Shown here: positions 1 through 43,845 of the stretch, piece by piece
Layout of the letters: every line of letters begins with the position of its first letter
Numbering within the stretch: position 1 is the first letter of the stretch
Assembly: GCA_016204145.1 (NCBI GenBank)
Contig: JACQLK010000021.1
Coordinates: 1 to 43,845 of the forward strand
Length of the DNA: 43,845 nt
Direction: 5' to 3'
Source: Candidatus Pacearchaeota archaeon
Lineage (GTDB): Archaea > Nanobdellota > Nanobdellia > Pacearchaeales > GW2011-AR1
Notes under the pieces: generated by a model
The model's input: only the letters and a program-made list of their open reading frames with translations
Database searches by the model: none
What the model was told of the DNA's origin: nothing
Program-made: the position numbers and the translations under genes

Positions 1-2
1 AC

Positions 3-80
3 AAGGAATTCATAAAAGGATACATCAGAAAACAAAAATATTTTTCAGGACTTCAAAAGAAGCTGAATGATTTTTTCTGA
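3..80 (+). CDS. C-terminal end of a protein truncated by the window edge (..KEFIKGYIRKQKYFSGLQKKLNDFF*)
   Basis: Open frame 3 from the window start to TGA at 78-80, followed by a terminator-like hairpin. Confidence 0.45.
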   Translation, partial: KEFIKGYIRKQKYFSGLQKKLNDFF

Positions 81-89
81 TTCTTCATG

Positions 90-115
90 CCACCCGTCTG
101 CGACGGGTGGTTTTT
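90..115 (+). terminator. Perfect 9-bp GC-rich hairpin followed by T5 (CCACCCGTC-TGC-GACGGGTGG-TTTTT)
   Basis: Exact inverted repeat 90-98 / 102-110 with 3-nt loop, T-tract 111-115, just after the stop of the partial CDS. Confidence 0.55.
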
Positions 116-293
116 GACACTCGGTTCTATGGCTGCACATGGAGACAAAGATTTTGAAAAAATATCTGAAAAAGAGTTAAAGGAATTTTTATCTTTTATT
201 AGAGACAGAGTTTTAAACTTAAAATAATCTTCCCTACGTCCCCTTCCCCTTGATCAATCCACTTAATTTTTCTTTGAACATTTTCATTAAATT

Positions 294-1703
294 TTACGTC
301 GCTTTCCCCATACTAAACTTCGCGACGGCGAGCCCGGTTTTTGCATAAGCCCTGAATTGTTTCAGATTTTTGACTTCCAAAAACTTTTTCAAAATCATGC
401 TCGGTCTGAAATAATATTCCTTGTAGGCGCGCTTTTGCATTTCCATCATCAATCCGAATTTGCTTTCTCCGTATTCAAAAAGCGGCTCGTTGAACGCATT
501 GAAATCCTCCCACTTTTGAGAAAAAACTTTTCCTTCTTTCATAATTTTGTCATAATACGGACTTCCCGGAACGGGCGTGTAAACTTGGAATTGCGCGAAA
601 TTCAAATCAAGTTCTTTCGCGAATTCAATCGTGTCAAGCATTTCTTTTCTTCCCTCGCCCTCGTTTCCGAACATGAAAAATCCCTCTGTCAAAAGCCCGG
701 CTTCCTTCGCCCATTTCACCGCGTTTATTATGTGCTCTTTTGTTTCTCCCTTTCTCATCTTCTTCAAAATCTCCGGATTTCCCGACTCAATTCCAAACGC
801 AACCAAATAAAATCCCGCCTGTTTCATTTTTTTCAACAACGGCAAAGTTACTCTGTCCGCGCGGATTCCGTTTCCTGTCTTCAATTCCAAATCATAACCT
901 CTTTTAATCAAGCCGTCGCAAATTTCCTCGACTCTTTTTGGAAGGAAGGTGAAATTGTCGTCAAGAAGATTCAATTCTTTTATTCCGTAATTCTTCACAA
1001 GATGGTCTATTTCCGCGAGGACATTTTCAGGGCTTCTGTGCCTGAATTGTTTTCCCTGCGTTTTGAAATTGCTGCAAAATGTGCAACTGTACGGACAGCC
1101 GCGCGAAGTCATTATCGTCGCGAAAGGATATCTCCTGACTCCGGGCGTCCAGTATTTGCTCAACGGCAATAAATCCCTCGCCGGAAAAGGAATTTTGTTC
1201 AAGTCCTGAATCAAAGGACGCGGAGCGTTTACAATTATTTTATTTTTTTTATCTCTGTAAGCCAATCCGAGAATGTCTTTTTCCTTTTTTCCTTGCGCCA
1301 ATTCAAGCATCGTATCCTCTGCTTCCGAAACAATGCAATAATCAATTTCCGAAAATTCCTGCAAAGTTCTTTCAGGCATCATCGTCGGATGCGGTCCGCC
1401 GACGGCAACTTTGCAATTCGGGAGAACCTCTTTTGCTTTTTTCGCCAAAGCATATGCTTCCATTATCGTGTTTGTCGTCGCCGCGATTGCAATCAAGTCC
1501 GCGCCGCTTCTTCCGATTGCAATTTTCTCCTGCTCGTCGTTAAGTCGCAGTGCCGCAAGGTCAAGAATTTTAACTTCAACACCGTTTCCTCTAAGATAGC
1601 CCCCTATGTAAGCCAATCCCAATGGAGGAAGAATCATCGTTGCCTCTTCAGATACGTAACTATATACCTTAAGATAATTCGGCGCTATTAGAAGCGTTTT
1701 CAT
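294..1703 (-). CDS. B12-binding domain radical SAM protein
   Basis: N-terminal PPLGLAYIGGYLR cobalamin-binding-type start; CPYSCTFC (CxxxCxxC) radical SAM motif. Confidence 0.88.
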   Translation of the reverse strand: MKTLLIAPNYLKVYSYVSEEATMILPPLGLAYIGGYLRGNGVEVKILDLAALRLNDEQEKIAIGRSGADLIAIAATTNTIMEAYALAKKAKEVLPNCKVAVGGPHPTMMPERTLQEFSEIDYCIVSEAEDTMLELAQGKKEKDILGLAYRDKKNKIIVNAPRPLIQDLNKIPFPARDLLPLSKYWTPGVRRYPFATIMTSRGCPYSCTFCSNFKTQGKQFRHRSPENVLAEIDHLVKNYGIKELNLLDDNFTFLPKRVEEICDGLIKRGYDLELKTGNGIRADRVTLPLLKKMKQAGFYLVAFGIESGNPEILKKMRKGETKEHIINAVKWAKEAGLLTEGFFMFGNEGEGRKEMLDTIEFAKELDLNFAQFQVYTPVPGSPYYDKIMKEGKVFSQKWEDFNAFNEPLFEYGESKFGLMMEMQKRAYKEYYFRPSMILKKFLEVKNLKQFRAYAKTGLAVAKFSMGKAT

Positions 1704-1734
1704 TTTTTAGTAAACTATTGTTAATTTATAAAAG

Positions 1735-2583
1735 TTACGCAATTTCCCGATGCAATTCCCCCATCGTCAAATCCTTCTTCTTTCCAATTTTATTCAAAAT
1801 GTAAAACGCTTTCATTTCTTTAAGTTTAGGATTATATCCGTGCATCCCTTTGCATTCTTTCATCTGCCAATAATTCGGGAAAAAACAAACCCCTGGATTT
1901 GCAAGATAAATCCAATCGCCGTATTTTGTGTCCCATTTTATCAACTTGCATTTTTCAATAGGCATATTTTCCGGTTTTTCTCCCCAATATCTCGCAAGCG
2001 TTGAATCAATAAAACATTTCTCTGTTTCTGGAACTTTCACAAATTCTTTTATGTCAAGCATTCCGTGATCGCTCATTATCATATCCCATTTAATTTTGCT
2101 AAGAATATTATCCAGACGCTTCACTTCTTCCACAACCTCAATGGATTTTGTTCCATATTTGTGCGCGATTCCGTCAAGCTCGTGGAATGAAATGTATTTT
2201 ACAGGAATTCCTTTGTGCAGCGGTTTTTTCACGTCGGTGTCAAACAAATGAAATTTTTCCAAAGGAATGTTGTTTGTTCTGAAAAGCGTGTTTCCTTTTG
2301 CGACATTCCACAAATTGAGAAGAACGTCAAAAAGAAATCGGTTTATTTTTCCAAGACAAACAAAATTTTTCATCCATTTCCAGGAACTTCTTTCGGTTAG
2401 GTAAAAAAACGCGAGTTTGTCTGAACTGCCGTGGAAAAAAATATCCATCCCTCCCCAAAAGCCGAGCGGCGTTTCCAATTCTCCGTGCTGAAATTCTTTT
2501 GTTTTTTCTTTCAGATAATCTGCATATCCAATATATTCCGGTTTGAAGCTGTCAAGCATTATAATAATTTTTTTATTTTCCAT
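1735..2583 (-). CDS. Alkaline phosphatase superfamily / type I phosphodiesterase-like protein
   Basis: IIIMLDSF start, ELDGIAHKYG, MSDHGM and HGYNP metal-site-like motifs. Confidence 0.7.
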   Translation of the reverse strand: MENKKIIIMLDSFKPEYIGYADYLKEKTKEFQHGELETPLGFWGGMDIFFHGSSDKLAFFYLTERSSWKWMKNFVCLGKINRFLFDVLLNLWNVAKGNTLFRTNNIPLEKFHLFDTDVKKPLHKGIPVKYISFHELDGIAHKYGTKSIEVVEEVKRLDNILSKIKWDMIMSDHGMLDIKEFVKVPETEKCFIDSTLARYWGEKPENMPIEKCKLIKWDTKYGDWIYLANPGVCFFPNYWQMKECKGMHGYNPKLKEMKAFYILNKIGKKKDLTMGELHREIA

Positions 2584-2591
2584 ATTCTCCT

Positions 2592-3818
2592 TTAAAGCAA
2601 CCTCTGTTCGTAATATAATCCATACGCTTTCAAAGCCCTTTCTTTAAGATGCCAAAACTCTTTCCTTTTGACTTTTATTAATTTTTTCAGCTCTTCGTAT
2701 GCTTTGTCGAGATAAATTTCGTCATTTTCGGATTTATTTTTCAAAAGATAATATATCGGAAGAACCATCCGCAACCCTGCGTCTTTCCACGTGAATAGCG
2801 GAGCAAAATGCGTTTCATTTTGCTTTTTCAAAATGTTGAAATATCCGATATTCAACGCATACTGCGCCGGAAAAAAATTAAACCCGATTTTGTGCTCCAG
2901 ATAAGGCGCAAAATAATTGTACGGAAGCCGGTTGTTTATCGCATCCGCAACGTTTTCCGTTCCTGTTATTTTTTTTATGTAATATTCAAAAACAAAAAGT
3001 ATGTCTTTCAGCGTTTCATTCCATATTTTTTCATGTTCCTTTATCTTGAAATTCGGTTTCAGTTTGAAATCGGTCGCCTTTCTCGCTTTCTCCGCAAGGT
3101 CGGGGATTTTTTCATATAAATCCGGAAAATTATTTTTGTAGATTTCCGCAAAGATTTTGCTCCTCTCCAAAGATGTCGGCGCAAATTTTTTGTCCAAAAT
3201 CAAAAGCGCTTCGCATATGGACATATAGCTTTTGTTGCTCCAAAAAATCCTGATTTTTTTCTGCTCGTCATTATAGTCCTCTCTTAAACCGAGAAGCATC
3301 GTGTGCAGTTTGTTGAACAAATTTCTCAATCCTTCCGAATTCGGAATTTCTTCCGGCTTTATTTCGTTTATTCTATCGAGAATTGTTTCATCTCCGTAAA
3401 TAACCTGGCTTCCGTATTTCAATTCGTAATATCTTTGCGTTTTCATAAGATTGCTCAATTTGTCGTATGGGATGCATCTTGCATCAACGTGGAAGAATTT
3501 ATTTGAATCATATCCTTCGTCGGGAAAATATGCCACTTCCAGCCCGCCCATCCCGATTTCCTTCGAGGCATTCATTGAAATTTTGTCCAATTCCTCGTCG
3601 GTAAGCTTTTTCCCGGTTACGACATACAAGTCAAAATCGTTGAATGGCACCGGCTTTCCTTTCACTATTTGAACGCTTCCCTCGCCCTTTCCGAATCCGC
3701 CGAAAAGGATTATTGAAATCGGATTGCAGTCGTTTGTAAAACTTTTTATTATTTTGTCCAGATAATCTTTCTTGATGTATTCGTCAACTTTTTTTCCGTA
3801 TGCCGTGTATTTTGCCAT
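2592..3818 (-). CDS. Nucleotidyltransferase-fold protein
   Basis: GGFGKGEGSV...FNDFDLYVV resembles the GG/S-x(n)-DxD nucleotidyltransferase signature. Confidence 0.65.
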   Translation of the reverse strand: MAKYTAYGKKVDEYIKKDYLDKIIKSFTNDCNPISIILFGGFGKGEGSVQIVKGKPVPFNDFDLYVVTGKKLTDEELDKISMNASKEIGMGGLEVAYFPDEGYDSNKFFHVDARCIPYDKLSNLMKTQRYYELKYGSQVIYGDETILDRINEIKPEEIPNSEGLRNLFNKLHTMLLGLREDYNDEQKKIRIFWSNKSYMSICEALLILDKKFAPTSLERSKIFAEIYKNNFPDLYEKIPDLAEKARKATDFKLKPNFKIKEHEKIWNETLKDILFVFEYYIKKITGTENVADAINNRLPYNYFAPYLEHKIGFNFFPAQYALNIGYFNILKKQNETHFAPLFTWKDAGLRMVLPIYYLLKNKSENDEIYLDKAYEELKKLIKVKRKEFWHLKERALKAYGLYYEQRLL

Positions 3819-3832
3819 AAAATTTTATCATC

Positions 3833-4216
3833 TTAATTTTCTTCCAAATCGATTTTATCCTGCGTGTATTTTTTTCCGTGCTTTAATGCGATGTATGCTT
3901 TTTCCAGTTCAACTCCGAGATCTGCGGCATGGTCGAGATTTTGAACAAGTTCTTCTTTCAACATTATAGTGTAAACTTCCATCGGGTTGTCTCCGCGAAT
4001 TATTATTCTGACTTTGTTTTCCTTGTAATCGCAAAACGCCGCCTCGATTTTTCCCAAATCGGAATTTACTCTTATCAAAAAATATCCCTTCGGATCCATT
4101 TTCCACGGGCGTTTTGTTCCCGTCGCATCAATCTCTCTCGGCTTTTCCATTGTTATCTCCTTGAATCCCGGCTTGTTGTATTTTCCCAAACTTTTGACTT
4201 CATTTTTTTCATTCAT
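3833..4216 (-). CDS. DUF4346-like (pterin/dihydropteroate synthase-associated) protein
   Basis: DPKGYFLIRV...HAADLGVELEKAYIALKHGKKYTQD matches remembered DUF4346 consensus; start placed at MNEKNEV (4216) rather than the longer ORF. Confidence 0.55.
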   Translation of the reverse strand: MNEKNEVKSLGKYNKPGFKEITMEKPREIDATGTKRPWKMDPKGYFLIRVNSDLGKIEAAFCDYKENKVRIIIRGDNPMEVYTIMLKEELVQNLDHAADLGVELEKAYIALKHGKKYTQDKIDLEEN

Positions 4217-4301
4217 ATCTGCAAAAAGAAAAAAGGGATTATAAGGATTGTGCAATAAAATTCATCATAAACTATTTAAACAATTTTCTTATGATTTCCT
4301 T

Positions 4302-5702
4302 ATGACTAAACTATTGTTAATTCAGCCGAATTACCGGAGCATTTATTCTTATGCGGGAAGCAAGACCGCGACGCCGATTTACCCTCCGTTGGGATTGGCT
4401 TACATCGCGGCGGTAGTAAGGGAAAGGGGATTTGAAGTTAAGATTCTTGAGGCAAATGCTTTTGATTTGAATCACGAACAGATAAAAGAAGCTATTGAAA
4501 AATATTTTCCGGATTACGTCGCAATGACCGGCGCTTCAAGCATGATGGACGAAATAACTGAATTATGCGCATTGCTTCCAGAAAATTTAAAAGTAATTTT
4601 CGGCGGAATTCACGCAAGTTCAATGCCCGACGATGTCCTGAAAAATTATCCTCGAATTGATATCCTTGTTCGCGGCGAGGGCGAAGAGGCAATTGTGGAA
4701 ATTCTCTCCGGAAAATCGCTTGAAAAAATTGACGGCGTTTCTTTCAGAAAAAAAGGAAGGATAATCCACAACAAGGACGCGAAATTTATAGAAGACCTGG
4801 ATTCCCTCCCGTTCCCGGCAAGAGACCTTTTGCCGATGAACAAATACTTCAGCTTTGAAGCGAGAAAATATCCAATTGATTATATTGTCTCGGGAAGGGG
4901 CTGTCCATATAGGTGCATTTTCTGCGCCGATTTTATAACTTCCGGGAGAAAATTAAGGGCTCGAAGCGCCAAGAATATTGTCGATGAAATCGGACATCTT
5001 GTAGAGAATTATGGCGTTCAGGAAATTGATTTTCAAGATGATAATTTTACTTTGTATGCGGACAGGATAAAAGAATTTTGCGATTTGATGATAAAAACCG
5101 GATTGAATAAAAAAGTTGTTTGGAAGGTTGCAAACGGAGTGAGATGCGACAAACTTTCTTTGCCAATGCTGAAGCACATGAAGCAGGCGGGATGTTACAT
5201 GTTGTCTCTTGGAATAGAATCCGGAAATCAGGAAATTCTAAACAAAATGAGAAAGGCGGAAAAATTAGAAGATATAAAAAACGCGGCCCGTTGGTGCAGG
5301 GAAGCGGGAATTGAAACCCGCGGATTATTCATCTTCGGTCTTTTGGGAGAAAATGAAAACACGATGCAGGACACTATCGATTTCGCGAAATCCCTGCCGC
5401 TGGATACCGCGACTTTTCATGTTTGCATTCCGATGCCGAAAACAGAGTACTGGGAAATAATAAAACGGGAAGGGCAACTTCTCGACGTCGGATGGGACAA
5501 ATACACCGCGTATTCCGAAGGGGCATTCAGGCACGGCTCCGTTACTCCGGAATTGATGAGCAAAATGCAAAAAAAGGCATATAAGGAATTTTATCTTCGT
5601 CCGGAATTCATATTAAGAAGATTTTTGAGAATTCGCACTGCAAAGGATGTGAAACTTACGCTGAAAGGCGGTTTGGAGGTCTTGAAGTTTGCGAAAGCGT
5701 GA
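4302..5702 (+). CDS. B12-binding domain radical SAM protein (paralog of 294-1703)
   Basis: CPYRCIFC motif, PPLGLAYIAAVV; ATG 4302 chosen, TATA-like ctatttaaac about 25-30 nt upstream. Confidence 0.88.
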   Translation: MTKLLLIQPNYRSIYSYAGSKTATPIYPPLGLAYIAAVVRERGFEVKILEANAFDLNHEQIKEAIEKYFPDYVAMTGASSMMDEITELCALLPENLKVIFGGIHASSMPDDVLKNYPRIDILVRGEGEEAIVEILSGKSLEKIDGVSFRKKGRIIHNKDAKFIEDLDSLPFPARDLLPMNKYFSFEARKYPIDYIVSGRGCPYRCIFCADFITSGRKLRARSAKNIVDEIGHLVENYGVQEIDFQDDNFTLYADRIKEFCDLMIKTGLNKKVVWKVANGVRCDKLSLPMLKHMKQAGCYMLSLGIESGNQEILNKMRKAEKLEDIKNAARWCREAGIETRGLFIFGLLGENENTMQDTIDFAKSLPLDTATFHVCIPMPKTEYWEIIKREGQLLDVGWDKYTAYSEGAFRHGSVTPELMSKMQKKAYKEFYLRPEFILRRFLRIRTAKDVKLTLKGGLEVLKFAKA

Positions 5703-5740
5703 GAAAAAAAGTTTAATTAAAAAATAGAATAATATTAATT

Positions 5741-6628
5741 ATGTGGATAAAAGAATTATTAAAAAAACAATTTAGTCCTTTGTTTATTTCTTATTACCTT
5801 CTAATAGTTTTAACGATAATATTATTATATTCCATAAAATACTTTTCTAAAAAGTTTTTCTATGATCTGGATGTTAATGTTATTTGGTTTGTTTTGACTT
5901 TTGTTTTTATCTTGGGAATCTTAATATTAGTCAAAATTTACGCTGAGAAAATAGATAATAATTATCTTTTATATTATTTTTTCAAAAAAATAAACTATTG
6001 GACTATATTCAGCTTTTCTCTAATATTTATCTTGTTGCTGGTCAGTTTTAATATCTATAACAATTATGCTATCTATCCTCTACCCTTTGAAGGAACACTC
6101 TCCACAGTAGAAGATAATGTCTCTAAAGAGATAATAAAGGAAAATCTCATAGAGAAGCCCTATGTAAAATGTTCCAATATTTGGGGAGAAAGAGACTACA
6201 TAATTGACAAAGAAGTCACTTGCTATTTTATTTTAAGATATAAAGAAGGGTTCACATCTTATTTATCTGAGATAGAAAAATATTATTTTTACTTTAATGG
6301 AAGTGCAAAGCAAGAAAAACATTCTATGGACATAAATCAAATAGAAGATAATATCCAACATTGGAATGTTGCAATACCAATAAACAAGGATTTTGGTGAA
6401 TCTACAATTAATCTATATTTTAAAGAAAACAATGAATCTCAAAAATTAACTAATTCTTTACGTATTGCTCCATCAAGATTATTTACTGAAGAAACATATT
6501 ATGAAAAAAGAGAAAAATCTTTCCTTTTATTTCTTACAACTATTTCAATTTTAATATTTTCTACCATAACTACTATAAAAAATTTTAGAGATTTATCTGA
6601 ACCTTCCAACAACAATTCTTATAAATAA
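5741..6628 (+). CDS. Hypothetical multi-pass membrane protein
   Basis: Open frame with several hydrophobic helices; visibly AT-richer than neighbours. Confidence 0.6.
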   Translation: MWIKELLKKQFSPLFISYYLLIVLTIILLYSIKYFSKKFFYDLDVNVIWFVLTFVFILGILILVKIYAEKIDNNYLLYYFFKKINYWTIFSFSLIFILLLVSFNIYNNYAIYPLPFEGTLSTVEDNVSKEIIKENLIEKPYVKCSNIWGERDYIIDKEVTCYFILRYKEGFTSYLSEIEKYYFYFNGSAKQEKHSMDINQIEDNIQHWNVAIPINKDFGESTINLYFKENNESQKLTNSLRIAPSRLFTEETYYEKREKSFLLFLTTISILIFSTITTIKNFRDLSEPSNNNSYK

Positions 6629-6646
6629 CAATTTTCTCCGAAAATC

Positions 6647-7582
6647 ATGTCGACTCAAAAAGATAAATCAAAAGTTCGAGCGAGTTTTCACGGGCATATT
6701 CTCGCGGATTACGGCCAGTGGTGGAGAAGACAATTTGGCATAGAAGGAAAAAATTTGGCAGACGTCGCCGCGGAAAGATGCATTGAAAAAGGAATTGATG
6801 TTTACGCGATTACAAACGAATCTGTTTTTTCAAACTTCGAGAAGATAAGCAGGTTTGAGCAAATTTTTCAGGAAGCTGATTCTCCGTCGCTGAAAGGCAA
6901 ATACAAAGTCGGCAGAATTGGAAACGCCTTTGTTATGCAATCTCGCGCCGGAAAAGTTATTTTCCTGAACGGAAAAAGTATCCGGGTTTCCGACGACGGA
7001 AGAACTTACGAGCTGCTGACATTCGGCTCAAGCGAAATTCCAGACGGAATGAATTTCAAAGACACATCCTCTTATTTGCACGACAATGGATTTTTATCTG
7101 TTGCAGAACATCCTTTTGCAGGAGGGCATCACGGTGCGATTTCAGAGGAAAAAATTTTGGAGTTGTGGGAAAACAGATATATCGACGCCGTGGAGCACAA
7201 CGGAAAAATTGCCGTGCCGGAATTTTTGTCATTGTTGCCTGTTCAAGAATTCAAGAATTATTCGCGGGCATGCAACAGGCGGCTTGAAGAACTTGCCGAT
7301 AAATACCGGATTCCGATGATTGCAAATGACGATTCCGATGGAATCTCCCACATTGGAACGGCATACACTGAATTTGACCGGAACAAAATAAGATTAAACA
7401 GCGATGAGAACATTATTCGCGACTTAAACGCCCTTATTGTGAATGGAGATTTCAAAACGCATAACGGTTATTTGAATTTTTTAGAATTTATGAGATACGC
7501 CGGCTGGATTCTTTCCGTCAAAGAGCGCGGACTTGGATTAAAAGAAAAATACGAGCAAAAATTAAGACAGAAAGAAAGTTGA
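6647..7582 (+). CDS. PHP-type metal-dependent phosphoesterase-like protein
   Basis: FHGHILADYG, AEHPFAGGHH, ANDDSDGISHIG histidine/aspartate motifs. Confidence 0.6.
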   Translation: MSTQKDKSKVRASFHGHILADYGQWWRRQFGIEGKNLADVAAERCIEKGIDVYAITNESVFSNFEKISRFEQIFQEADSPSLKGKYKVGRIGNAFVMQSRAGKVIFLNGKSIRVSDDGRTYELLTFGSSEIPDGMNFKDTSSYLHDNGFLSVAEHPFAGGHHGAISEEKILELWENRYIDAVEHNGKIAVPEFLSLLPVQEFKNYSRACNRRLEELADKYRIPMIANDDSDGISHIGTAYTEFDRNKIRLNSDENIIRDLNALIVNGDFKTHNGYLNFLEFMRYAGWILSVKERGLGLKEKYEQKLRQKES

Positions 7583-7905
7583 TTATAGTCGTCCTGAATT
7601 AGAATTTTCTAAGAATGTCTCAATACCAATACTTACAGCGCCGCCTACAAATATAATGAACCCTATAATTATTAAAAATATTGGAATTAATAAAATCTTA
7701 TTGAATGTTGATTTAGTTTCTCCAATTATCTCTTCTATTTGTGGATTACCCATAGAATTTTGTATAGAATCTATAGAATTGCTTATGGCTTGTCCAGTCG
7801 CGACTACAGTTTTTGAATTGGAAATAATCTTATTGCAAATAAACCTCCGATTCCCATCAGTAACAGTAAAAATCCCACAATCAGAATAATAATTTTTCCT
7901 TCCAT
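7583..7905 (-). pseudogene. Small two-TM membrane protein split by a frameshift
   Basis: Frame A from ATG 7905: MEGKIIILIVGFLLLLMGIGGLFAIRLFPIQKL* (stop 7804-7806). Frame B continues ..SNSKTVVATGQAISNSIDSIQNSM..ILLIPIFLIIIGFIIFVGGAV..; frames differ by -1 and overlap. Confidence 0.6.
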
Positions 7906-7911
7906 CTTTTC

Positions 7912-9462
7912 TCACGCAGCTATTTTCTCGGTTTCATATTCTTTCCCAAACTGAACTATGTGCCCTATTACCGCTTTTATTCCCTTAAGGTTGTAAAAAA
8001 AATCTTGCATGTCTTTCATTCTCCCGGCTTGTCTCACTATATACCTCGGGTCCAGATATATTCTGTAATTCATCTGGCACAATCTTTTTACTTCATCGGG
8101 AGTCATTCCCGGCGTCTTGAAAACCGGTTCTGTCATATCGAATCTTTCGTAGTCCTTTGGATCAAACCTAAACCAACCTTTCTCCTTTCCCTCTTCATAT
8201 AGCGGTGTTCCCGGATAAGGAACTATGACTGTTGATTGCAGAATTTCCGCGTATCCCTTTGTCATTAGCGTTTTAGCGAGTCGAACCGTTTGCATTGCAT
8301 CCTCTTTTGTTTCCCAGGGATAGCCGACCATCATTGTCAAATGCACGGTAAGTCCGGCGAGAGTTGCATCTCTGCACGATGTAACGACTTCTGGAATTTT
8401 CGTTCCTTTGTCCAACTTGTCAATTGTTTTTTGACAGCCGGATTCCAATCCGTATTTCAGCAATCTAAATCCCGCCTCTTTCATCATTTTGTACTGCTCG
8501 AAATTCACGGCGCCGAATCTCATGTTGCACGAGTACATCACTTTTTTGTTGTATCCTGACTCAACCATTAATTTGCAGAATTTTTCAAGCCAAGGACCTA
8601 CTGTAATTGTTCCGCAATCGTCGAAAATTTCCTTTACTCCTATTTCATCCACCAAATATTTCACTTCTTTCATCACATTTTCCGGAGAACGAACTTTGAA
8701 TGTTCCCTTCGGATAAAGCGTGTGGTCCCAAACGCAGAAAGTGCATTTTCCATACCAGCAATCTCTTCCGCTCATAATGTAAGCAAGAGGCCTCCCCTTC
8801 AAATTAAATTCAATCTGATAATTTTGATTTTTCGTGAGTTTCCTGTCGATTATCGGAGCGTCGTCGAGCTTTCCTGTAAAATTGTATCTTCCGTTGTCGA
8901 CAATCTCATTTTTCTTGTTTCGATGCCAAACTCCTTGCGGAATTTTTTTTCCGTTTTTCAACGCGTCAAGCAATTCGCAAAATGCGAAGTCGTAATATCC
9001 TCCGCGAATCACAAAATCGACAGGAGAGTTTTCCATGCTCTCTCTTGCGTTGTATGAAACATGGTCGCCGCACATCGCTATTATTATGTTCGGAAACTTT
9101 TGCTTCAAATGTTTTATCGACTCCCAATGCTTTTTCACAACAGGCGCTTTTGTTTCGAAAAAGAAAACATCCGGTTTTTCATGTTCAAGCATTTTGTCAT
9201 AAGTCGCGGTATCCATATATTCGGAAACAGCATCGTGCCAAATCACGTTGTATCCTTTGTCGCGCGCCATTGTCGCCGCTGTTCCCATCGCGACTGGAAA
9301 CAAAAAAGACGCAACTTGAAAATATTGGAATTGCCTGTTCTGCGAAAGAAGCGCGGTTCCCTTCGCGGACTCGACAGGCGGATATCCGACAAGAACCTTG
9401 TTTATGCTTATCGGACTTCTTTTTTCTTCTCTGATTCTGGAAGAAACCGTTTTCTTAACCAT
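7912..9462 (-). CDS. B12-binding domain radical SAM protein (third copy, divergent)
   Basis: CWYGKCTFC (CxxxxCxxC-like spacing in SGRDCWYGKCTFCVW), FDDCGTITVG, KYGLESG; start probably MVKKTVSS. Confidence 0.8.
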   Translation of the reverse strand: MVKKTVSSRIREEKRSPISINKVLVGYPPVESAKGTALLSQNRQFQYFQVASFLFPVAMGTAATMARDKGYNVIWHDAVSEYMDTATYDKMLEHEKPDVFFFETKAPVVKKHWESIKHLKQKFPNIIIAMCGDHVSYNARESMENSPVDFVIRGGYYDFAFCELLDALKNGKKIPQGVWHRNKKNEIVDNGRYNFTGKLDDAPIIDRKLTKNQNYQIEFNLKGRPLAYIMSGRDCWYGKCTFCVWDHTLYPKGTFKVRSPENVMKEVKYLVDEIGVKEIFDDCGTITVGPWLEKFCKLMVESGYNKKVMYSCNMRFGAVNFEQYKMMKEAGFRLLKYGLESGCQKTIDKLDKGTKIPEVVTSCRDATLAGLTVHLTMMVGYPWETKEDAMQTVRLAKTLMTKGYAEILQSTVIVPYPGTPLYEEGKEKGWFRFDPKDYERFDMTEPVFKTPGMTPDEVKRLCQMNYRIYLDPRYIVRQAGRMKDMQDFFYNLKGIKAVIGHIVQFGKEYETEKIAA

Positions 9463-9501
9463 TGTTAACTTATGTTTTTCAAGTTTAAAAGTATTGTGCA
9501 A

Positions 9502-9663
9502 TTACTTCTTTGGTATTTCTTTTATAACTTTGACTTCGCACTCAAAACACTTCCATTCTCCGAGGTTTATGCTGGGGTCGTTTTCATGCTCGGTGCAATA
9601 TCTCAGGCCTTCGTAAAATCTTCCGCATTTCGGACACTGATAAAAATTTTGTTTTTTTGCCAT
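9502..9663 (-). CDS. 53-aa zinc-ribbon protein MAKKQNFYQCPKCGRFYEGLRYCTEHENDPSINLGEWKCFECEVKVIKEIPKK
   Basis: Hand translation of the minus strand; CPKC...C..CxxC pattern; below the ORF-track length cutoff. Confidence 0.72.
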   Translation of the reverse strand: MAKKQNFYQCPKCGRFYEGLRYCTEHENDPSINLGEWKCFECEVKVIKEIPKK

Positions 9664-9825
9664 AATGTCTTTTGCCGTTTTTAATTTAAAAACTTATATT
9701 TTCACCCCGATGCTTTTTCCTGTAAAATTCCTTTTTATATAACTCTGTTTTTAAACCTAATGGAACCAATTCGCATAACTCCTTTAAAAGATATGCCATT
9801 TAAGAAATATTGTTAAAGGAGATAT

Positions 9826-10521
9826 ATGATTAATTTGTCTTTAGTGATTCCCGCCCATAACGGAGAGAGGGTGATAAAAAAGTCAATAGAAGAATATTAT
9901 TCCACATTTTCAGAAATAACGAAAAATTTAGAGATTATCGTTGTATGCAACGGTTGTCGGGATGATACTTTTCTTGTTTGTACTCGTTTAAAAGATAAAT
10001 TTCCCATAAGAGTCATAGAGATACCTCAACGGGGAAAAGGTTATGCGTTAATAAAGGGATTTAACGAGGCAAAATACGACGTAATAGGATTTTTAGACGC
10101 AGACAACCCCTTTGAATTAAATAAAGTCGTTGAGATGATAAAACTCCTGGAGAATAATGATGTCGTCGTTGCTTCAAAATATCTTATGAAACAAATGAGG
10201 TTTCAGGATTCTTTATTGAGAAGGATTATCTCTTTATGCGGAGGGATTATCTCAAGAATGCTCTTTAATCTAAGAATAAGCGATACTCAAGCGGGAGCAA
10301 AATTCTTTAAAAGAGGGGTCTGGGATAAAATAAAGAGCAGGGATTTTGTTTGCAATGGATTTGATTTTGATATAGAATTTTTATACCTCTCCCAGAAAAC
10401 ATCTTTTAAAATAGCGGAGTTCTACATCCCCCTCCATAGGTATGAGGGCTTCAGCACCTTTCGATTGAAATATCTTCCAGGAATGCTTAAAAGGTTATTA
10501 AAATTAAGATTTTTGAGATGA
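9826..10521 (+). CDS. Glycosyltransferase family 2 (dolichyl-phosphate mannosyltransferase-like)
   Basis: LSLVIPAHNGERVI..., CNGCRDDT, FLDADNPFE, SDTQAGAKFFKR. Confidence 0.88.
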   Translation: MINLSLVIPAHNGERVIKKSIEEYYSTFSEITKNLEIIVVCNGCRDDTFLVCTRLKDKFPIRVIEIPQRGKGYALIKGFNEAKYDVIGFLDADNPFELNKVVEMIKLLENNDVVVASKYLMKQMRFQDSLLRRIISLCGGIISRMLFNLRISDTQAGAKFFKRGVWDKIKSRDFVCNGFDFDIEFLYLSQKTSFKIAEFYIPLHRYEGFSTFRLKYLPGMLKRLLKLRFLR

Positions 10522-11303
10522 AAAAAACTCTGCTGACTATCGACGTCGAGGAATTTGATTTGCCGAGAGAGTATGGCGTTGACATAACCGATGAACAAAT
10601 GTATAATGTCTCAAAAGAGGGCCTTTTTAATATTGTAAATTTATTAAAGAGATATTCTATCAAAGCAACTTTTTTTGTGACTGCAAATTTTGCAATGAAA
10701 TATCCTCGCTTGTTGATAAATTTAGATAAAGACGGACACGAGATTGCAAGCCACGGGTACAGTCATTCCTCCATGGATCAAAGTTTTAATCAGATAAAAA
10801 ATTCTAAATCTGAACTAGAAAGGATAATAAAAAGAAAAATAATGGGCTATAGGGCGCCAAGATTTAATATGTCTGATTTCAAGGAATTGTCTGATATGGG
10901 GTTTAATTACGACTCTTCAATTCATCCGACATTTATCCCCGGAAGATATAACAATCTTTCTAAGCCCAGAAACCCCTATAAAATAGGCGACATCTTGGAA
11001 ATCCCTCCTTCCGTCTTGCCGTTTATCAGGTTGCCTATTTTCTGGCTGGCTTTCAAGAATTTTCCGAGATTCTATCAAAATATCTTCACTGAAGCAAATT
11101 TTCTCTCGTCGGAATATCTAATGCTGGTGTTTCATTCTTGGGAATTTGCCGATCTTAAGGACATAAAAATTCCCGGGTTTATTAAAAAAAAACACGGAAG
11201 CGAAATGACAAAATTATTAGAGGAATATATCGCCGGATATAAAGAAAAATATCCTTTTGATACGATTTTTAATTGGATTAATGGGGAGAAACTTCTGGAT
11301 TAG
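10518..11303 (+). CDS. Polysaccharide deacetylase family protein
   Basis: TIDVEEFDLP, ATFFVTANFA, GHEIASHGYSHSSM, YRAPRF; ATGA overlap with upstream GT2. Confidence 0.88.
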   Translation: MKKTLLTIDVEEFDLPREYGVDITDEQMYNVSKEGLFNIVNLLKRYSIKATFFVTANFAMKYPRLLINLDKDGHEIASHGYSHSSMDQSFNQIKNSKSELERIIKRKIMGYRAPRFNMSDFKELSDMGFNYDSSIHPTFIPGRYNNLSKPRNPYKIGDILEIPPSVLPFIRLPIFWLAFKNFPRFYQNIFTEANFLSSEYLMLVFHSWEFADLKDIKIPGFIKKKHGSEMTKLLEEYIAGYKEKYPFDTIFNWINGEKLLD

Positions 11304-12246
11304 TCGGGCGTTTTAAAGAAATGCCCTGCAAATAACCGAGGCCGTACGAAAAATGCGTTAAAATACCGGTAATTGTTACTAGTAAAGTAACCTTAAAATC
11401 TTCGTGGATGCTTGTAAGAAAAATTATTGAGAAATAAAATAAAATAAAAAACAAAAGAAGTTTTCTAATGAGGGGATTATAACCCGCCAGGATAATAAAT
11501 GAAAGCAGTCCGATTATGAATAAACTTAAAATAGAGTAATAAATTTTGTCAAATGAAAAATCCTTTTTAGTCAGCCAAGCAATGTCTCTTCCGTAAACAA
11601 ACATTTGTTTTAAATGTTTTTTTAAAGTGTCTCTTCTGTGATGGTAAACGACAACATCTGGGGCATACATTACTTTGTAACCTTTTTTTATGGCATTAAA
11701 GCAAAATTCAGAATCTTCCGCGGTTAAAAAAGAAGAGTCGTATTCCGAGGAAGCGTTTCTTCTCGATATATAATTGCAGGAAGGGAGTTCTTTTACAAAC
11801 CCTCGTTTTGCTGTTTTATATCTTATGCAAGCCATTCCGCTAACAAGAAGATTAGATAGCGTATACCCTGAAATTCTCTCCCAGATATTGGCGTTTTCAG
11901 GAGTTAGGTTTGGTCCTCCGACAATGCCGATATTGTCGTCTTCAAAGCACTTAATTGCATTTTTTAACCAGTCCCTTGTTGGATAAGCGTCAGAATCAAT
12001 AAACGCAAAAAATTCTCCTTTGGCGCTTTTCATCCCGATGTTTCTTTTTGAAGAGGGTTTGATTTCGCCAGTGACTATAAATTTTATTTTTTTATCGGAA
12101 AATTCCTTTGGTTTGTTTTTATAAATTTCATCGCTCAAAACTAAAATTTCATAGTCGGAATAATCCAAATCTAAACATTTTCTAATGCACATTTCCGTCA
12201 TTAAATCAACTCTTTTACACGGTATTATAATGCTAATTTTTTTCAT
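11278..12246 (-). CDS. Glycosyltransferase family 2 with C-terminal membrane segments
   Basis: ISIIIPCKR, FAFIDSDAYP, EDSEFCFNAIKKGYKV. Confidence 0.85.
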   Translation of the reverse strand: MKKISIIIPCKRVDLMTEMCIRKCLDLDYSDYEILVLSDEIYKNKPKEFSDKKIKFIVTGEIKPSSKRNIGMKSAKGEFFAFIDSDAYPTRDWLKNAIKCFEDDNIGIVGGPNLTPENANIWERISGYTLSNLLVSGMACIRYKTAKRGFVKELPSCNYISRRNASSEYDSSFLTAEDSEFCFNAIKKGYKVMYAPDVVVYHHRRDTLKKHLKQMFVYGRDIAWLTKKDFSFDKIYYSILSLFIIGLLSFIILAGYNPLIRKLLLFFILFYFSIIFLTSIHEDFKVTLLVTITGILTHFSYGLGYLQGISLKRPTNPEVSPH

Positions 12247-13177
12247 TTTTTTCTTTATTTTTGAGGATTAAAAGCATTCCTATGATTGCAGGAAAGATTC
12301 CGTTTATTACAAGATTTATAAGCGACATTGAGAAAATTTTCGTCGCGCTTATTCCCAAAAGGCCGAACAAGCTTATCATCGCCGCCTCTCTTGTTCCGAG
12401 CCCGTTTATCGTTATCGGAATTTGTCCGATAAAAGTCGTTATCGGCATGAACAAAAGGAAATAAAAGAAAGATGTTTTTATGCCGACGGACAGCCCTATA
12501 AAAAAGAAAACGGAATAAAGAATTATCCAATTTGCCATGCTTAACATAAGGAACAGGACGAAATATTTTTTTTCAGGCGCGCTTTCATAAAAGGAATAAA
12601 ATCCGTCTTTCGCGGTTTCCTTTATTTTTTTTGGCAAAAATTTTAAGTAAAATATTCTCAGAATTGATTTGGCTCTTTCCCTGTCAAGAAAAATAACCGT
12701 AAAAATTAGAATAACAAAAAATCCGCCAATGGCATAATAAAAATAAGTCATTGAAAGGATGCTCCTGAGAACAAAACTTGAAACGATCATTAAAATTATC
12801 AGGGAACTGAGGTCGAGGATTTTTTCAAGAACATAATTGCTTGCGGTTTTTCCGAGTTTGTTGTTATTGATGTCTTTTAGATATTCTATTCTAATCACGC
12901 TCCCGATTCTTGATGGGGTCACAAATCCGTAAAATCCGGACATCATGTTGATTTTTACGGCTTGGCTGAAACCGACATTTATGCCCTGTTTTTTTGCGAC
13001 AAAAAACCATTTCAAGGTTGACGTGAAAAACGAAACAAGAACAAGGAATATTGCGACAAAAAGAAAAAACAAATCCGCGTTTTTAATTTCGTTCAAGATG
13101 TTTGCAGCGTCTAGTTTAAAGAGCAGATACAGGAATATCGCAATTCCCACCATCGGAAGATATTTTTTTATCCTCAT
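12233..13177 (-). CDS. Flippase-like / lysylphosphatidylglycerol synthase TM family protein
   Basis: GFYGFVTPSRIGSVIRIEYLKD and PITINGLGTREAAM motifs, multi-TM. Confidence 0.8.
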   Translation of the reverse strand: MRIKKYLPMVGIAIFLYLLFKLDAANILNEIKNADLFFLFVAIFLVLVSFFTSTLKWFFVAKKQGINVGFSQAVKINMMSGFYGFVTPSRIGSVIRIEYLKDINNNKLGKTASNYVLEKILDLSSLIILMIVSSFVLRSILSMTYFYYAIGGFFVILIFTVIFLDRERAKSILRIFYLKFLPKKIKETAKDGFYSFYESAPEKKYFVLFLMLSMANWIILYSVFFFIGLSVGIKTSFFYFLLFMPITTFIGQIPITINGLGTREAAMISLFGLLGISATKIFSMSLINLVINGIFPAIIGMLLILKNKEKNEKN

Positions 13178-13178
13178 T

Positions 13179-14177
13179 TTACAGTTCCCCTCCGAATAAA
13201 ACGAATCCGACGAGGATTATTGTTATTTGAAATAAATTTATCAAATACACGACATCTTTTTCATAGACCTTCCCGCTTGGTTTTATTTTTTTAAGAATTA
13301 ACAGCGACAAATGCGTCAGGCCGTAAATTTTTTCATATGGAAGTTCTAAGCTTCCGTCTTTTTCCAGCTTGGCGAAACTTTGTTTTTTCAATTTTCCCCG
13401 GCATTTCAGAAAAGTTTCCATAATGTAGGGGATGAAAAAGAAAACCGCGATTTTTTCTACGTTTCCCAATATTGCAACGCAGGCTATTACGGCCCCGACG
13501 GAATATGTCATTACGTCGCCTGGAAAAACTTCCGAGGGGTATTTGCTGTAAATGTAAAATGCCGCCAGGCAAAAAACCAGGATTATGCAAATAAGGCTCA
13601 GCCATGTGCTTCCCGAGAGCCATGTTGCAACGGACAACGCGGACAAAACCAAAATTCCTTGGCTTGTTTCCAACCCGTTCATGCCCGCAAGAAAATTAAA
13701 AGTTGCGGATGCTCCGACAATTCCCAATGGAATAAAAAACAAGGGATAAAACAATCCTAATTCAACTCCAAGCATTTCGCTTTCTCCCGCATTTATCACC
13801 ATCAAAGGAACTGCCGCAAAAACGAGAAGAATTATCCTGAATCTTGCGGATAATCCGCCCCTCACCCAGCCAAAGATATCGTCGACAAATCCTATCAATC
13901 CTGCAATCAGCACCGTTGTTAGCATGGCAAATATTTCAATAGTTACAGCGTTTGTGCCGAGGACAAACGTTTTTATCGCAATATAAACAAGGACTCCCAA
14001 AACAAAACTCATTAAAACAATAATGCCTCCGGATCCGGCGACATCTCTCGGATGCCCTAATTTGTGCATGTCTTCCCAAATCAATTCAATTTGTCTGGCT
14101 TTCCTTATCCAAAAAGGAGTAAAAAAAAGTGTGGCAAAAAAACCCATAATTATCGGAATTATTAAAAGCGGTTCCAT
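13179..14177 (-). CDS. MraY/WecA-like glycosyl-1-phosphate transferase (GT4 family)
   Basis: FVDDIFGW, NFLAGMNGLETSQG, FPGDVMTYSVGAV motifs. Confidence 0.85.
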   Translation of the reverse strand: MEPLLIIPIIMGFFATLFFTPFWIRKARQIELIWEDMHKLGHPRDVAGSGGIIVLMSFVLGVLVYIAIKTFVLGTNAVTIEIFAMLTTVLIAGLIGFVDDIFGWVRGGLSARFRIILLVFAAVPLMVINAGESEMLGVELGLFYPLFFIPLGIVGASATFNFLAGMNGLETSQGILVLSALSVATWLSGSTWLSLICIILVFCLAAFYIYSKYPSEVFPGDVMTYSVGAVIACVAILGNVEKIAVFFFIPYIMETFLKCRGKLKKQSFAKLEKDGSLELPYEKIYGLTHLSLLILKKIKPSGKVYEKDVVYLINLFQITIILVGFVLFGGEL

Positions 14178-14178
14178 T

Positions 14179-16890
14179 TTAATATTCTCCGAATTTTGGC
14201 GTGTCCAATTCCGGATCGGGGTAATCTGTGCTTAAATACTGCGGATTGGTTTTTACTCCGTCGGGATATTTTATTTCCCATATTTTTATCGGTCCTTGGA
14301 ATCCTTGGAAATAAACAAACTCCCCGATGTCAATATTTTGCTGTTTCAAATTGTCGATGAAAAGATTGCTTTCCGTATGTGCGAGTTTGAAATAATCCGA
14401 CTTTTGGTCAAATAAATAAAACTGCGCCAGATTTGAATGAACAACCCTCGGACTCAAGTAAAACATTGCCCCAAAATTGTTTATTTGCCCCTGCCCGCTT
14501 TCTGTCTGTACCTTCGGGAAGACAAAGACTCCCGCGTCGATTCCGGAATTGAAATCATAAAGATTGTTGTTTATGTAAGCGTATCTCAATTTCTCTTCAT
14601 ATTGTTTTCCGTTGTAAACAAATATTATGCGCGGCTGGATTACCGCCGAATCGTTTGTAGTCAAAATAATCGCCCCAATTCCCGCCATTTTTCTCGGAAG
14701 CAGAATTTCTTTTCCATCGCTGTTTATTAAAACGTCCGAGTCGGTCGAAAATCCCGCGGGATAAATGTAATTTGTTTCATTTCCGTTTTTTCTTGTTTGT
14801 TGCGCATCCATCAATAAAGTGGGAATGTACGAGATTCTGTCATAATCCAAATCAGAGCCGATGCTTGAGAAAGCGGCATATTTTCCTATTTCCGTAGAGT
14901 CAATCAAAAGATGAGTTGCATTATGGGTGTACAAATAATCCATTGTGTCCTTGATGTTTTTAGTCGGATTTGTCAAAACCAGTCGTCCCATGTAATAATC
15001 CCACGAGCCCATTGCGTTTCCTCCGTCGAGAATTGTCGCCCTGTTTCCGATGCTCTGAACCCAATATCCGTAATCCCACCAGTGCGCAAAAACCGCGTTT
15101 TCACTTGTGTTTTCTCGAACCCAAGACATTGCTTTCTGCCACTGGAAATTATAAGCGCTCGGCGCGTAATTTGAGCCCATGTTCACGTCTGATTTGTAAT
15201 AAACCCAGAGCGTAAATACCGAAGAGAGAACAAGTATCGCAACAATGCAGCCGAGGAAAAATTTCATCATGTCTTCTTTTTCCGCGAAATATCTCTTGGA
15301 GGAAATTACAACAAGGAAAGCGATTGCAATAGGGCTTATCAATCCAAGCGACATCATCAGCCGTATCCCCGACCTTGCTCCGATTATTCCGAGCGTCAAG
15401 ACAATGAAATAGAGAATGTATGCGAAATCAAATTCCTCGAATATGTTTGACTCATTTTTTTTATGAACGTAATAATAGCGTCCGAAAGTTGCGACAAAAA
15501 AAATCAATCCTCCAAAATAAATCAAAACGCTCAATCCGCTCGAGCCGTTTAAATTCCCGCCGCTTGAATATTTGCTGAAAATCAGTCCCGCAAGAAAAAC
15601 AAAATAGCCGAATGTCAAAATAATTTTTTCTTTCTTTTCCATTTTTTCTATCATCCTGTTGAATAAAACTATCGCTCCCGTGAAAAAAAGCCAGAAAAAC
15701 AAGGGGATTTCCTTGAAAACAGGGCCGAAATTCTCCTTCCAGTCGTTTATGAAATACGGCTGCTTGTTCTCCGCGACGGTCATCCCGAATCTGCTCGTTT
15801 GCGGATTTATGAGGGAACTTGTCACTTCCCTTATTTGTCCGAATATAAAATCAGGCCCTAAAATAATCGTCACGATTGTTAATAAAACAAAAATTGAAAT
15901 TATCGCCGAAAAAAGCTCTTTTGGAATATTTGTCTTTTTTCTGATTTCCTCGATTTTTCCAAATCTCATGAAAATAAGGCCGAAAATTATAATGAATAAA
16001 ACGCCAATTGCAAATCCCGTGGATGTCGACATTGCAAGGTTCAACGGAGAGTATCTCGTTGAGAAAGGCGTCATAAATGCAAAAGACGATATCAACCAGA
16101 CAAAATAAATTGTGATTTCATCTCTTTTCACCTTGCCGAGAAGAAACGCAAAAAATACCGCGGTTGGAATTGAGAAAAATACAAAGATAACCCCCCCCCA
16201 AACAAGGGCCATTAAAGCGGTTGAAATTCCCGCAAAAAATCCGAGGATTATTTTATTTCTAAATTTTTCCGATGTCGTCGCTTCAAGATAGAGGTAAAAC
16301 GCAAGGAACATGAATCCGAAAGCGACCGACTCTTTCTCGGGAATCCCGGCGATGGATCTTGGAAGCCAAGAGGGCACGAGGACGAAAAACGCGGTTGCAA
16401 TGAGCGCGATTATGTTTTTCGTCTCGCTGTTTTCCCGGTAAAATATTTTTCTCGCAAAAAGGAAAAACGCGATTGCGGTGAATACGAACATTATCACGGG
16501 AAACCAAATTGCCGCATAAGTAACGCTGACGCTTTTGTCAAAGAAATGGAAAACGTCGTAAAACCACGCCATCATGTAAGAAAGCAATTTCATTTCTCCG
16601 GCAGTGTCGTATCCGACCGGAATATACCTCATCGCGTCGTGCGCCATGAGCGTTCCGTGCTCGACGATATATTTCGCCCATCTTAAAAACAAATAAGGGT
16701 CCAAATCAGGGGCAAGGGTCCAGTCGTTTGTCGTTATGTCCCTGAGTTTTGAAATGTTAAGCGTTCTCACATAAAATCCGGCGTAAATTACCGCAGATAG
16801 GACTATGTAATATATCCATTCTTTTTTTTGTTTTAAAAAAGACAGAACGCGTTCCTTTCTCTTTTCAATCGTCTCTTCAGAATGTTCCAT
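14179..16890 (-). CDS. aglB: Oligosaccharyl transferase STT3/AglB
   Basis: Long multi-TM N-terminus and catalytic AHWWDYGYWVQ motif. Confidence 0.93.
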   Translation of the reverse strand: MEHSEETIEKRKERVLSFLKQKKEWIYYIVLSAVIYAGFYVRTLNISKLRDITTNDWTLAPDLDPYLFLRWAKYIVEHGTLMAHDAMRYIPVGYDTAGEMKLLSYMMAWFYDVFHFFDKSVSVTYAAIWFPVIMFVFTAIAFFLFARKIFYRENSETKNIIALIATAFFVLVPSWLPRSIAGIPEKESVAFGFMFLAFYLYLEATTSEKFRNKIILGFFAGISTALMALVWGGVIFVFFSIPTAVFFAFLLGKVKRDEITIYFVWLISSFAFMTPFSTRYSPLNLAMSTSTGFAIGVLFIIIFGLIFMRFGKIEEIRKKTNIPKELFSAIISIFVLLTIVTIILGPDFIFGQIREVTSSLINPQTSRFGMTVAENKQPYFINDWKENFGPVFKEIPLFFWLFFTGAIVLFNRMIEKMEKKEKIILTFGYFVFLAGLIFSKYSSGGNLNGSSGLSVLIYFGGLIFFVATFGRYYYVHKKNESNIFEEFDFAYILYFIVLTLGIIGARSGIRLMMSLGLISPIAIAFLVVISSKRYFAEKEDMMKFFLGCIVAILVLSSVFTLWVYYKSDVNMGSNYAPSAYNFQWQKAMSWVRENTSENAVFAHWWDYGYWVQSIGNRATILDGGNAMGSWDYYMGRLVLTNPTKNIKDTMDYLYTHNATHLLIDSTEIGKYAAFSSIGSDLDYDRISYIPTLLMDAQQTRKNGNETNYIYPAGFSTDSDVLINSDGKEILLPRKMAGIGAIILTTNDSAVIQPRIIFVYNGKQYEEKLRYAYINNNLYDFNSGIDAGVFVFPKVQTESGQGQINNFGAMFYLSPRVVHSNLAQFYLFDQKSDYFKLAHTESNLFIDNLKQQNIDIGEFVYFQGFQGPIKIWEIKYPDGVKTNPQYLSTDYPDPELDTPKFGEY
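16192..16200. repeat. Homopolymeric C9/G9 tract inside aglB
   Basis: agataaccccccccca; in-frame as TGG GGG GGG GTT (W-G-G-V). Confidence 0.75.
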
Positions 16891-16935
16891 TTCAGTTCAG
16901 AATGTTAAAAAATAATTATATATAAAGGTTCTGAA

Positions 16936-17793
16936 TCATCCGAATATTTTTGGGGTAAGGTAGACCTCGACAAGCCCCGCGAAAACCAAAAGAATTATCG
17001 AGAGGAAAAGCAAAACAAAAACATTCTCCAAAACCCTTAGGAATTTCACATCCGCGAAGCCGTTTCTTATCACCCCGACTCCGAAAATTCCTCCGGCTAA
17101 TGCAGTGATGAAATAAGCCATTATTTCCGGAAATCCGTGAATCATGTATCTTGCTATTCCCGTCGGAATTCCCGCGATGCTATACTTTGTGAAAATCCCT
17201 ATTGCCGTTGAAATGACGCTTGCATTCCATGCAAGGATGAAAATCGCGCCCGCGCCGAAAATCAACGAAAAAATCAAAGTGAATATCATGACGTAAATAT
17301 TGTTGCTTATTATTGAAAGAAATCTATCCTCGCTCGCCGCGTTTCCCGTCGCCTTGAAGTTCTGCAGCGAATATTGCGTCACGCAGTCGTCTATTTTTCC
17401 GGGCGAGTTTATCATGCAATATGTTTGAATCTGCGCGTTGAACAACGTTTGATCTTCGAGGAAAATGTACCAGAATGAAAACGCCAAAATGAATCCGAGG
17501 AAAAGCCACATGAATGCGTAAATCGCGTCTTTGTGTATTCTCCAGACGCTGAAAAATCCCATGATTTCCTCGTCTTCCCTTTCCTCTTTTTTTATCATGT
17601 AATACATGAATGGAAGGGAAAACATCACGCAGAACGTGACGACAATCATTCCGGAATAATTTTTTAAAACAGCGTCGTTGGAGAAAAACCACTTGACAAG
17701 CAAAAGGGAAAGCGACGCGTACAGGATTCCGATGAAAAACATTTTCCAAGAGCCGTGCACAAGCCGCTTTGGATTAATCATTGATTCAAGCAT
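16936..17793 (-). CDS. SpoIIM (stage II sporulation protein M) family membrane protein
   Basis: FGAGAIFILAWNASVISTAIG, HGFPEIMAYFITALAGG. Confidence 0.8.
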   Translation of the reverse strand: MLESMINPKRLVHGSWKMFFIGILYASLSLLLVKWFFSNDAVLKNYSGMIVVTFCVMFSLPFMYYMIKKEEREDEEIMGFFSVWRIHKDAIYAFMWLFLGFILAFSFWYIFLEDQTLFNAQIQTYCMINSPGKIDDCVTQYSLQNFKATGNAASEDRFLSIISNNIYVMIFTLIFSLIFGAGAIFILAWNASVISTAIGIFTKYSIAGIPTGIARYMIHGFPEIMAYFITALAGGIFGVGVIRNGFADVKFLRVLENVFVLLFLSIILLVFAGLVEVYLTPKIFG

Positions 17794-17834
17794 AATGGAA
17801 AAAAGAAAAGAGAATTTTTAAAATGTTTGATTAA

Positions 17835-18053
17835 TGCCTCAACAAAAAATTTCCGAAAGAAATCCAGACGAAAGTTGTAAATGTTCTGGAAAAGATAAAA
17901 ATAAGGCCTTTTCATTTTGTAAAAAGAAAAGAGGGAACGCCTTGGTTCATCGCGAGAATCGGAGAATACGGGGCGATATTGGACATTCGCGCAAATCCCG
18001 ACAAAATAATTGTTTTGGAAGTAGGTCACAGAAAGAATATATATGAGAAATAG
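17835..18053 (+). pseudogene. RelE/ParE-type toxin remnant
   Basis: Open 72-codon frame without ATG: CLNKKFPKEIQTKVVNVLEKIKIRPFHFVKRKEGTPWFIARIGEYGAILDIRANPDKIIVLEVGHRKNIYEK*; strong RelE-like body, missing N-terminus, upstream KREFLKCL in another frame. Confidence 0.65.
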
Positions 18054-18065
18054 GGGATTGTTTTA

Positions 18066-18782
18066 TTAAGAGGTACAACAATAGGCAACGGTAGTATCAG
18101 ACCTTCCTGTAACATACGGGGTACATTTTTGTATCATATCTTGTGAAGGAAGTCTATCATAATTTATCATCAGAATACAAGTTCCAGCTTGTCTTTCATT
18201 ACATATATCCTCTCCTGTTACTTCTCTTGATGCGTTTGGACTTGCGACACTCCAAACAGAACATTTTTTATCTAACATATCTAAGACACCTTGATTTGTA
18301 GTAACATTTTTCAACTTAGTATCAATCTCCGCCTTAGTGTAATAATCCGTTGTATTTGTCCCTGAATTTATTGTGCAACTTGTGGAATTAACCTGCGTTG
18401 TTCCCGTCGGACAAACCGCGTCGGCGGAACAAGCCGTCGTCGTTGTTTTCACGCAGGAATAATCCTCATAATATTTACAAGTTTGTCTATAGAAAGGTCC
18501 GCTGCAAGAGCGATAGGAAGACCTTACAACATTTCTTGTTTCACCGCTGCCGCATTGGTTTTCGCCTATTACTCTTCTTGTCAAAGTCCTTGTTTGAGAG
18601 CAAGTTTTTATCGTAGGAGTGTCGGAAACCGCGTCTCCTGTGATTGTATTTCCAGTGATTGTGTTTTCAGACATCGCCGCCTTTCCAAACCAACTTCCGA
18701 AAACCGAAGCTGAAATAAATGAAACAGAAAGCACGGAAACAAATAATAGCGAAACAAGAATCAACCCCAAATTTCTTTTCAT
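18066..18782 (-). CDS. Secreted/surface Cys- and Thr-rich protein with signal peptide
   Basis: Signal peptide MKRNLGLILVSLLFVSVLSVSFISA, NTITGNTITGD repeats, several N-x-S/T sequons. Confidence 0.65.
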   Translation of the reverse strand: MKRNLGLILVSLLFVSVLSVSFISASVFGSWFGKAAMSENTITGNTITGDAVSDTPTIKTCSQTRTLTRRVIGENQCGSGETRNVVRSSYRSCSGPFYRQTCKYYEDYSCVKTTTTACSADAVCPTGTTQVNSTSCTINSGTNTTDYYTKAEIDTKLKNVTTNQGVLDMLDKKCSVWSVASPNASREVTGEDICNERQAGTCILMINYDRLPSQDMIQKCTPYVTGRSDTTVAYCCTS

Positions 18783-18854
18783 TTTTCCTCTTTGGCAAAA
18801 TTTAAAATTTTAAAGAAAAGATATATATATATATGTTTCGGTTTTGCTTATTTT

Positions 18855-19685
18855 ATGGACAACAAAAAAAAGAGGTTTGAAAAAATTCTTAAGGACATAA
18901 AGGACATAAAAATCCAGGGCGCGAGAAACATCGCGAAAGCCGCGCTGAATGCATATTTTATTTATCCCTCAAAAGAATCAAAAGAAAAATTAATTTCCGC
19001 GCGCCCGACGGAGCCGATGCTTTTCAACGTCATGGAAAGAATTGAAAGCCAGTCGTACAAGAAAATCCTTTTCCATTTCGACGAGGCGCAGGAAAAAATA
19101 AACAAGTTTGTTTTTGAACTGATAAAAAACAGTGACGTGATTTTCACGCACTGCCATTCTACAAACGTCATAAACGCGCTGATTTACGCAAAAAAGCGCG
19201 GAAAAAATTTTCAGGTTTACAATACGGAAACCCGCCCGCTGTTTCAGGGGAGGATGACTGCAAGGCAATTGAGAAAAGCGGGGATAAAAGTCACGATGTT
19301 CATTGATTCCGCCTTGGACGTTGCGATAAGTCGGGAAAATAAAAAAGACAAAATTTATTCGACAAAGATTTTCCTCGGCTCCGATGCGCTTTTGAATAAG
19401 GGGATAATAAACAAAATCGGCAGCGGCCTTATTGCAAAAATTGCAGGCATTGAAAAAGTCCCGGTTTACATAATCGCGGATTCGTGGAAATATTCAAGCA
19501 GAAAAATTCCGATTGAGCAAAGGAGCTTGAACGAGGTCTGGAAGCGCGCGCCTAAGAACATAAAAATAAGAAATCCGACATTTGAATTCGTGCCGAAGAA
19601 ATTCATAAAAAAAATAATCTCGGAATTTGGAATTTTGACCTATGATGAATTTTTGAGGGAAGTGAGGAAGAACAATAATTCTTAA
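18855..19685 (+). CDS. Ribose-1,5-bisphosphate isomerase / eIF2B-alpha-like family
   Basis: THCHSTNVINAL, NTETRPLFQGRMTA, FLGSDALL; start at ATG 18855. Confidence 0.85.
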   Translation: MDNKKKRFEKILKDIKDIKIQGARNIAKAALNAYFIYPSKESKEKLISARPTEPMLFNVMERIESQSYKKILFHFDEAQEKINKFVFELIKNSDVIFTHCHSTNVINALIYAKKRGKNFQVYNTETRPLFQGRMTARQLRKAGIKVTMFIDSALDVAISRENKKDKIYSTKIFLGSDALLNKGIINKIGSGLIAKIAGIEKVPVYIIADSWKYSSRKIPIEQRSLNEVWKRAPKNIKIRNPTFEFVPKKFIKKIISEFGILTYDEFLREVRKNNNS

Positions 19686-19709
19686 AAAGAAAATCTTTTT
19701 CTCAGTATT

Positions 19710-20060
19710 ATGGTTGATGAAGATAAAAAAGAGAAAATATTGAGATTGGAGTATGAACATTCCAGAACTTATGTTTTTGCATCATTTAGTGGAATGCTTG
19801 TTCTTGCATTTGGCGCAATCTCTAACCTAAATTTGTTTTTTAAAAATCAATTAACTTTATTCTCTCTCGGAGTATTATCTTTTTCTTTTCTGATTTTACT
19901 TTCTTTATTCTTTATATCTCTTTTATCAATGAACAGAAGATACAATGAATTAATGTGTTACTTAAAGAATGAAAATCCACGAAAAATAGAATGGGTAAAT
20001 CTATTTCTTTTAATTATTTTGATATTTGAATTAATAAAATTATTTCAACTTATACTTTAG
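19710..20060 (+). CDS. Hypothetical small membrane protein
   Basis: Open frame with hydrophobic segments, AT-rich. Confidence 0.5.
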   Translation: MVDEDKKEKILRLEYEHSRTYVFASFSGMLVLAFGAISNLNLFFKNQLTLFSLGVLSFSFLILLSLFFISLLSMNRRYNELMCYLKNENPRKIEWVNLFLLIILIFELIKLFQLIL

Positions 20061-20094
20061 AAATAATTCTATCTCCCTATTTCTCGTCAGTATT

Positions 20095-20478
20095 TTACTG
20101 ATTTTCCTTCATCACTCTCTCAACTTCTTTTCCGATTTCCTCAAGATTTTTGTTCAATTCATCTTTGACTTCTTTCAATTTCTCAATCTGCTTTTTTATA
20201 GTTTCCTGCGTGTCTTCCACGGATTTTTTCACAAAGACCCTTCCGCCGACATCAACTGTCAAATCCTCGGATTCGACTTTTGCCTTTATGAAAATTCCCC
20301 TTCCGACCGGCGCGAGGATTTCTTTTCCCTTTGAGGTTTTCAATTCATCAATTCCGAAATCGAGCGTCTCCAATTCAATAATTCCCTCGTCGACAGCGCT
20401 TATCTGCTGCTGCAACTGCCTTATCTGCTGTTCAAAAATGCTCAACTTGAAAATTAATTCTTGATTGTTTTCTTCCAT
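20095..20478 (-). CDS. pfdA: Prefoldin alpha subunit
   Basis: Coiled-coil termini around a central beta region; ILAPVGRGIFIKAKVES...VDVGGRVFVKKS. Confidence 0.85.
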   Translation of the reverse strand: MEENNQELIFKLSIFEQQIRQLQQQISAVDEGIIELETLDFGIDELKTSKGKEILAPVGRGIFIKAKVESEDLTVDVGGRVFVKKSVEDTQETIKKQIEKLKEVKDELNKNLEEIGKEVERVMKENQ

Positions 20479-20630
20479 TTTTTAGTGAGATAAAACGGGG
20501 TTTTAAAGTTTGTCCCGCCACAAAAAATTTCCCTCACCCCCAGAAGACCCCTTTTAACTTATAACCCCTGTCCATTAATTTTTATTATAGGATTTGCGCG
20601 CTAACGTTTTCTCAATGATTTTTCTAAATT

Positions 20631-21032
20631 TCAAACCACGTTGAAGATTTTCCTAAAGAGAAGATTTGAAAAAACTCCCGAGCCGATGTACCACCATATC
20701 CACGTTTTTGCGATTTCACTGCCGACGTAAATTCCTTTGAGCCATCCTATAAGCAATATCAGCGGAATGAACGTGAACAAAAGCGGTTTCATCGAATGTT
20801 TCGTAAGTTCCATGGAACAGTCAAGCATTTCTTTCTGCACTTTCGCAAGTTCTTTCGGATTGTCCTTGTTTTCCTTCACTTTTATTTGGCATGTTTTCTG
20901 TATTTCCTTCAATTCTTTCATCCTGTTCTGATTTGTGAATTTTTTTGTAACCCAAACCATCACGAGAGTCACAAGGACAGACGCCGCTACCACGCTTAAT
21001 TTCGGATTCAAGAGCATTAATTCTTTAAGCAT
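20631..21032 (-). CDS. EMC3/TMCO1 (DUF106) Oxa1-superfamily insertase
   Basis: ACQ-type cytosolic coiled-coil, WVTKKFTNQNRMKELK, HSMKPLLFTFIPLILLIGWL; next to secY. Confidence 0.82.
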   Translation of the reverse strand: MLKELMLLNPKLSVVAASVLVTLVMVWVTKKFTNQNRMKELKEIQKTCQIKVKENKDNPKELAKVQKEMLDCSMELTKHSMKPLLFTFIPLILLIGWLKGIYVGSEIAKTWIWWYIGSGVFSNLLFRKIFNVV

Positions 21033-21140
21033 TTTATTTGTAAACGACTTTATGAAAAATTTTTAATTTTGATTTAAACATTTTATTTGTAAAAGGTCTT
21101 GAAAATTTTAATTTCGTCTTTAATATTTTATTTTACTGTT

Positions 21141-22577
21141 TTATTTGCCTATAAACTTTTTCATTGCCGGGAAAATGTCCGTCTGATGCTGCTGCGCGAT
21201 GTTCTGATAGAACTGGAACATTATCATTATTACCAGAAGAATTGCCGTCCCGGAAACCAAAGCGCCGAGCAAGTCGGTCACCGCGGCGAGCAATCCTATT
21301 GCCAAACCGCCCATTACCGTGAGCGGCATTATGTATCTCTCAAGTATGCTTTCCAAGACCCTTTCGTCCTGTCTGAATCCCGCGACTTGCAAACCCGACG
21401 ATGAAATCTTATGCGCCTGGGCTTTTGCATCCATTCCCGACGTCTTTACCCAGAATATTGCGAATACCGTGGATAAAAGCATGAAAAATAAAACATGCGT
21501 CAGCCCCTGGATTAAATATTTCGGCAAAAATCCCCCCCTTATTGTCAACTCGAGAAGATTTGTGCTTCCAAGCCAAAATGAAAACCCGGAAATCGGCTGT
21601 CCTTGCGAGAATTTTCCCAAGAATGAAAAGTACGACGCGATTTTTGCGCTTCCTTCGCAAAGTCCTCCGCTGTAGCACGGAGCGGCGACATTATCCACGA
21701 GCCCGCCGAACAATTGCAAATTCGCAATCAATGCGGCTGTTAAAATTACCGGAATTACCGACGCGTAAAAAAACGACAGCGGCCAGTTTATTCCGTATCC
21801 TCTTACCTTTCCAAAACTAAGCGGAATTTCAACTTTCAGCGACTGCGCCCAGACAACAAGAAGGAAAATCAGGATAGTTGAGACAATTGCGGCAAATGCG
21901 GAAACGAATTCAATCGGATATCTGCTTATCACTGATTGTATCAATATCAAAACCTTTCCCGAGCACGGCGTCGTCGCGAAATCAAGAAGGCAGTTTCTTC
22001 CCTGCTGATTTACAAATTGGAACGCGCTTGTTATTATTCTCCAGCTTATTCCTGCGCCGATGAATAATGAAACCCCTGAGCCAAATCCCCATTTGTCGGT
22101 AACTTCCGCCATGTAAAATATCGCGAGTCCTCCGAGAATCAGCTGCGCGATTACTATCGGCGCAAGCCCCGGCTCTGCCTGAAGTCCGTTCATCATCACG
22201 TAAACAAGCGACGTGAAAATTATGAAAAAGAAAACAAGTATCTTTTGAACGCCCTGGAAAAATCTTTTCCCCTCCGCGGTCGTAGTGTCTATGTTTAATA
22301 TCCCGGAACCGATTAAAAGTTGGAGAATTATGGAAGCCATGACAATAGGGCCTACTCCGATTGAGATTATGCTTCCAAAGTCGGTTCCCAGAACGATTGC
22401 GAGATATTCAAATCTTTGCAGCGCGTTATTGGAAAGTCCGAAAAGGGAAATATTCGCGAGAACGAAAAATAACACGAGAACCGCAATTGTCCATTTCAAT
22501 TTTATTTTGAAATCGACTTTTTTCTCTTCCGGTTTCGTCACTTCCGGGAGATAGTTGAATATTTGTCTCAGGTCCAT
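21141..22577 (-). CDS. secY: Preprotein translocase SecY
   Basis: SIGVGPIVMASIILQLLIG, FGSGVSLFIGAGI, AQAHKISSSGLQVAGFRQD. Confidence 0.95.
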   Translation of the reverse strand: MDLRQIFNYLPEVTKPEEKKVDFKIKLKWTIAVLVLFFVLANISLFGLSNNALQRFEYLAIVLGTDFGSIISIGVGPIVMASIILQLLIGSGILNIDTTTAEGKRFFQGVQKILVFFFIIFTSLVYVMMNGLQAEPGLAPIVIAQLILGGLAIFYMAEVTDKWGFGSGVSLFIGAGISWRIITSAFQFVNQQGRNCLLDFATTPCSGKVLILIQSVISRYPIEFVSAFAAIVSTILIFLLVVWAQSLKVEIPLSFGKVRGYGINWPLSFFYASVIPVILTAALIANLQLFGGLVDNVAAPCYSGGLCEGSAKIASYFSFLGKFSQGQPISGFSFWLGSTNLLELTIRGGFLPKYLIQGLTHVLFFMLLSTVFAIFWVKTSGMDAKAQAHKISSSGLQVAGFRQDERVLESILERYIMPLTVMGGLAIGLLAAVTDLLGALVSGTAILLVIMIMFQFYQNIAQQHQTDIFPAMKKFIGK

Positions 22578-22975
22578 TTTTATTATTGATTAAAATTGTT
22601 TTTAAACGTTTTTGGTATGCAGATTAACAAAGTTTAGTTTCACCGCGCCACCAATCTCCCTGTCCCACAGAGGGAAATAAAAGATAAGCTGTTCACTGAC
22701 CGCTAAAGGGAGATAAAATTAATAACAAGTTGCTTATCGTCAAAACAATTTTAATCCCAAAACATCTCTGAAAATATTATTGGGTTATAAAGTTAAATTT
22801 ATACATTCAAAAATCAGGCATTATAATTTGGTTTGGGGGCTAACCCGTTTTCATCGAGGGAATATTAGCCGAGCGGAATTCATGGAAACTATCGTCGGCG
22901 AATTGCTTGTTTATACAATAGAAACAAACATTAATCTCCAATAAAATCACATTAACTTTCATAGTCGGAATAGAA

Positions 22976-23440
22976 TCATTCTTTTTTCTTATGATTCAGG
23001 ATTATTTCCCCGCCGGCTTCTTTGACTTTTTCAATCGCGGATTTCGACGCCTCTTTCGCTTTTATAAAAAGTTTTTCTTTGACTTCTCCGTCGCCGAGAA
23101 TTTTATAATCCTTAAGGATTATTTCAAATCCGTCCTTTGATTTTTTCGCGATACCTTTTTTCAAAAGCGTTTCGATGTTTTCCTCTATCGCATTGAGATT
23201 CATTTTCTTCCTTTTGTCCCTTTTTGTTCCCCTGCTTGTTATTCCCTGCTTTCCGAAATATCCGTGCCCGTAAAGTTTCAGTATCAGCGATTTTTTATGG
23301 TCTGCCCTTTTTCCCGTTCCGGCCATTCCGACTCCGCCGTGATGTCCGGATTTTTTGCTTTTCTTTCTCGAGCCGGTTCCATGGGTCCCCATGCCCTTTC
23401 CGTGCATCCTCGACGATTTTTTTCTTTTTTTGATTTTCAT
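22976..23440 (-). CDS. rpl15: Ribosomal protein uL15
   Basis: KKSSRMHGKGMGTHGTGSRKKSKKSGHHGGVGMAGTGKRADHKK. Confidence 0.93.
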   Translation of the reverse strand: MKIKKRKKSSRMHGKGMGTHGTGSRKKSKKSGHHGGVGMAGTGKRADHKKSLILKLYGHGYFGKQGITSRGTKRDKRKKMNLNAIEENIETLLKKGIAKKSKDGFEIILKDYKILGDGEVKEKLFIKAKEASKSAIEKVKEAGGEIILNHKKKE

Positions 23441-23916
23441 TTTGAAATTTCTTTTTCTAGAGTTATACTATGCTCATTAAATCCTAAATTTTTATATAAC
23501 TCAATAGCTTTTTTATTTTGAGCAGATGCGACAAGTTTAATTCTTTTAACCTTTTTTTCTTCGCACCATTTTAGGAATTTGTTAATTAATTCTTTTCCTA
23601 TCCCTTTGTTTCTATGTTCTTTTAAAACAAACATATTTTCTAATTCGGCAGAATTATCAACGTTTCTATAACTTTCCAGTTTGCATATAGCTCCGACAAG
23701 ATAACCTACAATCTTTTCATCAATAACAACTACTATTGTAAAACTATTTTTGCTATCCTTTATTCTTTTTTTAAAATAATCAGCTCCATCTTTACCAAAA
23801 GTCCATCTAAGATTTAATGTTTTGTCATATTCATTATATTCTTTCTCAAATAACTGAAGGTTCAATTTTTGTATATCTTCCAAATCTTCTATAGTTGCTT
23901 TTCTAATTCCTGCCAT
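23437..23916 (-). CDS. GNAT family N-acetyltransferase inserted between uL30 and uL15
   Basis: IRKATIEDLEDI, FVLKEHRNKGIGKELI, LVASAQNKKAIELYKNLGF; TGATG and ATGA overlaps with neighbours. Confidence 0.9.
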   Translation of the reverse strand: MAGIRKATIEDLEDIQKLNLQLFEKEYNEYDKTLNLRWTFGKDGADYFKKRIKDSKNSFTIVVVIDEKIVGYLVGAICKLESYRNVDNSAELENMFVLKEHRNKGIGKELINKFLKWCEEKKVKRIKLVASAQNKKAIELYKNLGFNEHSITLEKEISK

Positions 23917-24341
23917 CACAGCATCCTCTCCAACAATTTATTTATGTCTTTTCCGTGATTTCCCAAAACGCCTTTCTTTTTTCCGAAATGAATTTTCGAA
24001 TCGATTCCGCCCCTCGGAGGATGCAGGCGGAAAAACGGCTTGATGTTCGCATCTTCATAACCTTTTCCTTTCATTATTTCCTCGGCGGCTTTTTTTAAAT
24101 CGGTTTTCTTTTTTTTGTCCATCTGCTTTCCCCTTTTCTCAACGAGTTTTGAAAACATTTCGTCGTCTATTTCTCCGTAAGCGACAAAGTCCTTGATTTT
24201 TTTCAATACTCCGAGCTCTTCCGCCTTCGGTTTTTGCATTACGACGCATGAATATTTTTTTCTCAGTCGGATTCTATTTAACGATTCCGCCGCATCTCCT
24301 CTTAGCCCGACTTCTCCGCGTATTCTTATTATGCAAATCAT
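23916..24341 (-). CDS. rpl30: Ribosomal protein uL30
   Basis: MICIIRIRGEVGLRGDAAESLNRIRL...FRLHPPRGG; start moved from ORF-track 24578 to 24341. Confidence 0.92.
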   Translation of the reverse strand: MICIIRIRGEVGLRGDAAESLNRIRLRKKYSCVVMQKPKAEELGVLKKIKDFVAYGEIDDEMFSKLVEKRGKQMDKKKKTDLKKAAEEIMKGKGYEDANIKPFFRLHPPRGGIDSKIHFGKKKGVLGNHGKDINKLLERML

Positions 24342-25054
24342 TTTCTGTTTGTTTTCTCCAGTGCTATCATGCACGCTTTTGCCAAATTGTAAGATGTTCT
24401 TTTTTGCCCGAACGTTTTTGTGTAAATGTCTTTTATTCCCGCCAATTTTAATATTTTTTTCAATTCGCTTCCGGCGACAAGTCCTGTTCCTTGCGGAGCG
24501 GGAATCAAAATTACTCTTACGCTTCCGGATTTTCCCTCGACTTTGAAGGGAATTGTGTGCTGTTCTGAGCCGGAACAATCAAACGCTCCGCATTTTCTCT
24601 TTACGCTGATTAAATTGAGCTTCGCTTTTCTTATCGCTTTTTCCCTGGCTGGCAGCGTTTCCTTCGCCCTTCCGGACGCAATTCCCACATGTCCGTTTCC
24701 GTCCCCGACGACGGCAAACGTTGAAAATGTGGGAATGTTCCCTTCTTGCGTTTTTCTCTGCGTTTGTCTCCAGACCCTTCTTTTTCCTCCCCCGAATTTT
24801 CCCTTTGATTGTCCAACCGCGATAAGGTCCGATTGCACGTTCAAAATCTTGTCCACGATTTCACTTTCGAGAATTTTTCTTCCGCTGTCAAGTATCTCGT
24901 CGATGTTTTTTATTTTTCCCGACTTTACTTCCATTCCGAGTTTTGTTTTCGGCTCCCATCCGGCGACCGCCCTCTCTTTGTCGTCCTTTTCCCTCTGGAC
25001 TCTTTCTTCCTCATAACCTTCCCTGTTTCTTCCTTCTCTGCGTTTCATTTTCAA
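24338..25054 (-). CDS. rps5: Ribosomal protein uS5
   Basis: GDGNGHVGIASGRAKE, PAPQGTGLVAG. Confidence 0.95.
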   Translation of the reverse strand: MKMKRREGRNREGYEEERVQREKDDKERAVAGWEPKTKLGMEVKSGKIKNIDEILDSGRKILESEIVDKILNVQSDLIAVGQSKGKFGGGKRRVWRQTQRKTQEGNIPTFSTFAVVGDGNGHVGIASGRAKETLPAREKAIRKAKLNLISVKRKCGAFDCSGSEQHTIPFKVEGKSGSVRVILIPAPQGTGLVAGSELKKILKLAGIKDIYTKTFGQKRTSYNLAKACMIALEKTNRK

Positions 25055-25056
25055 AT

Positions 25057-25551
25057 TTATTCTTTTTCCACCTTTGATTTAATTGATTCAAATGTTTTTG
25101 AAAAATCCTCTTTCAAATTTTTTCCCTTTATCCTGTCTTCTTCGGGAAATGTTTTTTTGTCGTGCTTTATCTTCAATCCCGCGTCGACAAGCCCGTTGAG
25201 AAACGCAAACGCCTTTGATTTGTGGATGTTTCTTGTCATTCCCAAATCGACTATCGGCGTCTCCTTTTTTCCCTTTATTATTTTTTTTCCTATTAAAAAT
25301 CCGGTAAGGTACGACGCCGGAATTGACTTCAAACTTCCCTTGAATTTCTCGGGCCATCCGTATTTCAGCAAATTTTTTGAAGTAACACCGATTTCTGCTC
25401 TGTCTTTCGTCTCGTCGCTGACGACATATTCAGAAATTATATGCCTGTTTGTTTTTCTGAAAACAACCCTCGGCAAATTTCCTTTTAGGATTCTCATCCT
25501 TTTCTGATAGTCGGTTTTATTTTCCTGTCTTCTTCTCTTTATGGATTTCAT
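25057..25551 (-). CDS. rpl18: Ribosomal protein uL18
   Basis: Archaeal uL18 features, YRKRMRILKG-type start and NRHIISEYV. Confidence 0.9.
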   Translation of the reverse strand: MKSIKRRRQENKTDYQKRMRILKGNLPRVVFRKTNRHIISEYVVSDETKDRAEIGVTSKNLLKYGWPEKFKGSLKSIPASYLTGFLIGKKIIKGKKETPIVDLGMTRNIHKSKAFAFLNGLVDAGLKIKHDKKTFPEEDRIKGKNLKEDFSKTFESIKSKVEKE

Positions 25552-25949
25552 TTTATTTCCTCAAGGTATTCTTTTAAGTGCGCCTTGCTTCTGAACAATC
25601 TGTTTCTTATTTTTTTAAGCAAATCTTTTCGCGTTTCTTCTGAAATATTTCCCTGTTCAAGCATATATGAAACGTATCCCCTGAGTTTTCTTGTCGCGGC
25701 GATATAGTCCTTTTTTCTTCTGTCTGCTTTTATTTTAACGTTTCCTTGCCCCCTTCTTCCCCTCTTTCCGACTTTTTTTCTTCCCCTCCTTTCCTTTACA
25801 ATAATCAATCCGTGATTTTTCAAATCCCTTATGTCCTGCTTTGTTATCGCTTCTTTTATTTCATTCAATCCTGAATTCAGGAATACTATTCTCTCTTTTC
25901 CCGCGCCGAGAACTTTTGCCGCAAGCGTTTTTTTCTTTGCCAGGTTCAT
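25548..25949 (-). CDS. rpl19e: Ribosomal protein eL19
   Basis: MNLAKKKTLAAKVLGAGKERIVF, RRGRKKVGKRGRRGQGN. Confidence 0.93.
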   Translation of the reverse strand: MNLAKKKTLAAKVLGAGKERIVFLNSGLNEIKEAITKQDIRDLKNHGLIIVKERRGRKKVGKRGRRGQGNVKIKADRRKKDYIAATRKLRGYVSYMLEQGNISEETRKDLLKKIRNRLFRSKAHLKEYLEEIK

Positions 25950-26323
25950 TTTTTGTCTCTCTCGAAATTCTTTCCTTTGAGGAATTTCTTCAAATTTAAA
26001 TTATGAATTTCAATTTTCATTTCCTTTGCTTTTTTTGCAATCTCGATTTTTTTCTTCATTCCTATTTTTCCAATCACCGCGATTTCGTTTTTTCCGATAT
26101 TTTCAAGCTGTTTTGCGTTGAAAATTTTCTTTGGGATTTTTTCATTTATCCTTCCGCGCGCTTTCCTGTCTGTTTTGTATCCTATCTCGACTCTTGCGGA
26201 ATACCCTCTTCTTTTGTTCCTTATTTTGTTGTGCCTTCCCGTCGGATTTCTCCATTTCTGCTTTTTCTTTCTTCCTTTTCCCAAACTCGGAAGTTTGTAC
26301 CACGTTCTTCTCAGGAATTTCAT
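25946..26323 (-). CDS. rpl32e: Ribosomal protein eL32
   Basis: RRTWYKLPSLG...WRNPTGRHNKIRNKRRGY. Confidence 0.93.
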   Translation of the reverse strand: MKFLRRTWYKLPSLGKGRKKKQKWRNPTGRHNKIRNKRRGYSARVEIGYKTDRKARGRINEKIPKKIFNAKQLENIGKNEIAVIGKIGMKKKIEIAKKAKEMKIEIHNLNLKKFLKGKNFERDKK

Positions 26324-26862
26324 ACTTCTTTCCCCCCTTTGCTCGTTATGAAAATTCCGTCCTGAAATACTCTTCTGTCTCTCGACGCTATCCTCGTCGC
26401 CCTTTCAAAATTTGCCGCCGTTTGTCCGGCCAGCTCCTTGCTGTGGGATGAAACCGTTATGAAATCCTTGTCGACCTTCACATTTGCCCCGTCGAGGATT
26501 TTCATCTTTCTCGGGACTTTTTCTCCGAGGAAATTTTTTATCAGGACATCCTTGCCGTGCAATTCCACGGTTATCGGAAAATGGCTGTAAACGACTTTTA
26601 ATTTGTATTCAAACCCTTCGCTAACTCCCTTGAGCATGTTTTTTATGTGGGCGGCAAACGTGTTTATTATTCTCTTTTCTTTTTTTGTCGCATTTTTGCT
26701 GCCGATTATTATCTTGTTTCCTTCCGTTTTGATTTTTATTTTGTCTCCGCCGAATTTTTTCAAGTCCTCGCCGACATCCCCCTTTATTTTTATCGTATTT
26801 CCGTCTATTCTTGCTTCCGTTCCGTTCGGAATTTCAATTTCTCTGAATATTTCTTTTCTCAT
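26320..26862 (-). CDS. rpl6: Ribosomal protein uL6
   Basis: IEIPNGTEARIDGNTIKIKGDVGEDLKKF. Confidence 0.93.
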   Translation of the reverse strand: MRKEIFREIEIPNGTEARIDGNTIKIKGDVGEDLKKFGGDKIKIKTEGNKIIIGSKNATKKEKRIINTFAAHIKNMLKGVSEGFEYKLKVVYSHFPITVELHGKDVLIKNFLGEKVPRKMKILDGANVKVDKDFITVSSHSKELAGQTAANFERATRIASRDRRVFQDGIFITSKGGKEV

Positions 26863-26906
26863 TACCGAGTTCCTCCGAGGGAAACTTGAAAATTTCTTGT
26901 TTTCAT
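26862..26906 (-). CDS. Candidate mini-ORF MKTRNFQVSLGGTR* between uS8 and uL6
   Basis: ATG one nt after uS8 stop; TAA overlaps uL6 ATG (TAATG); contains GGAGG upstream of the uL6 start. Confidence 0.35.
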   Translation of the reverse strand: MKTRNFQVSLGGTR

Positions 26907-26907
26907 T

Positions 26908-27288
26908 TTAGTAGAAAAACGCTATCAGGCATCCTCCAAGCCCCTCTTGTTCCGCTTCCTCGTGGGTTTTCAGCCCGCCGTTGGTGGAAATTATCATTGT
27001 TCCGACGTTCCTTGACGGAAGGTATCTTCTTTTGTATTTCTCGATTTCGCTTTTCCCGACGGTAAACCTGGGTTTTATCGCCCTGCATTCGACGATGTCG
27101 CCTATCGTCACTTCGACGGATTTTTCCTTGCTGTCTATCTTGTATTTTTTTATCGCGCCGGTTCGCTTCATTATTTTGAGGATTTCAATCAGCATGTTTG
27201 ACACTCTTCTGATTTTTACTTCCTCGTTTCCAGCCTTGTTGGCGTTTCTCATCATGTTCATTGCGTCTGAAATTACATCATGTGACAT
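26908..27288 (-). CDS. rps8: Ribosomal protein uS8
   Basis: MSHDVISDAMNMMRNANKAG, VGTMIISTNGGLKTHEEA. Confidence 0.93.
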   Translation of the reverse strand: MSHDVISDAMNMMRNANKAGNEEVKIRRVSNMLIEILKIMKRTGAIKKYKIDSKEKSVEVTIGDIVECRAIKPRFTVGKSEIEKYKRRYLPSRNVGTMIISTNGGLKTHEEAEQEGLGGCLIAFFY

Positions 27289-27338
27289 TATGCAAAATCC
27301 TCCCTGCTTTGTATGCTGAAAAATTTTTTGTTTTTCAT
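27288..27338 (-). CDS. Candidate mini-ORF MKNKKFFSIQSREDFA* between uS14 and uS8
   Basis: ATG one nt after uS14 stop; TAA overlaps uS8 ATG (TAATG); near-copy of the element at 35474-35524. Confidence 0.45.
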   Translation of the reverse strand: MKNKKFFSIQSREDFA

Positions 27339-27339
27339 T

Positions 27340-27573
27340 TTATGAATATTTTTTGAAGCCGATCTCCACGGCGATTTGCCTGAAGCATTGGCGGCATAAA
27401 TTTAATCCGTATGATTTTATGTGGGCCCCGAATCTGCCGCATCTCTCGCATTTTTTCGCCGCTATGCCGATTTTTCTTTCTTTCGGCTTGTTGTATTTCA
27501 AAAATCTCTGCGCTATCGCCGGTTTCGCCTTAAGCTGGTTGTTCAATGTTTTTTTCCAATCGCTTGCCGTCAT
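27340..27573 (-). CDS. rps14: Ribosomal protein uS14
   Basis: CERCGRFGAHIKSYGLNLCRQCFRQIAVEIGFKKYS. Confidence 0.93.
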   Translation of the reverse strand: MTASDWKKTLNNQLKAKPAIAQRFLKYNKPKERKIGIAAKKCERCGRFGAHIKSYGLNLCRQCFRQIAVEIGFKKYS

Positions 27574-27574
27574 T

Positions 27575-28102
27575 TTATTTCCTGAATGTCGTTTTAAAGT
27601 TGTCTTCCATGAATTTAATTATTTCCTGTTTTGTGATTGTTTGTCTCTTCGGGATTTTTCCCGCGCCGATTTTTCTTATTCTGACTCTTCTTCCCGCCCT
27701 TTTGAAAACCACCGTGGCGTCAAATCCCATTATTCCAATGTCCCTTTGATATTCTATCCCGGGAATTTCGATGTATTCCTTCAGACCGAACGAAAAATTA
27801 TTCTCGCTTATTTGTCTTGTTCTGAGAGTATTGTCTATTGCGACGAGCATTCTTTTGAGCAGTTCTTCCGCGCCTTTCCTTATCGTGACGACGGCGCCGA
27901 CTTCCAATTTCGGTCTGACTCCGAGCGAGGGAATTCTTTTCGCGCTTTTCATTTTTGCCGGCTTTCCTCCCGTCAACAATTTCAAAAGCTTGACGCCTTT
28001 TTCAAGCGCCTCTCCCGTCGCTCCGACGCTTAAAACAACTTTTTCTATTTTTATCTTTCTCATTGGATTTTCCGACTTTATTCCGCCATTTGTTTTTGTC
28101 AT
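27575..28102 (-). CDS. rpl5: Ribosomal protein uL5
   Basis: NPMRKIKIEKVVLSVGATGE, EIPGIEYQRDIGIMGFDATVVFKRAG. Confidence 0.93.
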   Translation of the reverse strand: MTKTNGGIKSENPMRKIKIEKVVLSVGATGEALEKGVKLLKLLTGGKPAKMKSAKRIPSLGVRPKLEVGAVVTIRKGAEELLKRMLVAIDNTLRTRQISENNFSFGLKEYIEIPGIEYQRDIGIMGFDATVVFKRAGRRVRIRKIGAGKIPKRQTITKQEIIKFMEDNFKTTFRK

Positions 28103-28103
28103 A

Positions 28104-28751
28104 TTACTCCGTTACGATTATTTGTCTTAAAAGCACACTGACGCTTTTTCCTTTGATGTCTATTTCCGCCGTTTTGTGCTCTGCATTTATTTTTTTGATT
28201 TTTCCGGACTTCCCGGCGTGTTTTCCGTCGAAAACAACAGCGTTTGCATTTTCCCGGAGTGGAACGCACTTTTCCGCCGCTTTGTTTTTCAGGTCTACGA
28301 GTATTGAATCGTTGACGTTGCATTTCATGTCTGAAATGAAATTTCTTCCGTCGCTGAGATTTATCTGCATTTTATTTTTCTTCTGGATTTTTTTGTCGAG
28401 GATTTTTGCGATTTTTTTCCGAGATTCATCCTCGTTTATTTCTTTCAGGTCGAATTTCCCGTTATCCGCTATCTCAAGGCGATAGCTTTTTTTTGCGGGA
28501 ATGTTTGTCATCGTGTCGAAAAGCAGGACCGCCTGTTTCTCGTCATTGGCGTGCCTTGCATTGACAAGAATGTTTTTCGAGTGTATCGCTTCTTTGGCTT
28601 CTTTCTTGTTCTGCGCTATTTTTAACACGTCTCTCAAAATTACAAGAAGCGGAATTCCGCCGTTCAAATTTGAGTTGGGCCTTGCTATGTAAACGCTTCC
28701 TTTTCTTGCTATCGGCCATTTCTTTGGAACTTCGTATCTTTTGAGGTGCAT
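28104..28751 (-). CDS. rps4e: Ribosomal protein eS4
   Basis: MHLKRYEVPKKWPIARKGSVYIARPNSN. Confidence 0.93.
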   Translation of the reverse strand: MHLKRYEVPKKWPIARKGSVYIARPNSNLNGGIPLLVILRDVLKIAQNKKEAKEAIHSKNILVNARHANDEKQAVLLFDTMTNIPAKKSYRLEIADNGKFDLKEINEDESRKKIAKILDKKIQKKNKMQINLSDGRNFISDMKCNVNDSILVDLKNKAAEKCVPLRENANAVVFDGKHAGKSGKIKKINAEHKTAEIDIKGKSVSVLLRQIIVTE

Positions 28752-28752
28752 T

Positions 28753-29169
28753 TTATTTTTTTTGCTCTTCCTTTTTATTTGTTTGAATTTTTTCTTTTTC
28801 CGGTGTTTTTAATCTTTTTTTATCCCCGAGGTTCAATTCGATGATCTGGAGGTTTGACGGAATCATTCTGACATTTGCCTTTGAGCCGTCTTGTTTTTTC
28901 ACTTGGATTCCATCAACGATTATTTTTGACGTTTTCATTTTTATTTCCGTTATCTTTCCCTGCTTGCCTCTGAATTTCCCCCTCATTATTTTCACAGTAT
29001 CCCCTTTTCTTGCGGTAACATTTCTCTTCCCGTGTTTTTTCCTGAGCTCTTTGGAAAGATTCACGCTGACAAATTTTCTTTTTATGTGAAGCGGAGCGTT
29101 TGCAACGTATTTCCTCTGTTTTCTCGGCTGGTTGCTTCCTTTCCAGTGCGTTGAAAATTTATTTTTCAT
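28753..29169 (-). CDS. rpl24: Ribosomal protein uL24
   Basis: RKGDTVKIMRGKFRGKQGKI. Confidence 0.93.
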   Translation of the reverse strand: MKNKFSTHWKGSNQPRKQRKYVANAPLHIKRKFVSVNLSKELRKKHGKRNVTARKGDTVKIMRGKFRGKQGKITEIKMKTSKIIVDGIQVKKQDGSKANVRMIPSNLQIIELNLGDKKRLKTPEKEKIQTNKKEEQKK

Positions 29170-29193
29170 TTTTTAATTTTTCTTAAATTAAAA

Positions 29194-29221
29194 TTGAGCC
29201 GATTTCTTGGTCGGCGATTTT
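29194..29221 (-). repeat. Intergenic hairpin element, copy 1 (uL14-uL24 gap)
   Basis: ttgagccgatttcttggtcggcgatttt; stem gccga/tcggc; same arms as copy at 30415-30442. Confidence 0.5.
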
Positions 29222-29621
29222 AATATACAATCGAGCCGATTTTTGCAACACTCGGCCATCTTTCCAAAACCTCCCTTGCAATAGGTCCCTTAATTTGCGT
29301 TCCCTTTGGGTTTCCTTTGTCATCTTTCAATATTGCGACGGCGTTGTCCTCAAACGCAATTCTTTCCCCGTTGTATCTCCTGTACGGTTTTTTCAGCCGA
29401 ATTATTATCGCGTCGAAAACCTTTCCTTTCATATCTGGAATTCCTTTTTTTATGCTTACTTTTACAAAATCCGCAATCTTTGCGCCCATTTGTCTTCCTT
29501 TTTTTCCTTTTCCTCTTTTTACAGAAACAAGTCGGACCATTCTCGCGCCGCTGTTGTCGGCCGCGACTAATTCCGCTCCGAGGTTTACTCCCTTTGTCGC
29601 CCTCGCTGATATTGCTTTCAT
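29220..29621 (-). CDS. rpl14: Ribosomal protein uL14
   Basis: GAELVAADNSGARMVRLVSVKRGKGKKGRQ. Confidence 0.95.
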   Translation of the reverse strand: MKAISARATKGVNLGAELVAADNSGARMVRLVSVKRGKGKKGRQMGAKIADFVKVSIKKGIPDMKGKVFDAIIIRLKKPYRRYNGERIAFEDNAVAILKDDKGNPKGTQIKGPIAREVLERWPSVAKIGSIVY

Positions 29622-29677
29622 TTGAAATAACCTCGGAATAAATTTCTGATTAATGGAAATATCTGATTTGCTTTCAT
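29618..29677 (-). CDS. Candidate mini-ORF MKANQIFPLIRNLFRGYFK* between uS17 and uL14
   Basis: ATGA overlap with uS17 stop and ATGA overlap with uL14 start; exactly fills the gap. Confidence 0.35.
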   Translation of the reverse strand: MKANQIFPLIRNLFRGYFK

Positions 29678-30048
29678 TTTATTTTTTCCTCCGCCCCCTT
29701 TACCTTCTCAATTACCGTGAAATGGATTATCTTGCTTAAAGGTCTGCACTCTTGAACTTTTATAAGGTCGCCGACGTGAATTTTGTCTTCCATGCATGTC
29801 GGAAGATGCGCGTGGATTTTTGTTTTTGATTTTGCATACCTTTCGTATTTTCTTATGTAAATCATTCTCTCGAATTCTATCGCAACCCTTTTGTGGAATT
29901 TTCTTATCACTCTTCCCTCGAATATTCTTCCCCTTGCTCTTAAAGTTCCGTGAACATGGCAGTTTCTGTCGTTGCAAGCGGAATTTTTTGCCGTTTCAAC
30001 TGCGTCTTTCTTTTCCTTTGCTGACTTATTTTCATTTTTTGTTTTCAT
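29674..30048 (-). CDS. rps17: Ribosomal protein uS17
   Basis: VHGTLRARGRIFEGRVIRKFHKRVAIEFERMIYIRKYERYAKSKTKIHAHLP; start placed at MKTKNENK. Confidence 0.92.
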   Translation of the reverse strand: MKTKNENKSAKEKKDAVETAKNSACNDRNCHVHGTLRARGRIFEGRVIRKFHKRVAIEFERMIYIRKYERYAKSKTKIHAHLPTCMEDKIHVGDLIKVQECRPLSKIIHFTVIEKVKGAEEKIK

Positions 30049-30055
30049 CTTAAAT

Positions 30056-30355
30056 TCATTCGCTGATTGAGTCCCCCTCAAATCCGAGTTTTATGAGCAG
30101 AGGTTTTATCTTTTTTCTGTGGTCTCCCTGCAATTCAACTATGTTGTTCTTGAATGTTCCTCCGCATGCGAGCTCGTTCTTCAACGCCTTCGCGATTTTC
30201 TTCACATCCATTCCGCTTTCAAATCCCATTATCATTGTCGATATTTTTCCGAATTTTTTCTTTTCGGTTGTTATTTTTATTTTCTGCGAACTTTTTACTA
30301 TTTGTTCGCAAACGCACGCCTGCTGCGGCAAGCCGCATTTCGGGCAGATTTCCAT
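30056..30355 (-). CDS. Translation initiation factor aIF1 / SUI1
   Basis: MEICPKCGLPQQACVCE...FGKISTMIMGFESGMDVKKIAKALKNELACGGTFKNN. Confidence 0.92.
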   Translation of the reverse strand: MEICPKCGLPQQACVCEQIVKSSQKIKITTEKKKFGKISTMIMGFESGMDVKKIAKALKNELACGGTFKNNIVELQGDHRKKIKPLLIKLGFEGDSISE

Positions 30356-30486
30356 TATAAATTTCTCCTTGTGCAAAGTTCTTCTTTGTACGCCGGCTTT
30401 TTGCTGAAATTTATTTGAGCCGATTTTCCTATCGGCGATTTTGCAAAATCTCCAGATTTTTTATGCGTGAAAAATTTATTTTTCAT
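30355..30486 (-). CDS. Candidate 43-aa mini-ORF MKNKFFTHKKSGDFAKSPIGKSAQINFSKKPAYKEELCTRRNL* between uL29 and aIF1
   Basis: ATG overlaps uL29 3' end; TAA overlaps aIF1 ATG (TAATG); first part resembles mini-ORFs at 27288 and 35474. Confidence 0.4.
   Translation of the reverse strand: MKNKFFTHKKSGDFAKSPIGKSAQINFSKKPAYKEELCTRRNL
30415..30442 (-). repeat. Intergenic hairpin element, copy 2 (uL29-aIF1 gap)
   Basis: ttgagccgattttcctatcggcgatttt; stem gccgat/atcggc. Confidence 0.5.
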
Positions 30487-30655
30487 ATTTAGTTGAAGCG
30501 ATGATTTTTGCAATCATTCTTTTGATCTCCTTCGCTTTTGCGGCCTTTTGCGCGTTGGCGCTTGACTTTATCATTTCGATTTTCAATTCCTTGATCTTGC
30601 TTTCCTTTTCCGCTTTTCCCATTTTCGATATTTCACTGTATTTCATCGACGCCAT
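30476..30655 (-). CDS. rpl29: Ribosomal protein uL29 (59 aa)
   Basis: Hand translation MASMKYSEISKMGKAEKESKIKELKIEMIKSSANAQKAAKAKEIKRMIAKIIASTKYEK; ATG overlaps uS3 stop; absent from ORF track because of length. Confidence 0.88.
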   Translation of the reverse strand: MASMKYSEISKMGKAEKESKIKELKIEMIKSSANAQKAAKAKEIKRMIAKIIASTKYEK

Positions 30656-31326
30656 TATTTTTTCCTCGCCGGCTTTTTCAATTTCGCCCTTTCTTCGTTT
30701 TCAATTTTTATTTTTCCGAGTTTTTCTATGAATTCGTCGTTGATTGAAACGCTGTCGGTTATTTTTGCGTATGGCGATAATATTGCGACTTTCACTCCGA
30801 CTGTTCCCGGCTTTGTTTGCGCAATCGCCTGTGCCCTGTCGACGACTTTTGCGGAGTCGCCGGTTTTTTTCAAATATCCGTATGAAAATCTCCACGACTT
30901 GGCCCTCGCACTCGGCAATTTTCCTCCCAATCGTATTTCAACTCCCCGCGCGCCGGCGCCGATTATTTTTTGAAGCATCTTGTACGCGATGACTTTGAAT
31001 TTCAGGGGCCCGACGTTTTCAAGCGCGGTCGCAATTTCGTCGGCGACAATTTGCGCGTCAAACTCCGGATTTTTTATCTCGTCGATTTCAATGTGCGGAT
31101 TCTCGAGTTTGAATCTTCTTTTCAAAATTCCCGTGAGCTCCTCGATTCTCTCTCCGCCCCTCCCTATGACAAGCCCCGGCTTGCTCGTCGAGACAATTAT
31201 TTTCTCTCCGACCGGAGTGTACTCGATTCTGACCTTGCTCACTTTCCCCTTTCCGATTGAATTTTTTATGTATTCCCTTATTGTGAATTCTTCCTTCTTG
31301 AATTTTACGACGTTTTTTTCTTCCAT
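30655..31326 (-). CDS. rps3: Ribosomal protein uS3
   Basis: KHiK-type KH region VIGRGGERIEELTGILKRRF; GARGVEIRLGGKLPSARAKSWRFSYGYLKKTGD. Confidence 0.95.
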   Translation of the reverse strand: MEEKNVVKFKKEEFTIREYIKNSIGKGKVSKVRIEYTPVGEKIIVSTSKPGLVIGRGGERIEELTGILKRRFKLENPHIEIDEIKNPEFDAQIVADEIATALENVGPLKFKVIAYKMLQKIIGAGARGVEIRLGGKLPSARAKSWRFSYGYLKKTGDSAKVVDRAQAIAQTKPGTVGVKVAILSPYAKITDSVSINDEFIEKLGKIKIENEERAKLKKPARKK

Positions 31327-31329
31327 TTT

Positions 31330-31746
31330 TTATTTGCTCCTAAAACTAAACCCCCTCTTTTCAATAACCTCTTTTATTCTTTTAATTTCACTGGGTAAAA
31401 TTGGGAAAGCTATAGGCAGACGCGCATCATATAATTTTTTTGATAAATCGTCTCTTGTGAAATGATATCCCATTGCGCTCATTCCGATAATAAACAAATT
31501 AGGATTTATTTTTCTAACATGTTCGGTATAATCTTCAGAAGTTCCCTCTACTTGATAATTGTCTCCGGCATCAATTATAAGCACGTCATAATTTTTAGGA
31601 TTCCTTTCCCTATTGGCATAACTGGAATTGAGATTAAAATCAATTGTCTCGCATGGAAATTCGTCTTTCCATATCCTTGCTAATCCTTCTGGAGAATCTC
31701 CTTTAATCAACAAAATTCTCGGTTCTCTTGCTTGTTCTTGATTCAT
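31330..31746 (-). CDS. 138-aa protein inserted between uL22 and uS3, possibly receiver-like fold
   Basis: RILLIKGDSPEGL...YDVLIIDAGDNY...LFIIGMSAMGY...LPIAFPILPSEIKRIKEVI pattern; ATGA overlap with uL22. Confidence 0.7.
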   Translation of the reverse strand: MNQEQAREPRILLIKGDSPEGLARIWKDEFPCETIDFNLNSSYANRERNPKNYDVLIIDAGDNYQVEGTSEDYTEHVRKINPNLFIIGMSAMGYHFTRDDLSKKLYDARLPIAFPILPSEIKRIKEVIEKRGFSFRSK

Positions 31747-32330
31747 TTTTTCTTCTCCTCAGTTTTCTTCTTCGGAATTGCTTTAATAGTCATGTGCGTT
31801 CTTTTTTTTCTGACTGCGCCGAATTTTCCATAAGGTCTCGGCGCGTTGTTCGGAATCGCTTCTGAAATTATCGGATTCTCGACGCTGAGATAGTTTGCGT
31901 TTGAATTCAAACTTTTGAGCAATTTTATGAAAATCTCCGACGCGTTCTTCGGATATCTTCCCGACATTATGTTTCCTTTTCTGTGCGGGATTTCTCCTTT
32001 CATCGGAACCGCCTTTCTTTTCGCAATGACTTCTTCCAAATCGCTTATCGCCCTTTGAATCTCCTTTCCTTTTATGAATCTGCATATCGCTCCCGCAGTT
32101 TTCGTCGACATTGGAAGCGAGTTCGCGTTTACAACCGCTTCTGTTTTTTTCGGAACTTCTTTCTTTTTACTTTGGGAAACTTGAAAATCTCCGATTTTCT
32201 TTTTCTTTTCTTCGGGTTTTTTCTCCTTTGTTTTTTCAGAGGTTTCTTTTTTATTTTCTTCTTTGATTTCCGCTTTCAGCTTTTCTTTGTTTTCTTTTTC
32301 AAGTTTATTTTCGTTTTTTTCTTCCGCCAT
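31743..32330 (-). CDS. rpl22: Ribosomal protein uL22 with long charged N-terminal extension
   Basis: GAICRFIKGKEIQRAISDLEEVIAKRKAVPMKGEIPHRKG...GRYPKNASEIFIKLLKS. Confidence 0.92.
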   Translation of the reverse strand: MAEEKNENKLEKENKEKLKAEIKEENKKETSEKTKEKKPEEKKKKIGDFQVSQSKKKEVPKKTEAVVNANSLPMSTKTAGAICRFIKGKEIQRAISDLEEVIAKRKAVPMKGEIPHRKGNIMSGRYPKNASEIFIKLLKSLNSNANYLSVENPIISEAIPNNAPRPYGKFGAVRKKRTHMTIKAIPKKKTEEKKK

Positions 32331-32332
32331 TT

Positions 32333-32734
32333 TTATTTCTTCGCGTTCGCCTTTGTTCCTTTAGTTGCGCCTATTCCGGCTTTTCCGTGTTTTATTTTTC
32401 CTCTTGTCGGTGCGAATTCCCCGAATTTATGCCCAAGCATTTCTCCGACGACTTCAATGGGGACGAAGTTTCTTCCGTCGTGAATTTGGATTTTCATTCC
32501 GATCATTCCCGGAACAACTATCAAATCCCTTTTGTGCGTTCTTATCGCCTTGCTTCTCGCGATTTTTTTGTTCGCGCGGTTTATGAAATTCTCTATGTCG
32601 TTAAACTGTCTGAGAACAAATCTTCTTTCCCGCGAGGCAAGAAGCTTCGCAAACTCTCTGACATCAAGCGCTTTCATTTCTTCAATCGTCTTTCCTCTGA
32701 ATGTAAATTGTTTTTTTGTCGTTTCGTTTGCCAT
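32333..32734 (-). CDS. rps19: Ribosomal protein uS19
   Basis: FTFRGKTIEEMKALDVREFAKLLASRERR...VPIEVVGEMLGHKFGEFAPTR. Confidence 0.95.
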   Translation of the reverse strand: MANETTKKQFTFRGKTIEEMKALDVREFAKLLASRERRFVLRQFNDIENFINRANKKIARSKAIRTHKRDLIVVPGMIGMKIQIHDGRNFVPIEVVGEMLGHKFGEFAPTRGKIKHGKAGIGATKGTKANAKK

Positions 32735-32735
32735 T

Positions 32736-33068
32736 TTATATCAAGTCAGTCAATGAGGGATATTTAGTTCCGTATGTTGAAAAACTCCTTGAAGAAATTA
32801 CTCCTTCATGGGTTATTGTTATATCTTTTCTGTTAATATGATATCCCACAAAACAATCACCTGCATTGGCTTGAGGCCTGCAAAAATCAAAACCTTCGTC
32901 TTGCATCCCTTTAAATCTCTGTCCTGTGAATAATGCAAGTCCGCGATATTCATCGGAATCGTTTATTTTTCCGCTCCCGACGCTGATTATAATGACGTCT
33001 CCTTTTGCAAGCGACTCTAATTCCTCTGTCGTTTCCAACCTTTTTATTTTAATTTCATCTGTTTTCAT
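32736..33068 (-). CDS. 110-aa unknown protein inserted between uL2 and uS19
   Basis: MKTDEIKIKRLETTEELESLAKGDVIIISVG...; start placed 1 nt after uL2 stop, ends 1 nt before uS19. Confidence 0.7.
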   Translation of the reverse strand: MKTDEIKIKRLETTEELESLAKGDVIIISVGSGKINDSDEYRGLALFTGQRFKGMQDEGFDFCRPQANAGDCFVGYHINRKDITITHEGVISSRSFSTYGTKYPSLTDLI

Positions 33069-33069
33069 T

Positions 33070-33771
33070 TTACCTTTTCTTTCTCCCTGTTCTTCTTGGC
33101 CTAAGATGTCCGACTCTTGCTCCCGGAGGAGCGTTTCTCTTCGCAATTTTGCTCTTAGGTCTTTTTCCTCTTCCGGAACCGAACGGATGGTCGATTGCAT
33201 TGACCTTGACTGCTGAAGTTCTCGGCCAAAGTTTTCCTTTTGATTTTTTCAAGTGGAATTTTTTTCCGGCTTTCACAAACGGCTTGTCCAATCGCCCGGA
33301 GCCGGCAATGATTCCTATTACTGCCCTGCAATCCGGATTTAATTTCTTTTCTTTTTTTGAAGGAAGCATTATTTGAACAAAATTTTCCGATGTTCCGGTT
33401 ACAATGGCCGAGCTTCCGGCCGTCTTTATGAAAATTCCTCCGTCGCCGGGGCGCGATTCCACGTCGTAAATTTGCGTTTTCACGGGAATATCTTTCAGCC
33501 GGACTATGTTTCCGTTTTGAATCTCATTTGTATCGAATTTTATTTTCTGCCCTTCAATCATTCCTTCAAACGCAGGCATGTAAAAAGCTCCGCCGTTGTA
33601 AACAATCTTCGCCAAAGGGGCGGTGTGCGCGATTGAATTCTGCAATTTCACGACGGTTCCCTCTCCGGAAATTCTCGCGGGATATTTCAATTCAAATCTG
33701 TAAGCCCTTCTTCTTACTCTGTAAGTTCCGCTTCCCTTTCCTCTTGCTTGTGAAATTATTCTCTTAGCCAT
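33070..33771 (-). CDS. rpl2: Ribosomal protein uL2
   Basis: GRGKRPKSKIAKRNAPPGARVGHLRPRRTGRKK; NAIDHPFGSG. Confidence 0.95.
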   Translation of the reverse strand: MAKRIISQARGKGSGTYRVRRRAYRFELKYPARISGEGTVVKLQNSIAHTAPLAKIVYNGGAFYMPAFEGMIEGQKIKFDTNEIQNGNIVRLKDIPVKTQIYDVESRPGDGGIFIKTAGSSAIVTGTSENFVQIMLPSKKEKKLNPDCRAVIGIIAGSGRLDKPFVKAGKKFHLKKSKGKLWPRTSAVKVNAIDHPFGSGRGKRPKSKIAKRNAPPGARVGHLRPRRTGRKKR

Positions 33772-33775
33772 GTTA

Positions 33776-34012
33776 TTATATTATTCCCAACTTCGTCGCA
33801 ACGTCGATTGCGGGAGACGTTTTTTTTAATTTAACGTAAGCGTATCTTTTATTGTCTCTTAACAAAGTTCTTATTTTTTCAACTTTAACTTCAAACAAGT
33901 CCTCGATTTCTTTTTTTATTTTTTCCTTTGTCATTTCCTTTCCAAGTTGGAATGTCAGCGTGTTTTGCAATTCAATGAGCATTACCGCTTTTTCAGTTGT
34001 TACCGGTTTCAT
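33776..34012 (-). CDS. rpl23: Ribosomal protein uL23
   Basis: VTTEKAVMLIELQNTLTFQL...YAYVKLKK. Confidence 0.92.
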   Translation of the reverse strand: MKPVTTEKAVMLIELQNTLTFQLGKEMTKEKIKKEIEDLFEVKVEKIRTLLRDNKRYAYVKLKKTSPAIDVATKLGII

Positions 34013-34680
34013 CTTTTCAATTCCTCCGGAACTTCGTATTTTGAATATTCTTCAAACATATTTTTTCCATAAAGCAATCTTGAAAAACATTCGGCGGTGA
34101 GTTTGCAATCCTCGAGCGCGTTGTGCGCGTTTCCTTTCTGGACAATTTTCCCGTCGACGATTTGCGTTCTTTTGTCCGGAAGCCCGCAGAAATTCAAAAT
34201 GTTTGTGAGATTCATATTGCTCTCAAATCCGTCAGTATCTTTTCCTGGTCTTATAAGAAATTCATCATTTATCTTAAGATGCATTGCTTGGGCGATACTA
34301 TGCAGATCAAATGCCCTGTGCTGAATCGGCTTTTTCAATCCGTATTTCTTTGCTCTTATTTCAATTATGGAGATATCAAACTGCGGATTTTGGCATAAAA
34401 CGTTTCTCATCGCTCTTCCAGCCATCCATTTGAAGAAATTTTTCAAAAGCTCTTGTTGTGAAATTTTTTCCTCATCTCTTAATTCATCTTCTGTTTTTCC
34501 AATTATTACTAATGCGTCTTTTTCTATAAAATCGTCGTCGTCAATCCTAGATTCTTCCAAAAATTCTTCCATCGTATTCAAATCAATTGCGCCTATCTGC
34601 CATATTCCGCATTTCACTCTATCTAACCCGGAGGTCTCAATATCAAGAACAATCGGCATGATGTTTGATTTTATGCTCAT
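34009..34680 (-). CDS. DEDDh-type 3'-5' exonuclease inserted between uL4 and uL23
   Basis: IVLDIETSGLD (DxE), HNALEDC (HxAxxD) and 4-nt ATGA overlaps at both ends. Confidence 0.85.
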   Translation of the reverse strand: MSIKSNIMPIVLDIETSGLDRVKCGIWQIGAIDLNTMEEFLEESRIDDDDFIEKDALVIIGKTEDELRDEEKISQQELLKNFFKWMAGRAMRNVLCQNPQFDISIIEIRAKKYGLKKPIQHRAFDLHSIAQAMHLKINDEFLIRPGKDTDGFESNMNLTNILNFCGLPDKRTQIVDGKIVQKGNAHNALEDCKLTAECFSRLLYGKNMFEEYSKYEVPEELKR

Positions 34681-35474
34681 TTTAATTTTTCCCCCAATTC
34701 CTTGATTGCTTCTTCCGTGTAAACCGTCAATCTCCCGAGTCCGCCATTTGCCAAATCGTTGACGCCGAGGTTTCCGACTTTTGCAACGTCGATGATTTTT
34801 GAATTTGTTTTTTCCTTGTTTCCCGTCACGAGAAGCATCCCTGCATTTTGCTTGTATTTTCTTCCCCTTAATTTTCCTTTTCCGCTTCTCATTGTTTTTA
34901 TCCTTAATGCAAGTCCGAAAAGCTTTTCCTCAAGAATATTTTTCAGCAATTTCACAAAATCCTTTGTCTTCAACCCGAGAACTTTTGATTCAATGACAAA
35001 AGGAAGGTTTTTTATTTTCTCGTCTTTCAATGTGAAATATTTCTTTGACAATTTCTCGGAATTTGCCGTCGCGATGATTGCGGATTTCAACGCAATTCCC
35101 ATTTCTTTTTTGTTTATTTTTTTTCTCGTAAGCATTTTCAAAATTTTCGGAGGATGCGCCCTTCTTCCGCCTCGCGTGCTCGGCGCTGTCGCGCCTTCCC
35201 AATTGAACTGGCTTCCCCTTCGCGAAAATATTTTTCTCGGAATTCTTGAAAGCCCCTTTCCCCGGTCGGATTTCCAAACGTGTCTTCTATGGCTCAGAAT
35301 TCCGGAGGCGGAAGATTGATTTCCGCTCATTGGCGAAGGTGCATACGGTTGCTTTATCTTCTTCGCTTCAAGAACTTTTGCGACGATGTCTTCTCTTATA
35401 TTTTCATTGAAAAATTTCGGCAACTCGATTTCCTTTGATTTTTTCCCGCTTGAATCGAAAACTTGCGCTTTCAT
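34677..35474 (-). CDS. rpl4: Ribosomal protein uL4
   Basis: GARRAHPPK-like GGRRAHPPK, GKGLSRIPRKIFSRRGSQFNWEGATAPSTRGGRRAHPP. Confidence 0.94.
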   Translation of the reverse strand: MKAQVFDSSGKKSKEIELPKFFNENIREDIVAKVLEAKKIKQPYAPSPMSGNQSSASGILSHRRHVWKSDRGKGLSRIPRKIFSRRGSQFNWEGATAPSTRGGRRAHPPKILKMLTRKKINKKEMGIALKSAIIATANSEKLSKKYFTLKDEKIKNLPFVIESKVLGLKTKDFVKLLKNILEEKLFGLALRIKTMRSGKGKLRGRKYKQNAGMLLVTGNKEKTNSKIIDVAKVGNLGVNDLANGGLGRLTVYTEEAIKELGEKLK

Positions 35475-35524
35475 TATGCAAAACTCCTCCAGTTTTGTAT
35501 GCTGAAAAATTTCCTGTTTTTCAT
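35474..35524 (-). CDS. Candidate mini-ORF MKNRKFFSIQNWRSFA* upstream of uL4
   Basis: ATGA overlap with the 83-aa gene stop; TAATG overlap with uL4 start; GGAGG in loop of CAAAACT-GGAGG-AGTTTTG hairpin. Confidence 0.45.
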   Translation of the reverse strand: MKNRKFFSIQNWRSFA

Positions 35525-35772
35525 TTTATTTCAATTCCATATCTTCTCTTTAATTCCTTTGAATTGTTAAATAAATAATCATCATACATTGTCGTATCAA
35601 TTAGAAAGCTTTTTGCTACTTCCATCGTCTGCAAATATTCATCAACCGCAACTTGAGGAGATACATTTCTGTTTCCCCCCTTTTCAATCACAGATTCCAA
35701 TTGATTGACTTTTGATTTCAACGCTTCAATTATTCCCTTTTCCAATAAATCTCCATTGACTTTGTATCTCAT
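35521..35772 (-). CDS. 83-aa unknown protein inserted between uL3 and uL4
   Basis: Open frame with ATGA overlap to uL3. Confidence 0.65.
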   Translation of the reverse strand: MRYKVNGDLLEKGIIEALKSKVNQLESVIEKGGNRNVSPQVAVDEYLQTMEVAKSFLIDTTMYDDYLFNNSKELKRRYGIEIK

Positions 35773-36698
35773 TGTTCAATCACCTCGTACATTTTTTTCT
35801 TTTGCCTTTTCGTTTCCCTCAACGGACTTGTAATTAAAACCTGTCTTTTCGCAGGACCTTGAACCGAGCCGTTGACAAGAATGTAGTCGGTTTTCACATC
35901 GCCGTAATTTTTTATTCCCTTGAATTTTTCCTTTCCCATTGAAAGAATCTTGCTGTTGTAAACGATTCTTGTGAACATTCCCATCTGTCCGGCGAGCGGT
36001 GCGCGGAAAGTTACTCTCGTCGGATGCCACGGTCCCAAGCTTCCCGGACGTCGCTGTCCCTTCTCGGATTTGTGCGATTTCAAAGTCAGTCCGAATCTTT
36101 TTACCGGTCCTACGAGACCTTTTCCTTTTGTCAATCCCCTTAAATCAACCAACTGCCCCTTTTCAAAAACATCTGCGACGGAAATTTCTTTGTTTATATT
36201 TTCTTTTATGAAATTTATTTTTTCCTGAACGCTTCCCGCAATTCCCAACTCGGAAATGTCCGGCGTCTTTTTTATTCCTGTTTTCTTTATCTGTGAATAA
36301 ACGACGATTCTCGCGTCGTCGTAATCCTCTGATTTTATTTCGTCGATTTTTCCTTTTTTTGATTTCGGCATTTTTATCACCCTTTTCAATTCTTTGTCAA
36401 GGTTCTCCGAAAGAATTTCCGTCGCGACATTTCCGTTTTTGTAAAACCGCGCCGAAAGAATTTTCATAGGCGGGCACTCGATTATCGTCGCGGAAACCGC
36501 GATTCTTTTTCCCTTTGACATTGAATTCGGCGTGTTATCCAAGGCAATGAGCGAAGTCATACCTGCCTTGTATCCGATAAATCCCTTTAATTTTTTTCCT
36601 GTAGAAACAGCATCCCAATTAACATTCGGCAAAAATTTCTCAGCCCTTTTTCTGGGCCAAAACTGCAAACTTCCTTTTCTCGGTGATCTTGCTGTCAT
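35769..36698 (-). CDS. rpl3: Ribosomal protein uL3
   Basis: GFIGYKAGMTSL, GLVGPVKRFGLTLKSHKSEKGQRRPGSLGPWHPTRVTFRAPLAGQMG. Confidence 0.95.
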   Translation of the reverse strand: MTARSPRKGSLQFWPRKRAEKFLPNVNWDAVSTGKKLKGFIGYKAGMTSLIALDNTPNSMSKGKRIAVSATIIECPPMKILSARFYKNGNVATEILSENLDKELKRVIKMPKSKKGKIDEIKSEDYDDARIVVYSQIKKTGIKKTPDISELGIAGSVQEKINFIKENINKEISVADVFEKGQLVDLRGLTKGKGLVGPVKRFGLTLKSHKSEKGQRRPGSLGPWHPTRVTFRAPLAGQMGMFTRIVYNSKILSMGKEKFKGIKNYGDVKTDYILVNGSVQGPAKRQVLITSPLRETKRQKKKMYEVIEQ

Positions 36699-36763
36699 TT
36701 GTGCTTCTGAATGATGCGGATGTCATTTTATCCTACCCTGGAATGAAAATGAAAAGAAAAAGG

Positions 36764-36777
36764 AGATTTAAAAAGGT
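36764..36777 (-). promoter_or_regulatory. Putative TATA box of the r-protein operon
   Basis: Minus-strand cctttttaaatct about 65-75 nt upstream of uL3 start. Confidence 0.4.
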
Positions 36778-36861
36778 TTTGAGGGGGATTTGAGACACGT
36801 TAAAAACGAATTTTTGTTCGGAAATAAAAACATTATTAAAGTTATAATTTATAGTTTTATC

Positions 36862-37110
36862 ATGGAAACAATGGAGAGTTTTGACGAAGAATTGTCTTGC
36901 AATGTCAGTATTATTCCCGAACAAATGGGTAAAAAAACAGTTTATATCGCCAGATGCGAGGAGTTGGGGATCAGCGATTTCGGCGACACCGTTGAGGATG
37001 CGCTGAATAATTTGAAGACATCCTTGCGTTTGCTGATAAGATACGCTCCCGAGAAAAAGCAGTTTCTTAAAAAAGACAAGCCGTTTTTAACAACCAGAAT
37101 CTTTCTTTAG
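36862..37110 (+). CDS. hicB: HicB family antitoxin
   Basis: CNVSIIPEQMGKKTVYIARCEELGISDFGDTVEDALNNLKTSLRLLI; start at ATG 36862. Confidence 0.82.
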   Translation: METMESFDEELSCNVSIIPEQMGKKTVYIARCEELGISDFGDTVEDALNNLKTSLRLLIRYAPEKKQFLKKDKPFLTTRIFL

Positions 37111-37337
37111 TAGTGTTTGAAAAATTCTTCCCTTGATATTCCGAGCTGATTGTTTATTATGTCTGTCAATGTCCCGACGGGAATTTCTTTTTTATGCACC
37201 GGAATGGTGATTGTTTTACTAAATCCATTAATTTCTCCTTTCATTATCACATGAGTGCCGCTTTGATGCAATATTCTAAAGCCCATCCTTATTATCGCCT
37301 TTACGACTTTTTTGGAATTTATGTTACTGAGTTTCAT
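37107..37337 (-). CDS. hicA: HicA family toxin
   Basis: VVKAIIRMGFRILHQSGTHVIMKG...ITIPVHKKEIPVGTLTDIINNQLGISREEF. Confidence 0.88.
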   Translation of the reverse strand: MKLSNINSKKVVKAIIRMGFRILHQSGTHVIMKGEINGFSKTITIPVHKKEIPVGTLTDIINNQLGISREEFFKHY

Positions 37338-37362
37338 TTATGTCCTCTCTTAATGAATATAA

Positions 37363-38457
37363 TTATTTGAATTCGCTAAAAGCTTTCAAGAGTTTCATTG
37401 TTGATTCAATATCTAGTTTTTCATCATCATATTCACATCGATACATTCCTTGGAGATTTGAGGGTAATTGTACCCCTTTCTTTACTAATAAAATAATATT
37501 TTTGCCGTACAAGGCCATAGATGCTCCAATTTCTATGAGGACATTTTCGTTTAGTTGGTGTTTCTTCTCACCATTTTCATCTGACACCTGTCTTTCTGCA
37601 TCAATATGTATAACTCCTGCAAAACAAGACCTCATCTCTTCTAAAACTTTTTCTGGTACTGGTTTTGAAGTAGTTTCATGTTCTTCAGCTACGACAGGAG
37701 AAAGTTTGCCGTACGATATAAGTTCCTTCAAATGATTAACCATATTTTTATTCTTTCCGTGACTAATAAATACTCGGGTATTCCCCTTTTCTACATTTTT
37801 TTCAGGTTGTCCTTCAGATTCTATTTTAGGAATTTCTGAATTTAAATCGCCTTCATTTTGTTCAATTAATTCACTTGATTCTAATTTTTTTCCTGACAAT
37901 ACTTGATTGTTTTCTATTGCAACGAATGGTCCTGTTTTTGTATCAACAATTATCTTTGCATAATATCCATTCTTTCTAATTATCGCCAAAAAATCTTCTA
38001 ATCTATCCTTTGGGACCCCCATTTCCTCTAAAATATTTTTAGCTATTTTGTCCTGAGGAAATTTTGCATGATTGTATTTTTCAAAGAATTTTCGACAGAT
38101 TTGTGGTTTTAAAACCGCATCTACTTTCGCCTTATCATCGTCTCCTTCTTCTGTCGGTGCAACTATTCTTCTGCCCAAATCTGCTAAAGAAATTATTCTG
38201 GCATTGTATCCTCCAATTGTAAGGCCGTAGGCAATAGAAGTGCCAGAAATAAATTTCCAATTGGAGCTTGTTGGAGAAATTTCCACCGCAATAGCTAACT
38301 GATGTGGGGCTGCAGATGCAGTTCTGCCTCCAAAATTGTCATACAAAGCCTTGCCGAGTTTTAGTGCATCTTCTAACGCATAACGGGGGATATCACTTTG
38401 ACTTATGTATTTCCGATTCTCTTTTTGCGGTGGTTTTTCTGAATTTTCTGAATTCAT
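37363..38457 (-). CDS. TIR-like nucleotide-binding domain protein (possible NADase-type effector)
   Basis: C-terminal RVFISHGKNKNMVNHLKELI...NENVLIEIGASMALYGKNIILLVKKGVQLPSNLQGM matches TIR-like pattern; unassigned N-terminal region. Confidence 0.72.
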   Translation of the reverse strand: MNSENSEKPPQKENRKYISQSDIPRYALEDALKLGKALYDNFGGRTASAAPHQLAIAVEISPTSSNWKFISGTSIAYGLTIGGYNARIISLADLGRRIVAPTEEGDDDKAKVDAVLKPQICRKFFEKYNHAKFPQDKIAKNILEEMGVPKDRLEDFLAIIRKNGYYAKIIVDTKTGPFVAIENNQVLSGKKLESSELIEQNEGDLNSEIPKIESEGQPEKNVEKGNTRVFISHGKNKNMVNHLKELISYGKLSPVVAEEHETTSKPVPEKVLEEMRSCFAGVIHIDAERQVSDENGEKKHQLNENVLIEIGASMALYGKNIILLVKKGVQLPSNLQGMYRCEYDDEKLDIESTMKLLKAFSEFK

Positions 38458-38688
38458 AATTTAGAATCTGGAATTGTTATATTTAAATCTTTCTGTTTTT
38501 AGTCGCAAATAATATTCAAACTATTCATATTTGACGATTATCTTTTATCTTCTAAGTTTCCTCCGCGTCCCCCCGTAACATTTTTATCCCCCTCCCCCGT
38601 AAAAAATCATGCCATACACGGAAGAGCAAAAAGAAGACGAAAACCGACGGATTTTATTGCAAATAATTTCACGCCTGAAATTCCATTT

Positions 38689-39912
38689 TTATTCAAACGC
38701 CGCATAATAAATTCCGGTTTGATGCTGCCCGTAATACATGAGCCATTTGCCGTTTATCTTCATCAGCGTCGGGTCTCCGGGAGGATTTAACGGGAAAGGA
38801 TTTTTTGAATCCGGCGAATTTGTAAAATCAAATTCCGAATCAGAGAATGCGTTGTTGCTGAAAACGGCGTGATAAACCCCCTTGTAAGACCAGAAGTAAA
38901 TCCTTGTTTCTCCGTCAAAATTGACAAATTCCGGTCCGTCAAGCCATCCCTTGAACTGGGAATTTCTGCTGTCGACAGCCATACCTTTCTTTTCAAAAGT
39001 CAAGCCGTCTTTTGAAGTCGCCCACATCAGGACATGGGTTTCGCTGTTTGGAACCGTTTCCCCGGAATATTTTTCATTGATTGCGCCGGCATACGCCATT
39101 ACATATTCGCTTCCTATGTTAATAACCGTCGGAGCAAGGACGTTTATGAAAGTCAATCCGACATTATTCTTTGCGTCCATCCTTGTTCCCGCTTCATCCT
39201 TCCATGCAAGCCCGTCTGAAGATGTCGCGCTTTTTATAACGCCAGAATTCTGAAAATACATTCTATATTTCCCGTCGGAAAGTTTTATCACGGACGGAAA
39301 TGTCGCGCCTTCTTTTCTTGTCCCTGATTCCTGAACCCATGAGATGCCGTCGGAAGAAACAGCCGAATAAACCTGCCCGTTAAATCCCTCGACTTCTGGT
39401 TCAAGGGAATAATATATTCTGTAGTTTCCGTTTCCGAGATCAACAACATCCGCGTCGGCGTATGTTCCCGGGACGACAATTCCCTTTTCAGTCCATACTG
39501 GAACATTTTCTTCGTTTGTCTGTTCGGATTGACTTCCGATTTTGATTGTTTTATTGTTCATTCCAATATTCACGCCGACCGAAATTTTGTCGGGATAAGC
39601 GAATTCTTTCGGAAAGTTGATTTGATTGAATCCGACGAGATATTCTCCGCTGATTATTTTGAAAGAGGCGATTCCCTTTTCGTTTGTCGTAGATATTCCC
39701 GCGCTGGGAGGCCCGCTTGGTTTTTCCGCGCGCCATAAGTCAACTTCGATATTCTGCATTGGCAGGTTGTTTTGATTGATGACGAGAATTTCAAGGGTCT
39801 CATTGCCTTTGATTGTTTGCGGTTGCGACTCCGGTTTTGAATACCAATATATTGCCGCCGCGGCAATTAAAAGAAAAATAATTCCTGCAACAATCGCCGC
39901 GCTCTTTTTCAT
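38689..39912 (-). CDS. Secreted/membrane-anchored beta-propeller (glycosidase-like fold) protein
   Basis: N-terminal TM anchor; repeated DGKYRMYFQNSG / SSDGLAWKDEAG / NGKWLMYYGQ blades. Confidence 0.7.
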   Translation of the reverse strand: MKKSAAIVAGIIFLLIAAAAIYWYSKPESQPQTIKGNETLEILVINQNNLPMQNIEVDLWRAEKPSGPPSAGISTTNEKGIASFKIISGEYLVGFNQINFPKEFAYPDKISVGVNIGMNNKTIKIGSQSEQTNEENVPVWTEKGIVVPGTYADADVVDLGNGNYRIYYSLEPEVEGFNGQVYSAVSSDGISWVQESGTRKEGATFPSVIKLSDGKYRMYFQNSGVIKSATSSDGLAWKDEAGTRMDAKNNVGLTFINVLAPTVINIGSEYVMAYAGAINEKYSGETVPNSETHVLMWATSKDGLTFEKKGMAVDSRNSQFKGWLDGPEFVNFDGETRIYFWSYKGVYHAVFSNNAFSDSEFDFTNSPDSKNPFPLNPPGDPTLMKINGKWLMYYGQHQTGIYYAAFE

Positions 39913-39942
39913 ATGGTCATTAATGAAATGGAATATTTAAAT

Positions 39943-40659
39943 TTACGCTTCAAACTCCCTTTCTTCCCTTATTTCTTTCCCGTCAATTTCCCCTTCTCTT
40001 AAAATCCTTCCTTTCCTTAACGATTTCTCCCTCACAATCGCAAAGTCCTTTTCGTTTTTCAGCTCTTCCGGAACGACGATTTCCTCGATGATGTAGGTGT
40101 GAATTACGTCCGCGTTCTTGAATTCAGGATTTTCAAATACAAAACTCTCCGCAATTCTTTTGTCCGTCGTCGTCAGTTTGCAAAAATCCGGCTTTTTTCT
40201 TTCTTCTCCTTCCTTCGGCGTTTTGGGTTTGCCGGACATCGGCATCTTTGGCTTTATTTTCAACTCCGAGTCGTTTGTCCTGAACGAAAGCGCGAAAAAC
40301 ACCTTTGGAAATTCGTCAAGCAATTTCAAAATTTCGTTTCCCGACATTTCTTTCTCAATTCCGTAATTTTTCACGCCTTGAAATTGTTTTTTTGTTTTGA
40401 AATCCAATTTTCCCGCTAGATCCGAGGTTGAAATCACCGCTCCTGTAACGCTCGTCTTTTCATTCCCTAATTTTTCCGCCATTTCCCTTGCAAGCTCGTT
40501 CGCAAACTCGGAACCGGCGCTTATTGAATATTTTCCTTTTGAATTTTTCGCGCTTATCCCCGCCTTTTCCTTGAATTCTCCTCTTGAGAATTTCTGAAAC
40601 TGCAAATGTACGAGCCCGTCGGTTTTTCCGTCAAAAATTTTTTTTATGAAATTTGTCAT
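39943..40659 (-). CDS. Conserved-looking hypothetical protein
   Basis: Long open frame with normal local codon usage. Confidence 0.55.
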   Translation of the reverse strand: MTNFIKKIFDGKTDGLVHLQFQKFSRGEFKEKAGISAKNSKGKYSISAGSEFANELAREMAEKLGNEKTSVTGAVISTSDLAGKLDFKTKKQFQGVKNYGIEKEMSGNEILKLLDEFPKVFFALSFRTNDSELKIKPKMPMSGKPKTPKEGEERKKPDFCKLTTTDKRIAESFVFENPEFKNADVIHTYIIEEIVVPEELKNEKDFAIVREKSLRKGRILREGEIDGKEIREEREFEA

Positions 40660-40814
40660 CTCTGTTTAAAATTTTAATTGGTATTTATTGAATATAAATT
40701 GACCTTTTAAATTTGTCCTCTTCCGCTCTTTGCAAACCTATGTTATCTCGAATCCGGTGTATCATTTAAATTAACTTTATGATAAAAATTTACATTAACC
40801 TTTTTTGAGCGGAG

Positions 40815-40873
40815 CATCTTGGCGAAGCCAGATGTGAAACAATATCAATATGGCGAGCGCTCGGCGCGAGCGC
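40815..40873. other. GC-rich intergenic island with two hairpins
   Basis: catcttggc-gaa-gccagatg and gcgctcg-gcg-cgagcgc in an otherwise AT-rich spacer. Confidence 0.4.
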
Positions 40874-40879
40874 CTTGCA

Positions 40880-40892
40880 TAACTTTATAAAT
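40880..40892 (+). promoter_or_regulatory. TATA box-like element for the AI-2E transporter gene
   Basis: aactttataaatt about 25 nt upstream of ATG 40913, typical of a leaderless archaeal transcript. Confidence 0.45.
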
Positions 40893-40912
40893 TTCTTGCC
40901 CGTAATTTTAAA

Positions 40913-41959
40913 ATGGCGGGAATTGTGATTGACAGCGAATATTTCAGGAAAATTTCAACGACACTTGTGCTCTTCGTGCTTATCGTTCTTTCGTTTTTCG
41001 TCCTGAAGCCGATACTTCTCTCTTTGATTATGGGAATAATTCTTGCGATTGTTTTTTCCGAGCCGTATGAAATTCTTTTGGAGAAGACGAAGTCGAAAAG
41101 CATATCTCTTGCGCTGACTTGCATTTTCCTCGCGCTTTTGATAATCCTTCCTTTTTGGTTTTTCGCGCCGATTTTCGTGAATCAGGCGTTTAGCGTCTAC
41201 AAGGCGACGCAGGGCATTGATTTCTCCGGTTTTTTTGTCGGCATTTTCCCGTCTTTGTCGTCGACAAGCTTTTCTTCCGAATTGGGAACGATTTTCGGCT
41301 CTTTCATAACAAAAACGCTCAATTCAATGCTCAGTTACTTCTCCGATTGGTTCTTTGATTTGCCGTCGGTGTTTTTGCATCTCATTGTTGTTTTCGCGAC
41401 ATTCTTTTTTGTTCTCAGGGACAGCAGGGAGGTTCTCTCTTATATCAGCACGCTGACGCCTTTTTCAAAGGATGTCGAGGGCAAACTTATAAAATCCTCA
41501 AAAGATATAACTCTCTCTGTAATTTACGGTCAGATTGTCATCGGGGTTGTTCAGGGACTTACCGCCGGCTTGGGATTTTTGATTTTCGGAGTTCCAAACG
41601 TGGTTTTCCTCACGCTTCTGTCGATTTTTGCTGGAATTCTCCCGATTATCGGCCCCGCAATTGTCTGGGTTCCTGTGATAGTTTATCTCCTCGTCGCGGG
41701 AAACACTTTAGCCGCTTTCGGAGTCACGTTTTTCGGAATAATTTCCGTAGTCATCGACAATTTTCTCAGACCCTTTTTCATTTCAAGAAGTTCAAAAATG
41801 CACCCACTTCTCTCTCTTCTGGGAATGATAGGCGGATTTTTCTTCTTCGGAATCCTCGGATTTATTCTCGGTCCGTTGATACTTGCCTATGTGATAATCA
41901 TCTTGGAAATTTACAGGGGAAAAGAAATGCGGGGTTTTTTGCTCAATACAAAAGAATAG
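40913..41959 (+). CDS. AI-2E family transporter (PerM-like)
   Basis: Multi-TM, GQIVIGVVQGLTAGLGFLIFGVPN...LSIFAGILPIIGPAIVWVP...VVIDNFLRPFFIS. Confidence 0.88.
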   Translation: MAGIVIDSEYFRKISTTLVLFVLIVLSFFVLKPILLSLIMGIILAIVFSEPYEILLEKTKSKSISLALTCIFLALLIILPFWFFAPIFVNQAFSVYKATQGIDFSGFFVGIFPSLSSTSFSSELGTIFGSFITKTLNSMLSYFSDWFFDLPSVFLHLIVVFATFFFVLRDSREVLSYISTLTPFSKDVEGKLIKSSKDITLSVIYGQIVIGVVQGLTAGLGFLIFGVPNVVFLTLLSIFAGILPIIGPAIVWVPVIVYLLVAGNTLAAFGVTFFGIISVVIDNFLRPFFISRSSKMHPLLSLLGMIGGFFFFGILGFILGPLILAYVIIILEIYRGKEMRGFLLNTKE

Positions 41960-41965
41960 GTGCGA

Positions 41966-43453
41966 ATGAAACTTAAGGTAAAATTTTTGAAATGGCAGGC
42001 GGGGCTTCCTGTGGCGATGCTTCACTACAAAACCGCGGAGAAGCTTGGAGTGCATTTGCAGGGAACAATCTCGATAAAAACAATGTCCAGGCATCCGAAG
42101 GAAATGCACACGATAATTGACACAATCGACGAGCACTACGTTAAAGAGAGCGAAATTCTCGTGACGTCGGAAATAAGGGAAGGAATGAAACTTTCAAGAG
42201 GACAGTATGTTGATGTCAATCTCTCTCCGACTCCGGAGACGCTGAATTTCATAAAGGAGAAAATGAACGGAAAAATTTTGTCGAGAGAAAAAATCGGCGC
42301 CATTGTGAGGGACATTGTAAACAATTCTTTGTCAGAAGCGGAAACCGCGTTTTTCATCGCCTCAATGTATAAAAGCGGCATGACGACGAAAGAAACGATA
42401 GACATGATAGAGTCGATGCTGAAATACGGCGACAAGTTCATTTTGAAAAACAAATTCGTCGTCGACAAACATTCGATAGGTGGCGTCGCCGGAAACAGGA
42501 CAACGCCGATAATTGTCTCTATATGCGCCGCGGGCGGATTGATTTTTCCAAAAACGTCTTCAAGGGCGATAACAAGCGCCGCCGGAACAGCCGATGTCAT
42601 AGAGGCGGTTGCAAAAGTCGAATTCAAAAAAAGCGAATTGAAAAAAATAATAAAAAAAACAGGCGCATTCATGGTTTGGGGCGGGTCTTTGGGAATGGTT
42701 CCCGCCGACGAGAAAATAATAAAGGTCGAGAAAATGCTTAAGATAGACCCGAAATCCCAGCTGCTCGCGTCGATAATGGCTAAAAAATTCGCCGTCGGCA
42801 GCAGATACATTTTAATTGACATTCCCTACGGAAAAAGCGTAAAGGTGAATTATGAAAGGGCTTTGGAATTGAAAAAAGAATTTGAAAAACTCGGAAGGCA
42901 TTTCAGGAAAAAGATAAAATGCGTCTTGACGGATGGAAGCCAGCCGATTGGAAACGGCGTCGGTCCGGTTCTTGAGTTGAAGGATATTCTGGGGGTTTTG
43001 GACCCGAACAAAAAAAGCCCTGTTGATTTGGAAAAAAAATCCTTGTATCTTGCCGGAGAAATTTTTGACCTCTCAGGCAAAACAAAAAAAGGTGAAGGTG
43101 TAAATCTCGCGGAAAAAATTCTCTATTCTGGAAGCGCATTCCAAAAATTCAAAGATATCATAGCCGCGCAGGAAGGAAATTTAAAAGCCCTGAAAAAAAC
43201 CGCAAAATTCAAAAAAGACATAAAGGCAAAGCAATCGTTGACGATATCGGAAATAGACAACAAAAAAATAAACTCCCTTGCGAGAATAGCCGGTTGCCCT
43301 GTCGACAAACTTTCCGGGTTGTACATTTATTCCCATGTCGGTGAAGTTGTTGAAAAGGGAAAAAACATAATCACAATTTACGCCGAAACCCCTTCTCGGC
43401 TGAGTCAGGCGGTAAAATTCTATTATTCCGAGAAACCGATAACATTCAAATAA
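41966..43453 (+). CDS. deoA: AMP phosphorylase (thymidine phosphorylase family)
   Basis: VDKHSIGGVAGNRTTPIIVSICAAGG, KTSSRAITSAAGTADVIE; archaeal N-terminal extension; ATG 41966. Confidence 0.9.
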   Translation: MKLKVKFLKWQAGLPVAMLHYKTAEKLGVHLQGTISIKTMSRHPKEMHTIIDTIDEHYVKESEILVTSEIREGMKLSRGQYVDVNLSPTPETLNFIKEKMNGKILSREKIGAIVRDIVNNSLSEAETAFFIASMYKSGMTTKETIDMIESMLKYGDKFILKNKFVVDKHSIGGVAGNRTTPIIVSICAAGGLIFPKTSSRAITSAAGTADVIEAVAKVEFKKSELKKIIKKTGAFMVWGGSLGMVPADEKIIKVEKMLKIDPKSQLLASIMAKKFAVGSRYILIDIPYGKSVKVNYERALELKKEFEKLGRHFRKKIKCVLTDGSQPIGNGVGPVLELKDILGVLDPNKKSPVDLEKKSLYLAGEIFDLSGKTKKGEGVNLAEKILYSGSAFQKFKDIIAAQEGNLKALKKTAKFKKDIKAKQSLTISEIDNKKINSLARIAGCPVDKLSGLYIYSHVGEVVEKGKNIITIYAETPSRLSQAVKFYYSEKPITFK

Positions 43454-43493
43454 TCATAATTATATTTTTAAACCCAGCATTTCTTTTTATACA

Positions 43494-43757
43494 ATGGTTG
43501 AAAACAGGGAAAATGTCCGCAGAAGAAAACTCGTTGATTATTTGAAAACAAATTTGGAAAAGGGATACAAGCTCGATGAATTGAAATGGGCGTTGATAAA
43601 ACAAGGGCACTCGAGAACAGATGTCATGACGGCGATAGAGCAAGCTCAGGCAGAGATGCCGGAGAAAAAGCCGGTTGAAGAAAAACCGAAAATTGTTGCG
43701 AAGGTTTACAGCGAGCCGGTTGTTGTGGAAAAAAAGCCGTGGTGGAAATTCTGGTAA
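43494..43757 (+). CDS. Small hypothetical protein with C-terminal KKPWWKFW
   Basis: Open frame; helical LVDYLKTNLEKGYKLDELKWALIKQGHS domain. Confidence 0.6.
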   Translation: MVENRENVRRRKLVDYLKTNLEKGYKLDELKWALIKQGHSRTDVMTAIEQAQAEMPEKKPVEEKPKIVAKVYSEPVVVEKKPWWKFW

Positions 43758-43760
43758 AAG

Positions 43761-43845
43761 TTATTTTAAAATTTTAACAAATAGCAAATCTTTCCCGCCA
43801 TAATTCGTAACTCTGCAATTTTGTTTATCCCTCCACCAATCCCCC
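43761..43845 (-). CDS. C-terminal end of a protein truncated by the window edge (..DWWRDKQNCRVTNYGGKDLLFVKILK*)
   Basis: Minus-strand open frame running off the window, stop at 43761-43763. Confidence 0.45.
   Translation of the reverse strand, partial: GDWWRDKQNCRVTNYGGKDLLFVKILK

Follow-up and report, generated by a model that had tools for sequence, protein, structure and literature searches.

The hairpin that lies ahead of the uL4 gene is one copy of a dispersed palindromic repeat, which probably acts as a termination-reinitiation relay between neighboring genes and would be tolerated at start codons as it preserves their coupling. It was found in the window, that is, the whole stretch of 43,845 nucleotides that was analyzed, which carries a Pacearchaeota (Nanoarchaeota) ribosomal-protein operon on its minus strand; the closest relatives fetched are labeled Pacearchaeota or Nanoarchaeota. 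All the data are genome sequences, mostly metagenome-assembled.

The uL4 element and its copies in the operon

An earlier note on this DNA had described a perfect 7-bp stem that presents a Shine-Dalgarno sequence (SD) in its loop, and this is exactly what is found at 35479-35497 (−), where GGAGG forms the 5-nt loop immediately 5′ of the gene identified as uL4 (PF00573). Beyond what that note had seen, the hairpin makes up the 3′ end of a 16-codon mini-ORF, a second hairpin (TGAAAAA/TTTTTCA) lies at the start of this mini-ORF, and the whole belongs to a genome-wide repeat. The mini-ORF overlaps its neighbors on both sides: its ATG and the TGA of an upstream 83-aa ORF (orf83) share ATGA, and its TAA runs into the ATG of uL4 as TAATG. 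When we scanned 47 related loci we obtained recurring mini-ORFs of two classes, A, which ends in TAATG, and B, which ends in ATGA. From 20 class A sequences, partly picked by eye as seeds, we built the covariance model R1. The elements of the window are the following:

35474-35524 (−): class A element before uL4, mini-ORF MKNRKFFSIQNWRSFA followed by its stop, R1 match of 46.1 bits
35479-35497 (−): SD hairpin CAAAACT-GGAGG-AGTTTTG, exact in the sequence, with covariation in the family
35503-35523 (−): 5′ hairpin TGAAAAA-caggaaa-TTTTTCA at the start of the uL4 mini-ORF, from sequence and folding
27288-27338 (−): class A element before uS8 (mini-ORF; the copy spans 27286-27338), MKNKKFFSIQSREDFA followed by its stop, TAATG overlap, R1 match of 30.1 bits
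30355-30486 (−): decayed or composite element before eIF1/SUI1, an open 43-codon mini-ORF MKNKFFTHKKSGDFAKSP...CTRRNL followed by its stop, TAATG at the eIF1 ATG (30355), R1 match at 30437-30474
29618-29677 (−): class B element before uL14, mini-ORF MKANQIFPLIRNLFRGYFK followed by its stop, ATGA overlaps at both ends, R2 match of 74.4 bits
26862-26906 (−): related mini-ORF before uL6, MKTRNFQVSLGGTR followed by its stop, TAATG overlap, internal GGAGG

The copy in front of uS8 has the same layout as that of uL4 and is 86% identical to it over 58 nt. The earlier note had proposed that it retains GGAGG on a weaker stem; the sequence is indeed kept, but the hairpin is not the predicted minimum-energy fold, in which GGAGG is partly paired with a 5′ AUUUUUC. 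The mini-ORFs before uL6, eIF1, and uL14 fill the intergenic gap and finish in a stop-start overlap. Particularly, the start that the ORF tool assigned to eIF1/SUI1 (TTG at 30376; 30353-30376 of the window, −) is probably wrong, and the conserved start is probably the ATG at 30355, which the mini-ORF overlaps. This eIF1 site is empty in G001, a genome of the same genus. A G+C-rich palindrome (TCGCCGA...TCGGCTCAA) occurs at 29177-29221, between uL14 and uL24, at 30398-30442, inside the eIF1 mini-ORF, and also in the element of another locus, L135, and is possibly a second small repeat. The operon also holds extra ORFs, namely the 83-aa ORF already mentioned (35521-35772, −), which is without a Pfam match, a 138-aa ORF (31330-31746, −), and a GNAT-like acetyltransferase named by eye (23437-23919, −), while an RNase T/Rv2179c-like exonuclease gene (34009-34680, −) sits between uL4 and uL23.

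Considered alone, the uL4 hairpin is marginal with respect to chance: within the final 36 nt of the mini-ORF, the strongest stem exceeds that of 95% of dinucleotide shuffles (p = 0.05), and the predicted fold of the 53-nt element has a z of −1.8. Its significance comes from the family of copies, and not from the single hairpin.

Distribution, stem, and reading frame of the repeat

A pattern search for the simple motif in 126 genomes of the family, with the reversed motif as a control, found a few genomes strongly enriched (e.g., 26, 16, 12, 10, and 6 copies against 0). With R1 we obtained 143 matches in nine Pacearchaeota genomes, 11 of them in the genome of the window and 43 in one relative; when the model was run on 234 genomes of the class (E ≤ 0.001), only nine had matches, all within a single family, and no match was found outside it. 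Congeners differ in their number of copies (21 against 5 and 34 against 4), and the nearest neighbor of a copy lay within the same genome in 40 of 57 cases, where 13 were expected. Because matches are confined to nine genomes of the family and nearest neighbors fall so often in the same genome, the distribution of the repeat is patchy and its copies are genome-specific: it is a dispersed palindromic repeat that occurs in some genera of one Pacearchaeota family. It is usually ~45–60 nt long, with nested copies of up to ~160 nt. At three loci of G001 (L139, L140, and L142), a palindromic insert (GCGATTGGCACGGCGATTACG...GCATCGC) is nested in elements of ~35–41 codons and leaves their frame open, and at three loci of G112 (L144-L146) hairpin units of 26–28 nt (ATGATAAAAATTCAGGAGAATTTTCATA) stand in tandem, two or three before a gene. 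Virus-borne copies were discarded, as the 80 viral contigs fetched by the tail motif scored at most 24.6 bits with the model, which corresponds to chance. When the copies were searched with Rfam, no known RNA family was found, only tRNAs near some of them. In the open-access literature, against which novelty was judged, we found no account, for DPANN archaea, of mini-ORFs like these on palindromic or dispersed repeats, and by that measure the repeat was previously unnamed.

The stem around the SD is kept through compensatory changes in the repeat family. In the seed alignment, 97.8% of the cells are paired, changes on both sides are seen at four of the seven stem pairs, and covariation reaches 0.42 (0.14 ± 0.03 in shuffles); sliding the stem partner, as a control, gave at most 63% pairing. 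With 77 distinct genomic copies, in an alignment fitted to the model, pairing was 93.1% and covariation 0.32 versus 0.11. Among the variants are CAAAACT-GGAGG-AGTTTTG, CAAAACC-AAGGA-GGTTTTG, TAAAATC-CGGA-GATTTTA, and AAAATTC-AGGA-GAATTTT. In 21 class A elements that were picked on frame architecture only, SD stems reached 6.93 versus 5.02 ± 0.27 in dinucleotide shuffles. The stems of the class B (ATGA) set were not above shuffles and their covariation was modest, so we restrict the hairpin claim to class A. The 5′ hairpin at the start of the mini-ORF is also above shuffles across copies. Taken singly, the hairpins have little stability (about −2 to −10 kcal/mol), and the SD is unpaired, in the loop, in nearly all copies, that of uS8 being the only one predicted to pair it.

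The mini-ORF is subject to a constraint of its own. We located the 5′ ATG by motif, ignoring the frame, in copies of 41–161 nt; 76 of 83 had it in phase with the final TAA (p = 1.4e-28, a value that is too small since the copies are related). Of 75 distinct copies, 74 had no stop within the frame of the mini-ORF; the two remaining frames were open in 2 and 21. One DNA core (CACAAATA, ATACAAAA) is found in each of the three reading frames (SAQIQN, STNTKS, HKYKI) while the mini-ORF stays open, which shows that selection keeps an open frame that ends at the start codon, and not a peptide. Nor is the phase explained by the inheritance of a single frame, given that three frames and so many lengths occur.

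Placement of the repeat at gene starts

Copies of the repeat lie at gene starts: 86 of 103 finish on the ATG that opens an ORF of at least 50 aa, compared with 38% of the other ATAATG sites in the same loci, and several of the remaining copies are units of tandem arrays with a gene behind them. The stop-start overlap of −1 or −4 nt seen in the window (TAATG at uL4, uS8, uL6, and eIF1; ATGA at uL14) is likewise present in most of the 103 copies, and the spacing from the upstream stop to the ATG of the mini-ORF is mostly +1, −4, or −1. For over a third of the copies (27 of 76), the 30 nt upstream contain no gene stop. The genes that follow, named from their translated starts only, code for r-proteins, GyrA, EF-2, CDC48, and proteasome, Sec, and RNase P subunits. 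At L135, the element begins ~18 nt after the end of a tRNA gene and stands ahead of a SecF-like membrane protein of 302 aa.

In most relatives the same genes directly abut (TAAAATG). G001 has no element at uL4; its uS8 is preceded by another mini-ORF, elements are present at its uS19 and uL29, and 31 bases of the window's element match its site before eL31. The earlier note had tied its interpretation to the conservation of the stem in relatives. The hairpin was absent from the uL4 upstream regions of G001 and of the other relatives compared, so the stem is not conserved at the orthologous site; it is conserved over the repeat family. At eL19, the site of G017 is empty (ACATAAA-ATG) and that of its congener G112 is filled by an insert of ~92 nt exactly before the ATG, with flanks that are 82–85% identical DNA. 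With regard to a target-site duplication, copies of the repeat have (A)ATG at both borders, and at this eL19 site the flanks overlap by at most 6 nt. Compared at the level of sequence, the filled and empty sites of congeners show a clean insertion at the start codon. Terminal inverted repeats were not found, as in the copies read by eye the 5′ end (ATGAAAAA/ATGACAGAA) and the 3′ end (TTTTGCATAATG) are not inverted copies of each other.

A proposed relay between genes and its alternatives

In H. volcanii and E. coli, coupling by termination-reinitiation needs a stop-start overlap, and a gap of ~20 nt almost abolishes it (PMC10666635). Since coupling is nearly lost at such a gap, an untranslated insert of 50 nt in an operon should be harmful, while a framed insert with both overlaps should not, and the open frame would be explained because overlaps at both ends should keep coupling. 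Each copy occupies, in sense orientation, the space that separates the next ATG from the preceding gene or from a promoter, and contains four parts: an ATG at or over the upstream stop, the 5′ hairpin, the SD-loop hairpin, and a stop that overlaps the next start (TAATG). Ribosomes that end the upstream gene would most likely start anew on the mini-ORF and open the SD hairpin; after terminating at the TAA, they would reinitiate on the overlapping ATG with the aid of the exposed SD. The element would in this way swap a direct stop-start junction for a relay, and would be neutral in operons where an untranslated gap breaks coupling. Copies that have no close upstream gene would serve as short 5′ leaders and not as relays. 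The SD often helps coupled reinitiation, and, according to one proposal, local structure prevents coupled genes from being initiated de novo (PMC6728339). The SD hairpin of the repeat, which is conserved, may exclude free ribosomes until the mini-ORF is read, which is the least secure step of the proposal.

Termination-reinitiation gene pairs (ATGA/TGATG; PMC6728339, PMC10666635) are among the closest known systems, as they share, in archaea, a stop-start overlap of 1 or 4 nt and an SD within the upstream frame. In the present case a mini-ORF, mostly of 13–50 codons, serves as the upstream frame, and it is carried on a dispersed repeat inserted between genes that abut in relatives. The 3′ end of the mini-ORF contains the GGAGG SD, and CCTCC, which the earlier note had suggested looking for in this genome, stands at the 16S 3′ ends of relatives: they read GGAT(C/T)ACCTCC, an anti-SD, also in three genomes of the same family (G009, G012, and G013). 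The window's assembly contains no 16S gene, and the anti-SD of its genome is presumed from these ends. Rickettsia palindromic elements are also short palindromic repeats that occur in many copies within an open reading frame, but they become part of proteins by in-frame fusion, and the peptide they encode is conserved (PMC10969869), whereas the Pacearchaeota elements stay outside the protein, with their own stop before the gene start, finish with a stop-start overlap, and show no conservation of the peptide.

The same copies could belong to a selfish palindrome of the REP or MITE kind. In that case its hairpins would help it to spread as DNA, its open frame and TAATG would reflect only purifying selection against polarity, and its SD hairpin would have no regulatory role. 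We regard this as unlikely, although it largely overlaps with the relay, the main difference being the role of the hairpin. MITE and REP-type repeats are likewise small, palindromic, multi-copy, and without a movement gene of their own, and the lineage-specific amplification, the tandem units of G112, and the nested palindromes of G001 are congruent with such an origin. However, sense-only placement at start codons and an SD in the loop of most copies exceed what tolerance needs, and these elements differ from MITE and REP repeats in lacking visible terminal inverted repeats. A mover of the Y1-transposase type (REP/RAYT-like) is not supported: PF01797 is absent from seven copy-rich genomes (G001, G088, G112, G119, G026, G069, and G127) and present in G000.

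Autoregulation of r-proteins via mRNA structure is established in bacteria, and the position of the hairpin in the uL3-uL4 operon, at the start of an r-protein gene, led to the idea that uL4 or uS8 binds it and represses translation, the hairpin acting as a gate on the SD. The hairpin with the SD in its loop is indeed a real, covarying structure in related sequences; its gating by uL4, uS8, or another specific ligand is very improbable, as the same hairpin precedes gyrA, CDC48, and EF-2 as well as proteasome and Sec genes, is absent at uL4 in the relatives compared, and has no Rfam match in the window. Unlike r-protein leaders, the element is neither r-protein-specific nor conserved at the orthologous site. 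Regulation specific to r-proteins was dropped once copies were found before unrelated genes, and we consider it largely refuted. Equally hard to sustain are conserved functional micropeptides (MKNKFFSIQ.../MTExxFS...): like peptides do recur across genomes, but the three readings of one core with an open frame indicate that the nucleotide sequence and the openness are kept, and a conserved peptide was rejected on this ground. An RNA thermometer acting on the SD, suggested by the A+U-rich stem of low stability, is the least credible, since the SD lies in the loop and not base-paired in the stem as in the fourU type, uS8 excepted, and no Rfam thermometer matched.

The copies may represent a new class of mobile elements specialized for start codons, a proposal we make tentatively, at slightly less than even confidence: a palindromic repeat that would insert at gene starts with a translational relay (mini-ORF, SD hairpin, and stop-start overlap), spread through essential operons without breaking their coupling, and perhaps retune the genes it enters. 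One is led to ask what could move an element of 50 nt within genomes of less than 1 Mb. Gene starts and small proteins are easily misannotated in these genomes, the eIF1 start of the window being an example. Repeats normally spread where they are harmless; this one is found where essential operons are most sensitive, and it seems to persist because it brings its own translational hand-over. If so, nature would have provided a replicated experiment on archaeal termination-reinitiation, in which one cassette, with varied stems, SDs, and frame lengths, stands before dozens of known genes.
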